From: Pholiota molesta
Taxonomy: Eukaryota; Basidiomycota; Agaricomycetes; Agaricales; Strophariaceae
NCBI GenBank assembly: GCA_014925825.1
Contig: JACGCK010000006.1
Coordinates: 62,001 to 126,000 of the forward strand
Length of the DNA stretch: 64,000 bases
Direction of reading: 5' to 3'
Within the stretch, counting starts at the first letter, position 1. Each line of letters begins with the position of its first letter. The position numbers and the translations under genes were made by a program. This document shows positions 1-64,000 of the stretch, piece after piece. Under the pieces are notes generated by a model, which was not told the DNA's origin, searched no databases, and saw nothing but the letters and a program-made list of their open reading frames with translations.

Positions 1-1202
1 GAGCATGTAGAAGTTTTTGTAGATCTCGCAGCGACATTGGAAGATCATGACGAGGTATCACGTTTTTATCGACTTCCATCCCCCATCTAACCTCTGGTTC
101 CAGACCGGAAATGAGAAAGATGTGACCATGCGGGCAGGAAGGCAAAAAGCAGCATTACCACTCATCAGGAAATTCAATGAACATTCTGAGCGTTTACTCA
201 ATTCGGCCTTGTAAGTTACCTTTCTTGCATTGGCACCACTTCGTCCTATGTCTTTTTCCATCGCAGAGGCGAAATTCCACCGGCAAAGCGGCGTCGATTA
301 GACCACGGTGATGTTGGTTTCGTGATATTTGCATCTCAATGTTTTCCTGATTTTTTTTGGGCAGGATTCCTATGCTCAGATTGAGATCGAGGATTTGCGC
401 GACGAAGAATCATCTAGTGGCATCATCCTTGACATGCAAGACAGACAACGCTATTTTGAAGGTCGTATGACCAACGGGAGTCAGGAGGCCCCGGAGCCAG
501 TGCGTTATCGCACCCTCAGTTCGCCGATAATACAAAGGACTCAATTTTTTCAAATAGAAAGGAGATCCAGTTGCTATAATGCAAGCAACGAGGGCAAGTC
601 TGCTGGACTGGGATGCTCGAATGACCCAGGTATAGTACTTGCATCTTCAAAGTTATTGTTAGTCTCATGGATGTGATACTAGCTTAAAATTGAACGCAAG
701 GCTGGTGATGCTGCTCTCATTTCAATGACGCAGAATGTCGCAAATCGGCTAGATGTCAAGTCCAAAAAGAGTAGGCCACTCGTTTGGTGCATTCAATTGT
801 GATAGCTAATTGATTGGCCAAAGACGAGATTCCAGATGGATTGCTTAGACAAATGACAACGTGCCAGACTGCCGCCAACGAATTCCTGCGCCAATTCTGG
901 CTAGCTACATACCCTCCTCTTGGCGACTTTGAAACAGCTGCGTCTCCAACACCGGCTCAAAGGGCCGTCAAAGCTGCGAAAATGATAGGTTATATATCCA
1001 AAACAGAAGAAAAGGTCCATGCCCTTGTGCAAACCGCCGCTCAGCATGGCATTGATCCTACTCGTGTGGAAACGGTGAGTTTCGAGTTCGATAGCTATGA
1101 TGAGGTTGTAGCTAAATTTTAACGTAGGCAATGAAACCTGTCGTCAATGCGTCCAATCAAGCACTCTCTTTTTATCGCAACAAAAAACCATCTAGAGGAT
1201 AA
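1..1202 (+). CDS. TFB1: TFIIH core subunit Tfb1 (p62 homologue), 3' part
   Basis: This is the C-terminal part of Tfb1, a structural subunit of TFIIH that acts in RNA polymerase II initiation and nucleotide excision repair. The 5' end lies outside the window. The exons read EHVEVFVDLAATLEDHDE, then a basic segment containing LIRKFNEHSERLLNSAL, then the RRLDHGDV/DSYAQIEIEDLRDEE segment. The last part holds the conserved C-terminal helices with ANEFLRQFWLATYPPL and SKTEEKVHALVQTAAQHG, as in fungal Tfb1. I infer introns at about 55-109, 171-235, 323-364, 630-685, 768-824 and 1074-1127. The stop TAA is at 1200-1202. The gene converges with the CASP gene, 126 bp away. The family call rests on recognising the C-terminal block; individual junctions are inferred. 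Confidence 0.8.
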
Positions 1203-1328
1203 TCTCAAGCTGTCATTGTTCACTCATTACCCATCATCACACATATGTACATCCATTACTGTATAACATCAGATCCTATACTATACACTATAAAAATAAA
1301 TAATACCAGCAGCAACCACAAATCGCTA

Positions 1329-4160
1329 CTATGCATGAGGACCTCGTTCTTTGTGCAATTGTCCAACTGATGTGCCTGTGCACTGATATGTTGTGTACAT
1401 TACTAAAAGATGGAGGGCAAGTGAATAACAGATGAAGAAGGTTCTGGCCCTCCGGTTTCCGAGTACAGCCCGTGTTAGGGCTAGAACACTACGTTCTACG
1501 GGATTGAGAGCCTGATATGCTCTTGTTGCTTCCTGTTATTGCAGTTAGTGGTCAGTTGGGATTGATTGGTTGCGATTTATGTTCTCAACGCACCCGGCCT
1601 CGGAAAGCTTCGAAGGGATTCATGGCTTCTTCATATCTTGCTTGATATTTGCTCATATCATCCAACCGACTGGAGGGCGCTGGAAGGGGATCCAGTTGTG
1701 TGACAGGCCGAGAGCCCGAGTCTTCGCGATAGCTCTGCATGTACCTAACTTTCTCATATAGCTTGAGGTTGTCAGCTTGCAATGTCTTGATCTCCGCCCG
1801 CAGTTCTGAGATGATTTGGAATTGTTTGCGTAGTTCCTTTGATATAAAGTGAGTTATTGTACGATGAAGATGTAACATAGCTAACTTACTTCCTCGAGTT
1901 CTGCGTTGCGTTGTCTGAATCGATCGCGTTGACTCGTCACGATAGGGAGAATTGATGTATCGGCGGACGAAGTGAACGGAATAGGAGTTGAGCGGGCTGG
2001 CGTATCCTAGACCAAGGGTTAATGAAGGCTTTTGCTCTATTCATTAGATAGGCAAACTTACTGTTTTCTTTCCGGTATCCAAACTTGATAGAACATCTTG
2101 CTCGGGTTCACTGGAGGCTCGCCTTCCATTCTCTTTGTCGATTGACAGCAAGTCCGTCTCAAGTTTCTCATTGAGCTCCTTCTGCCTTTCTAGCTCCTGA
2201 GTGGAAGTTTCCAGCTGTTCTTGAGAAGTTCTCAGGGAATCCTCAAGTTCAGAGTGAAGAATCTATTGCAGAAATTTAAAAGATGTCTTGCAAAATTGGA
2301 CTGAATCTTACCCTTAGTTTGGTCAACTCTTCTTGTAGGCGTTTGTTCTTGGTAGCAAGTAGTGCCTCGAGAGATTTGCCTTCTTTGGCATTGGTTTTCA
2401 CAGCATTTGGACTTGGGAGGTACCAGTCGTTGTCATTGTCAGTCGTGACATGATCATCATCGTCGTCATTAGCGTCGAATCCGGAGAATTCGACATACTG
2501 AGGGTAGGTCAGTTGTCATAGAGTTCGTGCAGTACCCGAAGTAGTAATTTACCTTCATGATCTCAAGTTCTCGTTTGATTTCATCATAATCAGCGAGTTC
2601 TTTGAGTTTAGTCCTGAGTTGATCCACTTCCAACGACTATGGCATATGAGTATATGCAAAAAAATAGGTTCATATAATTCTACCTTCTTTTGAAGCTCCT
2701 TTGAAATATCTTCAACTTTCTTCTGACCAAGTGCCTCAACATCTGACGTCCTCTGCTTTTGTACTTCAATAGAATGGGAAAGTGTATCTGTCTCAGCTTC
2801 AAGATCGGTAATTTGCTTTTCCAGTGCTTTGACGCTGAGTGAAGAAATAATTTAGATGACGTGTAGAGGTGTGCAATGGTGACCGACCGTTCAGAGCTTT
2901 CAGTACCACTACGCATCGTTTCAATGTCTGCGCGGAGAATCTCCTAAAGTGTCGGAATGACTCTTGAAAAAACAATAAATGAATTCGGAGAGAAGGTATG
3001 CTCACATTTCGATGCTCTAGAGTAACAATTCGGCTATTGGCGCGGTCCAAATCTGCGATGATCATGTCGACTTCTGCAACTTTTGCGACACTTTCCTGAT
3101 CTGAACAGACATGAGGCGAGCCATCTGACAGACATTTAATTCATACCTTGCCGTTGGTTGTGGTCAAATAGTTTGGCCTGGTTAGTTTCGTTAGATAGAC
3201 GTAAGTCCCGAAGTTGATCCTTCGTAAGTGAGAGTTGTCGCTGTAAATCTTGTTCCCTAAATAAAATGAATTAAGTAAATGTAGGCCATGTCCAATATCT
3301 TCACTACCTGTCGGCATAATTTCGTAGTTTCTCGTCATATGTTGCTGTGAGTTCGTTGGCTTTCTGAGAAACTTTGTCCTGGATCAAGGTGTCCATCTGT
3401 AGACATACCACGTCAAATTGTTGTTCGCGGTATGAATGGAGCACCCATACCTTTTGTTCCAATTGCTCTACTTTGGTTTCCAGCTTCTTCTTGGCATTCT
3501 CGACAGTACCGAAGTCGTTGACGCGTTTCTTCAACTCGGAATTTTCCTCTCTTAACCGTTGAAGTTCCGCTTCGTGTTCCATTGCTTCCGTCACCTTGAC
3601 AGCTTGGTCCTGTGGACACGAATCTCAGATCATGTCGGAATGTCATAGGAAGATTAGACATACCACAGCCGCCTCAAGGAGAGGATATGGGTCGGGAACT
3701 TCAGCCAGAACTTTATAGATGTGAAGGAAGGCATTGTCAGAGGCCTTGGAACGCTTGTTGAGGTTGTCAATTTCGGCCTGGTAAGCTGGGGATATCCATG
3801 TCAATTGCAGTATTAAACGACGATGGATTTGACTGTGCATACCTTTAAGTAGTCCCTTGAATGCTTCTAGTTTCTCCTCGTCCGGAATTTTCTTAAATTC
3901 TGCAGAGGTGTTAACAAGGCGAGTAGTCAGTGAACACTGGTCGGACCTTTTGTCTTCTCTGCAAGGGCTTTGCGACCGACAACGCTCTCCTTTTGGTTGT
4001 CTACAAGCTCTACACCTTGTTTGTCGAGGGTTTTCTGGAGTTCCGTGAGATTGACATCTGCCCAAGACATTCAATTCCTATAGGCGGAAGAGAAAGGAGC
4101 GCAGTTATTACCCTTCCAAGTAGCCAGCGCCGCAGAGAAGTTGGTCTCTCCTGAAGCCAT
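1329..4160 (-). CDS. COY1: CASP/Coy1-type Golgi coiled-coil membrane protein
   Basis: This is a homologue of CASP (the CUX1 splice-product family, yeast Coy1), a tail-anchored golgin in intra-Golgi retrograde transport. It starts MASGETNFSAALATWK. The CASP N-terminal block follows: DVNLTELQKTLDKQGVELV, EFKKIPDEEKLEAFKGLL, AEIDNLNKRSKASDNAFL and IYKVLAEVPDPYPLLEAAV. A long coiled coil fills the middle. The C-terminal signature is clear: DNLKLYEKVRYMQSYRE, TQLDPLPAPSSRLDDMSKY, EEAMNPFEAFRGR, then after an intron EATRAYQALNPVERSVLAL and NRRARTFFICYSLALHLLV as the membrane anchor. The last exon joins in phase 0 (acceptor at about 1545) and ends at TAG 1329-1331. At least ten introns are present. 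The start codon lies 220 bp from that of the divergent uS9m gene. Confidence 0.93.
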
Positions 4161-4380
4161 GGTTGAGACGTTTGGGGGGGCTTGAATTGAGATGACTAGC
4201 GGGGTATCGACAAAATATGTACGTGAGTTGCCAAGTGCTTGAACGCCTCGGACAACGGACCACCGCAACTAGTGCTGCCACTTCGCGTCTGCCACGTGAC
4301 GACACTAGCTTACATTTTTCTGGAAATAGGATCCCAAGTCCTCCAACTACTCCTCATCCTTGAGGCGCCAAACGACGGGC

Positions 4381-5489
4381 ATGAATACCCTGCGGCACAG
4401 TATCCTCCATCCCTTCCTGCGCGTTTCCGCAGGTCGTAGCTACGCGTGCGCGCGTGCGTTCTCGCTAACCGCTCGCCAGCAGGATGACTTTGCACGGACG
4501 GAACGGAGCGAACCATCGAAACCTATACCCACGTCCCCCAATTTCTACACGACACGCGCCGCCTACTATGACCAGCTTACACAGCTAGAGAAAGCAATTG
4601 GTCGCTCCGAGGCTTTCCTGCGACACCACCATCTTCTACCGCTTCCCGACTTCGCCAAGGCAAGCCTCCCCCCGCTCCAACCCGTCTGGAAGGACCAATA
4701 CGAAATGGGGGTCGAATTCAAAACCAAAATGACGACCACCCGGTATCGCAAAATTACAAAGCTCCTTAATCAACTTAATGACTTCCAGAGGATAGCCAAG
4801 ACTGGCGGATGCCCCGAACTTGAAGACAAACTTCGGAACATTCTCTCACTATATGAGAGTAGCAAAAAGGAGGCACTACTCTCACGAGGGAAGAGAAAAC
4901 CTACTGTTCTCGATGAATTCGGTCGTTCTTACACCCTAGGAAAGCGAAAGACCAGCTCTGCGCGTGTTTGGATGATACCTGTACAGCTTCCGCCAAGACA
5001 ACCAGAAATACTAGAGGCATTAGCAGGCGCACAAGGGCCAAGTTATCCGGTCACAACGACCACTATCCTTGTCAATAATTTGCCATTGAACCAATTCTTC
5101 CCCCTACCTGCGGATAGGGAACGAGTCACTCGGCCACTCAAGGTAGCTGGCGCCCTTGGAAAGTACAACGTATACGCGATTGTACGCGGAGGAGGCACGA
5201 CAGGACAATCCGGTGCCCTTGGCCATGGTATCGCGAAGGGCATTGTTGCCCATGATCCAGAACTCGAGGCGATGTTTAGAAGAGGTATGCAGGGATCACT
5301 TCGAACTGTTACTTGACTCACTGTTCTTTTTTTTTCTTCAGCCAAACTCACAAGACGTGATCCTCGGATGGTGGAACGTAAGAAGACTGGCCTTGCCAAG
5401 GCGCGCAAGAGGGTTCGTCATTTATCCTGAACAATTGTGTTATATCACCACATTAACCAAATTTACAGTATGCCTGGGTTAAACGTTAG
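4381..5489 (+). CDS. MRPS9: Mitochondrial small-subunit ribosomal protein uS9m
   Basis: This is mitochondrial ribosomal protein S9, a component of the small subunit in the matrix. The first ATG gives MNTLRHSILHPFLRVSAGR, followed by an Arg/Ala/Ser-rich stretch that looks like a mitochondrial targeting sequence. The C-terminal half is the uS9 fold: a strand with VNNLPLNQFFPLP, then RPLKVAGALGKYNVYAIVRGG, then TGQSGALGHGIAKGIVAHDP. The first exon is long (to about 5285). After two short introns come AKLTRRDPRMVERKKTG and LAKARKRYAWVKR, ending at TAG 5487-5489. The basic C-terminal tail that contacts P-site tRNA in the family is therefore present. An in-frame TTG lies 21 nt upstream, but ATG 4381 is the sensible start. 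Confidence 0.93.
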
Positions 5490-5702
5490 GTTCTGGATTA
5501 TGGGGTGGCTTCTGTGTTGTGGAGCGGATATGCTTTGCACATATTGTTTCATCCTGTACAAGTGGTATTAAACAACTATGGAATCTGCAATGCCGATTGA
5601 CACAAGTATGTAGTGAGTGGTCTGTGATAAGGTATTAATGCCTCCAAATTGCGAATAAAGTACAGCTTCGCTAATAAATGCATAGAAAAATGGTAAAATC
5701 GT

Positions 5703-8700
5703 TCATTGAAAGAAAAAGGTATGGACATCTGACTGTCCAAATGCAAGATTACAAGCTGGGCATTTCCGCTGCCTCGTCGCCAAACGTGCATCTACACATG
5801 ATTTGCAAAAGGCTAAGAAGTAGAGTGAGAGTCGAGATCTGGAAGGAAAAATCGATAGACATACTGTGCATACACTTGGTTATGATCGTAGAACGGAAAG
5901 CATTGTCTTCTCGACATGTCGAACAATTGATAAGAGCCTTTACGTTCGCGATCCGTTAGCTTGCGTTGCAAAATATGTGTAAGGCTTATTCATACCTCTA
6001 AGTTCGCTAGCTTATCGCTCTCAGGATCGGAGAGTTTGGTATTAGGTTCAAGTTTACGCTTTCTCTTGAGTTGAACGATCTCCTTCTCCAGATCCTTCTT
6101 CGAATGAATAAACTCGTCCTCCTTCTGACGAAATTCTGCCCTTTTGGATTGAAGAAATGTTTCACGCTCCCGAAATAGGGATTGTAGCTGGTCGAGTTAT
6201 TTTAGTTAGGGCTTATCATAGACTAGATGAGAACACATACCTCTTGATATCTCTTTCTCTCGCAATCAAGTTGGGCTAGCATTTCAGGCGCCTCCTTTTC
6301 CATTCGACTAAGCTTGTCTCGGAGATTCTCAACCAGTTTTTTGAATGCAATATTCTCCTTTTCGAGAGCGGCCTGAAAGAACAATTTGAGCTGCGGTCCT
6401 ATATAAGAGGCGAGAGCACCCACCAATTGAGCCCTCAGATGTTTTTCAACATCCGTCAAGCGATCAAGAAGTTTGCCTTGTTTTTCCAAGGTTCTACTCA
6501 AAGTTTTCCGCTCAACTTCGATAGCTTCCTTGTCCCTCATAGCGGCGAAATATTTGTTGTCCGATTTTGCTTTCTATGAAAAGGCCATTGAGCCAATGCA
6601 AAACAAACAAATTGCAAATACGCACATCAATTGCTGCTTTCGACAATCGTTCTTCCAGAGTGTTGAGATCGAATACTTTGCTTTTCAATTGTCGATCATT
6701 CGATTCCCAGAGATTCGACAACTTTTCCAGTTCAGTAAACAGCGACGCCTCGTTCTTGAAAGTTCGGGTTAACAGCGAAAGGTATGAAACGGTGAATCGG
6801 GATATACCTCTTTGCGTTGGGTTTCAAGGAGTCTCAACTGTTGACACTCTCCTTCTTTATCTTGTAGTTGCTTCATGAGGTGAGAGACATCAGCAGACAA
6901 AGTAGCCGAAGGCCCATATATACGTTGATAGCGTTCAAGCTCGGATTTGACTCGCGAAAGTTCTTCTAGGGCATCGGCCTCAGCTTTCATATGTTGTACG
7001 ATATCGGGATGATCGTCTTGGTAGATGGAGAATGTTTGTTCCAATGCCGCTATTCGGTTCTCTGCTTGGCTAGAGAGAATAGTATTTAAGGTCAAAAAGG
7101 GCGGGAAGAAACAGCGAACTTCGACTTACAGTTTCTGTTCCTTGAGACCTTCAAAGTAGCGAACTTCGTCAATATTTCCCCCAAGATAGAATAGCATAAG
7201 CTCTTCGGCAGTCGCATTAGCGGCGAGCTGAGCTTTGCAACGACACAGTTCAGATTGTAATATGTTGATTCGTTCCTAGAAGCAGCATACATGAGTATTC
7301 GAAAAAGATATATTGTGTTAGTCACATACCGAGTTACTATCCACCAAGGATTTGTATTCTTGTAAAGAGGCATGCTTCATGGAATCTTTCTGCCTACGTT
7401 CAATGAGTTCAGCGTTTAGTTGTTCACGCTGCTCTCGGAGACGAGCATTATCTGCATCTCGTTTGGCTAGCATAGCTTTATATTCTTGAGCGGCTTGCGC
7501 AGAAGATCCCTGTGTAACGCGTAAGGAATAGATTGAAAAATTAAAATTAAAAAAACTACCGTTACACCGTCTTCCCATTCATTTCGAGTCGTTTGCAAGT
7601 GACTCAGCTCTTCTTGAAGTTTAGAAACTTGTTCACTTTTTTCAGTGACCAGGTTGTCTAAGTAAGACGCCTGATTAAGGAGGACTTTGTAATATGGGTT
7701 TTCACTGATCTGCTCGAAGGAAGGGGCTTTATGCTATTGGAAATTAAGTCACTTGCAGAGGGGTCGAACTTTGAGATACTCTTACCTCCAGTTCAATCAT
7801 AGTCTTTTCATCCCTAAGCAAAGCTGTCTCTTTCTCTAATTCCAAAATCTTTGCATCTCTAGCCTTGATCCGTTCCATTAGGGTGTCCACTTCTGATGAA
7901 TCATGGGTCCCGTTCCCTTGTATATGTGGTGGAGTAGTGAGAGGCGAAGGCTACATATGAATTAGAAACAAAAATGAGATTAACGGTCAAATCTCCCACC
8001 AATTAACCAATAACCAAACCACTCACTGCAGGAGAGGGCGGCTTCCGCGGCGCTTCTTCCTTCTTCTCGTTTCCAACTTCGTTGCCTTTAGTCTCATTGC
8101 GTGGCTCTCGAGACTCTGTAGCACGGACAGTCGCACTCTTCGACCGTTCCATTCTGTTTTCAAGAGCGACAAGTGAACTATGATAAGCCTGTTTCTGTGA
8201 TTCCGATTCTTTCAATCGTTCTCGAAGCAAGTTGAGCTCAGATCGTAATAAAATGCACTGTTGACCTATCAGTTATTAGAATGACTAAGAATAGACATGG
8301 AAGACGGACTTCATTCTGGGCTTTTTGGCATTCAGGAAAACTCTCGCTTGCCAGGCGACGGGACTTTGCGCCCTGCTCAAGCTGTACGAATCTCGTCACC
8401 AGTGCCTGGGTAGCATTTACGGTATCTCCTAATGCGGCAGCGAATTCTGGTAGAGGTTCGTTCCGGAGTTGTGCAGTCAAATCGAAAATTTCTGGTTGTG
8501 AAGTACATTAGATCGTATAGAAGAGAAATTATGAAGAACTAGTACCTTCTGCACGTAGGTTGACTTGAGGAAGGTCTTCAGGCCGGACAATAAGTCGTAT
8601 CGTATCCACGAGCTATTTAAGTTGAGGTTGCAGTCGTTCTGTCAATGAGCAAAAACAAAAGACAACTTGAATGGGAGTACCAACCTGAGCCCAACATGCT

Positions 8701-9028
8701 GAGATGGCCGCAAGACCTGCTTCGCAAGTGCTTTTACGTTGTTCCAACTCTTCAATACGGGCTTGACTTCGTTCATTTTCTTTAGAATAATGTTTCATTC
8801 TACGATATATCGCCTCTTTGCGGAAAAGCTGGAAGCATGACATTAAGAATGACTGGGTGAAAGACAAGGAATTGAAGAATCACGCACTTCGAGCTTCTCT
8901 CCAAAAGCTTCATCGTCTTGCTCTACGTCTCCATTGACATGAGGACTTCCGTTCGTACCTGTCAGAATACGCTTCTTTGATATTACAGGCTCTTCTGAGT
9001 CTGCTAAAGGGCGTTTGCGCGATTCCAT
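5703..9028 (-). CDS. BRE1: E3 ubiquitin ligase Bre1 (histone H2B monoubiquitination)
   Basis: This is a homologue of Bre1/RNF20-40, the nuclear RING E3 that monoubiquitinates histone H2B with Rad6. It starts MESRKRPLADSEEPVISKKR, a basic nuclear-type N terminus. The body is almost entirely coiled coil spread over about a dozen exons, for example YRRMKHYSKENERSQARIEE and LLRERLKESESQKQAYHSSL. The last two exons form the C-terminal RING: NCSTCRENNAFRSTIITKCM, then H, then after a phase-1 intron TFCKSCVDARLATRQRKC and PACNLAFGQSDVHTFFFQ, with TGA at 5703-5705. The RING cysteines and histidine are all visible, and the C-terminal location and the RQRKCPACNLAFG block are diagnostic of the family. 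The gene lies tail-to-tail with uS9m. Confidence 0.93.
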
Positions 9029-9385
9029 GGATGGATATTAGTTAAAGGGAAGAGAATAAAGTTAAGGGAATATCGTTGAAGTCAGAGTGGCCACTGTTAG
9101 AGTGGGATTCGTTTCCAAACTCCGGCGGGCGGATTACCAAATTTACAATTCAGCTGCTTATTTTCGAGTCACGCATCATACGTCACATGCCGCCCCTTGT
9201 TCCCTTTCAATTCACTTGCAAGCACGATGCTGTAAATGCGTCATCTTCTATGGCAAGAAGTTTTGGATTTTCCCCACGTAAAGATGCTATGGCTAACGAA
9301 GGTATATAAGTAAGTGCCAATCGAAAAACATCTAATACCAATCTATGAGATACGAATCCGCAGCTTTACTCTCCGTCTGAGTCCG
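9029..9385. other. Intergenic, BRE1 promoter side / 3' end of purine gene
   Basis: This 357-bp spacer separates the BRE1 start from the stop of the allantoicase fusion; both genes run on the minus strand. It is AT-rich, and its short open frames look fortuitous. I see no RNA gene or repeat. Confidence 0.6.
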
Positions 9386-11517
9386 TCATGAAGCTATCTT
9401 CAGAATATATGAAGAATTAGATTCCAGATCCAGGATCTCACAATCCATTCTACTCCCATCTCCTATCTGAGTTTCTATGCAGGCAAAGTCAAGACTCTGA
9501 AAGAAAAATCGGATCAGTATGATGAAAACCAACGAATGCAATTAGTGCCTACTTTTTCGAGAACGGTCATAGGTTGGTCTAGGAAATTCAGAAATAATAT
9601 CAGCAAAGATTGGACTAGTAACAGAAGAAGGTACTTACGCCAGATCCCTGTGTTATACGAGATGCCTTGGGCAGCAGTGGCAATAAACGCTTTCAAACTC
9701 TTCATGTCAGGTTTGTCATCTGAGCCGTTATGTGCAACGACTACAAGATAGCGGTCCCCAGGATCGGCTAAACCTTCCCCAGCTCCACGGCCCATCGGGA
9801 TAAAGGCTTGACTTGTAAAAGAATGGCGTTCCAGTGTCTTCAGAATCGTCACACCTTCCGAAATATCTTTCAGCGGTTGGCATCTATAAACCGATATACC
9901 GGTGGTGGCTTCGGCATCCAGTGGATACGATGAATCCAAAAGAGACAGTTTATGAAATTTGCTGGCAGTGCCTCCATTAGCGGGAGTCACTTTGATTGAT
10001 TCTGGCCTGGAATCGTAGGCTTGGATGACTTGACCGAAGGGCGCAAAAGCCTCGGGCGTTATTGGAAGGACAGGGACGGTGATTATTTGTGATTGATGAG
10101 TCGGTGTGGATGTAACTATCGCTTCGTTCGCAACAACTGACGATGGTGGTAGTACAGAGCGAACCTTCCGGCCGATGACACGAACCCGCTTTAAACCACC
10201 ATCTGGATGGATGGTTACCTTGACGTGGGTGTACGTCTTCCCTTCTACATTATCAAGCTCGAAGTAATGCTGCCTATGAGGACCCAATTTTGTTCGAGGA
10301 AGAATTAAACTCCATTTCGAAGAATTAGGCAACCCCGAATCCCAGTCCAAATCTTCGGTCGCGTATAGAGCATGAATTTCACAACTCTCGGGGAAGTTAC
10401 CCAGGAAGTGATTCGTGTCGATCTCTACTTGCTCCAATTCTGCGGGAGCACCTCTGCAGAAAGGTGTGAGTGGGGCTCAAATTTCAACACCTTCCACTTA
10501 CAGTTGGAGTATTATCCAATCAGTATGGCCTTTGGTTCGACTGCGTTTCGTTTCCCAACCATCACCCATGTTCTTGCCACGACCAGGAAGAATTAGATTG
10601 GAGCCTACTCCGAAATGCTGATCTGATACTCGTAGCACGCGACCACCAGCGAAAACATGAGCCACGTCGAATGAATCCGACTCCGAGCTTGGGTGGATCG
10701 GAATTACGCGCCCATATGTTCTGAAGCGGGCCTACATGTGATAAAGTCAATCTAATATTGTGATAAACGATGATGAAAGCACTCACAATCCCACCATCAG
10801 GATACATATGAATCTTCACATAATTAACACATTCCGTTTCTGGGATCTTGAACAAATGACGAGAGTTTGGACCGAGGTCTGCTCTGGGAAGGACCTCAAC
10901 CCACTACATCATTGGTTAGCTATTTGCGGATCGCATATGGAGGATCTGAACACTTACTCTGGCATCGTCGTGTGAAGGATCTTCCAACTCCAAGGAATGC
11001 AGAACGTAGATAGACACTGCTGGTGCCTCATTACCTAGTGAGCCCTAGATTAGCACAATACATCGATCGTTACAGAGTCAGAGATTTACCGTTGAAGTTT
11101 GCAGTATCGACGTCAAATCCCTGTACGGAACCAGATGTGCCCAGCTGAATGATACACCAATCATATGTTGGGTTGTGACGCCGTGTCTCCCAACCGCTGA
11201 ATAGCGCACCATTGGGGCCGAATTGGCCTTTCATAGATGGAGCAGGCTTGCATGATGGATTAACATCTGACACCCAAGATCATCGATAATGAATGGACGT
11301 ACCCCGACCTCCAACAAGTGATACGCTTCTGCGAAGAATTCATCGGAGACGGCAACTATTCTGCCACCAAGTGCGACACTGGATAGCTCTGGCATCGACG
11401 ATGATATTCGACTCAAATGATAAGGCCAATGGTAGCGAGAACTGGGATAGGAGCCTCACCAGTCAAGGATGCAAAGTGATCATTGAAGTCTTGAAGTGCA
11501 ATTTGTTCATAAGACAT
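9386..11517 (-). CDS. Bifunctional allantoicase-ureidoglycolate lyase fusion
   Basis: This gene fuses two enzymes of purine (allantoin) degradation: allantoicase (allantoate to ureidoglycolate plus urea) and ureidoglycolate lyase (ureidoglycolate to glyoxylate plus urea). It starts [19 protein letters not shown], followed by [20 protein letters not shown]. Two allantoicase repeats follow, with the motifs [29 protein letters not shown] and, in the second repeat, [19 protein letters not shown]. In the same exon, a linker of about 30 residues leads into the lyase: [45 protein letters not shown] and YLVVVAHNG. The end is [18 protein letters not shown], then after a phase-0 intron [15 protein letters not shown] and TGA at 9386-9388. 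Because the junction lies inside one exon (9625-10437), the fusion does not depend on intron prediction. Confidence 0.92.
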
Positions 11518-12163
11518 GGTTGCAAGTGATGAGAGGTCAATTCAAAGTAAGTTGGCTATAATGAAGTAATTGTTCCAACCTCTGGAAGCATTTAATAGGG
11601 GAACACATGCAGTGGAGGTTGAAGGATGTCCGCTGCGGCTTTCGGGCCGCCGCTATCATGAACAATTTCATCGGAGACATCCCGATCGCATGTACGCGCC
11701 GACAGCCGAGATATAGTATTGTGGAAGCCAAAGAAAGACACAAGCGCTATCTAAGTATGTAGCCGTAAACGTTACAGAGATCGGTATTAAAGAGATGCTA
11801 TTGTAGTTACGATTCAGACCCTCCTGCATGCATGGCACGACTTCTCTCTCTTGTTCACTACGACTTCTTCTCAGATAACGTATCTCTCCTCAGAAGTTCC
11901 CTAGGCTCACATACTTTTCGACAGTAGTAGCCAGATGAGTGACGCTTTGACATAGGATGAAAAAAGGCCAATTCTCATTCTATCATGTGCTTCTACTGTA
12001 ATTGAGAAAATTAACATTACAACTACGTACTATGTACGGCAACACATACATAATATAAAATCTAGGGTGCATCCAACGGCTCTAACCCGCAAAAAAGTCC
12101 GCATAGCGAGATAGACCTCCTGATCTAAGAGGCAAAAAAAAGTCCCCAAAAATGAAGCGCGGC
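11518..12163. other. Intergenic / promoter of the purine-degradation gene
   Basis: This 646-bp stretch lies between the start of the allantoicase fusion and the stop of the F-box gene. Short open frames are present, but none has recognisable protein character. It contains two GATA-type motifs, described separately, and an AT-rich part near 12000-12060 that probably includes the F-box gene's 3' end. Confidence 0.55.
11747..11878. promoter_or_regulatory. Candidate GATA-factor sites upstream of the allantoicase fusion
   Basis: Two matches to the fungal nitrogen-control consensus HGATAR are visible: AGATAG on the minus strand at 11747-11752 and AGATAA on the plus strand at 11873-11878. They lie 230-360 bp upstream of the start codon. 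In ascomycetes, allantoin-pathway genes are activated by GATA factors of the AreA/Gln3 class. A role here is inference, since 6-bp matches also arise by chance. Confidence 0.3.
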
Positions 12164-13858
12164 TTAGCGGAACAACAAGTCCAACTCCAATCCCTCGCTG
12201 CCAAACTCCTTCAACCTGCGAAAATCCTCAACATGACTTGAAAGCAGCTCAAACTCGACGCGTCTAAGACGTCGAACGTCCTTGCGGTTAAACCTCCACC
12301 GCGACTCGACCATGTCCGCCACGGCGCCGTCGGCCGTCCACAGGCAGCTCCCGCGGAAGGTCACAGCCTCCAAGTTGGGTAAGGCACACGTTGAATTTGC
12401 CATGCGTGTACTTTCGTTCGCGTTCTCGGCGGGTAGGATCTGCGCAGCGAGCGTGTTATAACTAGAGAGTGCTGATTTATCGAGAAACGAGGAGCAAGTG
12501 AGGAGGTCCAACGCTAAGTCTGTAACGAATGGGTCCCATGTCCAGTCCTTCTGGTCCTCCACAATTATCCGCTCGAGCGACTGCAAGTGGGGATCGCTCA
12601 GACAGGAAGCGAACTCATCAAACCTCATCCCAGTATCATGCATCTCAAAGTGCAGGAGATGGCACTCGGAGCGCTTCAGAAAATCGCGGAAACTGCGTTG
12701 CGGCCATCCGTATTGGTCCAAGGGCCCTCTAACGTAAACGGCTAATTGTGTGAGCCCTGGTAAAGTCGCGTTGTCCCAAAAGTTCGCAATTTTGTCGTGG
12801 GCGACGTTAAGGCTCAATGAACGCAATGAATGGTAGATGGGGACGCAGGGAAGCGGGCCGGAAAGCATGTCGATCTTAAACGAAGCCTCCATCAAGGCAG
12901 GGCACTTCTGAAGTATTCGCAGAGTCGTTCCGACGGACGATATATAGTCGAGCGAAAGGGAAACGAGTTGGCGCCATGGTATGGAAACACAGCTTTCGCC
13001 GGCCAGAGTGAGGTGCGGTATTCTGGACACGAATAGTTGTGAGAGGCGTGGCGCACAAGCGAAGATCCCGAAGATTCCAAACAAGTCTTTGTCTGTTTCT
13101 TCTTCGTACGTTCTATAAGAGGTGTGCATGCGGAACTGCTTCAGCATCGGCGCGGATTTTTGTTCAGAGGTCAACAGTCGGCAATATCTCGGGCCTGTCA
13201 GGTCGAACTGGATGGCGCTCCATCGGTGAATAAATCGTTTATAGAGCTCGAGTATTTCTCCAGCCGCATCGCTGTTGTCGGTCGATTCGTTTTGCTGGTA
13301 GAGCGCGAGTGAAAGGGGCAGACCACCCGAGCGAGCAAGCCAAACTGTTGCCAGCGGTATGGCGGGTTGAGCTTTCCCCATGCATACGTAGACGTCCAGA
13401 GACGTCCAGAGATTAGGTAGCGAGATGGCACTGTCTCGCCATAGTTTGCTGACTTGACATAATAAAAGTGGTGCCGAACGAGGCGTGAATCCTCGTAGGT
13501 CTAAGGAGTGATACAACGATTGTGTATGCGATGGTCTGGCAGGAAGGCACCAAAGAAAAATCTCTTGCAGGACTTCGACGGGTAAAGTGGCAATAGGAGA
13601 ATTTGAGCATGTCATAAGAGTAAGGTCGTAGCACGCATGAGCTCTATGAAGAGGGAGGCGTGCAGGCATGAAATGGTTCGACGCTTCTGAAGGCAGTTCA
13701 TGTTGTATCTCGGGCGGCCTATATTGCGGAACGTCGTCTAATAGTACACGATCGCGAGCGGTAGCACCGGGAGATGGCCTGTACATGTAACGGTGCGCGA
13801 AATTAATGTAATCCAAAAACGTAATAGGGTCTATGCGTACATTACCAAGGTCGCACAC
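12164..13858 (-). CDS. F-box-like protein, single exon
   Basis: This is an uninterrupted 564-codon frame. An F-box-like segment starts at about residue 88 (SPIATLPVEVLQEIFLWCLP) and continues to about residue 140, including LLLCQVSKLWRDSAISLPNL and WTSLDVYV. This is the typical basidiomycete F-box opening, in which the F-box binds Skp1 in SCF ubiquitin ligases. The rest has irregular leucine-rich stretches (LRSLSLNVAHDKI, LPNLEAVTFRGSCLW), consistent with a degenerate LRR substrate-binding part. Such proteins form a large, fast-evolving family in Agaricomycetes, so no substrate can be proposed. The first 83 residues look unlike a conserved N terminus; Met64 or Met82 may be the true start. The lack of introns is unusual for this window but common in this family. 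Confidence 0.75.
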   Translation of the reverse strand: MCDLGNVRIDPITFLDYINFAHRYMYRPSPGATARDRVLLDDVPQYRPPEIQHELPSEASNHFMPARLPLHRAHACYDLTLMTCSNSPIATLPVEVLQEIFLWCLPARPSHTQSLYHSLDLRGFTPRSAPLLLCQVSKLWRDSAISLPNLWTSLDVYVCMGKAQPAIPLATVWLARSGGLPLSLALYQQNESTDNSDAAGEILELYKRFIHRWSAIQFDLTGPRYCRLLTSEQKSAPMLKQFRMHTSYRTYEEETDKDLFGIFGIFACAPRLSQLFVSRIPHLTLAGESCVSIPWRQLVSLSLDYISSVGTTLRILQKCPALMEASFKIDMLSGPLPCVPIYHSLRSLSLNVAHDKIANFWDNATLPGLTQLAVYVRGPLDQYGWPQRSFRDFLKRSECHLLHFEMHDTGMRFDEFASCLSDPHLQSLERIIVEDQKDWTWDPFVTDLALDLLTCSSFLDKSALSSYNTLAAQILPAENANESTRMANSTCALPNLEAVTFRGSCLWTADGAVADMVESRWRFNRKDVRRLRRVEFELLSSHVEDFRRLKEFGSEGLELDLLFR

Positions 13859-14601
13859 GTTAATAACGCCTACTTATGAAGGCCCTTGAAGGCTTGAAGG
13901 CCACTACTTCGAAGCGAGTAAAGAGCTCCCCAATCGTTATGCCGACCAAGGAGGGCCAGAGGTAAATTCATCTAAAGGGCGCAATTTGAATAGGAGAAGA
14001 CATACACGGTCTCGCATGTGAGACATCCGACCCGCCTACATTCCCGCCGTCCATGAGGGATGGTGGTTTGCATGCTCTGCCTCGGTTTTGTTTGATATTC
14101 GACTATCCTAAGGTCGTCGACTCGTCGTCGTCAAGTATCAGGCAAACAGGGGTGCAGTCAGCTGCCGATGACGTCTATTATTGCGCGAAGTACATACTGC
14201 AGCCCGAGTGGGTCGCACTCTGTCAAACTCTTGTCTCAATGTCCGATTGTGGCTCGTATATTGCGACGCTGCGCACTTGTGGCGCGACCACAATTAGCCA
14301 CATGTCATAAGACTAATTTGCGTTGGCACAGAGGATCCGCTTCAGACATGTGCCGACGTCCTGCTGTACATAGAGCCCAAGCAGAGCATATTGCTGAGCA
14401 CAGATTGGCTGCCGGACCGGCATATTCCTGCCCTCGGCCGTAAGAAACAACTTGGTATGAGGTATTGAGAGATTCTTGAACGCGTTCGATCTGGCGGGAA
14501 GAGCGCTCGCGCAGGTCGTAGACGATCTCATGATGCTCATGACAATAATCACTAAGCACTGATCAATCGAAAAATATATCAAAAGCCTCGACCTACTCAA
14601 C
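13859..14601. other. Intergenic; no supported gene
   Basis: This 743-bp stretch lies between the F-box start and the MTQ1 stop. Overlapping minus-strand open frames of 84-95 codons occupy about 14305-14600. One reads from ATG 14550 into an Ala/Ser/Arg-rich N terminus that could pass for a mitochondrial presequence. I recognise no family, and the frames compete with each other, so I do not call a gene. The part at 13860-14300 shows nothing I can interpret. Confidence 0.5.
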
Positions 14602-15516
14602 CTATCGCGTGCGTGCTATAACAGTCCGCTGCTTACCCCACGGGTCAAGCCAGATTTCCGTATGTTTGAAACGACCTGTGTCGCGCATGATGCTTTCGAC
14701 GGTTGGTGCTTGATTGTGGCCAACTTCGAGAGCGACGAGGGCGTCTGGTTTCAGGATATTCTTGTGGGAGATCAAACGAGCGATGGCATGGTAAAAATCA
14801 AAGCCGGATGGACCCCCGAATAGAGCCTTGGGATCCTCGAAGTCTATCACGGAACGTGGCAGTTCGAGATACTCTTTCCACGGTATATACGGTGGGTTAG
14901 AAGTAATGATGTCGTAGGAGGGTTTAATGCGCGCGACGGTCTCTGCGAAGTCCTCCGCGAGAAAGTTAGCAGGAGACGTGGTGAATGTATTTTGGGGCGT
15001 ATTTGGGTCTGATAAGCGTGATGGGATGCCACAGAGTGCAGCGTTATCCTGGGCCAGGCGAAGAGCGTGAGGAGAAATATCTACAGCGTGCGCAGTGACG
15101 CTGCCCGGTGGCCAGAGATGGCAAAGAAGTAGCGGAATGCAACCCGAGCCAGTGCCAAGGTCCAGAAGAGAGATGGGGTGCTGGGGTGTCGGGACGAGAG
15201 CTGCTGCGAGCTTCATGACCCAATGCTCTGTCTCCGGACGGGGGATGAGGACGGGGGGACGCGCTAGGAGATTGAGCGGGCCAAAGGGCTGGGTGCCTAT
15301 TGTGAGAGACGGTGAGTGGCAGGGCCAGGACACGAAGGAGGAGATGTTACCGAGGATATACTGGAGGGGTTCGCCGCGGACGCGGCGTGCGACCATGGTG
15401 TCGATGTTGACGGTGGACGCGCCGGCATCGATGGCCTGGCGCATCCAGCGCAGCTCGGAGGCGGCCTGGGAGGCGCCCAGGGCGGCGGCGAGGGTGGCGA
15501 GCAGACGCGAGAACAT
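14602..15516 (-). CDS. MTQ1: Protein N5-glutamine methyltransferase, HemK/PrmC family (Mtq1-like)
   Basis: This enzyme uses S-adenosylmethionine to methylate the Gln of the GGQ motif of translation release factors. Yeast Mtq1 is the mitochondrial form, and the N terminus MFSRLLATLAAALGASQA fits import. An N-terminal helical domain precedes VRGEPLQYILG, the usual PrmC lead-in. PFGPLNLLARPPVLIPRPET follows, with the LIPRPETE core. The SAM-binding motif is SLLDLGTGSGCIPLLL. The catalytic NPPY motif is in YDIITSNPPYIPWKEY. The end is KQRTVIARTR with TAG at 14602-14604. The frame is open throughout, but 15297-15350 is very likely an intron, because removing it joins ILG directly to TQPFG as in the family. 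The gene is divergent from the ERT1-like gene, with 157 bp between starts. Confidence 0.92.
   Translation of the reverse strand: MFSRLLATLAAALGASQAASELRWMRQAIDAGASTVNIDTMVARRVRGEPLQYILGNISSFVSWPCHSPSLTIGTQPFGPLNLLARPPVLIPRPETEHWVMKLAAALVPTPQHPISLLDLGTGSGCIPLLLCHLWPPGSVTAHAVDISPHALRLAQDNAALCGIPSRLSDPNTPQNTFTTSPANFLAEDFAETVARIKPSYDIITSNPPYIPWKEYLELPRSVIDFEDPKALFGGPSGFDFYHAIARLISHKNILKPDALVALEVGHNQAPTVESIMRDTGRFKHTEIWLDPWGKQRTVIARTR
15297..15350 (-). other. Probable 54-nt intron without stop codon inside MTQ1
   Basis: On the minus strand this segment begins GTAACATCT and ends CACAATAG, good GT-AG splice ends, and its length is a multiple of three. It encodes 18 residues starting NISSFVSWPCHS that interrupt a conserved PrmC block. 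Retention would keep the protein in frame but insert these residues before the catalytic domain. Confidence 0.75.
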
Positions 15517-15673
15517 GCGGGAGAAGGCGAGCGCGGAGTGCCGGTTTGGTTTGGTTTGGTATGGTCTGGGATGGGCGGGTAAAAAACAAAATCAGTGGGC
15601 AAACATCGCTGTGAACACTCCCGGTCCGCTCTCTGCTCTCTTCCACTTTCCACTGACCCCACAGCTCTAGCCC

Positions 15674-17841
15674 ATGGCCGCCGTCTACGCCGTCGCCCCC
15701 AGACCGGCCTCTCTTGCGGTACGTCCTCCATGCGTCTTATCTGTCTCATACCAGCGTCGTCAACTCAGCTCGACATTCGCGCAGGCGGGGCCCTCTACTT
15801 CGCATGCCCCTACCCTCAAGAAAAAACCCTCTATTTCATCGGCCTCTTCTTCCGTCGCTGCAGCAAAGCGCAAGCGCAACGATACCCCAGATGACACGTC
15901 TGGCGATTCAGCCTCGCCCCAGCCTCCTCGGAAACCGCGAGACGGCCCCAAGAAGAAGAAAGCCAATCGCGCCTGTTACCATTGTCAGAAGGCACATCTC
16001 ACATGCGATGACTGTAAGTTCTCCGCTTATTGCTGGTGGCACGTCCATTCTCATCGCATATTTGTTATCTCCGCCACGACTAGCACGGCCTTGTCAGCGC
16101 TGCGTCAAACGCGGATTCGCCAACAACTGCACCGAAGGCCATCGCAAAAAGGCCAAGTACCTTCTCGACGAGGAGGAGTTAGGTGCGTAGCAAGTTCTGC
16201 CATCACTGTCCGTTCACAACTCATTATCGATCACGTGCTCCAGAACAACTCAAGCAAGGCAAGTCGGCAAGCGACAGTCAGGCCACTAGTGCAGGTACCT
16301 CCGCAGACCCACCATCAATTCCAATAGGCAATCCATATCTATTTTTCTTTGGATCTTCCATTTCTCATCCCATCTAATCTGTCAGGCGAAGCTTTCCTCA
16401 AAACGAGACTCTGCTAAACACAACCTTTGATCCCAACTTTTTCACCTCAGAGGCTGCTAATCTCGAATACTCGATCCTCTCCCAGATATTAGGCAATCCT
16501 AGTCCACCGGAATCTGCTTCGACTCCCCCACCGCAGCCACAGCCTGCGCCACAATACCCCTCCTGGCCCTCTGATCCGATAGACTTTGTCGCCTCGCCGC
16601 GCCAGGGCGCATCTGGCAACAGACTTAGCACGTCCTATGGAGAGAACCAAATGCCAATACAACAGGCCGACTCCAGTTTATCGACATCACCTGGAAACCC
16701 TGCTCATTATTTGACATATCCGTACCCACATGCCCAGCGCCAGGAAGATCTCACGGAGGTGTCCTATGACACAGATCCTCCCTACCAGTCACAATCATCA
16801 TCGGCTATTCATCCACTCCAGCCACGCTTCCCCCTTGATACGCGACCACGATCTCCACCGACTACCGTTTTCCTCCACAATCCTGTCTCTAACGATGCTG
16901 CATCACGTGGGCTCCTCTCACCCCCATCTTCGACATGCTCACCAAGTTCTGCTGCTTCTGTACCTATAGGCATCGCCGACATGGTCTCTCCGGCGTGTAG
17001 CTCAAAGTTACAGGGGATTAATGACCTTGTTACTACACCATATGACTATACGGAAGGCTATCACTTCTTGATGAAGCACCTGCCTACTCGGTGCGTTTGT
17101 TCTTGAGATGTCGTTCACCTATAGTTTTGACGCTCGCCATTTGTGCTTCTCTATCATGCTGTGTTCTCTATCCTCAGCTTCGAGAAGAATGATATTTTGC
17201 GCATCGTACGGGCTCTTGCCATTTATCGTCCCTCACTTATCGCCCTTCAAATGCCGCTGTCCCTCGAAGATGAAATATTCGTCGAAAAATGCTTCCAGAG
17301 ATCCCTCTTGGTATGTGGTACCGCATAGGCACTTCTTACATTATCAACAAGGCCCTCTGTGTAGGAACTCGACAAGCTAATGTCCTACAGCGGGACACCA
17401 ACAGTCATCTGGCGCCGCACGGGCGAAATTTGCCTGGTCGCCCCCGAGTTCTGTATGCTAACCGAATGGCCCCTTGAGGACCTTGTTGGCAATGGGCGCA
17501 AAAAGTATATTTATGAGGTGCGTAATCGATCAATGCCACGTCTTTGTCCTAATTATGTGCCACCCAGCTATTTGAGAACCAATCTGTTGTGGAATACTGG
17601 GAGAACTTCGCTTCTCACGCGTTCGAGAACACTACTCAGTCGGTTTACTCCCACTGTGTCCTGCTAAAACCGTCGGGTGCACCGGTCCCCTCGACCTTCT
17701 GCTTTTCGATACGAAGGGACCTCTTTGATCTTCCCAGTATAGTTATAGGTGCGTACCGTTCATCCGATATATCGGCTGATTCCCTCATCATACAATATAT
17801 GCGATGTATGCGCTACAGGACAATGGTTACCCCTTCTGTAG
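15674..17841 (+). CDS. Zn2Cys6 transcription factor with PAS domain, ERT1/Rds2/AcuK type
   Basis: This is a nuclear regulator of the ERT1/RDS2/AcuK family, which controls gluconeogenesis and growth on non-fermentable carbon. It starts MAAVYAVAPRPASLA. The Zn cluster is split by an intron: RACYHCQKAHLTCDD, then ARPCQRCVKRGFANNCTEG and HRKKAKYLLDEEEL, the family-specific extension. A low-complexity Pro/Ser/Gln region spans about 16400-17000. The PAS-like C-terminal part follows: DYTEGYHFLMKHLPTR, FEKNDILRIVRALAIYRPSL, VIWRRTGEICLVAPEFCML and YWENFASHAFENTTQSVY. The last exon adds GQWLPLL and TAG at 17839-17841, as expected for the family. At least six introns are present. Whether it matches Ert1 or its AcuM-like partner cannot be decided by eye. 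Confidence 0.88.
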
Positions 17842-18292
17842 GAGTTGTTGAACACCTGTTTCATATCCTTATTCCTTTTACGCATACTTAACGTTTTACA
17901 GACTTACGATTATTTCCTCCCTTATTCGTTTCTCTTCGAGAGCGTTTGACAACGATCTCACTCCCTGTGATCCCTCATATCCGTGTTGGGGTCGCATTTT
18001 CGTCAGCATCCTTTCCTTATTCCTCTGGATTCTGCTTGCTGTCCTTCCTTTCTTTCTTTCTCAAAACGTACCAAATGTACCACCTAACGCATACGTCGTT
18101 GCCCGCATATCCACTTTACATTGTCTACGAGTCTCAATCATTGTGCATCACTACGTCATCACTATCCAGTTTCTCTAATAGAGTAATCATACCGGGAGAA
18201 AAAACTATATTCCAGGAACAAAGCCAACCATAATCTAATCAACGTGAATTAAACGAGAAATATTATGCCCAGGTAATATGAAGCATTTGCGT
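17842..18292. other. Intergenic between convergent genes
   Basis: This 451-bp stretch holds the 3' ends of the ERT1-like and PRA1 genes. It is pyrimidine-rich on the plus strand (17980-18070). The open frames look random, and I see no gene. Confidence 0.6.
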
Positions 18293-19102
18293 TTATACAG
18301 TCTCTTGAATAGTGGCGTAATCACTTTCTACACCCGGCTCGAGTACAGCTGCGTGTACGAGAATGCACAGAGCGGAGCAGAAGGCAATGGAGAAGAAGGT
18401 TCCGAAGGGGCCAGCCCAGAGGAACATTGGAATGCCAATCACAAATAGACCCGCATACAGGTGTTTTTGGGTAATTGTGTGTTCACCGACTTGGGTTGCC
18501 TCAGGCGCTGTAAAGAGTACACCGTTTAATTCATGCTGCGGACAGCTGCCGGTAGGATGCGCACCGTATTTGTTAATAAGAGCGAACCCACCAACAAGGA
18601 AGGCAAGGGAGAAGAGAAGCAGGTAGTTCATGATGCTAATAGCAAAAAAAAAAACGGAACAGTCAGTCAAACAATGATGCTGGTACAAAAGCGGCTGCAC
18701 GTACACCGCATAAATGGCTAGCAGCGCTACAATCAACAAGTAGTTTCCTATGCACAAGATCAGCTCGATTCCGATTCCTGTTCCGCGTTCCGCAAGTGCG
18801 AATAGCTACCTGAGAAATAACGGGTGTTGTAGGATATCCGCTACACGCCGGACTGGTATTCAGCTGCTAGGTTCGCCATAATCGAACGAGCTGCTTACTG
18901 TTGTGGCCTGGTTCAGATCTGCTGGTTTTGACAGGCGCTGGTAGTCAAAGAACTCTGACACTGGGCGCAAGCCGGAGAGCTTCGTCTCCTAGAATTACAG
19001 GACAGAATTTGCGAATGTGATCAGGACGGTACAGGAATTGGTTATTGAATGACGCACTCGGAGAGACCGGACGGTATCGGTGACTTTGAGGAAGGCTTCC
19101 AT
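18293..19102 (-). CDS. PRA1-family (prenylated Rab acceptor, Yip3-like) membrane protein
   Basis: This is a small multi-pass ER/Golgi protein of the PRA1 family, which binds prenylated Rab GTPases and aids their membrane delivery. The first exon is MEAFLKVTDTVRSLR; the second reads ETKLSGLRPVSEFFDYQRLS and KPADLNQATT, matching the PRA1 LRP-x-SEFFD signature. RISYNTRYFSG, NYLLIVALLAIYAV and IMNYLLLFSLAFLVGGFALI form the first hydrophobic hairpin. After a hydrophilic loop, HLYAGLFVIGIPMFLWAG and FFSIAFCSALCILVHAAV form the second. The stop TAA is at 18293-18295. Four introns join in consistent phase; one uses the donor GTACGT at about 18706 and spans a run of eleven T. The start is 279 bp from the divergent CDC26-like gene. 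Confidence 0.88.
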
Positions 19103-19381
19103 AGTGCTTGCGGGGATGGACACGGTGGTGGTATGAGTGTGAAGGTAGCCTCTGGCGTGGCTAGTGGACAGAATAGAAATACAAACAGCCGGGTTGTACG
19201 CAGTGCACAGTCCTGCAGCGGCGCAGCTGTCACGCTGTATGTTTGGCTTTCTTTGTCTATATTAGGCTAGGACAATGGAATGTTGGCAAAGCTTTGCACA
19301 GCCCCTCGCCCTTCATTGTCCACGCTCATCCACAATCCTCCAGTCCAGTCGTTGAGGACCATTCAACCAATTTGATCTATC

Positions 19382-19624
19382 ATGATTCGCCGCAACCCCA
19401 CTCTGATTCCCATGACTGACCTGGATGTCCAGGATGTGCGTAACTTGGTAGCCAAACAGAAGGCCGATAGCCAGAAACACCAATTGCTCATGGTCCAATT
19501 CAAACGACTATCGGAAAACACTGCGCTCAGCGAGGAGGAAAAAGATATTTTGAAGGATCTAACAGGGGTATTAACACCTTTCAAAATCCCCAATCCCCAA
19601 TCAGGACCAGAACCAGGTCAGTAA
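19382..19624 (+). CDS. Small CDC26-like anaphase-promoting complex subunit
   Basis: This is an 80-codon single-exon frame starting MIRRNPTLIPMTDLDVQDVR. The opening Met-hydrophobic-Arg-Arg-x-Pro-Thr followed by a hydrophobic residue and an Asp matches the N terminus of CDC26/APC12, whose first residues bind the TPR groove of the APC/C subunit Cdc16/Apc6. A charged helical stretch (VAKQKADSQKHQLLMVQFKR) and a Pro-rich tail follow, as in fungal CDC26 proteins. The size fits the family (about 70-120 residues). The rest of CDC26 is poorly conserved, so the call rests mainly on about 20 N-terminal residues. The position between two other real genes and the divergent spacing from PRA1 support it being a gene. 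Confidence 0.6.
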   Translation: MIRRNPTLIPMTDLDVQDVRNLVAKQKADSQKHQLLMVQFKRLSENTALSEEEKDILKDLTGVLTPFKIPNPQSGPEPGQ

Positions 19625-19836
19625 TGCCCATCTGGACCAGTCGAATAGTAACAAACTGGATGCACACAGAACCATCATCGAAGACTTCATAACCTAATCA
19701 CACTGTACGATATAATTGGAAATCTAAATCCACTGCCACGAACAAGTAAAGTCTCCGTGAGGTCGACAACAACTCCCAAAAGCTGGGGTAATTGACTCCC
19801 TGACAGAATCATGGTCGGAAACCTCGGCGTCGTTCT

Positions 19837-22502
19837 TCACTGAAAGGAATTCCGAAAACCTATATGACGCACGTCAGAAGGATAGTTGGAAGGAAAGAGA
19901 CATGGTTCCAACATACCCTCGACATCTTTGATATCGCACAATGCTGCGAGATCTGCCCGTTGCATGTGTAGACATGTCGTCTTCAAGCTATCCCACAATG
20001 CTGCTGACACGACCCCACGCTTTTCGTTCGAACCCGTAGTGCCCCGAACGCCGTCGCTGTCTTGCAAAACAAGTGCATCAAGGATGTGTTGTGCAGCTTC
20101 TTCATATCGCTAGTACAAATGATCATGTCAATACATCTCCGAAAAATCAGGACCAAACCGAACTCACCCGGAGGTTGATACAAGAAATTCCCAGATTGAA
20201 TCTTGGCAATATACAACGGTTAGCAGGTAGACCATGGACTTGGGAAAAGAAGGTGATTACCTGGCACGGATGTACGCTGGATTTAATTCAAGAGCTCGAT
20301 AATAATAATCCAGTGCTTCTTCAGCCCGACCGCTATTGGCCATAGTGGCTCCCACTCTGTTGTAAAGAAGCCAATCCTGGGTTACGAATAAGATACAATC
20401 TTGGCGAGAAGTTATTCTGGAGAAATTTCTCACGTCTGGTCGGACCGCTAATGCAGTTCTGAAGCAATCTTGTGCCTTTTCATATTCCTTGAGAGAGAGA
20501 AAAATATGAGAAATTAAGACTAGAAGAACAGGGACAAAGTTCACCTCATTGGTGTTCAATAGTACAGCGAGAGCAATCTGAATGTCTGCGTCGATATCCC
20601 CCGTCATATCGCCTCGCGCCATTGTAATCAAACATTCGATGAGTTGATTGTAGCGCTCGACCAACGTGAGGTTTCTACTCTCGGGTATTTGAGAGCGGAA
20701 TTGCCTTACAGCTTCATCATACTTCCCGTTCCTGCTGACCCATTCGTAGACAGCGTCATAGGTACCCTGCCTGTTGTTATCATTAGTGAAGGAGATCGCC
20801 AACGCTAGCCATGACGAGAGATGCGACGGATCCAGGTCGACGGCCCGCTGCAAGGCATGCAGGGCATGTTGTTCGCGTTCGTTCTCCTGCTGCTTAACTC
20901 CGAGCTCGAACCACGCGACGGCATCATTTGGATTCCGCTGTACCGTCGCTTCGAGCTGGAGGACATTCTATGCAAGCGTGGAAAATTTACGTTGATAAAT
21001 GCCAGAACAAGTGCGGCGGTAAGGACGAACCTCTAAGACCGATTCTCGTCCTTGAGTATGCATGAGATGGTTTCTCATCCGTGAGGAATCGCCGAGAAGG
21101 TAAGGATTATTAGGCTGGAACTGATAATGATTCACGAGCTTGATTCCTGACGAAGTAGCTTCGAATTTGTCCCAGTCGGCTTGCAGCATATCCCATGAGC
21201 GTGTCTCGGCTGTGCTAGTTGGCCCTTGGTTCAGTTGGGGCTCGTTCCAATATCGCATGTAGTCATTGTTTTCCTGGCGGAAATACGCATCATTAGGGTC
21301 TTCTTGGGCCTTCAGATTTTCATAAACGGCTTCTTGCTGAGTTTGCGGTGTCATGCCGTTAAGCTGCATGGCGTTAACTGGTCCTGTTGACAATCGTGGT
21401 CCGCTATCGAAGCCCTTCCCTTTCCTTTGACATCAACCTGGGAGGAAGTTCGGCCGTCGCTTTCAACCATGGTATTACCATCGACAATAACTTCACCGTC
21501 TCGCAACTGTTTCATGAGGCCCATAAACGCACTGTTCTGAAATTTTGGATTTTGCTCGTGTTTGACGCCCTCCAGGAGCATGCCAGCAGTGCGTGCAAGC
21601 TCGTCGGCTTCATTTGCAGGTCGCTGGCTTGTTGCTTGTTGTTGCTCTAATTCTTGAGTGATGATGGATGGTGCCGAGGCAAGATGCAATTCTTGAGCAT
21701 TGAATTCTCTATCCCAGGATATCCCTAAAAACACACAGTTGAATTAGCGGCTTGGTACATGAATAAGAACACCCACTCCTAGAATGTACAGATGGCTGTT
21801 GCACGGCATTGTGTTGGATCGGTATTTGAGGCACAAATGTGGGCATCGAATTCATGCGGAAGTTGGACAGACTAGGATGGTACTGGGCTAGATAACAAGT
21901 TTGTTTGAGTACTCAAGTCTACGACATGGAAAACGCACTTACCTGCCGGAGCAATTGGTGGAGAGAGTTGCTTAGATTGCGCATCAACCTGGATATCCAT
22001 GTTCATCTGCACCGGACCCTGCTGCGTCATTGCAGATCCTTGCAATGGCTGGTTTTGCAGAAAGTCAGACGCCCATGATGCTGCTAAAGCCTGTTGCATC
22101 TGCGGCACTGGATTCATGGGCAATGCTGCACGCATAGAGGACAGGTCGAAGCCTGGGTGCGCGGAGAACTGAGGTGCAGGCGTTGCGTTGGTCGCGAAGA
22201 ATCGAGCAGCGTCCTGGTCTTGTGAGCCATTTCCCTGTGGCGATCGGAAAGCCTAGCAAAAGCAGAGATGTAAAACAGAAGAATAACACCATGCCGAACA
22301 AACTGACTTCTCGAGAAGAACCAGCGCGACCAGCACCAAAATGGTCCTACCAGAACGATGAGACTTGTTCCGTAGTCGCAATTTACAGCGCGCCGCATAC
22401 CTGTTGGAGACCTCTGTCTTGGTCGAATCTTTTCGAGAGTCCTTGCAATGGGTTGGATGGGCCACATTCTGCGCCGCTTCCAACCAGCATAGGGAGAGCC
22501 AT
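19837..22502 (-). CDS. PEX5: Peroxisomal targeting signal 1 receptor Pex5
   Basis: Pex5 is the cycling cytosolic receptor that binds C-terminal PTS1 (SKL-type) signals and docks at Pex14/Pex13. The first exon reads MALPMLVGSGAECGPSNPLQ, with the conserved N-terminal Cys (residue 13) that is ubiquitinated for receptor recycling. WxxxF/Y-type Pex14-binding motifs are visible: WASDF, SWDREF and WDKFEA. The C-terminal half is TPR: VDLDPSHLSSWLALAISFTN, DCFRTALAVRPDV, NRVGATMANSGRAEEALDYY and YRALELNPAYIRAR. The end is ALWDSLKTTCLHMQRADLAA, CDIKDVEG, FRNSFQ with TGA at 19837-19839, the usual family terminus. A dozen or so introns are present. The gene is tail-to-tail with the CDC26-like gene. Confidence 0.95.
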
Positions 22503-22828
22503 CGGGGTGAATTGGAGGAAGGTCTGGGGTAGGTAAGGTAGGTACCTGGTAGACCTGAATAACTTTGAATAATTGCCGGTTGCCCGATCTCACGTGTTAA
22601 TTCTTGCCATGTGTGGCTAACGTAAGCCTGCAGGCACTCGCGCCCTTTGAACTTGCTGCACCGCTTGCACAGCATTGCCATTGTCTGATGTCAGCGGAAA
22701 CAGTTGCGAGACAAAGTCAGGGGGAAATACCAAGGGTTCAAAAACGTATTATATCAATAAAATAATTACACAAGACGACACCCTGATCCTCTGATTCTCC
22801 GTATAAGTATTACATAGTAGACTAGCTC
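22503..22828. other. Intergenic / PEX5 upstream region
   Basis: This 326-bp stretch lies between the PEX5 start and the C2H2 gene stop. A minus-strand frame at 22253-22681 overlaps the first PEX5 exon out of frame; its Cys-rich opening matches no family I know, so I treat it as fortuitous. Nothing else is seen. Confidence 0.5.
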
Positions 22829-23912
22829 TCATTGCAGCTGGGTGTTCGGTGGTAGCTCTTGATTGACAGCTTGGGCGCTCGAATGAGCTTCGGTTTCCGT
22901 GGCTGCGAACTTTGGGTTTGATGCTCTGCATTCTGCACCGCCATCGGAGCGTACTATTTGAGAAAAGAGGGCGTTTAGTTCTAATTGTGTTCCACGACTG
23001 GGTGGTGTGATACTCACGGTGTCGCTGAATGGCACAAGGAAGGGAACCGAATGAGCTTGTGCCCGGTGAAAGAAGAAAAAGGACATACGTTCAGGGCGTC
23101 CAGTCTGCTAAACGTCTTCTTGCACCCCTGGCAGATGTTGGATTGGGATTTGGCTGCGTGCAGAGCCTGATGTCGCCTAATACGGGTCAGAAACACAGCA
23201 GACTCAAAGAGCTACGAGGGCACGCACTTGCAGTCGTGTTGACGAGCAAAGCCCTTCTTACAACCGGGCCATTCGCAGACATATGGCCGTTCCTCAGTGT
23301 GTGATCGCAAGTGGCCTACGCAGAAACTGTGAGATCGCGGCAACGAGAAAGAGCATGGTCAAACGCACCTCGGAGGTTGAACCGTCGTGTAAATGTGCTT
23401 CCACAGCCCGGTACAGGACAGACAAAGTGTGCCTCGTTGCGCCGACGACTGGCACTTGCGATTTGGGTGGCGGAGGTGGTAACCTGCTGCTTCTCGACCT
23501 GGAGAATGGGCGGCAGACGGGGCACGCCTGAGGAGGATGGATAGTGATTGGCCCCTGCGCCGCTGCCTGCTGCCTGCTCGGCGGAGGACGCTAAGGCTGG
23601 AGCTGGAATTGGAGACGGAGGGGCGGACGTCTGGGGCAGCGGGTGGGGCTGGGGCGGAGGCGGCTGTGGCTGGGTATAGAGTGGGGCTGGGTCTGGGGCA
23701 TAGTAGAGATCTGGCTTGGGGCTCTGTGGGGGAGGAGAGGTCATCGTGGCAGAGGAGGAAGAGGGCTGGAGGGGTTCATATGGATAGTCGCGGGGAGGGG
23801 GCCCGTCTGGATGGGAGGCAGGGCCCTCTGTGGGGATGCCTTGTGGAAGGGGGACGGCGACTGCGGGGTAGAGCAGCTGGGGGTATGACCGCGGCAGCGA
23901 GTCTGTGGCCAT
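22829..23912 (-). CDS. C2H2 zinc-finger transcription factor (Crz1-like finger arrangement)
   Basis: The N-terminal half ([20 protein letters not shown] onward) is Pro/Ser/Gln-rich and probably disordered. Two C2H2 fingers and a third, degenerate one follow: [19 protein letters not shown] joined by introns to [19 protein letters not shown], then [17 protein letters not shown], and the third [18 protein letters not shown]. The finger spacing and the ARQHDCKRH linker resemble calcineurin-responsive Crz1 and related fungal factors, but I see no clear calcineurin-docking PxIxIT motif, so the target pathway is open. The stop TGA is at 22829-22831. I chose ATG 23912; an in-frame ATG at 24005 would add 31 residues in a weaker start context. 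The hydrolase gene ends only 116 bp upstream on the same strand. Confidence 0.8.
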
Positions 23913-24028
23913 GAGTCGACGGTGCAGCTGGTGGACACTTTCAAGGCCCGAACAGAGCGCAACAACGCTGACGCGCAGAAAATCCGTGGCTGTGCTGCAC
24001 AGCATAAAGTCTATAATAACTACTACTG

Positions 24029-27000
24029 CTACTGCTCATAGATGTGCACGTCCAGCAGCCGTCGTCGCCGCATCAGCTCGCTCTCAGAGATCGTCTGTCC
24101 TGTCTGCCGCGGCGTCGACGGCGTCTGCATCCTTGCTTGCTCCGGCACGGCGCTCTTCCCGTCCGAGTCCTCTTCTTTCCTCCCTGCCGTCCCCTCCGAC
24201 CCAGATGAAGATGTACTGCGTGCACGTGGTGGCGATACTCCTTGTCTTCTCGGAACAAATGTATTCCAGTGTCGTCTGTCTCCGTTTCCGACGTGAGAGG
24301 GCTTGCATTCATGCTAATTGTCACTTTCGGCGCTTGCAATGTTGGGCCCTGTGCCCGCTCACTTGTTCTTTCTCTGGAATCCGGAATAGTGGCATCGTAT
24401 CTGCCGAACGCATGATCAATCCACTCTGCCAATTCTTCGATGACCTGAAAATACCATCCGGCGTCAGTCTGTGCGTTCTGATCAGAATGCATCGTCCCAA
24501 AACTTACAGCTTTCGCTTCGGACATCAATGTAGGCATCTGCAAATAGCCGTGGCTCCAGTCAGAGAAGAGAACCATCTGCACCCAATCAGACTCTTCTTC
24601 ACCGGCGAGTTTGTCTCGCTCCTTCTTCATTTCATTAAGCGTCTTACTGTCCAGATGTGCGTCGATCGAACTCATTCGGAGAGACTCCCCGAATCTTGCG
24701 CTCTTCCCAGACAGCAGTAAATCCAGCTCTGCCTTGCGTGTGCGCTTCGCTTCCCGAACCCGTCCCGCAAAAATGACGGTATCGTCCACAAAAGGATCTT
24801 TCTCACCACATTGCATTAATAGCGGTGGGAATTGGGCAAGAAGATGGCTCGGCGCTAGAATGGGAGAGATGTGATAGTCGGTCGCAAAGTCTGGGTTCCG
24901 ATGGGGTCCAATGTATAAAATAGCCATAGCACGCATCTACGCAAACTGTCAGAATTTGGTCGGCATAGCATTGCAAGGCGGCATACCATGCTTGGCGAAA
25001 TAATACGATCTTGGAAATATCCTGTGCGACTGGTCATGGTCAGCCGAGTTCCAAGAGGCTCCTTCGTGTGTCCGTTCTCAGTGTCTACAGTCTTCCCTGA
25101 CATTGCCTTCACAGCCTGTGTGTTGGCTTCGGCCAAGGCAATGGACAATTCCTGTTGTTCCCTCTTTACTGCTGAATTACTTCGCGACAGGTCGGGACTA
25201 CCATCGTATTTGTAAAGAATGCGCGCCGAAATTGGCCTGTCTTCTTCTTTCCTCGTGTTGTAGTCATCTTCAGTATCGCTTTCAGCATCGGCAAAAGCAC
25301 CTTCTTCCGACTGTCGCCACGTGCTAGATCTTCCTGGTGCAGATTTGGAAGGAACTTTCAGATGGGTGGTGGAATGTCCTTTTTTCTGAACATTATCGTC
25401 GTTTTCACTATCGCTACCAAGGCCTTTGATGTTGTCTTTCCAGCTTGATCTTCTTTTGATGCGTTTCCGGCTTGGTATTTTGTCTCTCACCATACTGAGA
25501 GGACTCTAAAATTGATCGAATTCAGCAACTTTACTTCAGGAAGTAAACGGTCTTAGACTTACAACATGCTGCAGATGATCTTTCTGCTCTGCTACTTCCT
25601 TGAGCCCTGGAATATTCCCGGATGACTGTTCCGATCGTAGAACACGCAGATTGTCGCCTGACATCCACGAGGTGAAGTTGAAATCGAGGGCAGCATAATT
25701 AAGCACGATGGCAGTTGGCAATGGCAAGTTGATTGGTTGGTGAGAGGCAGAAGCTAACTGCCTAAGCTCCAACGTCTTGATGACTACGTTTAGGGCCAAG
25801 GTCCCCCCTCTGAAAAACATATTGAATTGAAAATATCACAAGGTATTCAATGTAGCTTTTCACTTACGCAGAATCACCGGATAATATCACACTAAGTTTC
25901 TTTCCCGACATTCCGATGATCTTTCCACCTGGTATGAATTAGTATCCGTTGCTGCGTAATTCTATAAGCTTGCACTTACATGACTCTACCATGAGTCGAT
26001 AAGTGTCAAATGCTTCATCTCTCGCGAAAGGATATGGGTCTGCATCGAGATGAATGGTCATCGGCGAAAATGATAATAACAAATATGAAATACTAACACT
26101 CCGGTGCTTTTCCATAGTCAACCGCCAAGATAGGTCGTCCTGTGGAAATTGCCCACATACGGAGTCTCTCTTCGTGATGTTCTGGGGTCATGGCCACAAA
26201 GCCTCCTCCAGGAAACTCGAGAATGAGTTCGGTAGCCTTGCATAATTCTCTTTCGGGAGGCGCAAAGAACAGATATGCAGTGATCGGGCGGTTATACGAT
26301 GACGACTTGGGCCGAGGAAGTAGAATCTTGCGTCGGACGCTGATTCGAGGAAGATGAGTGAGGAAGCGAAGCTGCGAGGGGTTGAAATAAGTTTCGTGGT
26401 CAGATTAGATAGCGGAATGCTGACGTATGGATTGGTGGTTTTTTCCCATGTCGTACGGAGCATCTCGACCGTCGGAACCGCGCGGAACTTGCGAAGCTAG
26501 GATCATCATCGGGGCAATGAATTTCTTTTCCCAAAACGACATAGGTTGAAAGTATGCAAGTACCTTCTCGTCTGCCTCCTGCGCATATATGATATAGTAA
26601 AATGAAAATATTATGGATGCAAAATCACGAAGCCATTTTGGACGAATGGACATCGCTGTTGCGAAACCAGCATCCAGGCCAGTGACGATCCACGTGGCTC
26701 GATAGTAAGAGGGTGAGTACTGTGTAAAATGGCATCAGTGCGTGAATTCCACACGACGGAAGAAGGGCGAACCAGACGGGCGAGCGGTTCCGGAGCTTTA
26801 GCGAGCAATTCAGAACCATATGCATGACAGGGATGCAAGAAATTGTGCTCACCATTCAGCCCAAGAAGTTTATCAAGGTGACGGATAGAATATACAGCAG
26901 TCAATGTACTGAGAATTATTTGCCAGGGGGTGAATCGTTCTGTGTCCAATGAGCGCAAAGATCCAATGTCACCGAAAGGAAAGAGTACGCACTGGCAATA

Positions 27001-27199
27001 GCTCTATTAGCTTTGGTAAGCCACAGAACACGGGGAGGACCTGAGCCTCCCCGCACGATTCGCCATAGCCAGAATATGATAACAAGGATCACCTGCGATA
27101 ACATGAGATGTGGTGTTAGTGGATGCGTAGAGGATAAGTAGTACTGACTTGAGTTCGTTTCCATGAGGGATTTGGGCGTCCCAAGAGGTGGTCTATCAT
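24029..27199 (-). CDS. HSL-type alpha/beta hydrolase with N-terminal membrane segment
   Basis: This is a serine hydrolase of the hormone-sensitive-lipase type, probably an ER or lipid-droplet esterase; the substrate is unknown. It starts MIDHLLGRPNPSWKRTQ, followed by a hydrophobic anchor VILVIIFWLWRIVRG. A second hydrophobic region contains PWQIILSTLTAVYSIRHLDK, then TWIVTGLDAGFATAMSI and SFYYIIYAQEADEK. The nucleophile elbow GDSAGG is formed across an intron (KLSVILSGDSA / GGTLALNVVIKTLE). A basic, Ser-rich insert of about 165 residues (25490-25000) separates it from LLMQCGEKDPFVDDTVIFAG, which holds the acidic residue, and VLFSDWSHGYLQMP, which holds the catalytic His. The C-terminal frame SESELMRRRRLLDVHIYEQ ends at TAG 24029-24031. 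Reaching it requires an intron from GTGAGC at 24362 to an acceptor near 24280 or 24240; which one is unsettled. Confidence 0.82.
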
Positions 27200-27353
27200 G
27201 ACGGGTCGTTGAGGTTAAGATGGGTCATATAGTAAGAGGCAGTTAAGAGGCGGATCTTGAGGCTGATATCGACACAGCTAGCATTGGCCTATGCTAGATG
27301 GTGATAAAGTTGTGGCAGCACATGTGATATCCACAAACACGGTACAGTTGCAA

Positions 27354-27369
27354 TAACCCCTAACCCTAA
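27354..27369 (+). promoter_or_regulatory. Telomere-repeat-like (telo-box) motif upstream of MRI1
   Basis: The sequence TAACCCCTAACCCTAA lies 54 bp upstream of the MRI1 ATG, in the 224-bp spacer shared with the divergent hydrolase gene. It resembles two telomeric repeat units (TTAGGG on the other strand). In fungi such motifs can bind Tbf1- or Teb1-type Myb factors in promoters. Function here is inference. Confidence 0.3.
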
Positions 27370-27423
27370 GTACTGCCAGGCGATCGCAAATTTACGCGAT
27401 TTGCAAAGTTGTCCAGATCTTCC

Positions 27424-28947
27424 ATGGCGCCTCTCATCTCCATAAAATCGTCCGACGACAAGCTTGAAATCCTCAATCAGCTGCTGCTACCACATACTAC
27501 CGAGTTTCTGGAAATAAACAGCATCGAGGATGCCCACGACGCGATCAAGACCATGAAGGTCCGCCTACAACATTGTCCAGCGATGTAGATGCCAGCTTAC
27601 GATTTCCAAAGATCCGTGGGGCCCCTGCTATCGCGTCTCTGGCTGCACTTTCTGTTGCTCAGCATCTTACACGAGGCCTGAGAGCGTCGCCAGTCCCTGA
27701 TTATCTCCAATCACGAGATGCTCTTAAACTCCACGTCGATAAGATCTTGGCCTACTTATTCACCTCGCGACCTACGGCTGTCAACCTCGGTGCAGCTACA
27801 CGCCGTTTGACTAAACTTCTCAACGACAGCATTGCAGCAGGAAGGGATCCTCGTTCAATCACCGAAGAGCTCATCACGGAAAGCAAGGCCGTTGCCGACG
27901 AAGATGTTGGCAGGAACAAGGAGATGGCAAAGTGGGCTGGCGAATGGCTGTTGCAGCGCGTGCGAGAGCGAGAACTGCACATATCTCAAGGCGTAAATGT
28001 CCTTACAGTCTGCAACACCGGTTCTTTGGCTACGTCAGTATGTCTCTTTCGATTCACTACCAGTAGGCGCAAATCATTAAGCTTCTTCATAGGGTTATGG
28101 CACTGCGCTTGGGATGATCACCTATCTTCATGAAACTGGGAAACTACAGAAAGCATATTATACTCAGACAGCACCCTATCATCAAGGCTCTAGGCGAGTT
28201 TGATGTTTTGCATGTCGTCGAGGCTTGTTAATAAACGAACCCCAAAAGGTTGACCGCTCTGGAACTCCAAACTTTGCAGATCCCCTCCGTGATGATCTGT
28301 GATACTATGGTTGGGTCTTTATTCCAGCACCATAACATACACGCAGTTGGTACGGACGGCACGATATATAATCAATCACGGAAGGCTCCTAATTTTCATT
28401 TTGTGCACAGTCGTTGGTGCAGATAGGATCGCCAAAAACGGAGACACCGCTAACAAAGTAAGCAAACTCGCGCCAAGTATATGCCAGCTTCTTCGTGCTA
28501 CATGTTTCAACTGACATGACTCCACCGAACTTTAGATTGGAACTTATAATGCAGCAGTCCTTGCAGCGCGACACAACATTCCATTCATTGTCGTCGCTCC
28601 TATAAGCACCGTCGATCTGGATGTATCGGATGGATCGAAGTACGTGCAGGCACCCAAGGCATTGATTCTCGGTTTTCTGACATTGTCCTTACATTTAATC
28701 TACTAGGATTCCGATTGAACAACGCCCCTCCATTGAAGCCTGCCTCGTTCGCGGGATCTTATATCCAAGTGAAGGAGGAGCGCAGCAGCAGGTGCAGGTC
28801 ATGATCACACCCACTGGGTTGGAAGGAATATACAATCCAAGCTTTGATGTTACCCCTGCAGAGCTAATCACAGCGATTGCGACAGAAAAGGGTGTTGCTG
28901 TCAAAGCAGAGGGCGCATCTACGTTTGATCTCTCCTCCATCGTTTGA
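27424..28947 (+). CDS. MRI1: Methylthioribose-1-phosphate isomerase
   Basis: This enzyme converts 5-methylthioribose-1-phosphate to methylthioribulose-1-phosphate in the methionine salvage pathway (cytosol). It starts [20 protein letters not shown]. The [16 protein letters not shown] block at residues 46-61 is a family signature. The catalytic Cys is about residue 179 in [47 protein letters not shown] and [19 protein letters not shown] (with the catalytic Asp) follow. The end is [12 protein letters not shown] and IPIEQRPS, with TGA at 28945-28947. Introns near 27560-27610, 28040-28090, 28190-28250, 28310-28410, 28460-28540 and 28640-28710 join in consistent frames. The length fits the family. 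It is divergent from the hydrolase gene. Confidence 0.95.
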
Positions 28948-29244
28948 TTATTGATACTCTATGGACAACAAATTTTCAAAGCTGACATACATCAGGGTCT
29001 AGATTCCAAATAGCACTAATGTACTCGTACATATCCCATGTTTTGTCCGTGTATCTTATCTGCTGCTTTCTGATATGTATGTAAATATTACTTCGAAGGC
29101 TTGTGAATTTAGGGAGGTCGCTAACTTATCTAGCAAACTCTTCCCAACGTTCCCGTTGAGGTAAATTATTCCGTTTTGGTCATTGACCGGTTACCGTGCG
29201 ATACATAATCACTTCTTAGCAACTACCAACCACCATCTATCTGT

Positions 29245-31012
29245 ATGTCAGCCGTTGGATACATTGCAGTCCATGGGGGCGCTGGAACGCATGGGACGAG
29301 AAACGAAAAAGAGGTCAAAAGCGCGCTACGAAAGTATGCTGAGAATTTGGCCACCGTGCCGTGCATTGCGCATTGCCAGTGGGAACCTTCGGGTTGACAA
29401 GTTTGCTAATCTGGCTATCATCAGGGCCTGCTCTGAAGGCTTGTCTTCTCTCTCTGCGTCTGCAAGCCCCGCCAATCTTGATACTGAAGCGCCTTTGGGG
29501 ACGAGCGCTCTGCTAATGGTCGAGCAGGCCGTCGTGGTTTTGGAGAACGAGGTGCATCTCAACGCAGGTATCTTGCCCACTTTACTACAATTTCTGTTAT
29601 TTTCCATGAGCCATGAGCCAGGGATAATTTCAAGCACTCAAGTTATATTTCTCATGATATCAATAATAATTTACGATTCTAGGTTATGGCTCGAATCTCA
29701 CCATCGACGGCACAGTCGAGTGTGATGCGTCCATAATGTATGGAAGTCGACCATCGGGACTTTTTGGAAGCGTTGGCGCGGTATCTGGTGGGTGCGTGTT
29801 TATTCTGAAATGAAAGTACTGGCCATCCATGTAGTTTTTGTTAATCAAGGCGTCAAGAACCCTATAAAGCTTGCGAGATCCGTTCTGGACTATTCGCGCA
29901 CCCCGGACAAATTGGGTCGTATTCCACCGCTGTCAGTCGATCCCGATCTGTTTCTTCTTTGATACGGTAATTGCTTATCATTAAGGGCTTTTCATCAGGA
30001 CGCTTGTTTCGTTAGGCGCCCAGCAATTCGCCAAGGGGAGAGCGGAAACCGTGTCAAAGGAATCACTTATCGCACCAACTGCACTAGATCAATGGACAAA
30101 ATGGAAAAAGCGGCTCGAAAACACTAACTCACAAGAAGCTATGACGACTGACGACGATATTCAAACAGGTCTTCGGGACATCCAAGATACGGTCGGTGCT
30201 GTTGCATTTCACGATAGGGACGGTATGGCAGCGGGAGTATCAAGGTTTTTGCTTCCTTTCTTCCACGAATATTATTATTGATTCTGAATGACCAGTGGAG
30301 GCCTTTTGCTCAAGCATCCTGGAAGAGTCGGAGAGGTGGAGTAATAAAGTCTGCTCTGGCTACGTACTATCTCTTATGTATGGTATCAAGGCAGCGATAT
30401 TCGGCGCTGGATGCTGGGCCACTCAGAATATGGCCTGCAGTGTGTCTGGTACGCTTCTAATTTCTTGAATAATATGATGAATAGCCAATATTTTACCAGG
30501 TACAGGCGAACACATTGTCAGAGCCAGCCTTGCAAAAACGATAGGCGAAGCGCTCCACTCCCTCCAAGATCAAGAGGACAAGGACCCGCACGAGGTGCTG
30601 AACCGTGTTCTGATCGAATTTTGGGGTGCGATAGGATGTTCAATAGTAGACGCACGCTGACATCGCCGCTAGAAACATGCGTCAGGCAAGGCGAAGCATC
30701 GCCGTCTGTGGAGTTGTCCTTCTGGTGACGATGCAGCAAGCGAATGAAAGTGCATCTGGTGAGGTCAAGTTGTCTGCTTGAACCCACATGAGCCCGCTGA
30801 TACCCGGTGTTACAGTGCGGATGTGGTGTGGATTCACCACGGCGAGCATGGCTGTAGGATACGCATCGACGGAAAATCCAAAGCCCAAGGTATGTGTGGG
30901 TCGAAGGATTCCGTCAAATACTAACGGACTCTCAAAGGCCATTATCTTTCGCCATCCGAACCCCAAGAACGAAGGGAGGCCACGGGTATTCATAACATCA
31001 TTGTCATTGTAG
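29245..31012 (+). CDS. TASP1: Threonine aspartase (Taspase-1-like Ntn hydrolase)
   Basis: This is a homologue of Taspase-1, an N-terminal-nucleophile hydrolase of the type-2 asparaginase family; animal Taspase-1 cleaves nuclear factors such as MLL and TFIIA. It starts MSAVGYIAVHGGAGTHG, with the family's HGGAG opening. YGSNLTIDGTVECDASIM and GLFGSVGAVSGVKNPIKL follow. The autocleavage site and nucleophile Thr lie in QDTVGAVAFHDRDGMAAGVS, then SGGLLLKHPGRVGEAAIFGA and GCWATQN, closely like Taspase-1. The last exons read TTASMAVGYASTENPKPK and AIIFRHPNPKNEGRPRVF, with TAG at 31010-31012. About ten introns are present; one joins ESAS to VRMWCGF via the donor GTGAGGTCAAG near 30758. It converges with TFB4, 90 bp away. 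Confidence 0.88.
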
Positions 31013-31102
31013 CACGACAGAGGTGCAACGTTATAATCTACATGGTCATCACTTACGACACGAAGAAAGATGAACAACAATAAGAGTACACTGCGGCGCC
31101 GC

Positions 31103-32349
31103 TCAGTGCCTCGAGCCGTTTGTGACATGTGGGGCTGTGACACCATTCCTGTCTGCAGGGGGCGCCGCCGGACGCGATACGGGAGTACCGGCAGGCGACG
31201 GCCTAGCAGAGGGCGCAGGGGGCCGAGCAGCATTGAGACGTTTGAGGGTCTTGATGGGAAACTTGGTGCTGGGACGGTGGATGAGGACAATGGAAGCTGA
31301 TGGGGGTTGTAAGGGACGCTTACCGACATGTGGAGCACACGGGCACCGGCTGACAGAAGACTGGATGGGGCATCAGATAGGGACGGTGTGCAGAATGAAA
31401 GTGAGCGTACTTGATAGGCACACGGAGCAGACGAAGCCGATATCGACGATGTTTTTGTGGCAGAAACAGGCAGCGCGGAAGTCGACCTTATCCTGAGTGG
31501 GAACGGCGAGGACCTTGCGGATGGCGGGTGGTGGAAGGAAGGCCATCTGTGGGAGCGTGAGCCATGCACCATGCACGGGGACAATAGAGGATGCGCACGA
31601 TAAGATACTGGAGGAGAGCATCGCGGCGTTCGAGGAAGAGATAAGAGCCACCGGTGAGATGGGCGGCCTGCTGGAGGAAGACGGTATCGGGGCCAAAAAT
31701 CTGGCAGGCATCTATGGTGATTTTCTGCGGGAACTGTGAGGAACGTGCCACGGGGACCACGGGGAAATGTGGGAGTTACCAGTTTCTGGGCGGAGAAGAT
31801 GGCGTTCATGATGGGGATGTACGACGTGGACAGGTCTGGTGACACAGAGAGGATCAGTATCCGAGGATCCGACCAAGGGGCAGGAGCGCCGAGGGAAAGC
31901 CGATTGATGTCTGCAGGGGGTCAGCGAGTCAGCGAGGCCAGCGGCGGGCGGAGGGACGCGCACAGCATAGGGCCTTGGTGAGCGCGCCGACGAGGGCGGA
32001 GGGTGCGTCGACGTCGGCGTCGGCGACGAGCTCGGCGGCGAGGGTAGCGACGAGGCGGTGTCGAGCTGGCGGAAGGGCGGATAGGAGTTGGGGTCGGCGG
32101 GGACGTCGGGGGGCGCGGGGGCCGGGTAGAGCATGACGCTGTGGGACGGTCAGCGGGGCTGTGGGAGGAGGGACGCACGGACCTGGCGGCGGGGAGGGCG
32201 GCGAAGACGGCGAGGGAGTTGTCATGGGTGAGGGCGATGTGGGCGTTGAGGAAGACGAGGAGCTGGGGGAGGAAGGCTTGGAGGGCGAGGTCTGCGCGGT
32301 GCCAGTGGGCCGGGGCGAGGTCGAGGACGACGGAGAGATGGGAGGCCAT
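31103..32349 (-). CDS. TFB4: TFIIH core subunit Tfb4 (p34 homologue)
   Basis: Tfb4 pairs with Ssl1 in the TFIIH core and acts in transcription initiation and excision repair. It starts MASHLSVVLDLAPAHWHRAD, the vWA-like opening, then LLVFLNAHIALTHDNSLAVF. After an intron with donor GTCCGT come SVMLYPAPAPPDVPADPNSY and PSALVGALTKALCYINRLSL, then DPRILILSVSPDLSTSYIPI, MNAIFSAQKL, and ACQIFGPDTVFLQQAAHLTG. The C-terminal zinc-binding part reads MAFLPPPAIRKVLAVP, VDFRAACFCHKNIVDIGFVC and SVC, plus a later exon with PVPVCSTC. The tail starts KFPIKTLKRLNAARPPAPSA and ends TNGSRH, with TGA at 31103-31105. The 5' half is very GC-rich. The start is 201 bp from the divergent CHD1 start. Confidence 0.92.
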
Positions 32350-32550
32350 GGCGGTGCCAGTGGGCCGGCGCGACGAGAGGCCATCCCAGCCCCGCGCTGC
32401 CGGCGTGCCGCATGCCAAGGGGCGTGACTGTTACCCTGGCCAGATCGGAGCCTCCGTCACGAGCGCCGGTGACGAAGGCCCTTCCGGCGTTGGCCGTCAC
32501 GATGCCTGTAGCGACGCTGCTGCCGTGTGAAATCTGTCCGTTGGCGATGG

Positions 32551-35500
32551 ATGGCGCCCACGTCCTCTTCAACACCGCTTGCCATCCCACCACCACCATC
32601 CCCCATGTCCTCCTCTCCGCCCTCCCGTCCCCCTCCCCCCCTCGGCATCGCCTATGACAGCGACGAGGACATGAACATGGATTCAGACAACGAGCTCGCT
32701 CGGGCCCCCGACCTCGACGCAGATGGCGAGTCCATCGACGAGGACTCCGCCCCCGACCAAAACGGCCATTCCCACCTCTCCGACCACCGCATACCCCCTC
32801 CCACTGGTGAATCGGTATGTTTTGCCCCTTCGTCGTCCATCTCTCTCTCATGCTCACCGCCCCACCCACCCTAGGATGCCGAGGACTCGGTAGGCCACCT
32901 TCCTCTTTTTATCTTGCCGCCTACTTATTTTATATTTAGGGCTACGATGAACCTGAAGATGAAGACGATGACGAGCAAGAAGATGATGAGGACGACGGCG
33001 CCTACGCCGACGAGGAGTATGGTACCAAAAAGAAGTCTTTGAAAAAGAAGAAATCTCTTGTGTCGTCCTCCAGTGCCATCAGGCCGCCCAAGGGTGCGTG
33101 TTGCCTTCTCGCCGTTGTCTCGCTCATGCGCTAATTCTTCCTTATCAGTTGCCGTCCGCCACGCGTCCTCTTCCGATTCTGATTCTGACTATGGCGCGCG
33201 TGCTCACAAGAAGAAGAAGAAACAGCGTTCATCCGCCGAGGAAGTCCGCGTTTCCAGCAGGGGCACCAAGGTCCCCAACTATGTTGACGATGTCCAGGAC
33301 TTTGAAAAGTTTGAAGAGGCAGACGAAGACAGCAATGGCTATTACGTGGACCCGAATGTTCAATACCAGGAGGAAGACGAAATTGAAGCCGTCCTTGGTC
33401 ACAGTCGCGAAGAAGGTAGAGAAGACGACCCCGAAGATATCTGGTTTGAAAACGTGGTAAGTACCTACCTCCTTATTCATCAAGCCCAGTTTCCAATTTA
33501 TTATTATTCTTAGCGCTTCCATATCAAATGGAAAAACTTTTCACATCTCCACAATACCGACGAAACATACGAGTTCCTCAAGCGCTTCCGTGGACTGAAA
33601 CGCGTCGACAACTACATCAAAGCCTATAAGGCTTGGAAAGCCCGACTCCAAGCCCCTGGGCTTACTAGGGAAGATGTTGAGGCCCTTCTTCTAGACAAGG
33701 AACGTGAAAAGGAAGAACTCGAAATAGTCCGCATTGTCGAGCGCATTGTCGCTCATAGAGAGACGACTGAAGGCGATATGGAATACTTCTGCAAATGGCA
33801 AGGCCTCAACTACGATAATTGCACGTGGGAGCTGCAAAAGGATGTCAACCCCATCGCTAAAGACCAAATCGCTGCCTACAGACGCAGAGAAGCGGAGGCC
33901 AAATTCCCTTACAAGAGCGTCAACTACAGCCGAAATGGACGTCCTGCATTCCAAAGGATGTACAAGGATCCAGAATATATCTCTTCTACTGGAGGCGAGC
34001 TCAAAGACTTCCAGTTGACAGGCCTTAATTGGCTTGCATTCTTATGGAGTAATGGTGAAAATGGCATTCTCGCCGATGAGATGGGTCTTGGAAAGGTAAG
34101 CATACGCGCCCTATGATGACATTCCTGTGTTCAAGTTGCTTTCTAGACTGTGCAAACTGTCTCCTTTCTGTCATATCTCTTTCATGAACTTCAGCAGTAT
34201 GGCCCTTTCCTGGTTATCGTACCGCTTTCCACCATCACCGCTTGGCAGTCTCAGTTCGCATTGTGGGCACCCGATCTCAACGTCATCACTTACATTGGTA
34301 CTGCTCCCTCCCGGGAGGTCATCCGTACTTACGAATTTGGGTCGTCCAATAAGAAACTGAAGATGAATGTCTTGCTGACCACATATGAGCTCACTTTACG
34401 CGATGCGAAAGAGCTGGGTGACATCAAATGGCAGGCCCTGGCTGTTGATGAGGTGCGTTGTTGTTCTGATATCGCGCTTCATGGAATCGATCGTTGATCT
34501 ACTGCTCCAATAGGCACATCGTCTCAAAAACTCAGAGAGCCAGCTGTATGAAGCGCTGCGATCGTTCCATGCCGCTTCTAAGCTACTCATCACAGGAACT
34601 CCGTTGCAGAACAACGTGAAAGGTGCGTGCCTTCTTAGGGTTAGTTATCTCTTTTTGATTGGTTGCCTCAATGTTTGCCTTATACAGAGCTGCTTTCGTT
34701 GATGCACTTCCTCATGCCGGAAAAATGTATGTCATTTCTGCACATTTCTTCTTTGGAACACATTGACCAATGTCGGCAACTAGTTGCATTGACGAGTGAA
34801 TTTGACTTGACCGATGCCGACCATGAGACAAAGATCAAACAGCTTCACGAGCAACTGGAGTCGTTGATGCTTAGGCGGTTGAAGAAAGACGTTCTCACGT
34901 CGCTGCCCACCAAGAGCGAGCGGATTCTGCGCGTGGAAATGAGTGCAATGCAGACCCATTTTTATAAGAATATCTTGACCAAGGTACGCTAAATCGTGTA
35001 AACAATTGCGATGTCTTGCTGAGTGTGGTTTATGATTGAACAGAATTTCGCTGCTCTTGTGAAAAGTGCCCATGGAAACAGCAACATTAGCCTTTTGAAC
35101 ATTGCCATGGAGCTGAAGAAAGCAGCGAACCACCCTTACCTATTCGATGGCGCTGAACCGCCTACTGAGACCAAGGATGAAACTCTCAAAGGTCTTGTGA
35201 TGAACAGTGGAAAGCTCGTGCTGCTCGATAAGCTCCTTGTCCGCCTCAAGGCTGACGGCCATCGCGTGCTCATTTTTAGCCAGATGGTACGCATGCTCGA
35301 CATTCTCAGCGACTACATGGCGTTGCGCGGATATCCCCATCAGAGACTTGATGGTATGGTAGCGTCCGAGGCCCGCAAGAAATCTATTGCGCACTTCAAC
35401 GCCCCCGGGTCGCCAGATTTTGCTTTCTTGCTATCTACGCGTGCTGGAGGACTCGGCATCAATCTCGAGACGGCTGATACTGTCATCATATTTGATGTGC

Positions 35501-37882
35501 GTTGCTCTCCTTTCTCCTATCTTGCTTTTTTTGGTGTGTCCTGAGATTGTATTATTACAGAGCGATTGGAATCCGCAAAATGACTTGCAGGCCATGGCGC
35601 GCGCCCATCGAATTGGACAAAAGTCTCATGTAAACGTGTACCGTTTTGTGAGCAAGGATACGATGGAGGAGGACGTGCTGGAGCGCGCGAAGAAGAAGAT
35701 GGTCCTCGAGTATGCGAGTATGTTGACCTTTTCATCTTTCACATGTGTGTCGCTGGTGGCTTACGGCAATGTGCGTCGGTTTAGTCATCAACCAGATGGA
35801 TACATCGCAAGCACATTTGAGCTCCAAAGCAACTGGAAGAGAATCAACCAAGCCTGATAACTTGAGCAGAGATGAATTGACGGCAGTCTTGAAATATGGT
35901 GCCCAGAAGATGTCAGCATACATTTTGTTATATGCATTGTTCTGCCACTTATTTCCTATCACATAGGTTCGACAAGGATGATACCCAGCAAAGCAAAAAG
36001 CTTGATGAGATGGATCTCGACGATATCCTGAACCGTGCTGAAGACCATGAGACAGCACAGACTGGCGAAGGCGTTGGAGCGTCGCTTGGTGGCGAGAACT
36101 TCTTGGCACAATTTGCGGCCGTTAGCGATGTCAAGAACGACATGAACTGGGAGGATATCATCCCGCTCGATCAACGTCAGAAGTTTGAGGCGGAAGAGGA
36201 TGAGCGCCGTGCCGAGGACTCCATCACTAACGAGACTAGGAAGCGAACGCACGCCCAGGTCTCTTACGAGGGCATGGATGTTGATCAGCCTGCCTCGACC
36301 TCCGCACCCAAAAAGCCCAAGGCACCTGGTCCGCAGAGGAAGACTGCCAGCCAGAAGGCCATGGAGCTCAAGGAGCGTGATGTCCGTGTGTTGATCAGGA
36401 GCTTGCAGCGGTGGGGTGATATTCGCCAACGATATGATGTTATCGTATGTTTCTTTTTTATGTATTCGCAACCCAGTGTAGATCTGATTCTGACTCGTGT
36501 TTCTAGGTCGCTGAAGCGAAGCTGCAAGACAAGAATAAGGGCATGATGTACGACGTTGCTGACGAGATCATCGAGATCTGTGCTCAGGCTGTCAAAGACA
36601 GCGAGGAGCAGAAGCGTCTGCGTGTTGCATCAGGTGAAACATTGACTAACGCACAGAAGAGTAAGGCAGTTCTTGTTACCTGCCGCGGGGTAGGTAACAT
36701 CAACGCCGAGACTGTGCTTTCACGGAATCGTGATCTCCGCATACTCTACAACATCCTTTCTGAGTTAGATGACCCGTACAAGTGGAGCATACCCATCGAC
36801 AACATTCGACCAACGCTCAACTGGTCAGGTCGATGGGGCCCACAAGACGACTCGATGCTCCTTGTGGGCGCATTTATCTACGGTTTCGGCAATTGGGAAG
36901 CGATGGCTAAAGATCCCAAGCTCGGCCTCGACGGCAAGTTTTTCCTCGAAGAAGGCAAGAAAGGCGAAGATGCCGCTACCCGGCCGATTCCTAACGCAAT
37001 TCACCTCGTGCGACGAGGTGACTTTTTGCTGAGCATACTGCGCGAGCATGACGAGAAGCTACGTTCGTATGAGAGTTCGTTGCGCCATAAGGGTCAGCTG
37101 AAGGTTTCGGCGTCTCCGCCCCCCACAGCAATGGCATCAACATCTTCGCATAGCAGCAGTCTAAAACGACGGGCCGAAAGCGAGGCGATGGCCTCAATTG
37201 ACGATGGCAGTTCCAAAAAACGCAAGCGCCGACCAACTCCTACGTTCACCGACTCCGAGTCTTCTGACGAATGGTATGTCAACCTTTGTTCATTTCCACC
37301 TTTCGCTCATCATCTTTTTGTACCTACAGTCCTTCCATGGACGAGGGGGCGACGAAAGAGGAGTTGCGTCCTGTCAAGAAACAACTGGTATGTCATGACT
37401 AATTAATCATATTTACCATTTTTAATTCATTTGTTTCACTGTAGAAACAACTCAAGCTGTCCGGTGAAGAAGACATGCCTCGAGCTGATAAAGTTGCCAT
37501 TCTTAAGGACTCGCTTGCTGCCATCGGTCGCCGCATAGAGCTCGTATTAAACGCTAAGGAGGCCCAAGGAGAAGACCGTGACAGATGGCGAAGACATCTT
37601 TGGACGTACGTCGCACTACTTATTTTTCTGAGTTTGAGCAAATCTTAGGCCCTTTTCTTTCTTTTTCGCAGATTCGTGACGCTCTTCTGGCCCAAGAAGG
37701 TGAAGGCCAGCAAATTAGAAGAGATTCACGCCAAAATGGTCATGAAAGAGGCTGCGCCGAAGCAACAATCCGATGGCGGTGCCATAAAAAAGCAGCGGAC
37801 GAGCACTGGTCCAAAAACTAATGGCTCGAGTTCGGCTCCTGCTTCAGCATCTATCAGGACGAACGGAAAGTCATACCGGTGA
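32551..37882 (+). CDS. CHD1: Chromodomain helicase DNA-binding remodeller Chd1
   Basis: Chd1 is an ATP-dependent nucleosome-spacing enzyme linked to transcription elongation. It starts [20 protein letters not shown]; a second ATG at 32605 is possible. An acidic, Ser-rich N-terminal tail leads to two chromodomains: [20 protein letters not shown] and [20 protein letters not shown]. The SNF2 motor follows, with motif [14 protein letters not shown] (split by an intron), motif II AVDEAHRLKN (also split), [47 protein letters not shown] and [19 protein letters not shown]. The C-terminal part has the SANT/SLIDE-like DNA-binding block ([39 protein letters not shown]), a basic linker, and the C-terminal DUF4208 domain ([38 protein letters not shown]). 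The stop TGA is at 37880-37882. About seventeen introns are present. Confidence 0.96.
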
Positions 37883-38333
37883 CATCTCCTGGGCAATCCG
37901 CACAAACAAGGGTCTATGTATTTTTTCGTCCTCTTTATTCAGTCCCCATATACACCGTTTACCGTTCACCTTATCGTTTCGATCTCGCGTTTTCCTCTTC
38001 TGTGATATTTCTTGTATTCTCTCGTTACGTATATTTTAATTGCAACAACAAATGTATTACTTTCCATTGTTACTGTTTTGTACATAGGCTATAGTCTAGT
38101 CGAATCCTTAAAGGTCCTTTTTCTACGTGTTACGCAAGTTTGATCGTAGTAGATGTGAGTGAGTCGAGGTCATTAGCCTGGCCTGGCTTTCTAATAAGAG
38201 CCCTGTCGCTGGGCGCGCTGGCAAGAAGCGCTGATATGCTGCTATGGAATACTGCTCAGACGAGAGTAGTTTCATAACTAAACAATAATCAGGCAATAAG
38301 CTAGACAGTGCATTCGTAGAACCTACTAGGTTG
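37883..38333. other. Intergenic between convergent genes
   Basis: This 451-bp AT- and pyrimidine-rich stretch holds the 3' ends of CHD1 and the membrane-protein gene. The open frames look random, and no gene or repeat is seen. Confidence 0.6.
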
Positions 38334-39318
38334 TTATCCGTTGGCCTCTCGAGCTTTTAGATTCGATACACGTCTGTGATGGCTAGACCTTTGAACAAGG
38401 TGTTCGGGTGTTGTGGATGCACTTCCATTTGATGCCTCGCGAGTAATTTTCATATACTTGTTTTTTAAAGAAGACCCGGAGGGCATATCAGTTTGAAGTT
38501 GGTGTCGAACATTTCCATTAGCCTGCTTGACTGAATGTTAAGGATTAGTTGATGTTGCACCCGTGAATAAAAGAAAACATACGTTCTATTGCTTTCAGAT
38601 CCGCCTCCCGGGTAAAGGTTTCCATCAAAGATGTATATCGTTTGACTTCCCATTTCATTTGGGACGCGCGCGCCTCGTTGCCCTGCGAGGTAGCCCATTT
38701 CCTCTCCTCCTTGAATCGCCGGCGCTCGCTGTCAGCCAGCGCTGCCCTCGTCCTCAGGACGTGTATTTCGCGTTCCAACGGCGATAATGAAGAAATGGGG
38801 CCGAGTTTTTCAGAATTTGAGTCAACTGAGGTCATGTCCGAAAGACGATAGGATGCAGCGAGACTTGTTGTTAAGGTCCCTACGTCTGTAATGGTCTCGA
38901 CGCTTCCCCCTTGGACACTCGGGCGAAATTGGACCACTTTGTCGCGTTTGCGCTCTGTTTTAATGGACTGTGTCTTCTTGCGACGACGCTCGGAGGTTTG
39001 CGCTGGTTTGTCGAAGTATTGAGAAAGGAAATCTGTGAACAATACACCTAAAGCTACGCCCAAGATGCTGGCGACACATCTAGTGACGTCGGATACAATA
39101 TTGAATTCAATGAATAGCTTTGCCGCAATCGCGAAGGCTACGATAATGCCAAATCCAGAGGTTCTCGAAGTTTTTGCCGCATAGTGGAGTGCGACGCCTT
39201 GCCAAGCGCCGACAAGGATGTAGTCCTTCACGAACGGTCCGTCGGAACGACTGAAATAATCAAGAATGATGCGCGCTCCAAGACCTATGAGAAGGGCGGG
39301 CGCTGTTGCAATGGGCAT
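38334..39318 (-). CDS. Hypothetical membrane protein with charged C-terminal tail
   Basis: I do not recognise this family. From ATG 39318 (MPIATAPALLIGLGARIILD) there are four hydrophobic stretches within about 120 residues: ATAPALLIGLGARIIL, YILVGAWQGVALHYA, GIIVAFAIAAKLFIEFNIV and CVASILGVALGVLFTDFL. These suggest a small multi-pass membrane domain. A basic segment follows (ERRRKKTQSIKTERKRDKVV), then a Ser/Thr-rich linker and a charged helical region (REIHVLRTRAALADSERRRF) that could be a coiled coil. The last intron (donor GTATGT near 38583, acceptor at about 38524) joins DLKAIE to LKQANGNVRHQLQTDMP, and the frame ends KAREANG with TAA at 38334-38336. A homologous N-terminal extension from an upstream exon cannot be excluded. 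Confidence 0.65.
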
Positions 39319-39542
39319 TATGATCTGGAGGAACCATAGAATAAGGAGTTTATGAGGAAATGAAGATGGAGACAGCTGGCAAGTCCGCCGCCGCCGCAAA
39401 GTACAAGTTCATCGCTGATCAAAACAAATCAACACGTGTTGTAAACTCCGGCGATAATGTGCTAGCGAGTCCGAATAAACAGTGCAAGGTTTTCCTAAGT
39501 ATCTGGTAACAAGGATATGTGCTCTACAAATTGACTACAATG

Positions 39543-40884
39543 CTAGAGCTTCGGTTTCAAGGCATCACGCGTTTCCTGCGGAAGACTACCCACGAATTCC
39601 CAAACATCGGCCTTCAACACCTCGCCACATTCAACAGCCGGGAAATGACCTCCCCGTTCGTTCTCTTTCCAGAAAACGATGTTTTCTGCTATCGTCGCTT
39701 TCGCCCACCACAAGGGCACGTATCCGATGTCGTAAGGAAATGCACTGGCTCCGAATGCAACCTTTCCAGGAATCTTCTTGCTCAAGACTTGGTCATTCAG
39801 AGTTGCTTTGCTTTCCTTGTAAATCCTGGCATGCCCGGAGCTTTCGGAGAGAAGGTAGAACATCGTCCAAGTAATGATCATCTCCTTGTCCCAAATGTAT
39901 CCTGGTGTAACCACAGGTTCGAGTTTCTCCCGAATCCATGCAAGCATCCCGACAGGCGAGTCAAGTAGGGCATAAGATACGGTTTGTGGTTTTGTGCCTT
40001 GTATTGCAGAATATCCGGTTTCGTTTTTCAAGAACCATTGCAAGCGACCAAGTTGGTGCTTCTCCTGCGGGCTGAGCCAACGGATAACCAACCATAGAAG
40101 GGTCAGAGGGTTCTGCAAAGGTTTGGGAGGTAGCGATACGACCATATTGATGTGTATCCCTCTGCAAGAATTAGGATAGGAAAGCGCAATGCCTCGCAAA
40201 ATCAGCGAGCCCCAGTCACCGCCTTGCCCGATATATTGGGAATAACCCAATTTCAACATGAGCTGGTGATACACAGAACTAATACGAAGAATGGAAAATC
40301 CAGGCGCCTAAAAATCGGGTGAGTAAAACTTATCAGTGCACAATTTATATCACTGTCACACCTTTGGAGCCGACGAAAACGTAAAGCCTGGAATTGTAGG
40401 TGCTACGATATGAAATGCCTGCTGGGTTGGATCCTCAGGTGCAGTCAAACTAAGAAGGTTTTCGACCTTATAACATTTTCAGCCCGTTCAGCTAAAGTTC
40501 CTAAGCTAATATTTCATGAAATTCGTACCTCGGTAAAGTTTCCCGGCCATCCATGAGCAAATAACAAGGGGATAGCATCTGTTCTTTCGCTACGATGATG
40601 TACAAAGTGCAGCTTGATCACTTCGTCACTTCTGGAATGTCCACGGTGAACATCTTATAAGTAGAGTTGAGCCTCGCCTCCACCTTCCGCCAGTCATAGT
40701 CATTTTTCCAATAATCTATGAGGTCTTGGATAGTTGAACTAGGGGCACCGTCTTCCCATTCTTGGCCTTTGGGATGCCGCACATCTGGTATCACAAGAGC
40801 GTCTTTGACACGGTTATTGATCCAGTCGAGCTTTGTAGGGTCAACACTGATTTTGAACGGTTGGGGTTGGGTATCGTCAGCCAT
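39543..40884 (-). CDS. Epoxide hydrolase (microsomal/EHN type) with an apparent frameshift
   Basis: This is an alpha/beta-fold epoxide hydrolase with an N-terminal EHN domain, which opens epoxides to diols. It starts MADDTQPQPFKISVDPTKLD, then DVRHPKGQEWEDGAP and DLIDYWKNDYDWRKVEARLN. The catalytic domain shows the oxyanion-hole HGWPG (LLFAHGWPGNFTE), FHIVAPTIPGFTFSSAPK, the nucleophile Asp in IGQGGDWGSLILRG, and the catalytic His in ERGGHFPAVE. The end is LPQETRDALKPKL at 39543. The first exon runs into TGA at 40618-40620 after YKMFTVDIPEVTK, while the conserved continuation SDEVIKLHFVHHRSERTDAI lies in another frame beginning at about 40633, with no room for an intron between them. So this copy carries either a 1- or 2-base indel or a sequence error. 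The rest looks intact. Confidence 0.78.
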
Positions 40885-41187
40885 ATAGATTCTGCTGATA
40901 TTGAAACCGAGGTGGGTGAACGTTGAGTTTGAAGGGAAGAAAGAAAATTCGAATGCAGTGGGATATATACAGGATGCATGATGGCGCCTATAAGCGGTGG
41001 TTAAGGAGACAGGAGGAATGCTGTGCGTTGATTAATATCGAACCAGTATATAGCTCAACGCTCTCGAAGAATCCTCGCAAATACATCATGATTCTAGAAC
41101 GAATTAGATTTGTAGTTTTGTGCCATGTGGTCATTATAGTTGAAGACTCAGCAAAATAAGTACTTACAATGAAGAGCAAACGGTGCA
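40885..41187. other. Intergenic, epoxide hydrolase upstream side
   Basis: This stretch of about 300 bp lies between the epoxide hydrolase start and the remnant copy. It is AT-rich, and I see no gene or repeat. Confidence 0.5.
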
Positions 41188-41358
41188 TCATGGCGCTGTT
41201 GCCCAAAGGTCATCAGATTTGAACAAAATCAACATCTCCCTCGCCCACCACAGGGGAACAACGCCTGCTTTAAATTTGTACGGGAAAGCGCTACCTATCA
41301 ACAAGGCAAAAAAGATTGACATGATCGCAGGTGCTATGGTATGAAATGCTTGCATCAT
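41188..41358 (-). pseudogene. Remnant of a second epoxide hydrolase
   Basis: A 56-codon minus-strand frame begins MMQAFHTIAPAIM, continues FALLIGSAFPYKFKAGVVPL and WWAREM, and ends at TGA 41188-41190. Its first part matches QQAFHIVAPTIPGF and its second matches ASAFPYDIGYVPLWWAK of the neighbouring epoxide hydrolase, two segments that are about 170-180 residues apart in the intact enzyme. The nucleophile segment between them is missing, and no catalytic His segment follows. A weakly similar stretch (SRYLDLDFDVSSSYARK) lies just upstream in another frame at about 41360-41430. This is best read as a decayed tandem duplicate with a large internal deletion. Confidence 0.75.
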
Positions 41359-41702
41359 TGAGTTTTTCTGGCGTAGGAACTGCTAACATCGAAATCAAGG
41401 TCGAGATAACGCGTGAAGGTTATGTTCCAAGATTGAGCATCTGCATAACCTATGGATAAATGTGTTTAAGCAATCAGAGAAGTGGCAGGAAAGCTGGATG
41501 TGCGACTTACCGCTCCTGGCTCCTGCCCTGTATATCGAAGAAATGATCGTCCAGTAACACAAAATGATTCAAAGGCATTTAGTTCAAGTCAGGATCATGA
41601 TGCAAAAGTACAAAACACCAGGCCATACAGCATCTCCGATGAATACCAAGCTATAAATTACATGAGTTATACAATGGAATGATATACAAAATAATGTGCG
41701 AG
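41359..41702. other. Intergenic, decayed sequence between epoxide hydrolase remnant and SLU7
   Basis: About 340 bp. The part next to the remnant may still hold decayed epoxide hydrolase sequence; the rest (41450-41700) shows no recognisable coding potential and includes the SLU7 3' end. Confidence 0.45.
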
Positions 41703-43663
41703 TTAGAGATCTTTGTCGACGTAATTCGCCATTGGATCTTCCGTCATGCGTCGTGACATTCGGTAGGCCTCTGAAAATATGCCCTTCAGTTTGGAGCAGA
41801 TATACAAAAAATGGCGATACATACCGAGCTCTTCTTCGGTAACATCGTGGCTTCCGCTTTCGAGGCCGCTCTTCTGCTTCTTGCTCGATCTGTCTACGTC
41901 GTCTTTATCACCCTTTGCCTTACGTTTCTTTTCCTCCGCTACTGCCTGTGCCAAGCGCTCCTGATCCAATTTCACGTCACCCTCGCCAATCCGTTTCTTA
42001 GAATAGTTTTGGTCGATTTTTTCAGAACGTATTTCTCGACTCTCACTGGTATCTTTATTGGCTTGTTGGGGCGGTGGCGGCTCGTGTGATGTGTTTAGAA
42101 GAGTTTGAGCACTTGAAGCATGAGCTGCTTTGATTCCTGCTTCACCGGCGCAGTATGATAGATGGAGCGTGGATTGACAGCAGGCATAACCCCAAGATCC
42201 TGTTGACGTTTCATACCAAGATCCCCAGACGGCGGTATGGTTATTGATATAGACTAATAAGAGGTTATTTAGAAGCAGATTCGGGGTGAGGCAGTGCGAA
42301 TAATAACTCACCATCTTCCGGATATTTTGAGCGAGCTTTCGCCTTTTCTCGACCTTTGATGACTTGTCCTGTTCGGGAATACTCCACATAATTCTCGGTT
42401 TGACCTTGACGAAGTTCTCTGGGTGCTGAATCGAGGTATTCTGCACCTCCATATTTTGCCAAAATGCTACTTTTCGTAGTGTCTCTCAGCTCCTCCTTCT
42501 TCTGCTTGAATTCGTAATGAAGAAGTTCTCCCTGGGTAGGGTTCGCATTCAGATGCACGTCGTTACCGCGTGCAGCTGCTTGCCAAGCAAATAGTTGAAG
42601 ATCTTGTACTTCAGGAGCTTCACCAGAATAACGGAAGAAGTTGTCACCGGCGAATTTTGCCTGAGAAAGAGTTGAATATATGACAAATGAGTTGAGCAAT
42701 GAAGTATACATACATCTTCTGGGGCGACGTTTTTGAGTGGGGCATCTCGCATGGAGCGTGTTTTGGGGTCATAGTATGCGCTTTCTGGGTCTAGATTGAT
42801 GAGGTACTTCGCAGTATCTTCGCGAATACGCAGGTTGCGGACCGTGATACGAGTTTTAGCGTCCAGCTTTTGTCCAACGGCATCAGCAGCATCGGCATAT
42901 TTATCTTCATCTGCATCCTCGTCTTCACTTGATCCAAAGTCAGCGTCATCCTTTGTTTCAGTTTTTCCAGCCTTTGCAACCTTTCGAACGGCTGCTAAAT
43001 CTGTTGTTGTTTGGTTGTCGATTTCCTCCTCTCTCAACTTCTGCCTCGCTGTCTCGATTGCCGCATACTCGTCATATACACGTTTGTGTTCCGCCGGATC
43101 GTAACCATTCCATCGGTCTCGTTTCGCGTCATAGCCCGTAGCGACTTCTTGAATCACATCATCGGCTTCAATATTCTTATTAGTGAATTTGGCACCTTTC
43201 TTGCGTGGTCGCTCTAGACAGTCTTGTTTCTTGTGGGTCATAGCACCACAATTTTCACAGGCTCCTTTGCGATACTTTTTAGCAGCTGGCCCGGCTTTTG
43301 CCCCTCTGTCGTACCAGTTGTCGAGTTTGTTCGAAGAATTGTCATAGTCTGGTCGCCGCTGATGGTTCAGAGAAGGCGCTCCTGTATCGAGATACCACGG
43401 TGCTTGCGAAATGTATTCTAGATAATAGTTGCATAGTCAGAGGGAAACTTTGAGTAAATACGAATCATGCTTACGGGGAATATGAGGATTGATAGGCCGT
43501 CCTTCTTCATCGAGTGCGGCTGGCGCAGTACCAGCTTTACGAGCGGCATCGAGATCTTTCTGACGGCGAAATTCCTCCCTGGACAACTTTCCAACAGCTT
43601 CGGCGAATAAGAAAATTGACTGGATATACAGACGTGTTGCGACGTACCTGATGATGAAGCCAT
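41703..43663 (-). CDS. SLU7: Pre-mRNA splicing factor Slu7
   Basis: Slu7 is the second-step splicing factor that helps select the 3' splice site. The first exon encodes only MASSS; the next read [29 protein letters not shown] and [20 protein letters not shown]. The zinc knuckle [20 protein letters not shown] (CCHC) follows, then [20 protein letters not shown] and [20 protein letters not shown], a family hallmark. Later parts include [60 protein letters not shown] and [20 protein letters not shown]. The C terminus is Lys-rich and ends MANYVDKDL at TAA 41703-41705. The start is 286 bp from the divergent DNA ligase start. Confidence 0.96.
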
Positions 43664-43813
43664 TGTAGAAGGTGCACTTGGTAAACTGGTGAACGGAGTC
43701 AAAGGAACTGGGCCGAATTTGGAGCAGACTATGTGGCTTTGTTTGGCTGCGGCCTTGGTTGTCCCAAAATGACTTGTCTCAAGTAGTATCAGCCTCTTCA
43801 AATGAAACCAAGT

Positions 43814-43820
43814 CACGAAA
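43814..43820 (+). promoter_or_regulatory. SCB-like element in the SLU7/LIG1 spacer
   Basis: CACGAAA, the core of the yeast SBF-bound Swi4/6 cell-cycle box, occurs 130 bp upstream of the DNA ligase start. A CGCG core also occurs at about 43908. DNA ligase I is S-phase regulated in yeasts, so the position fits, but a single 7-mer is weak evidence. Confidence 0.25.
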
Positions 43821-43949
43821 CTCGACCTTAAGCTTAAGCTGTAGTCATTCAGGTCGTCCGATATTCTCCCCATACTTCCACTACTCGTCAGGGGATCTCT
43901 GGGCTATCGCGCCTGTCATGACAATCTCTGTTAGCCGCTGAAATCCATC

Positions 43950-46909
43950 ATGTCGAAACGCGCTCTTTCGTCTAATTTCTCACCGGACAAGAACAAGCGT
44001 GCCAAAATTCAGCGCACTAACCAACCTAGAATTGATAGTTTCTTTGGGTCGCCTGCAAAAGCAAAAGCGTCGCCGACAGCCATTGCAGATGATGCGGTTC
44101 GACATTCATCCACCGATGCGAACAAAGCATCCAAATCGTCGAGTGCAATACTAGAGATAATTGATGTTGATGCTTTGGAATCAGAAGAAGAGAAACAGTT
44201 GCAACCCAACAAAGATATAAAGAAGGAAGCATCCACGCGCGTCCTAGGTGAAGCAAATGCTCGTCTCTCCGAGGCGGATTTTTTGCCCCTTGACATTGAT
44301 CCAACGCATTACGATCCGGCTTCGCAGCCGTCGAACTCCCCCCATGCACCTTACTCTCTGTTAACTCATGCACTTGTTGCTCTCTCTCAGACTCGGTCGC
44401 GGATTGCAATCATCAACATTTTGACCAATCTCATGCAGACCATCATCTCGAAACATCCGTCATCACTCTTGCCGGCCGTTTATCTCTTGTCTAATTCCCT
44501 GGGGCCACAATTCATTCCTATCGAGCTTGGTCTGGGTTCTTCTATCATTTCTCATTCCATTCAGCAAATTTCGGGACTCTCGTCGGCTACCCTAAAACGC
44601 ATGTATAATAACACTGGCGATCCTGGAGATGTAGCTTTCCAGGCCAAATCTAATATTAGAACCCTCGTCCCTCATGCGCCATTGACAGTGCCTTACGTTT
44701 ACCAGTCGTTGCTCAGAATTTCTCGATGCAAGGGTTCAGGGGCTGGAAAAGAAAAGCAAAAGGTAGTAGAAAAGCTATTACTGGCGGCCACTGGGGAAGA
44801 AGTGCGATACCTCACCCGAACTCTCTACCAAAATCTGCGCGTCGGAGCCGTTAGAACGTCAATTCTCACCGCATTAGCTAGAGCTTTTGCACTAACGCCT
44901 TCGCCAACGCGTGTTAAGGACCCGTCAACCCCTAATGATATGACTGCATCGAATCCTGAAAACCCTGCCGCTGATTCATCTTCGAGACGGACCCCAGGTT
45001 CCCCTTCAAAGCGCAAACAGCCCGTTAATGGACGAGAAAGGTTGTTTAAAGAAGCCGAGAGCTTGATAAAGTCGGTGTATGTCAAGCATCCCAGTTATGA
45101 TCAAATCATTCCTGCTCTACTTGAATGTGGTCTTAAGTCACTTGCTGAACACGTCCCACTCGTTGTAGGTAAGAATAATACTCATACTCGCTGAAATCAC
45201 AGAGGCTGTCAATTCACCATCATGATCTCTAGGCGTACCATTACTTCCAATGCTTGGGTCTCCGACTCGATCTCTGGATGAAATATACAACCGAATTGAA
45301 GATCTTCCTTTCTCTGCGGAATTCAAGTATGATGGACAACGCGCGCAAATACACGCTTCACGAACCTCAGATGGGAGCCCAGTTGTAAAAATATTTTCGC
45401 GTCATTTGGAAGATATGACATCCAAGGTGGGCATTTTAAAAATGTCGGTGTTCTTCATTTTTTGAAATATCATTCAGTATCCAGATGTAATTGGATTGGT
45501 GAACTCCATGCTTAGTGCATCCGAAGACCTTATTTCTTTTATCATGGACGCCGAAATAGTTGCTACTGACCCTAACAATGGGGCTATCAAGCCTTTCCAG
45601 GACTTGGCGGGTCGAGCGCGTAAAGACGTGAATCTCAAGGACGTGAAAGTCGCCGTATGTGTTTATGCATTTGATTTAATGTATTTCAATGAAAAGGTAA
45701 GATATTGTCCTTGGTTGGCCACTCAGTCCTCATATCCGGCTCAGTCTTTATTAGAACTCACTTTTCGTGAGAGAAGAGACTTGCTCCGAAATAGTTTTGT
45801 CTCGCGAAAGGCTCCGCAAGAAGATTTATCATTAGCTTTTTTCGACTTTGTCGAGAGTCGTGAAAGTCTGGAGGGTCGAACGTCTATAGAAGAATTCTTG
45901 CTAAAGGCTGTAGGCAATCGTTGCGAAGGGTTGATGATTAAAGTGTGTCGAAGTGTCACCGCGAAGTTATCTCTATAACTTATTTTTTCCAGCTCCTCGA
46001 CAGCCCTCCAATTGCTTCAGAAGAACCCGAAGAAAGGAAAAAAAGAATGAAGGCTCTTCCTGCAACATATGAACCGGACGTCAGAACATCTGGTTGGCTG
46101 AAACTGAAAAAGGATTATATCGATAGTATGAGTGACTCTCTTGACGTCATTCCCATTGGAGCATGGCATGGAAACGGACGAAAGGCGCAGTGGTGGAGCC
46201 CCGTCCTGCTGGCGCTGTGGAATCCAGAAACGGGACGTCCGGTTGCATTGTGCAAATGCATGTCTGGTTAGTCCAAGCATTTCATCACATTCAAGTTCAA
46301 AGCTAACATATTCTATAGGGTTTTCAGATGCTTTTTATATAGTCAGCAAACTTTATACTATTATGGTTTTACATTTCTGACGATAGAGATATCACTATTT
46401 AGCAAATGCGAGACAAATACTCACCAGATTCTGAATTTTGCTCGAAGCAGCCAATCTGGGAGTGTGATTTCGGAGGTAAGCCCGTGCATAACATATATAT
46501 TTCTTGATTCTAACTCTATTCCCGCAAAGGTTTCAGTCCAGATATTTACTTCAAACCAAACGAAGTATGGGAGATTCGAGGGGCAGAGTATGTCCTTTTT
46601 ATGTGTGTGTGGAAGTTGCTTAATTTCTGATTACAATGGTGTGATAGCATAACCGAAAGTCCAATCTCAGTGGCTGCACATGGCATTGTGTCGTCTTCTC
46701 GGGGACTCAGTCTTCGGTTTCCTCGATTTATTAAGCCAAGGGATGATAAATCTATTGAACTCGCCAGCTCTCCGTCATTTCTTGTAGAAATCTGGAAAAG
46801 TCAGCAAGGGAAAGAGAAGAATACTTCTGGAAAAGATGAAGGAGAATTGGTAGATGCCGAGCCTGAAGATTCCGAATTCGAGTCCTCAAATGAAAGCGAC
46901 ATGGATTAA
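43950..46909 (+). CDS. LIG1: DNA ligase I (ATP-dependent, Cdc9/Lig1)
   Basis: This is the replicative DNA ligase that seals Okazaki fragments and repair nicks in the nucleus. It starts MSKRALSSNFSPDKNKRAKI, basic and nuclear-type. A PIP box QPRIDSFF at residues 25-32 fits PCNA binding. The DNA-binding domain follows (KHPSSLLPAVYLLSNSLGPQ, YLTRTLYQNLRVGAVRTSIL). The adenylation Lys lies in the AEFKYDGQRAQIH motif at about residue 437. Other nucleotidyltransferase motifs are FIMDAEIVA, VYAFDLMYFN, EGLMIK and WLKLKKDYIDS. The OB-fold part reads SLDVIPIGAWHGNGRKAQWW, then VWEIRGADITESP and RGLSLRFPRFIKPRDDKSIE. The acidic tail ends ESSNESDMD at 46909. The first exon is long (to about 45168); about nine introns follow. 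Confidence 0.96.
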
Positions 46910-47281
46910 GTGACCTGCTTTACTGTAGGACTTATAATTAGTTTTATGTTGCCTGGGATGCCGCCACACAAGACTCATGCGATGAAATCATATAATTTGA
47001 GCACTTCTAGTCCTTACAACTACCTTGAGTTAAATAAATTTGCGCAGTAGTCAGATATCTAGATGACATAGACTGCTAGCAACGCACAGTACAAGCCACT
47101 GAGAGTTACGTTGCAACGGTAAGATATTAGGAGACTTGGAGAGCAGCTCGTCGGGCCGCAATTTAACTGTGTAGTGATCGGGACAAATAGTCAGCAACAT
47201 CGCGTCGCGTAAACGCCAATGGCAAATGAAATCTTGAACTCATTTCTCGCATTCAAAGCATTCCAGCACACTTCCCACAAA
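46910..47281. other. Intergenic, LIG1 terminator / RNH2B promoter
   Basis: This 372-bp AT-rich spacer separates two genes on the plus strand. An AATAAA lies at about 47034-47039, downstream of LIG1. A tandem CGCGT motif near the RNase H2B start is listed separately. No gene is seen. Confidence 0.55.
47201..47210 (+). promoter_or_regulatory. Tandem CGCGT (MCB-like) motif upstream of RNase H2B
   Basis: CGCGTCGCGT lies 72 bp before the start codon and contains two copies of the ACGCG/CGCGT core bound by MBF-type G1/S regulators in yeasts. RNase H2 acts during replication, so S-phase control is plausible, but binding is inferred. Confidence 0.35.
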
Positions 47282-48635
47282 ATGAACTCGCATTTCTGCA
47301 TTCTTCCAACAGGTAAATTCCCAGTAGCATTTATTGAACATATTTTGAACATTCAATGATTAGATATCATCCAATTTCTGGGATCGCTTTCACTCCAAGG
47401 GGAACCTCGTTTGGAGGCTAGCAAACAATCATTGCGCGTCCTTCGTCTGCCACATCCTCGAACAGGCAAGCGACTCCTCAGCTAAATGCATCTATAATAT
47501 CTAATACTACTTTCAGGTCTTCCAGCATTATTCTTACCTACCGAGCAGTTGGCACCAACATCGCAAAATGCACCGTCGGTACTCGAGATTCAAGCAGTGT
47601 CTCCCCCAGATGAACGCTCGTGGATAATGGGAGAAGAGGTTATAGGAGGTGTGTTCCCACAGTTGATATTCGCAACACAGTCGACCTTAAAATTAATCCC
47701 AGATGGCAAAATGCTTGTGATGACGCCTATAGACCCTTCGTTCCTATTACTCCCAATCCTTCAGGCCATTCAACCAGTATGCAATCCCAGAAATATCCTA
47801 TCCAATACCCTAATACTTCTTACATTTAGCTCGACGGTGCTACTGCTCAATTCAGACCAGTCGATGATCTCTTCGACGATGCTGCCACAAAGCTAGAAAC
47901 GTCTGCAGAAACGGAAGAGGTATTATCGATATCTAGTCAAGATATTCTTGCTTTTTGCTCCCTTCCATGCGTTGCGAAATTGTTATCCTGTATCTGTGAT
48001 GTGAAAGGTCAGTCACAGTCTGTCTAATAATTCTATCAAGGGGACACTAAATTGCGCACAGAAATTTCACCCGAAATTGTCGTTTACCGATATTCATCAA
48101 GCAAAATTCTCGAGTACATGCGCTCCAAAGTAACACGGTTGTCAAAATCCTTAGCTTTCCAAGAATCGCGTGCAATGGTTCGAAGTCTGGCCAAAGAGGG
48201 GTTGATGGAAGATGGTCAGGAAGAGCTCTTACAGTGTAAGTTTCTCTCTCTTGAGCGTCAATTTTGATAGCTACTAACTACATATTAGTGGGACGTATGC
48301 GCGCAGCTTGCGATTTAATTTCACAATATTTACCATCCCAGTTGCACGATGCGCTGCTCAATACCTACGAGTATGTTTGCGAAGCGTCTTTTATCATATA
48401 GTAACTTCAGCTAAAGCATTTCTCATGTAGCTTTGGCACACTTCAGAAACACTTGGACGCGAATAAAACAGAGGCCATCGCCAGCGCTATCGCCTCCGCT
48501 CCTCCAAAAGAAAAGGTGAAGGCATCTGCTGACAAAAAAAGAAAGTCAGCGAAGGCATCTGTTGGTGTGGAAAAATTGAAAAAGGTAAATACTACAGGCA
48601 TGGCAAAACTCTCTAGCTTCTTCAGCAAAGCATAG
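47282..48635 (+). CDS. RNH202: Ribonuclease H2 subunit B (Ydr279/Rnh202 family)
   Basis: This is the non-catalytic B subunit of RNase H2, which removes ribonucleotides and RNA primers from DNA. It starts MNSHFCILPT, then DIIQFLGSLSLQGEPRLEAS and VLRLPHPRTGLPALFLP, the family core. MLVMTPIDPSFLLLPILQA is the characteristic second motif. A helical region follows (YRYSSSKILEYMRSKVTRLS, MRAACDLISQYLPSQLHDAL, LLNTYDFGTLQKH). The C terminus is Lys-rich and ends MAKLSSFFSKA, a PIP-like PCNA-binding motif near the end of the protein. The intron at 47466-47516 has a GC donor (ACAG/GCAAGC) and is needed to keep HPRTGLPALF together. The gene lies directly downstream of LIG1 on the same strand. Confidence 0.9.
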
Positions 48636-48880
48636 CTCTCTTTATCACGGTTCCTTTCTATTTTGTACTGTAATGCAATTAATACTGTAAAACACTGTAC
48701 ATATAATTCGCTATCGTGTTATTTTTGACTAAGCACTTTTTTTCTTCAATACTTTCATCATTCCAAAACGGGCTTCGTAAGAACCGTCATGTCCCTTGAT
48801 TCTGACCTTTTGTAACTTTTCATTCAGTCCTCGCTGTACACTACCTCGTCCTGCAAGTTGTCTTATCTTTTCTTTTTACT

Positions 48881-51341
48881 ATGTTGTCTTCCCGCCCCAA
48901 GCGATATGTCAATTGTTCTGTCCAGACCGACCCTGAGCCAAACGTAGCCTGCAACCAACTGTCATGCCCTCGAGCTACCTGCGCGATATCTTCTTTTGAC
49001 TCCAACAGTTCTCTTAGCGCGAAACCCCAAACAGCTGCAGAAAACCTTGTGCAACCTAGAACAACTGGCTACAAAGACGCATATAGTGACTCTCAGGCTT
49101 CGAAAATAGGCGTCGAAAATCTAGTTCTGCCTTCTCGCCAGGAACGTAAACAATCTACCATTGGATACGGACGCCCTTCATCCTTAATCTCCTCAGAGAA
49201 ACGCATGACTTCTCTTCCTGGTACAGTGTCTACTGGCGAAATTCTGGGGCGATTAGACGAACAGGTCAGGATAGCTTCAATGCCTGAACGCGGAAAATTT
49301 GGTGCCTTGCAGCTTTCTCAGCATTCAGAGTGTCTCCATGTGGAAACCTTTGAGTCTACAGATATCACATATCATTCTATGGATTCAGCCCAACGCCTTG
49401 CTTGCCGGGTGTGTGAACCTACGCGACGATATCCCGCCGACCTTCCTCAAACTCCTTCTCCTCCTTCTTCTCCGGATTCCGTGATGATTATCGGAAACGA
49501 AGGACAAATTTCTGGCTCGTTTCTTCGCCGGCCAAGTATTGATGATAGTGGTGAGCCTCTCCATCACATAAGAGGCGATTTTATCAAAATAATACTTATC
49601 AGGATGGATTACTTGGGCAAGCTCACCCCCTCGGCCTATCCCTGCTTTACATGGTCCATCATCTTTACCTTATGCTCGCTGTCCATCGTAAGAACGTCAT
49701 CATCTGAGCAACTTGAGTCTGACTTATTTCTCTTCAAGCGGTGCGGAAGGGACTTTAGTTGAAGGCGATGATCTTTCGCACAAAATTTGGGGCCTTGGTA
49801 TTGATGATGCGCAAGGCTGCTCCAGTTCCCGTTCGAACAAGGCACCCATAAACCAAAACCTTCAACCGCACAATTCCCATAAAGATCACATTCCCCTCCA
49901 ACCTATAAATCATGAAGGGATCGGTTATGGAGCTCAAACAGCACCTCAACAAGAAAGAGATGCAGTCATAGATCTTTCCAAGCCCTTAACTTTTGGTGGA
50001 AATCATAGTGGTCTGGCTGGCATCCCACATAAATATGCACTAAACCTCGTTCAACACGGTCGTAATATGCAACTTGAAATGCTGGCTAGAGGTGATTATA
50101 ATGGGTCTTACTTCGAGATGCACAACCCTCATGGCTCAAAGCTGCCTGCGAATATGGGGAAAAATCAGGCCTTCTCACTGAGCACTCTTGGACTAGGTTT
50201 AAACTGGAATGACTCGGTGAACTCTGAGACTAGGACTGCTTATAAGAATAACAACGACTCAGGCAACCGTCTGAATAGTGCTGCTCCTGCGTTCGTTCCG
50301 CAGGCTAGCGCCGGCGCCGACAAACTACAACCCAAAACGGCCTATATGCGCCCTGCTGGGAATGCTGGGCCACCGATTTCCCAGTCACTAGACAAGCGAT
50401 CTATGGTCAACATGGCTTCACAATATCAGAATCAACAGGACTATCACCTGCCTACTCCTCCTAGTACTGCTTCTCCTCATTGGTCTCCCATCTTCTCTCA
50501 ACCTGACGATTTCGGGATGTCTACTAGAAAGCCTATTACAAAGCACGTTCAACATAATTCCATGTATCAGGCTCCAAAGGTTTATTCACCCCACCCAGAC
50601 TTGGAAGAATATTCAAGTCGACTCTCAGCGATGGTGGAGCAACTCGGTGGGCACGGTCTTGATCTCAATGTTCAAAGGTTTTCACCTATCCATCGATTTT
50701 CTGCTCAACAATCGGAGTCGCCCGCGCTGCAGATTAAATCTAAACAAGCAATCGAACACATTAAGCCATCGGCTCAAAACAACGAATCTTCCCATAGACC
50801 CCTTACGGCTCCTATTAATCGTCAAGTGTTTTCTAAAAAAGACGCAGTTCAATCCATGGAAAGTGGCAACTTACTTTTCTCCTCAGAACGGCGACGCAAT
50901 TTATCTTATCAACATGCCCGCTCCATTCCACTGGCGCGTTTGATACAACGTCGACTTTCATCTGTAGCGGAAGAGGATGCTGGCCGCGACAGTTTATTGC
51001 CGTTATTACGAAAGAAAGTGTCGGAGTTCACCTTCAATCGATTCTCCCAGGAGGCGCCCAATTTGCGAAGGCCGCTCGAAAATCTATCCGATAACGAAAA
51101 CTTTGACTACACGATGGGAGACGAAGAAAACATTGAATCGGCTATGAGCATTGAGGGTCCTCCGATGCTTGTGGAGAACTGCAATGCCATTGTCAAATTA
51201 CCACAGAAGGGGCCTGAAGTCTTGAATGGGTTTGGCCAGAGAAGCATGACAAGAAAGGACGTAGAAAAAGAAAATGATAATGGCGTAGGCGTTTCCATTC
51301 CAATTCGCGAATCGAAGCCCCACGAAAAACCGAAAAAATAA
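48881..51341 (+). CDS. Unrecognised, mostly disordered protein
   Basis: I recognise no named family. The product is about 800 residues. Exon 1 (from MLSSRPKRYVNCSVQTDPEP) is Ser/Pro-rich and contains a Cys/His cluster (SECLHVETF to LACRVCEP) followed by LPQTPSPPSSPDSVMIIG. Two introns (about 49551-49603 and 49689-49738) flank a short exon reading WITWASSPPRPIPALHGPSS and LPYARCPS, joined to GAEGTLVEGDDLSHKIWGLG; both junctions keep phase. The IPALHGP-LPYARCPSGAEGT-IWGL stretch looks like a conserved core. The long last exon is Asn/Gln/Ser/Pro-rich, with a second conserved-looking patch, LSYQHARSIPLARLIQRRLS SVAEE (residues about 620-645). The tail is acidic, then basic. The composition suggests a regulatory scaffold or RNA-binding factor, but this is inference. 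Confidence 0.7.
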
Positions 51342-51700
51342 GCAGATGTACCCTCCAAAAAACATTTGTCACAAGTATCAATAATCGACAACTTCAAATG
51401 AACTTGCTTATTACTGTGTATCTTATCCCCTTATAATTGGCTGTCTTCGCAGAAATCTTGGGAAAATTAATAGCATGTTTCATTCCTGTGTACAAGCATT
51501 CTCTTACACTTTTGTATTCCTTGATAAATGTTGTATCCTACCTCCGAATGTACCAATGTACCTTTGAAGTCCAAATGAAGTGATATGTATTCCCTTAGAG
51601 CGCAATGTTCTACCTCATGCCACCATCTTTGGAGTCTAAAGATAATATATGAAAACAATTGGTACATTGTCTTGCTCTTCAACAAAAAAACAACGGCATC
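51342..51700. other. Intergenic between convergent genes
   Basis: This 359-bp AT-rich stretch holds the 3' ends of the unknown gene and the methylcitrate dehydratase gene. I see no coding potential beyond short random frames. Confidence 0.6.
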
Positions 51701-53642
51701 TTAGGTTTTGACGAACAAATCGGTAAACTTGTCGACAGCAAGCTTAGAGAAGGAATCGGCATCGGAGACCGTGTCCAAAATCCTTGGGATAATATGTCAG
51801 TGAGTTGCTGCGAGTCTTTAGAATAGCCACGTACTTTGCCTGATGGGCCTCTTCGAAGTGGTAAGAGATATGCCTACAAAACATATATATAATTTAGCAG
51901 TGTTCCAATTAGCGAAATCGCGAGAAATATACCTTTTGAATTTGTTGATTAAAAGTGGCGTTCCTTCGGTCCTACGCCTTTTGTGGCCAACAGGGTACTC
52001 AATTTCGACCTCATCAAGGACAGTTCCGTCGTTAAGTTCAACTAAAAGAGCATTGCCGATGGAGCGTTTGGCGGGATCGTGATATTCAACACTGAAGCGC
52101 TTCTCTTCCACACAGTAAATCTTAGCACGAAGCTCGTCAATGCGGGGATCAGCGGCAGAGGCATCAGTGCTGAGAATGTTGTTAATGCCTCATCTCCAGT
52201 CAAGACGAGGTCACTTACTAGCTTTCCGAGGTCAGTTCACCAAAGATCAAAGGGTAGGCAACCATGTAATTAATAGCATGATCACGATCAGCAAAGTTGT
52301 CTAGAGGGCCTTGCTTGTCGATGATACGGATAGCGGCATCTTGAGTACGAATTCGGACGCTCTTGATGTCATCGGATGACTTTCCGAGTTCCTTGAGCTT
52401 GTTGTGGAGGATGTGAGCGGCCTCGACGGCAGTCTGGGCATGGAATTCAGCAGGGAAGGAGATCTTGAAGAGCACATTCTCCATGATATAAGAACCGTAA
52501 GGAATCTGGAACTCAAAGGGTTTGCCCTATCAAATTGGTGAGTATTTAGATCTTTTTCAAAATAAAGGTATTCGAATACCTTGAATAAGACATCATAGAA
52601 GCCCCATGTCTTGGCAGTAAGGACAGAAGGAAGACCCTTCTCACCCTTCTTGACCATCAAGGCAAGGTTCACAGCACGAGAACAGGCATCACCTGCAGCC
52701 CAGGCCTTCCGAGGACCAGTGTTAGGGGCATGGCGGTAAGTGCGCAGGGATTGACCGTCCACCCAAGCTTGGGAAACAGCGTCAACAGTTTGATCACGGC
52801 TCAAGCCAAGAAGCTTGGAAACAACAGCTGTAGATGCGACCTTGACGAGGACGACATGATCAAGGCCGACCCTGTTGAAAGAATTAAGGAGGGCAATTCC
52901 TCCTTGAATTTCATGGGCCTTAATCATGGCCTCGAGAATATCTCGGACAGTAAGGGGCTGTCCTTGACGAGCAAGATGGTCCGCGACAGCCAGGATAGCT
53001 CCAAGATTGTCAGATGGGTGACCCCCTGAGATTGGAGGTAAGCGGCATTTATTGGTATGCGATGGAGCTGTTTCCACGTACATTCGGCAGCTAAGAAGCA
53101 GTCATTGAAATCGAGCCATCGAATGGCTGCTCCGATGTTGAATGCACCACGGACGGGATCAAGTTGGTAGTTGGTACCAGGAACGCGGGTGCCTTTGAGA
53201 CGATAGCTGGTCAGGAGCGACTTGATTTTGGATGAGCATAAAGCGTACCGTTCGGCACAACAGTTCCCTCCACTACTGGACCAAGCTGACTCGTGCAGTC
53301 AGGAAACCTCAACGCCTCAAGCCCACATCCTATCGTGTCGATGAGGCAGAGTCGCGCGGTCTCGAATGCCAGCTCTGAATCGATCGTGTAGTTGTGGACA
53401 TAGTCCGCAATGTCCTGGAGGACCTTGTCTGGTTCAGGGCGTAGCGTAGATTCGCCCCCGTGGCTGGAAGACATCGTACGAGCTGAAATAGATGATAGTC
53501 CGCAGAAAGAAGGTTTAGGTGACCGGGTAGCCGGTACGGTGGACCTTAGGGGCTGGGAAGCGTTGGATAGAGAGCGCAGAGCAGGGCGCAGAAGACGGTG
53601 GCGTGCAGTTGGGAGACGTACGCGGGTTGCGGTGGACAACAT
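51701..53642 (-). CDS. 2-methylcitrate dehydratase (PrpD/MmgE family), mitochondrial
   Basis: This enzyme dehydrates 2-methylcitrate in the methylcitrate cycle that detoxifies propionyl-CoA. The N terminus ([20 protein letters not shown]) is a clear mitochondrial presequence. The PrpD fold follows: [99 protein letters not shown] and [20 protein letters not shown]. The C-terminal part reads [20 protein letters not shown] and [20 protein letters not shown], ending KFTDLFVKT with TAA at 51701-51703. About six introns are present. The start codon is only 156 bp from that of the first Zn2Cys6 regulator, which runs the other way. Confidence 0.94.
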
Positions 53643-53798
53643 AGGACAGAACCGGCGACGAAGGCTCTAAACGCGACCCCGCATTTACGCGCCCCTTTTA
53701 TCACACCCAGTACACTCTCCACGTGATTCCCACGGCGCTTCAGTGTTGCGCCTGGGCCCGGCACCAGTGCGCATCTCATTCAAATCTCAATAGCCACG

Positions 53799-56700
53799 AT
53801 GTCGGAACCAGAACATAATCAGGGCCCTTCCTCTCACCCCGATCTCAAGCCAAAGAAACGGCGTCTACATGGCGCATGTGATGCCTGTCGCAGGAAAAAA
53901 GGTATCTTTCAATGTGTACATCGCTGCCGGGCGCTCATTCTCTGCATCTGTAGTCAAATGTACGTATGACGTGCCTACTATCACGTTGAGTATAACCCTC
54001 GACCACGGATGCTGATATCCATGTGAAGGCGATAGTGCAAAAATGCCCGACAAGGTGTGCACCAATTGTCGAATAGCCAGTATCCAATGCGGGCACACTA
54101 TTGCTCGACACGCAAAGGTATCGATGCAAATCGTGCTATTTTTGAGAGCTATGTCTAACGTGTACTAGAAAAAAGATCCGCAAAATAGGTTACAAATGAC
54201 ATTCATATATGTTCTGTATCAACTGCTGATATTTGTTCGCCCGCAGTTACATTCGAAGTCTCGAGGAAAGACTGGAAAGGATGGAACGCTCGTTCCAAGA
54301 CACTCAGGCACCTAGCTTTAATTCTGTTTGTCTTTTCAATTGCTCAATTTCGATTTTAGATGCGGCCGGAAAATGAAGCTCATCGCGAGACCAGCATCAC
54401 TAGCGACGAGACTTATCACTCTTCCCCTTCAGCAGAAGGCACCACCACAACGAAATATGCAGAGGCTGCAGCTAACCACCCTGCTCTCAAGTCCATCCAG
54501 GCGACCTTCGAGCCCGGCTCTCCGACACTTTCCCAATCAGATGGCTCCTCCGAAGTAGAGGATCTTGCCCATGTTACTCTCACAGAACAAATGAAACACT
54601 TATCTATTGCCAATCTGGAGCAACGGTTCTTTGGCCAGTCTAGGTGAGGCACTAGTAAACTGTGTTTGAAATCAACTTACACGCAGTAGTGCATTCATGT
54701 TCCTTTCCCAGACCGCCACTGTCAAGAGCGAGATAACCGGGGCACCCGATAAATTGGACCCCAAAAGGTCCAGGCGGCCTGTGTATTGGGAAATTCGTCC
54801 TGTATGTGACTCAGTCATGGACCAGTTTCATTTTCCGTAATTCATCTACCTTTATACAGTGGGAAATGAACCTTGCGCGCTCGAATGAGCCCATTTACAT
54901 TTACCCAGAAGACGAGCTCCTGGAAACATTGGTATCTATTTTTTTCGAGAGAGTTAACATCATATATCCAATTCTACATCAACCCACTTTCCGCAAATCA
55001 TTGTTGGCAAAACAGCATCTGTGGGATACCTCATATGGCATGACCGTTCTTCTTGTTTGTGCTATCGCTTCACGATATTCATCTGATGCACGGGTCGTGC
55101 TACCTGGTGACAGCTCAGGTCTGTCTTCGGGATGGCAGTGGTTTTCACAAGTTCCTATTCATCGGAATGCTTTGTTTTATAAATCTACGATCTACGATCT
55201 GCAATACTATGTTGTAAGCGAAGCCTTTACTGTCTCTTTCTCCCCCTTTCCTGACCTAGTTATAGCTTGCGACCATATATCTTATGTCGACATCCATACC
55301 TCATACAGGGTGGACTATTCTTGGTCTTGCAATGCGGCACGCACAGGAAAAAGGCATCCATCGCCGCCAAGGCAATAATCAGAAACCCACTGCTGAAGGA
55401 GAAATGCGAAAGAGAGCCTTTTGGTATGTCCTTCGGCCCTAAAAATGTGCAAATGTCCTGATGCTAAAAATTTAAAGGTGTATGGTTGCTTTGGATCGTG
55501 TCCTATCATCGTTCCTCGGGCGACCATGTTTAATCCAAGATGAAGAGTAAGTTCAAATTTTTGATTGGCCTACGTAAGGGAATAACATCTCATTATTCTG
55601 GATCATAGCTTTGATGTAAACTACCCAATCGAGTGCGATGACGAATATTGGGAGGCGGAAGATCCAAAACAAGCATTCAAGCAACCTCCTGGAAAGCCTT
55701 GCAAAATCATCTCTTTTGTTTGCCAATTGAAACTCTGCGAAATTATCGCTGTCACTCTGAGAACTTTGTACTCAACGAAAAAATCAAAAGTACATTCTGG
55801 ACTGGTGGGAGACGAATGGGAACGTTTTGTCGTCCTTCAATTGGACTCTTCCATGAATAAATGGAAAGACACCCTACCACAATATTGTAAATCTCCGTTA
55901 CCAAGTTGCCTCTTTTCTCTACTAACTCATCTTGCTAGTGGACTGGGGCTCAGGGGATCCCAACTTCCTTAGCCAATCAGTCAATCTGCATGCCCTGTAT
56001 TATTATACACAGATTCTGATCCACCGCCCATTCTTGACGAAGAAATCGGTACTATCTTTTCCGTCTCTGGCGATGTGTACAAATGCCGCTCGATCATGCA
56101 GTAAACTTCTGGAAGTAACACCAGTCAATGTTGCCTCACCATATCACTTAATAGTTGCGCAGTTTTGCCTTTTTTTGGGTATTAATGTTCAACATGCATC
56201 ATAGATATCTGCTTTCTGCTCAGGATTGGTACTCGCGCTTAATTTATGGGGCCATCAACGGTCTGGCTTATTCACTAGGCCCGCTAACGAGCTAGAGAGT
56301 CTCCAACAATGCCTTAACTTCCTTAAAGAACGGGAAAAAAGGTAGGTGCCTTTTACATAGATATCTCTGACTGACTTATTCAATACAACATCAGGGACCA
56401 CCTTTCGGGTAGATTTCGGTAGGGTTTTCCATTGTAAACAGCACTATCATCAACTGATAAACAAAATTACTACTATAGTGACATGTTAGAAGCGATCAGC
56501 TCTTTCGACGATTTGCCACCCGTTGTCTCATCGACGCCGGACCCAGCTTACGAACACAAGTTAAATGTTCAGTCCTTGCCGCGCGACACAACATCCACGA
56601 TCCACATCACCACCCCTTCTCCCTTTTCAGCACATGTTCAGCCGAACACAGACTTTACAAATCCCAATCCTCAGCTTAACTTTGGCGTTTCTCCATCCTT

Positions 56701-57063
56701 TGTTCCTCAGAACAATTGGGACCTTAACAACATGCTTCTTTTGCAAATGGGCTATGCGCGGACAAATCTTGGTGACCACATGGACATGTACTCGAACGAC
56801 AATCTGTACTCAGCAGGGATCATCGCGCCAGAAGCCAACATGATTGAAGGAATCAAAACGCTAAGCACATCTACTCCAGGACCTAATATGGCAACCGACG
56901 AAGTGCTGTCATTATGGTCCGATTTTCCCGCTACTTTTAGGTATTCGATTATCACTGTGATAGATGTTCTTCAGATGCTGATTTACCATTGTTTTTGAAA
57001 CCCAGTGTCGATGAATGGAATGCTTATCTTTCCAACATGGAATCGACAAGGACGACTTACTAG
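53799..57063 (+). CDS. Zn2Cys6 transcription factor with fungal-specific TF domain, array copy 1
   Basis: This is a nuclear DNA-binding regulator. It starts MSEPEHNQGPSSHPDLKPKK. The Zn2Cys6 cluster is RRLHGACDACRRKK, then VKCDSAKMPDKVCTNCRIAS and IQCGH, spread over three exons including a 6-nt microexon. YIRSLEERLERMERSFQD is a short coiled-coil dimerisation helix. The fungal-specific TF domain includes YIYPEDELLETLVSIFFERV, PILHQPTFRKSLLAKQHLWD, YGMTVLLVCAIASRYSSDAR, LSSGWQWFSQVPIHRNALFY, ALDRVLSSFLGRPCLIQDED and LIHRPFLTKKSVLSFPSLAM. The tail (MLEAISSFDDLPPV onward) is Pro/Asn-rich and ends VDEWNAYLSNMESTRTTY with TAG at 57061-57063. About a dozen introns are present, and I see no disabling lesion. 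It resembles XlnR-class activators in layout; the target is unknown. Confidence 0.88.
53954..53959 (+). other. 6-nt microexon TCAAAT in array copy 1
   Basis: The exon before ends AAAAAAG at 53901; intron 53902-53953 ends TGTAG; the microexon is TCAAAT; intron 53960-54028 begins GTACGT and ends GTGAAG. Joined, the frame reads Val-Lys-Cys-Asp and restores the third Cys of the zinc cluster. Without the microexon, the Lys and the third Cys are lost. Confidence 0.85.
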
Positions 57064-57744
57064 AATTTGTGTTTTCTCTTTGCTCTTTTCGAATTCTGCC
57101 CCGTATTCTGTATGGATGGAAGTACCTAGGTAACTTGAAATCAAGGCATGTAACAGTAGTATCTTATTATATAGTGTGATATCTCGGGTCTATATATTCT
57201 TATTTGCATGATAAAATTGGAGCTGTAGGGGCGGCTCCAAGACCCCTAGATCTAGTGTAAGTACTTGCTTGCAGTGTTGCACACGTCAGTTACACGTAAG
57301 TATGGGACTTACTGCGAAGCTCATGCAAAGCTCATGACGAAGCAATGCTATTGATAGTCAGAGTTGTGCAAGGTTGGGATTGAAAATCTTCCGTCGCCAT
57401 CGCCAAAGAAAGCATGCCCGGCCCCCCGGGTATCATGGCGATGGTAAGAGTGACAAGACAGCACTGCCACATTTTGACTGCCGAGGAGACTCCTACGCTG
57501 CAACCGGCGAAGAGTTCACGGCTCAAGTCTCGTTCCCCAATACCCATTCACCTGTACTTGGTTTCACACTGCGCAGGCTCATGATTGTATAGAAGAACAC
57601 CCTCCACTGGGAGTCCGGCACCGGCCGCCGATCTCAACTTGATACATAATATTTACGATGTTCACAGAGGGCTTTTCATACTTAACTTACACATTGAACA
57701 AGTCCGCTCGCTTAGTCAACTGACTAACTATACAGCTTTCCACA
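57064..57744. other. Intergenic between array copies 1 and 2
   Basis: This 681-bp stretch is presumably the copy 2 promoter and 5' UTR. A 4-codon upstream ATG frame lies at 57581-57592, and a longer one starts at about 57658. No separate gene or repeat is recognised. Confidence 0.55.
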
Positions 57745-60700
57745 ATGCCAGATTCATCCCCAGCAATGCAATCCGATAACGAAGCCAGCCCAGAATCCGG
57801 GCTGCATGAGGGCCAAAAGACTAAGAAACGAAGACTCCACGGAGCTTGTGATGTGTGTCGCAAAAAGAAAGGTATGTTGGTTGTATGGCGGCTATTTTGT
57901 TTGGATTTGGTGATGATACTAGGCTTATACGTTTGAAATCCAGTGAAATGTAAGAGTACATTGAAGGAATCATTTTACTGGGCATGAAATAATGGCGTAC
58001 CTCCCAGGCGACAGCGCTGAAATGCCTGGAAGACGATGTACAAACTGTCAGATATCTAATATTGACTGCACTCATGATGCTCCTCGACAACTAAAGGTGA
58101 ATGTCCTTAACCAAGTTATTTAATTCCCAGTACTCACTTTATGACCGAGTAGAAGTCAGAAGCACGCGCAGCGTATGCAACACTATTTTACTGTTTTAAA
58201 GCATCAGATGAACAAAATATCCTAAAGATACATCCAAAGCCTGGAGGAGCAAGTTCAAAGGGGAGAGAAGATGTATCGCTTGTTACAGAAGGTAAGTCAT
58301 CCCTTTATTCTCATTTATAGTTGTACCGCTGAATTCCGAGTGTTAGGTTTACCCAGGTCAAGATATTAATCTGCTCTTAGATGCTATTCCAGACGAACCA
58401 CATGATGATGATCTCTCCGACGGGGCCTCGTCGAACCCTGACACGACCCTTTATATGAAATACAGCTATCCTGTCCTTCCGTCGATTTCAAACGATCTGA
58501 AAGCTTCACGGCCTACGCAAGCCCTAGACGACCATTCGGAAGCAGATGATCTTGGTCATATCGCCCTGACTGAACACCTTAATCGACTTACTATACGGGG
58601 CGCAACCGATGACCGATATTTCGGACAAGCAAGGTAATAATTTTACGAACAGACAAATTGAACGTTCATCCTTTGACGTTTTAAAGCGTTTTTATGTTCA
58701 TAAAAGATGCGTCTGATCTCAAAAGTGAAATTACCGGATTTCCGCCAGACGGCAGGAAGTATATGAGACAAACCTATTGGACTCCCCGCCGCGTAAGTTT
58801 CGATGTTTCGGTGTTTCACTGAATAGATATTTTTCTCAAATGCATTTTCGTCATTCAGCACGAAGTCGAATTCATCACCTCACCACAAACGCCTTATATC
58901 TATCCAGAAGCAAATCTATTGCAAGACTTAGTTCATCTATATTTTGAAAAGGTCAACTCATTCATCCCTCTCCTCCATAAGCCGACTTTTTGGAAGAGTT
59001 TAATGGCGGGGCAACATCACTGGGATCAATCATTCGGAATGACCGTCCTTCTCGTCTGCGCACTTGGGGCTCGATACTCGCATGATCCGAGAGTGTTGGT
59101 ACCTGGCGCGGATAGCCTTTCCTCTGGGTGGCAATACTTCTGTCAGGTCCCCATTCATCGGCATAGTCAATTCTACCGCAATACCATTCACGATCTTCAA
59201 TATTACGTTGTATGTGCTATCCCACTTTCAATTGTTCTAGCTGACTTGCTCAAGCACTTCTAGCTAGCAACAACGTATATTCTCCGTATCGGTGTTCCTC
59301 ATGTGGCATGGAGTATCATGGGTATAGCGTTGCGATGTGCCATAGAGAAAGGGGCACATCGACGTAAACCCGACAGCTCATTTAAGCCCACTGCAGATGA
59401 AGAACTACTTAAACGGGCATTCTGGTTCGGGTGCTTTTCTCTCTGAGTTTCGCCTCCCTCATCTTTGGGTGCAGGTGTTTAGTTTTGATTGATCGTGTCA
59501 TGTGCATGTACCTTGGCCGACCACATGCGGCACAAGACGAAGAGTAAGGACCTCGAAACCTTCAATAACGTGGCACAAGTACTTATCGCACGTCACTATT
59601 CTAGTTTTGATGTGGATTATCCAATCGAATGCGACGACGAATACTGGGAAACTGACGATCCTAAACAGGCGTTCAGACAACCACCAGGAATACCATCCAC
59701 TGTTACTGGTTTCGTCTATATGCTTAAACTTTTTGAGATCCTAGGATTTGCCCTCAGAACTTTGTATTCCACGAGGAAGTCAAAAATTCTATCAGGTCTT
59801 AATGGCAATGAATGGGAGAGTCGCATCGTTGCGGAATTGGACTCGTCAATGAACAAATGGAAGGATTCCCTTCCACATTTCTGTGAGTTGTGAAATTGTT
59901 TTTTCATACCGCTGTCCGAGCTGACAACTATAATAAAATGTAGTGCGTTGGGATCCTGAGATGCGAAACCCCACCCTTTTCCATCAATCAGTGTACTTGC
60001 ATGTTGCCTATCATTACATCCAGATTCAGATTCATCGCCCATTTTTGACTAAAAAATCAGCACTGTCATTTCCCTCCCTTGCGATGTGTACAAATGCTGC
60101 TAGGTCATGCGCACATGTTCTAGAGGTGTCCTTAACTAGAGGGACCCCCGTCAATTTTATTACAATTGCAAGTAAACTATCTTACCAACGTCTATTGCGG
60201 CCTATTTCTGAGCACTATTCGTTTTCAGACAGGCTGCCTTATCACTGGCACTGCTATTTCACTGATTTTATGGGGCAATAAGCGTTCAGGGATGATCGGC
60301 GATCCAACAAAAGATGTCGCAAACTTTCAGATATGTCTCAATGTTGCGAAGGAAGGCGAGAAAAGGTAATCATTATTTTCGCTATTGTAGGTCATCTCTA
60401 ATCTTGAGTTGAATATATTAGATGGTATGTTGGGGGTCGCGTATAGTCAGTTCTTCACACAATACGTGAAATCCCGTCCCTGATCAAGCAAAAACAGTGA
60501 CATGCTAAACGAAGTTTCGTTCGTAAACGAATATAAGTCGACTGTTGGTAAGCGTCGACGTGATTCACCCGAGCGGACACACCAGTCAAGTGGATTTTCC
60601 GGTGTTCCAAGCTCTCATCCCGACAACATTTCCCTTCCGTTGTCATCTCCAAACTACCTCCCATGTATCGACGTTGCAGCCAATGATTCCAACAATATCT

Positions 60701-61073
60701 CATCCACTGTGCATGGGAAGGAGCCCTGGGATTTCACGAATCTTATGTTTGCACATATGGGTCATGTTCAACCCGGTCTCAATGCCGCAGTTGCACCCCA
60801 ATATACTACGACAAAATATGCAGCATCCACTACGTCTACGTCTCAAATGGGTGTCTTCCCGGTTGATTACTCTATACTCGACATGCAAGATATAGGTCAA
60901 GGCATTGGACGTGGCGCTGGTGAATCTTCGGACTTCTCATTATGGTCAGAAATACCCAGTGCATTTAGGTACGTAACATCTTTTTCTTTTTTTTGTGGGT
61001 ACAATTTGAGCCCTGTCATTACACCAGCGCCGATGAATGGGATAAATATTTGGCTAACCTGGGCAACACTTAG
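57745..61073 (+). CDS. Zn2Cys6 transcription factor, array copy 2
   Basis: This is a tandem paralogue of the preceding gene with the same architecture. It starts MPDSSPAMQSDNEASPESGL. The zinc cluster is KKRRLHGACDVCRKKK, then VKCDSAEMPGRRCTNCQISN and IDCTHDAPRQ, again split around a 6-nt microexon. The acidic linker has DDLGHIALTEHLNRLTI and DRYFGQAR, the counterpart of LTEQMKHLSIANLEQRFFGQ in copy 1. The TF domain shows YIYPEANLLQDLVHLYFEKV, PLLHKPTFWKSLMAGQHHWD, FGMTVLLVCALGARYSHDPR, LSSGWQYFCQVPIHRHSQFY, QIQIHRPFLTKKSALSFPSL and TGTAISLILWGNKRSGM. The last exon, SADEWDKYLANLGNT, ends at TAG 61071-61073, parallel to copy 1. All junctions checked keep frame, so it looks functional. Confidence 0.88.
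57944..57949 (+). other. 6-nt microexon TGAAAT in array copy 2
   Basis: The exon before ends at 57871; intron 57872-57943 ends ATCCAG; the microexon is TGAAAT; intron 57950-58007 begins GTAAGA and ends TCCCAG. Splicing yields Val-Lys-Cys-Asp at the zinc cluster, in the same phase and position as in copies 1 and 3. Confidence 0.85.
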
Positions 61074-61441
61074 GCCAATGTCAAAGGATAACGGTAACCC
61101 TACTACTTATAAGATTCGTGATTATTACTTTATTGTACTTTTATTCTTTAAGTAGCTACTACATGAATCAAATCCATAGTAAACACATAGATAAATAGAA
61201 TGGATAGTACGAATACTAGAGCTCAGAACACCTATGATTAAAATCTGAAGTGAGTAATGGCGGACACATCAGGAGCTCCGTAAAACCGAAAACTTGTGGT
61301 GTTTAGGGGCACCTTTACAGACCTTTACTTACTGTAACTTGAATTTAGATACTATCAGCTCTGCCGAGCGCTTGCGCATTACCCACGCTACTCTATATTA
61401 AGCACTGTCATCACCAAGTCATCACACAGATTCTCACTGTG

Positions 61442-61479
61442 TGCATCCGACCAGCATCCGACTGATCATCGACTGATCA
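61442..61479 (+). repeat. Clustered short direct repeats in the copy 3 promoter
   Basis: GCATCCGAC occurs at 61442-61450 and 61454-61462, and GACTGATCA at 61460-61468 and 61471-61479. The cluster lies about 390-430 bp upstream of the copy 3 start. It could be a regulator-binding region, but the repeats lack the CGG triplets typical of Zn2Cys6 sites. Confidence 0.45.
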
Positions 61480-61844
61480 CACTCGATTTTGGTGATTGAT
61501 GGCTGTTGCCTTTCTATGTATTCACCGCTTGCGCAATGATTGGCTCGTCAAGAACATCAGATGGAAGGATTAGAAATGAATGGAGTTGTCAGCTGTTGTG
61601 AGTTTTCGCTACTTTTTCACACTTTGTACACTTCCCAACTTGCCTCCTAGGGTTTTACACTGCCACCTTGCGCACTCTTGGGTTTCCCAGTGCACAGGGT
61701 AACTGCTGCCAAAGTGGCAACTAAACTTACAGCCACCCAACCTCAGCAAATCATCAGCTCCACACCGCTTTGCTTTATCATAATCACCTCCTCAATTTAC
61801 TGTCTTCTCTTATCGAATCCCACTTTCGACCTTCATTACTTGCC

Positions 61845-61865
61845 ATGAATCGAGCGAAGATCTAA
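61845..61865 (+). promoter_or_regulatory. Upstream open reading frame of array copy 3
   Basis: ATG at 61845 opens a 6-codon frame (MNRAKI) that stops at TAA 61863-61865, five bases before the copy 3 start codon. If transcribed, it could reduce initiation at the main ATG. The closeness to the main start would favour this, but no expression evidence exists here. Confidence 0.45.
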
Positions 61866-61870
61866 GTAGT

Positions 61871-64000
61871 ATGTCCAGTACTACGGAGTCATCATATCCT
61901 CAAGAACATCAAAAGGTCAAAAAACGACGACTACATGGGGCCTGCGATGGATGTCGCAAGAAGAAAAGTACGTTCACCACAAAGGAAAGCAAGACATGCA
62001 CGTACTCATGCTAGTTCATTTCGACTTTTCTCCTCAGTTAAATGTATGACTGCCGTCGTTCTGTTTTTCGGGCCGTCCTAAACCATCTGGTTTCTTCTAA
62101 GGTGATAGTGCAAATATGCCGGGGAACATATGCACAAACTGTCAACTCTCCAATGTCGAATGTACGCACGATATCCCTCGACAGCCCAAGGTATTTCAGC
62201 TTCACTGAAGGACACAAGTCTGTGGATACCACTGATTAACGGAACTAGAAATCCGAAACCCAGGCAATGTAGGCATCTCTGTGACACTTGGTTGATTTAT
62301 AGACAGGCTAACAGCTTCATAATATTCCAAGATATATTGAAGAATTAGAAAAGAAACTTCAGAAGATGCAACATTGCTTCAAAGCGTAACTATATCTAAT
62401 TTATACAATGTCCGTCGCTCAACTTACCTCAAGAATTCTAGACATACCCAGGTGAAGACATCGACCACTTGGTAGATATGGTGTCAGATTCGACCTCAGA
62501 AAACTCTACTCCTGACCCAACTTCCCTGGCTTCTGGATCCTCGGGCCATACGGATCTCAAGTACTCTGTTCTTCAATCCGTACCGAAGAACCTCAAGTCA
62601 ACGGCATCGAATTCCAATGAATTGACGGATGATAATGAATCGTCGGAAGGAGATGATCTTGAACATATTGCCCTTTCAAAACATCTCAGGGAACTTTCCC
62701 TTGATACTGTCGATGATAGATTTTTTGGCCCATCGAGGTAAGACACATCGAACTTTTACGCATAACCAGCTGTTCACCGCATATCGCAGTGGTTTCATGT
62801 TTTTCAAACAGACATCAACGGCAAAGGGCGAACTGACCGGAAAACCAAGCAAACCAGATCCGAACAATTTTAGGAGGCCTTTATACTGGAATGTCCGACC
62901 AGTGCGTTCGCAAAAATACTCTTCGAGCATAAGGATTCACTAAGATCATGATCATCGTTTCGTAACATATAACAGTGGGAACTTGCATTTGCGACTACTG
63001 AAGAACCGCATTATATTTACCCCGATCAAGATTTGCTTCAAACTCTAGTCTTCATCTATTTTGACAAATTCAATCCATTCTATCCGCTCCTCCACCAACC
63101 AACCTTTCTGAGAATGCTAAAGTCAGGCGAACATCACCGAAACCCTGCATTTGGCATGACGGTCCTTCTTGTCTGCGCTTGTGCATCTCGATACTCTGAT
63201 GACCCACGAGTAATGATGCCTGGCGATTTATCTGGGTTTTCTTCTGGCTGGAGATTCTTTTGTCAAGTCCCAATGCATAGGAATCAGTTGCTTTATAGGA
63301 CTACAGTTCACGATCTACAATATTATGCTGTGAGTGACCCAAACCCTTTCACGATCGTGAATTTATATTCACAAAAGTGGCCTAGCTTGCGTTAATATAT
63401 CTTCATGGTACATCCATTCCCAATACCGCCTACAACATCTTGGGTTTGGGGATGCGTCATGCACTCGAGAAAGGCATTCATCGTCGAAAACCAAATTTTC
63501 ATAAACCTACTGCTGAGAATGAATTGCTGAAACGAGCATTTTGGTTGAGTCCCATCATCATATGGGTTTTACGTCGTTAACAATATATTTTATTAGGTGT
63601 TTAGTTGCCGTCGACCGCTATATGAGCTCTTTTCTTGGCCGCCCCAGTATGATACATGACGAGGAGTGAGTCTGAAAACATATTTTGCAATATCGTTATT
63701 CACTTGCCCAAAGCTTTGACGTAGATTATCCTATTGAATGCGACGACGAATATTGGGACAATGATAACTCAGAACAAGCATTCAGACAACCTCCTGAAAA
63801 ACCTTCCACAATTACGGCATTCGTTTGGAGTTTGAAGCTTTGCCAAATGCTAGCATTCACCTGTCGAACTTTGTACTCTACCAAAAAGTCGAAGGTACTA
63901 TCTGGCTTGACTGGAAATGAATGGGAAGGTCGAATCGTCAATGAACTTGCCACCTCTATGAGTAAATGGAAAGAATCACTTCCTTATTTCTGTCAGTCAC
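61871..64000 (+). CDS. Zn2Cys6 transcription factor, array copy 3 (3' end outside window)
   Basis: This is the third paralogue of the array. It starts MSSTTESSYPQEHQKVKKRR. The zinc cluster is LHGACDGCRKKK, then IKCDSANMPGNICTNCQLSN and VECTHDIPRQPK, with the same microexon arrangement. The linker has DDLEHIALSKHLRELSLD and DRFFGPSR. The TF domain includes YIYPDQDLLQTLVFIYFDKF, PLLHQPTFLRMLKSGEHHRN, FGMTVLLVCACASRYSDDPR, FSSGWRFFCQVPMHRNQLLY, GLGMRHALEKGIHRRKPNFH and VDYPIECDDEYWDNDNSEQA. The window ends inside the domain after MSKWKESLPYF, so the C-terminal third is not seen. No lesion is visible in the part present. Confidence 0.87.
62038..62043 (+). other. 6-nt microexon TTAAAT in array copy 3
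   Basis: The exon before ends at 61967; intron 61968-62037 ends CCTCAG; the microexon is TTAAAT; intron 62044-62101 begins GTATGA and ends TCTAAG. Splicing yields Ile-Lys-Cys-Asp, conserving the third zinc ligand. The last four bases (AAAT) are identical in all three copies. Confidence 0.85.

Follow-up and report, generated by a model that had tools for sequence, protein, structure and literature searches.

A 6-nt exon completing the zinc cluster in a family of mushroom regulators: probably obligatory and often missed by annotation

Three Zn2Cys6 genes of Pholiota molesta, here called g1, g2 and g3, share an exon of only 6 nt. It is very probably a genuine microexon of old origin that is normally obligatory, and its inclusion in P. 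molesta would be constitutive. The genes lie in the window, the 64,000-nt stretch of one contig that was analysed. Among mushrooms the exon seems ancient and widely distributed, and annotation often seems to have missed it. It is more likely to be an obligatory piece than an on/off switch. The proposed arrangement is of two short phase-1 introns 6 nt apart within the zinc-cluster coding region of an Agaricomycete Zn2Cys6/Fungal_trans family. Each intron would be recognised as a short unit and removed separately (intron definition), the 6 nt would thereby be joined in and the third zinc ligand would be completed. The six-cysteine DNA-binding domain would need this inclusion, and DNA binding would be lost without the exon.

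Open spliced models were obtained for all three genes, Table 1. The g3 model ends at 65163 once it is continued into locus L027, with one GC-AG intron assumed. The array proteins are 45–50% identical to each other, g2 being 45% identical to g1 and 50% to g3. Domains were scanned in g1 alone, which scored 28.3 bits for PF00172 and 106.9 bits for PF04082, both above the curated cut-offs.

Table 1. Features of the three-gene array (positions in the window, or continued beyond it for g3).
Feature	Position	Strand	Basis
g1, Zn2Cys6/Fungal_trans gene, 16 exons, 812 aa	53799..57063	+	open spliced model
g1 intron 1	53902-53953	+	spliced model
g1 exon 2, 6-nt microexon, TCAAAT	53954..53959	+	spliced model
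g1 intron 2	53960-54028	+	spliced model
g1 exon 4, 20 nt, linker after Cys6	54169..54188	+	spliced model
g1 exon 14, 24 nt	56395..56418	+	spliced model
g2, Zn2Cys6/Fungal_trans-type gene, 16 exons, 819 aa	57745..61073	+	open spliced model
g2 intron 1	57872-57943	+	spliced model
g2 exon 2, 6-nt microexon, TGAAAT	57944..57949	+	spliced model
g2 intron 2	57950-58007	+	spliced model
g2 exon 4, 20 nt, linker after Cys6	58153-58172	+	spliced model
g2 exon 14, 24 nt	60422-60445	+	spliced model
g3, Zn2Cys6/Fungal_trans-type gene, 16 exons, 813 aa	61871..64000, past window end	+	open spliced model
g3 intron 1	61968-62037	+	spliced model
g3 exon 2, 6-nt microexon, TTAAAT	62038..62043	+	spliced model
g3 intron 2	62044-62101	+	spliced model
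g3 exon 4, 20 nt, linker after Cys6	62249-62268	+	spliced model
g3 exon 14, 24 nt	64511-64534 (beyond window)	+	spliced model

The initial annotation had placed a 6-nt exon in each gene, and its positions and letters agree with the spliced models to the base. The codon layout it described was also correct. The last base of exon 1 is the first base of a Val codon (g1, g2) or an Ile codon (g3), and the 6 nt supply the second and third bases of that codon, the Lys codon and the first base of the third cysteine, Cys3. Introns 1 and 2 measure 52 and 69 nt in g1, 72 and 58 nt in g2 and 70 and 58 nt in g3, and are GT-AG throughout. When the microexon is included, all three genes encode the cluster CX2CX6CX9CX2CX6C. 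Skipping was said to delete the Lys and change Cys3 in frame, which is right as a prediction: V/I-K-C would become a single Gly (g1, g2) or Ser (g3). The zinc-cluster domain of g1 scores 32.7 bits against PF00172 with the exon and 13.0 bits without it, the cut-off being 21 bits. When the proteins were aligned to LAC9, HAP1, PPR1 and GAL4 chains, Cys3 fell on a cysteine of LAC9 and HAP1, which we take from the GAL4 literature to be a zinc-binding position; the proteins match the four chains in sequence and would bind DNA as zinc clusters.

The whole 65.6-Mb genome (625 contigs) was scanned, together with a reversed control, for a 28-place pattern of the codons up to the intron 1 donor. Six matches were found and none in the control. 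They were g1, g2, g3, a gene on contig C588, a copy on C144 and a gene on C322, and a 6-nt exon follows in all six. This exon is TTCGAT in the C588 gene and TTCGTT in the C322 gene, and the C144 copy reads the same as C588 by eye. As the C588 and C144 loci (L024 and L025) are 97.8% identical over 4.2 kb and are on different contigs, the pair may be alleles (haplotypes) or a recent duplicate. All five non-allelic genes with an intron at this site have the 6-nt exon, flanked in each by GT-AG introns, so that the splice sites at either end of this tiny exon are canonical; with the 6 nt included, all five fit CX2CX6CX5-12CX2CX6-8C. The C588 model has no stop before the end of the sequence used, and the C322 model comprises the first eight exons only. 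The C588 protein is 37–41% identical to the array proteins, C322 being left out of this comparison. Conservation in all three array genes had been claimed and holds for the array, but the exon is not specific to it, being family-wide (C588, C144, C322 and relatives in other species). It is not universal in the wider family, since in a relative some 200 kb off along the same contig (L026, C555:320312-320416, minus strand) Cys3 lies in an exon that no intron interrupts. This suggests that the two introns were lost there, or that the relative belongs to a lineage lacking them.

Three protein searches gave 1310, 409 and 1856 matches, and the best 120 of each were taken, giving 230 distinct relatives, namely 211 database proteins and 19 transcript-like records. 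This is a non-random sample from searches not directed at other classes, and its named organisms are presumably Agaricomycetes. The survey of homologues proposed in the initial annotation found the standard CX2CX6CX9CX2CX6C cluster in 96 of the 211 listed database proteins (102 with looser spacing), while 67 are without exactly the microexon residues, I/V-R/K-C being replaced by one residue. The other 48 are broken or truncated in different ways. Thus the expectation that most gene finders would miss the exon was borne out only in part: it is often missed (67 of 211), but not in most cases (96 of 211 standard). In the 67 exon-less proteins KK is joined to Ser-Asp (53), Gly-Asp (11), Ser-Asn, Arg-Asp or Arg-Asn (one each), as predicted for exon 1 joined to exon 3. 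Exact deletion requires introns on both sides, so the same layout is likely in those species, exon boundaries there being deduced from protein annotations. Exon-less annotated proteins were found in Trametes, Ganoderma, Pleurotus, Lentinula, Serpula, Paxillus, Heliocybe, Artomyces and Coniferiporia, among others.

Two Psilocybe cubensis proteins, P0004 and P0032, are 98.9% identical over 653 aa, and the sole difference in their first 158 residues is IRC versus S at the microexon site. That near-identical proteins are annotated both ways points to annotation as the source of the exon-less form. The best matches of the array proteins among 13 proteins compared were P0137 for g1 (73% identity), P0121 for g2 (69%) and P0129 for g3 (76%), all from Pholiota conissans, and the array is probably conserved in that species. 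Its annotation gives P0137 in the skipped form and P0129 intact, and P0121 starts downstream.

The 19 transcript-like records came only from the sources lgn (16) and jgi (3), with ORFs of 597–1071 aa and longest contigs of 2.4–5.8 kb, and were taken as spliced transcripts because these genes have many introns. All were from relatives. Ten of them contain the full standard cluster, microexon included, and skipping of the microexon was seen in none of the 19. With 0 of 19 here and 67 of 211 among the remaining proteins, the skipped form is most simply explained as being, for the most part, an annotation error. The remaining nine records begin past the microexon, eight at a Met after Cys3 and one (P0130) a few residues upstream, in apparent intron-2 sequence. 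Either 5' truncation or a retained intron would account for them.

If introns 1 or 2 were partly retained, incomplete splicing could act as a control, giving less DNA-binding protein or a form started from the Met between Cys3 and Cys4. The eight records starting at that Met, and P0130 slightly upstream, are consistent with such control, and the Met occurs in 85 of the 106 standard clusters and in the five genes modelled here. In plants the introns flanking small microexons are reported to tend to splice late, and the report on Xlr2 describes intron-1 retention in T. reesei (PMC11121469). However, nothing more than 5' truncation may lie behind these records, the sample is biased in that retention in mid-gene would drop out of such a list, and it may be the zinc cluster itself that keeps the Met conserved. 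Retention would introduce a stop or frameshift in 9 of 10 cases, the exception being C322 intron 1, and this would also fit decay. Control by incomplete splicing is thus considered unlikely. We also think it improbable that there is a mushroom-wide splicing checkpoint, in which slow or regulated removal of the flanking introns would pick between the DNA-binding form and a Met-started form lacking half of the zinc cluster.

The initial annotation had suggested a possible splicing switch between DNA-binding and non-binding forms. Exon 1 would be joined to exon 3 under regulation, and the in-frame product, lacking Cys3 and unable to bind DNA, could be a competitor. The 6 nt do keep the frame, the exon-less form is present in the database as described above, and for Trichoderma Xlr2 a switch that depends on a microexon has been published (PMC11121469). 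Nevertheless the suggestion found no support and is very unlikely to be correct. Skipping is absent from the transcript-like records of relatives, the near-identical P. cubensis proteins are annotated both ways, and the Xlr2 authors saw no exon 1–exon 3 reads (PMC11121469). The splice signals do not favour it either, the donors of introns 1 and 2 (eight introns in four genes) having a mean of 8.0 bits against 5.4 bits for 50 other introns. Mean acceptor scores are equal at 4.7 bits. Individual sites vary: at 4.8 bits (29th percentile) the C588 intron-2 donor is weak to middling, and low acceptor scores are seen for intron 2 in g1 (10th percentile) and g3 (21st percentile). The intron sequence is unconserved between the copies, with identity between genes of 29–53% in introns 1 and 2 versus 53–70% in coding exons 1–3, and comparison between the genes by eye found no shared block in these introns beyond the splice signals. 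On sequence grounds, these signals and unconserved introns fit a mode of splicing in which each short intron is taken out as one unit, and there is no sign of a regulated element in introns 1 and 2.

That the microexon is a chance run of AG..GT letters within a single long intron, or that the genes are pseudogenes, with proteins lacking Cys3 in either case, can hardly be credited, since the exact 6-nt form is present at five of five modelled loci, the g1–g3 models are open over 812–819 aa and their best matches in P. conissans are 69–76% identical. The DNA between exons 1 and 3 was dinucleotide-shuffled 2000 times per locus. An AG|N6|GT exon giving an in-frame [VIL][KR]C arose in 1, 3 and 3 of 2000 shuffles for g1, g2 and g3 (0.05–0.15%) and in 0 and 9 for two further paralogues, the range over five loci being 0–0.45%. 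Chance does better with looser exons, any exon of 3–39 nt completing the C6 cluster in 56, 143, 91, 37 and 318 of 2000 shuffles at the five loci (1.9–15.9%). A pattern of exon 1 end, intron, microexon, intron and exon 3 matched g1 and g2 in the window and gave 0 matches in 100 shuffles; it demanded TGT and g3, which has TGC, could not be matched. A merged intron without the microexon would measure 127, 136 and 134 nt in g1–g3 and 112 nt in the fourth model, while the 50 introns after intron 2 in the four gene models are 43–87 nt with a median of 55 nt. In g2 and the C322 gene the cluster can also be completed by a 12-nt exon, but this adds two residues and was set aside because 106 of the 112 clusters fitting the loose motif among the listed relatives keep the standard X6-C-X9 spacing. 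When independent fungal DNA for the exon was sought, 24 and 169 pattern stretches were returned, from genomic and viral contigs, and tblastn found no relative.

The closest known case of a microexon within a zinc cluster is that of Trichoderma virens Xlr2 (PMC11121469), a Zn2Cys6/Fungal_trans regulator whose microexon, conserved in the genus, was likewise missed by annotation. It differs in being 20 nt long, coding for PCRRCE with two cysteines, whereas here 6 nt serve Cys3, and in belonging to an ascomycete; it is reported to be glucose-dependent (included without glucose). The 20-nt exon 4 of the present genes was considered as a counterpart of the Xlr2 exon and rejected on position, as it lies after Cys6. 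Among P450 genes, a shortest exon of 6 bp is reported in Phanerochaete (PMC1184071) and a 1-nt exon in Fusarium CYP621A (PMC12940212); these too are tiny exons between short fungal introns that trouble annotation, but in enzymes and in unrelated genes, not regulators. Plant microexons of up to 15 nt are described in PMC8831610 as conserved, often constitutive and widely misannotated, thus similar in conservation and common misannotation, but they were demonstrated by RNA-seq whereas the exon here comes from gene models and relatives' records. PMC10470540, PMC3990503 and PMC4014442 bear on microexons only by naming an aligner option in the passages found. Before 2015 a constitutive 6-nt exon was described as the smallest known, and codon-sized alternatively spliced microexons are mentioned for Tuber. 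Microexons are reportedly mentioned in a 2025 paper on long-read annotation of Coprinopsis cinerea, which may include the 6-nt exon. In a literature search of titles and abstracts, covering few subscription papers, neither this exon nor its conservation across the family nor its effect on mushroom gene models was found described.

Because of the 6-base exon, database entries for a mushroom regulator family often show a broken DNA-binding domain (67 of the 211 listed relatives). Basidiomycete Zn2Cys6 counts may consequently be too low, e.g. those behind the contrast with ascomycetes reported in PMC3998117. Proteins expressed from exon-less models would be without one zinc ligand. The genes also offer a natural, clean case in which to study the splicing of a 6-nt exon flanked by short introns.

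Some further features of the array and its surroundings were observed. Exon 4 is a second microexon, 20 nt long in g1–g3 and in the C588 and C322 paralogues; its skipping would cause a frameshift, and on visual inspection the annotation of many relatives likewise goes wrong right at its position. Intron 5 has apparent GC donors in g1 (54308-54359, GCACCT) and g3 (62384-62441, GCGTAA), the g2 donor being GTAAGT. GC donors were accepted in the models for these two introns and, putatively, for intron 12 of C588. An exon of MmgE/PrpD (2-methylcitrate dehydratase) type lies at 52301-53083 on the minus strand, divergent from g1, and the ORFs at 43950-45194 and 36543-37406 encode a DNA ligase N-terminal domain and a CHD1-type HTH domain.
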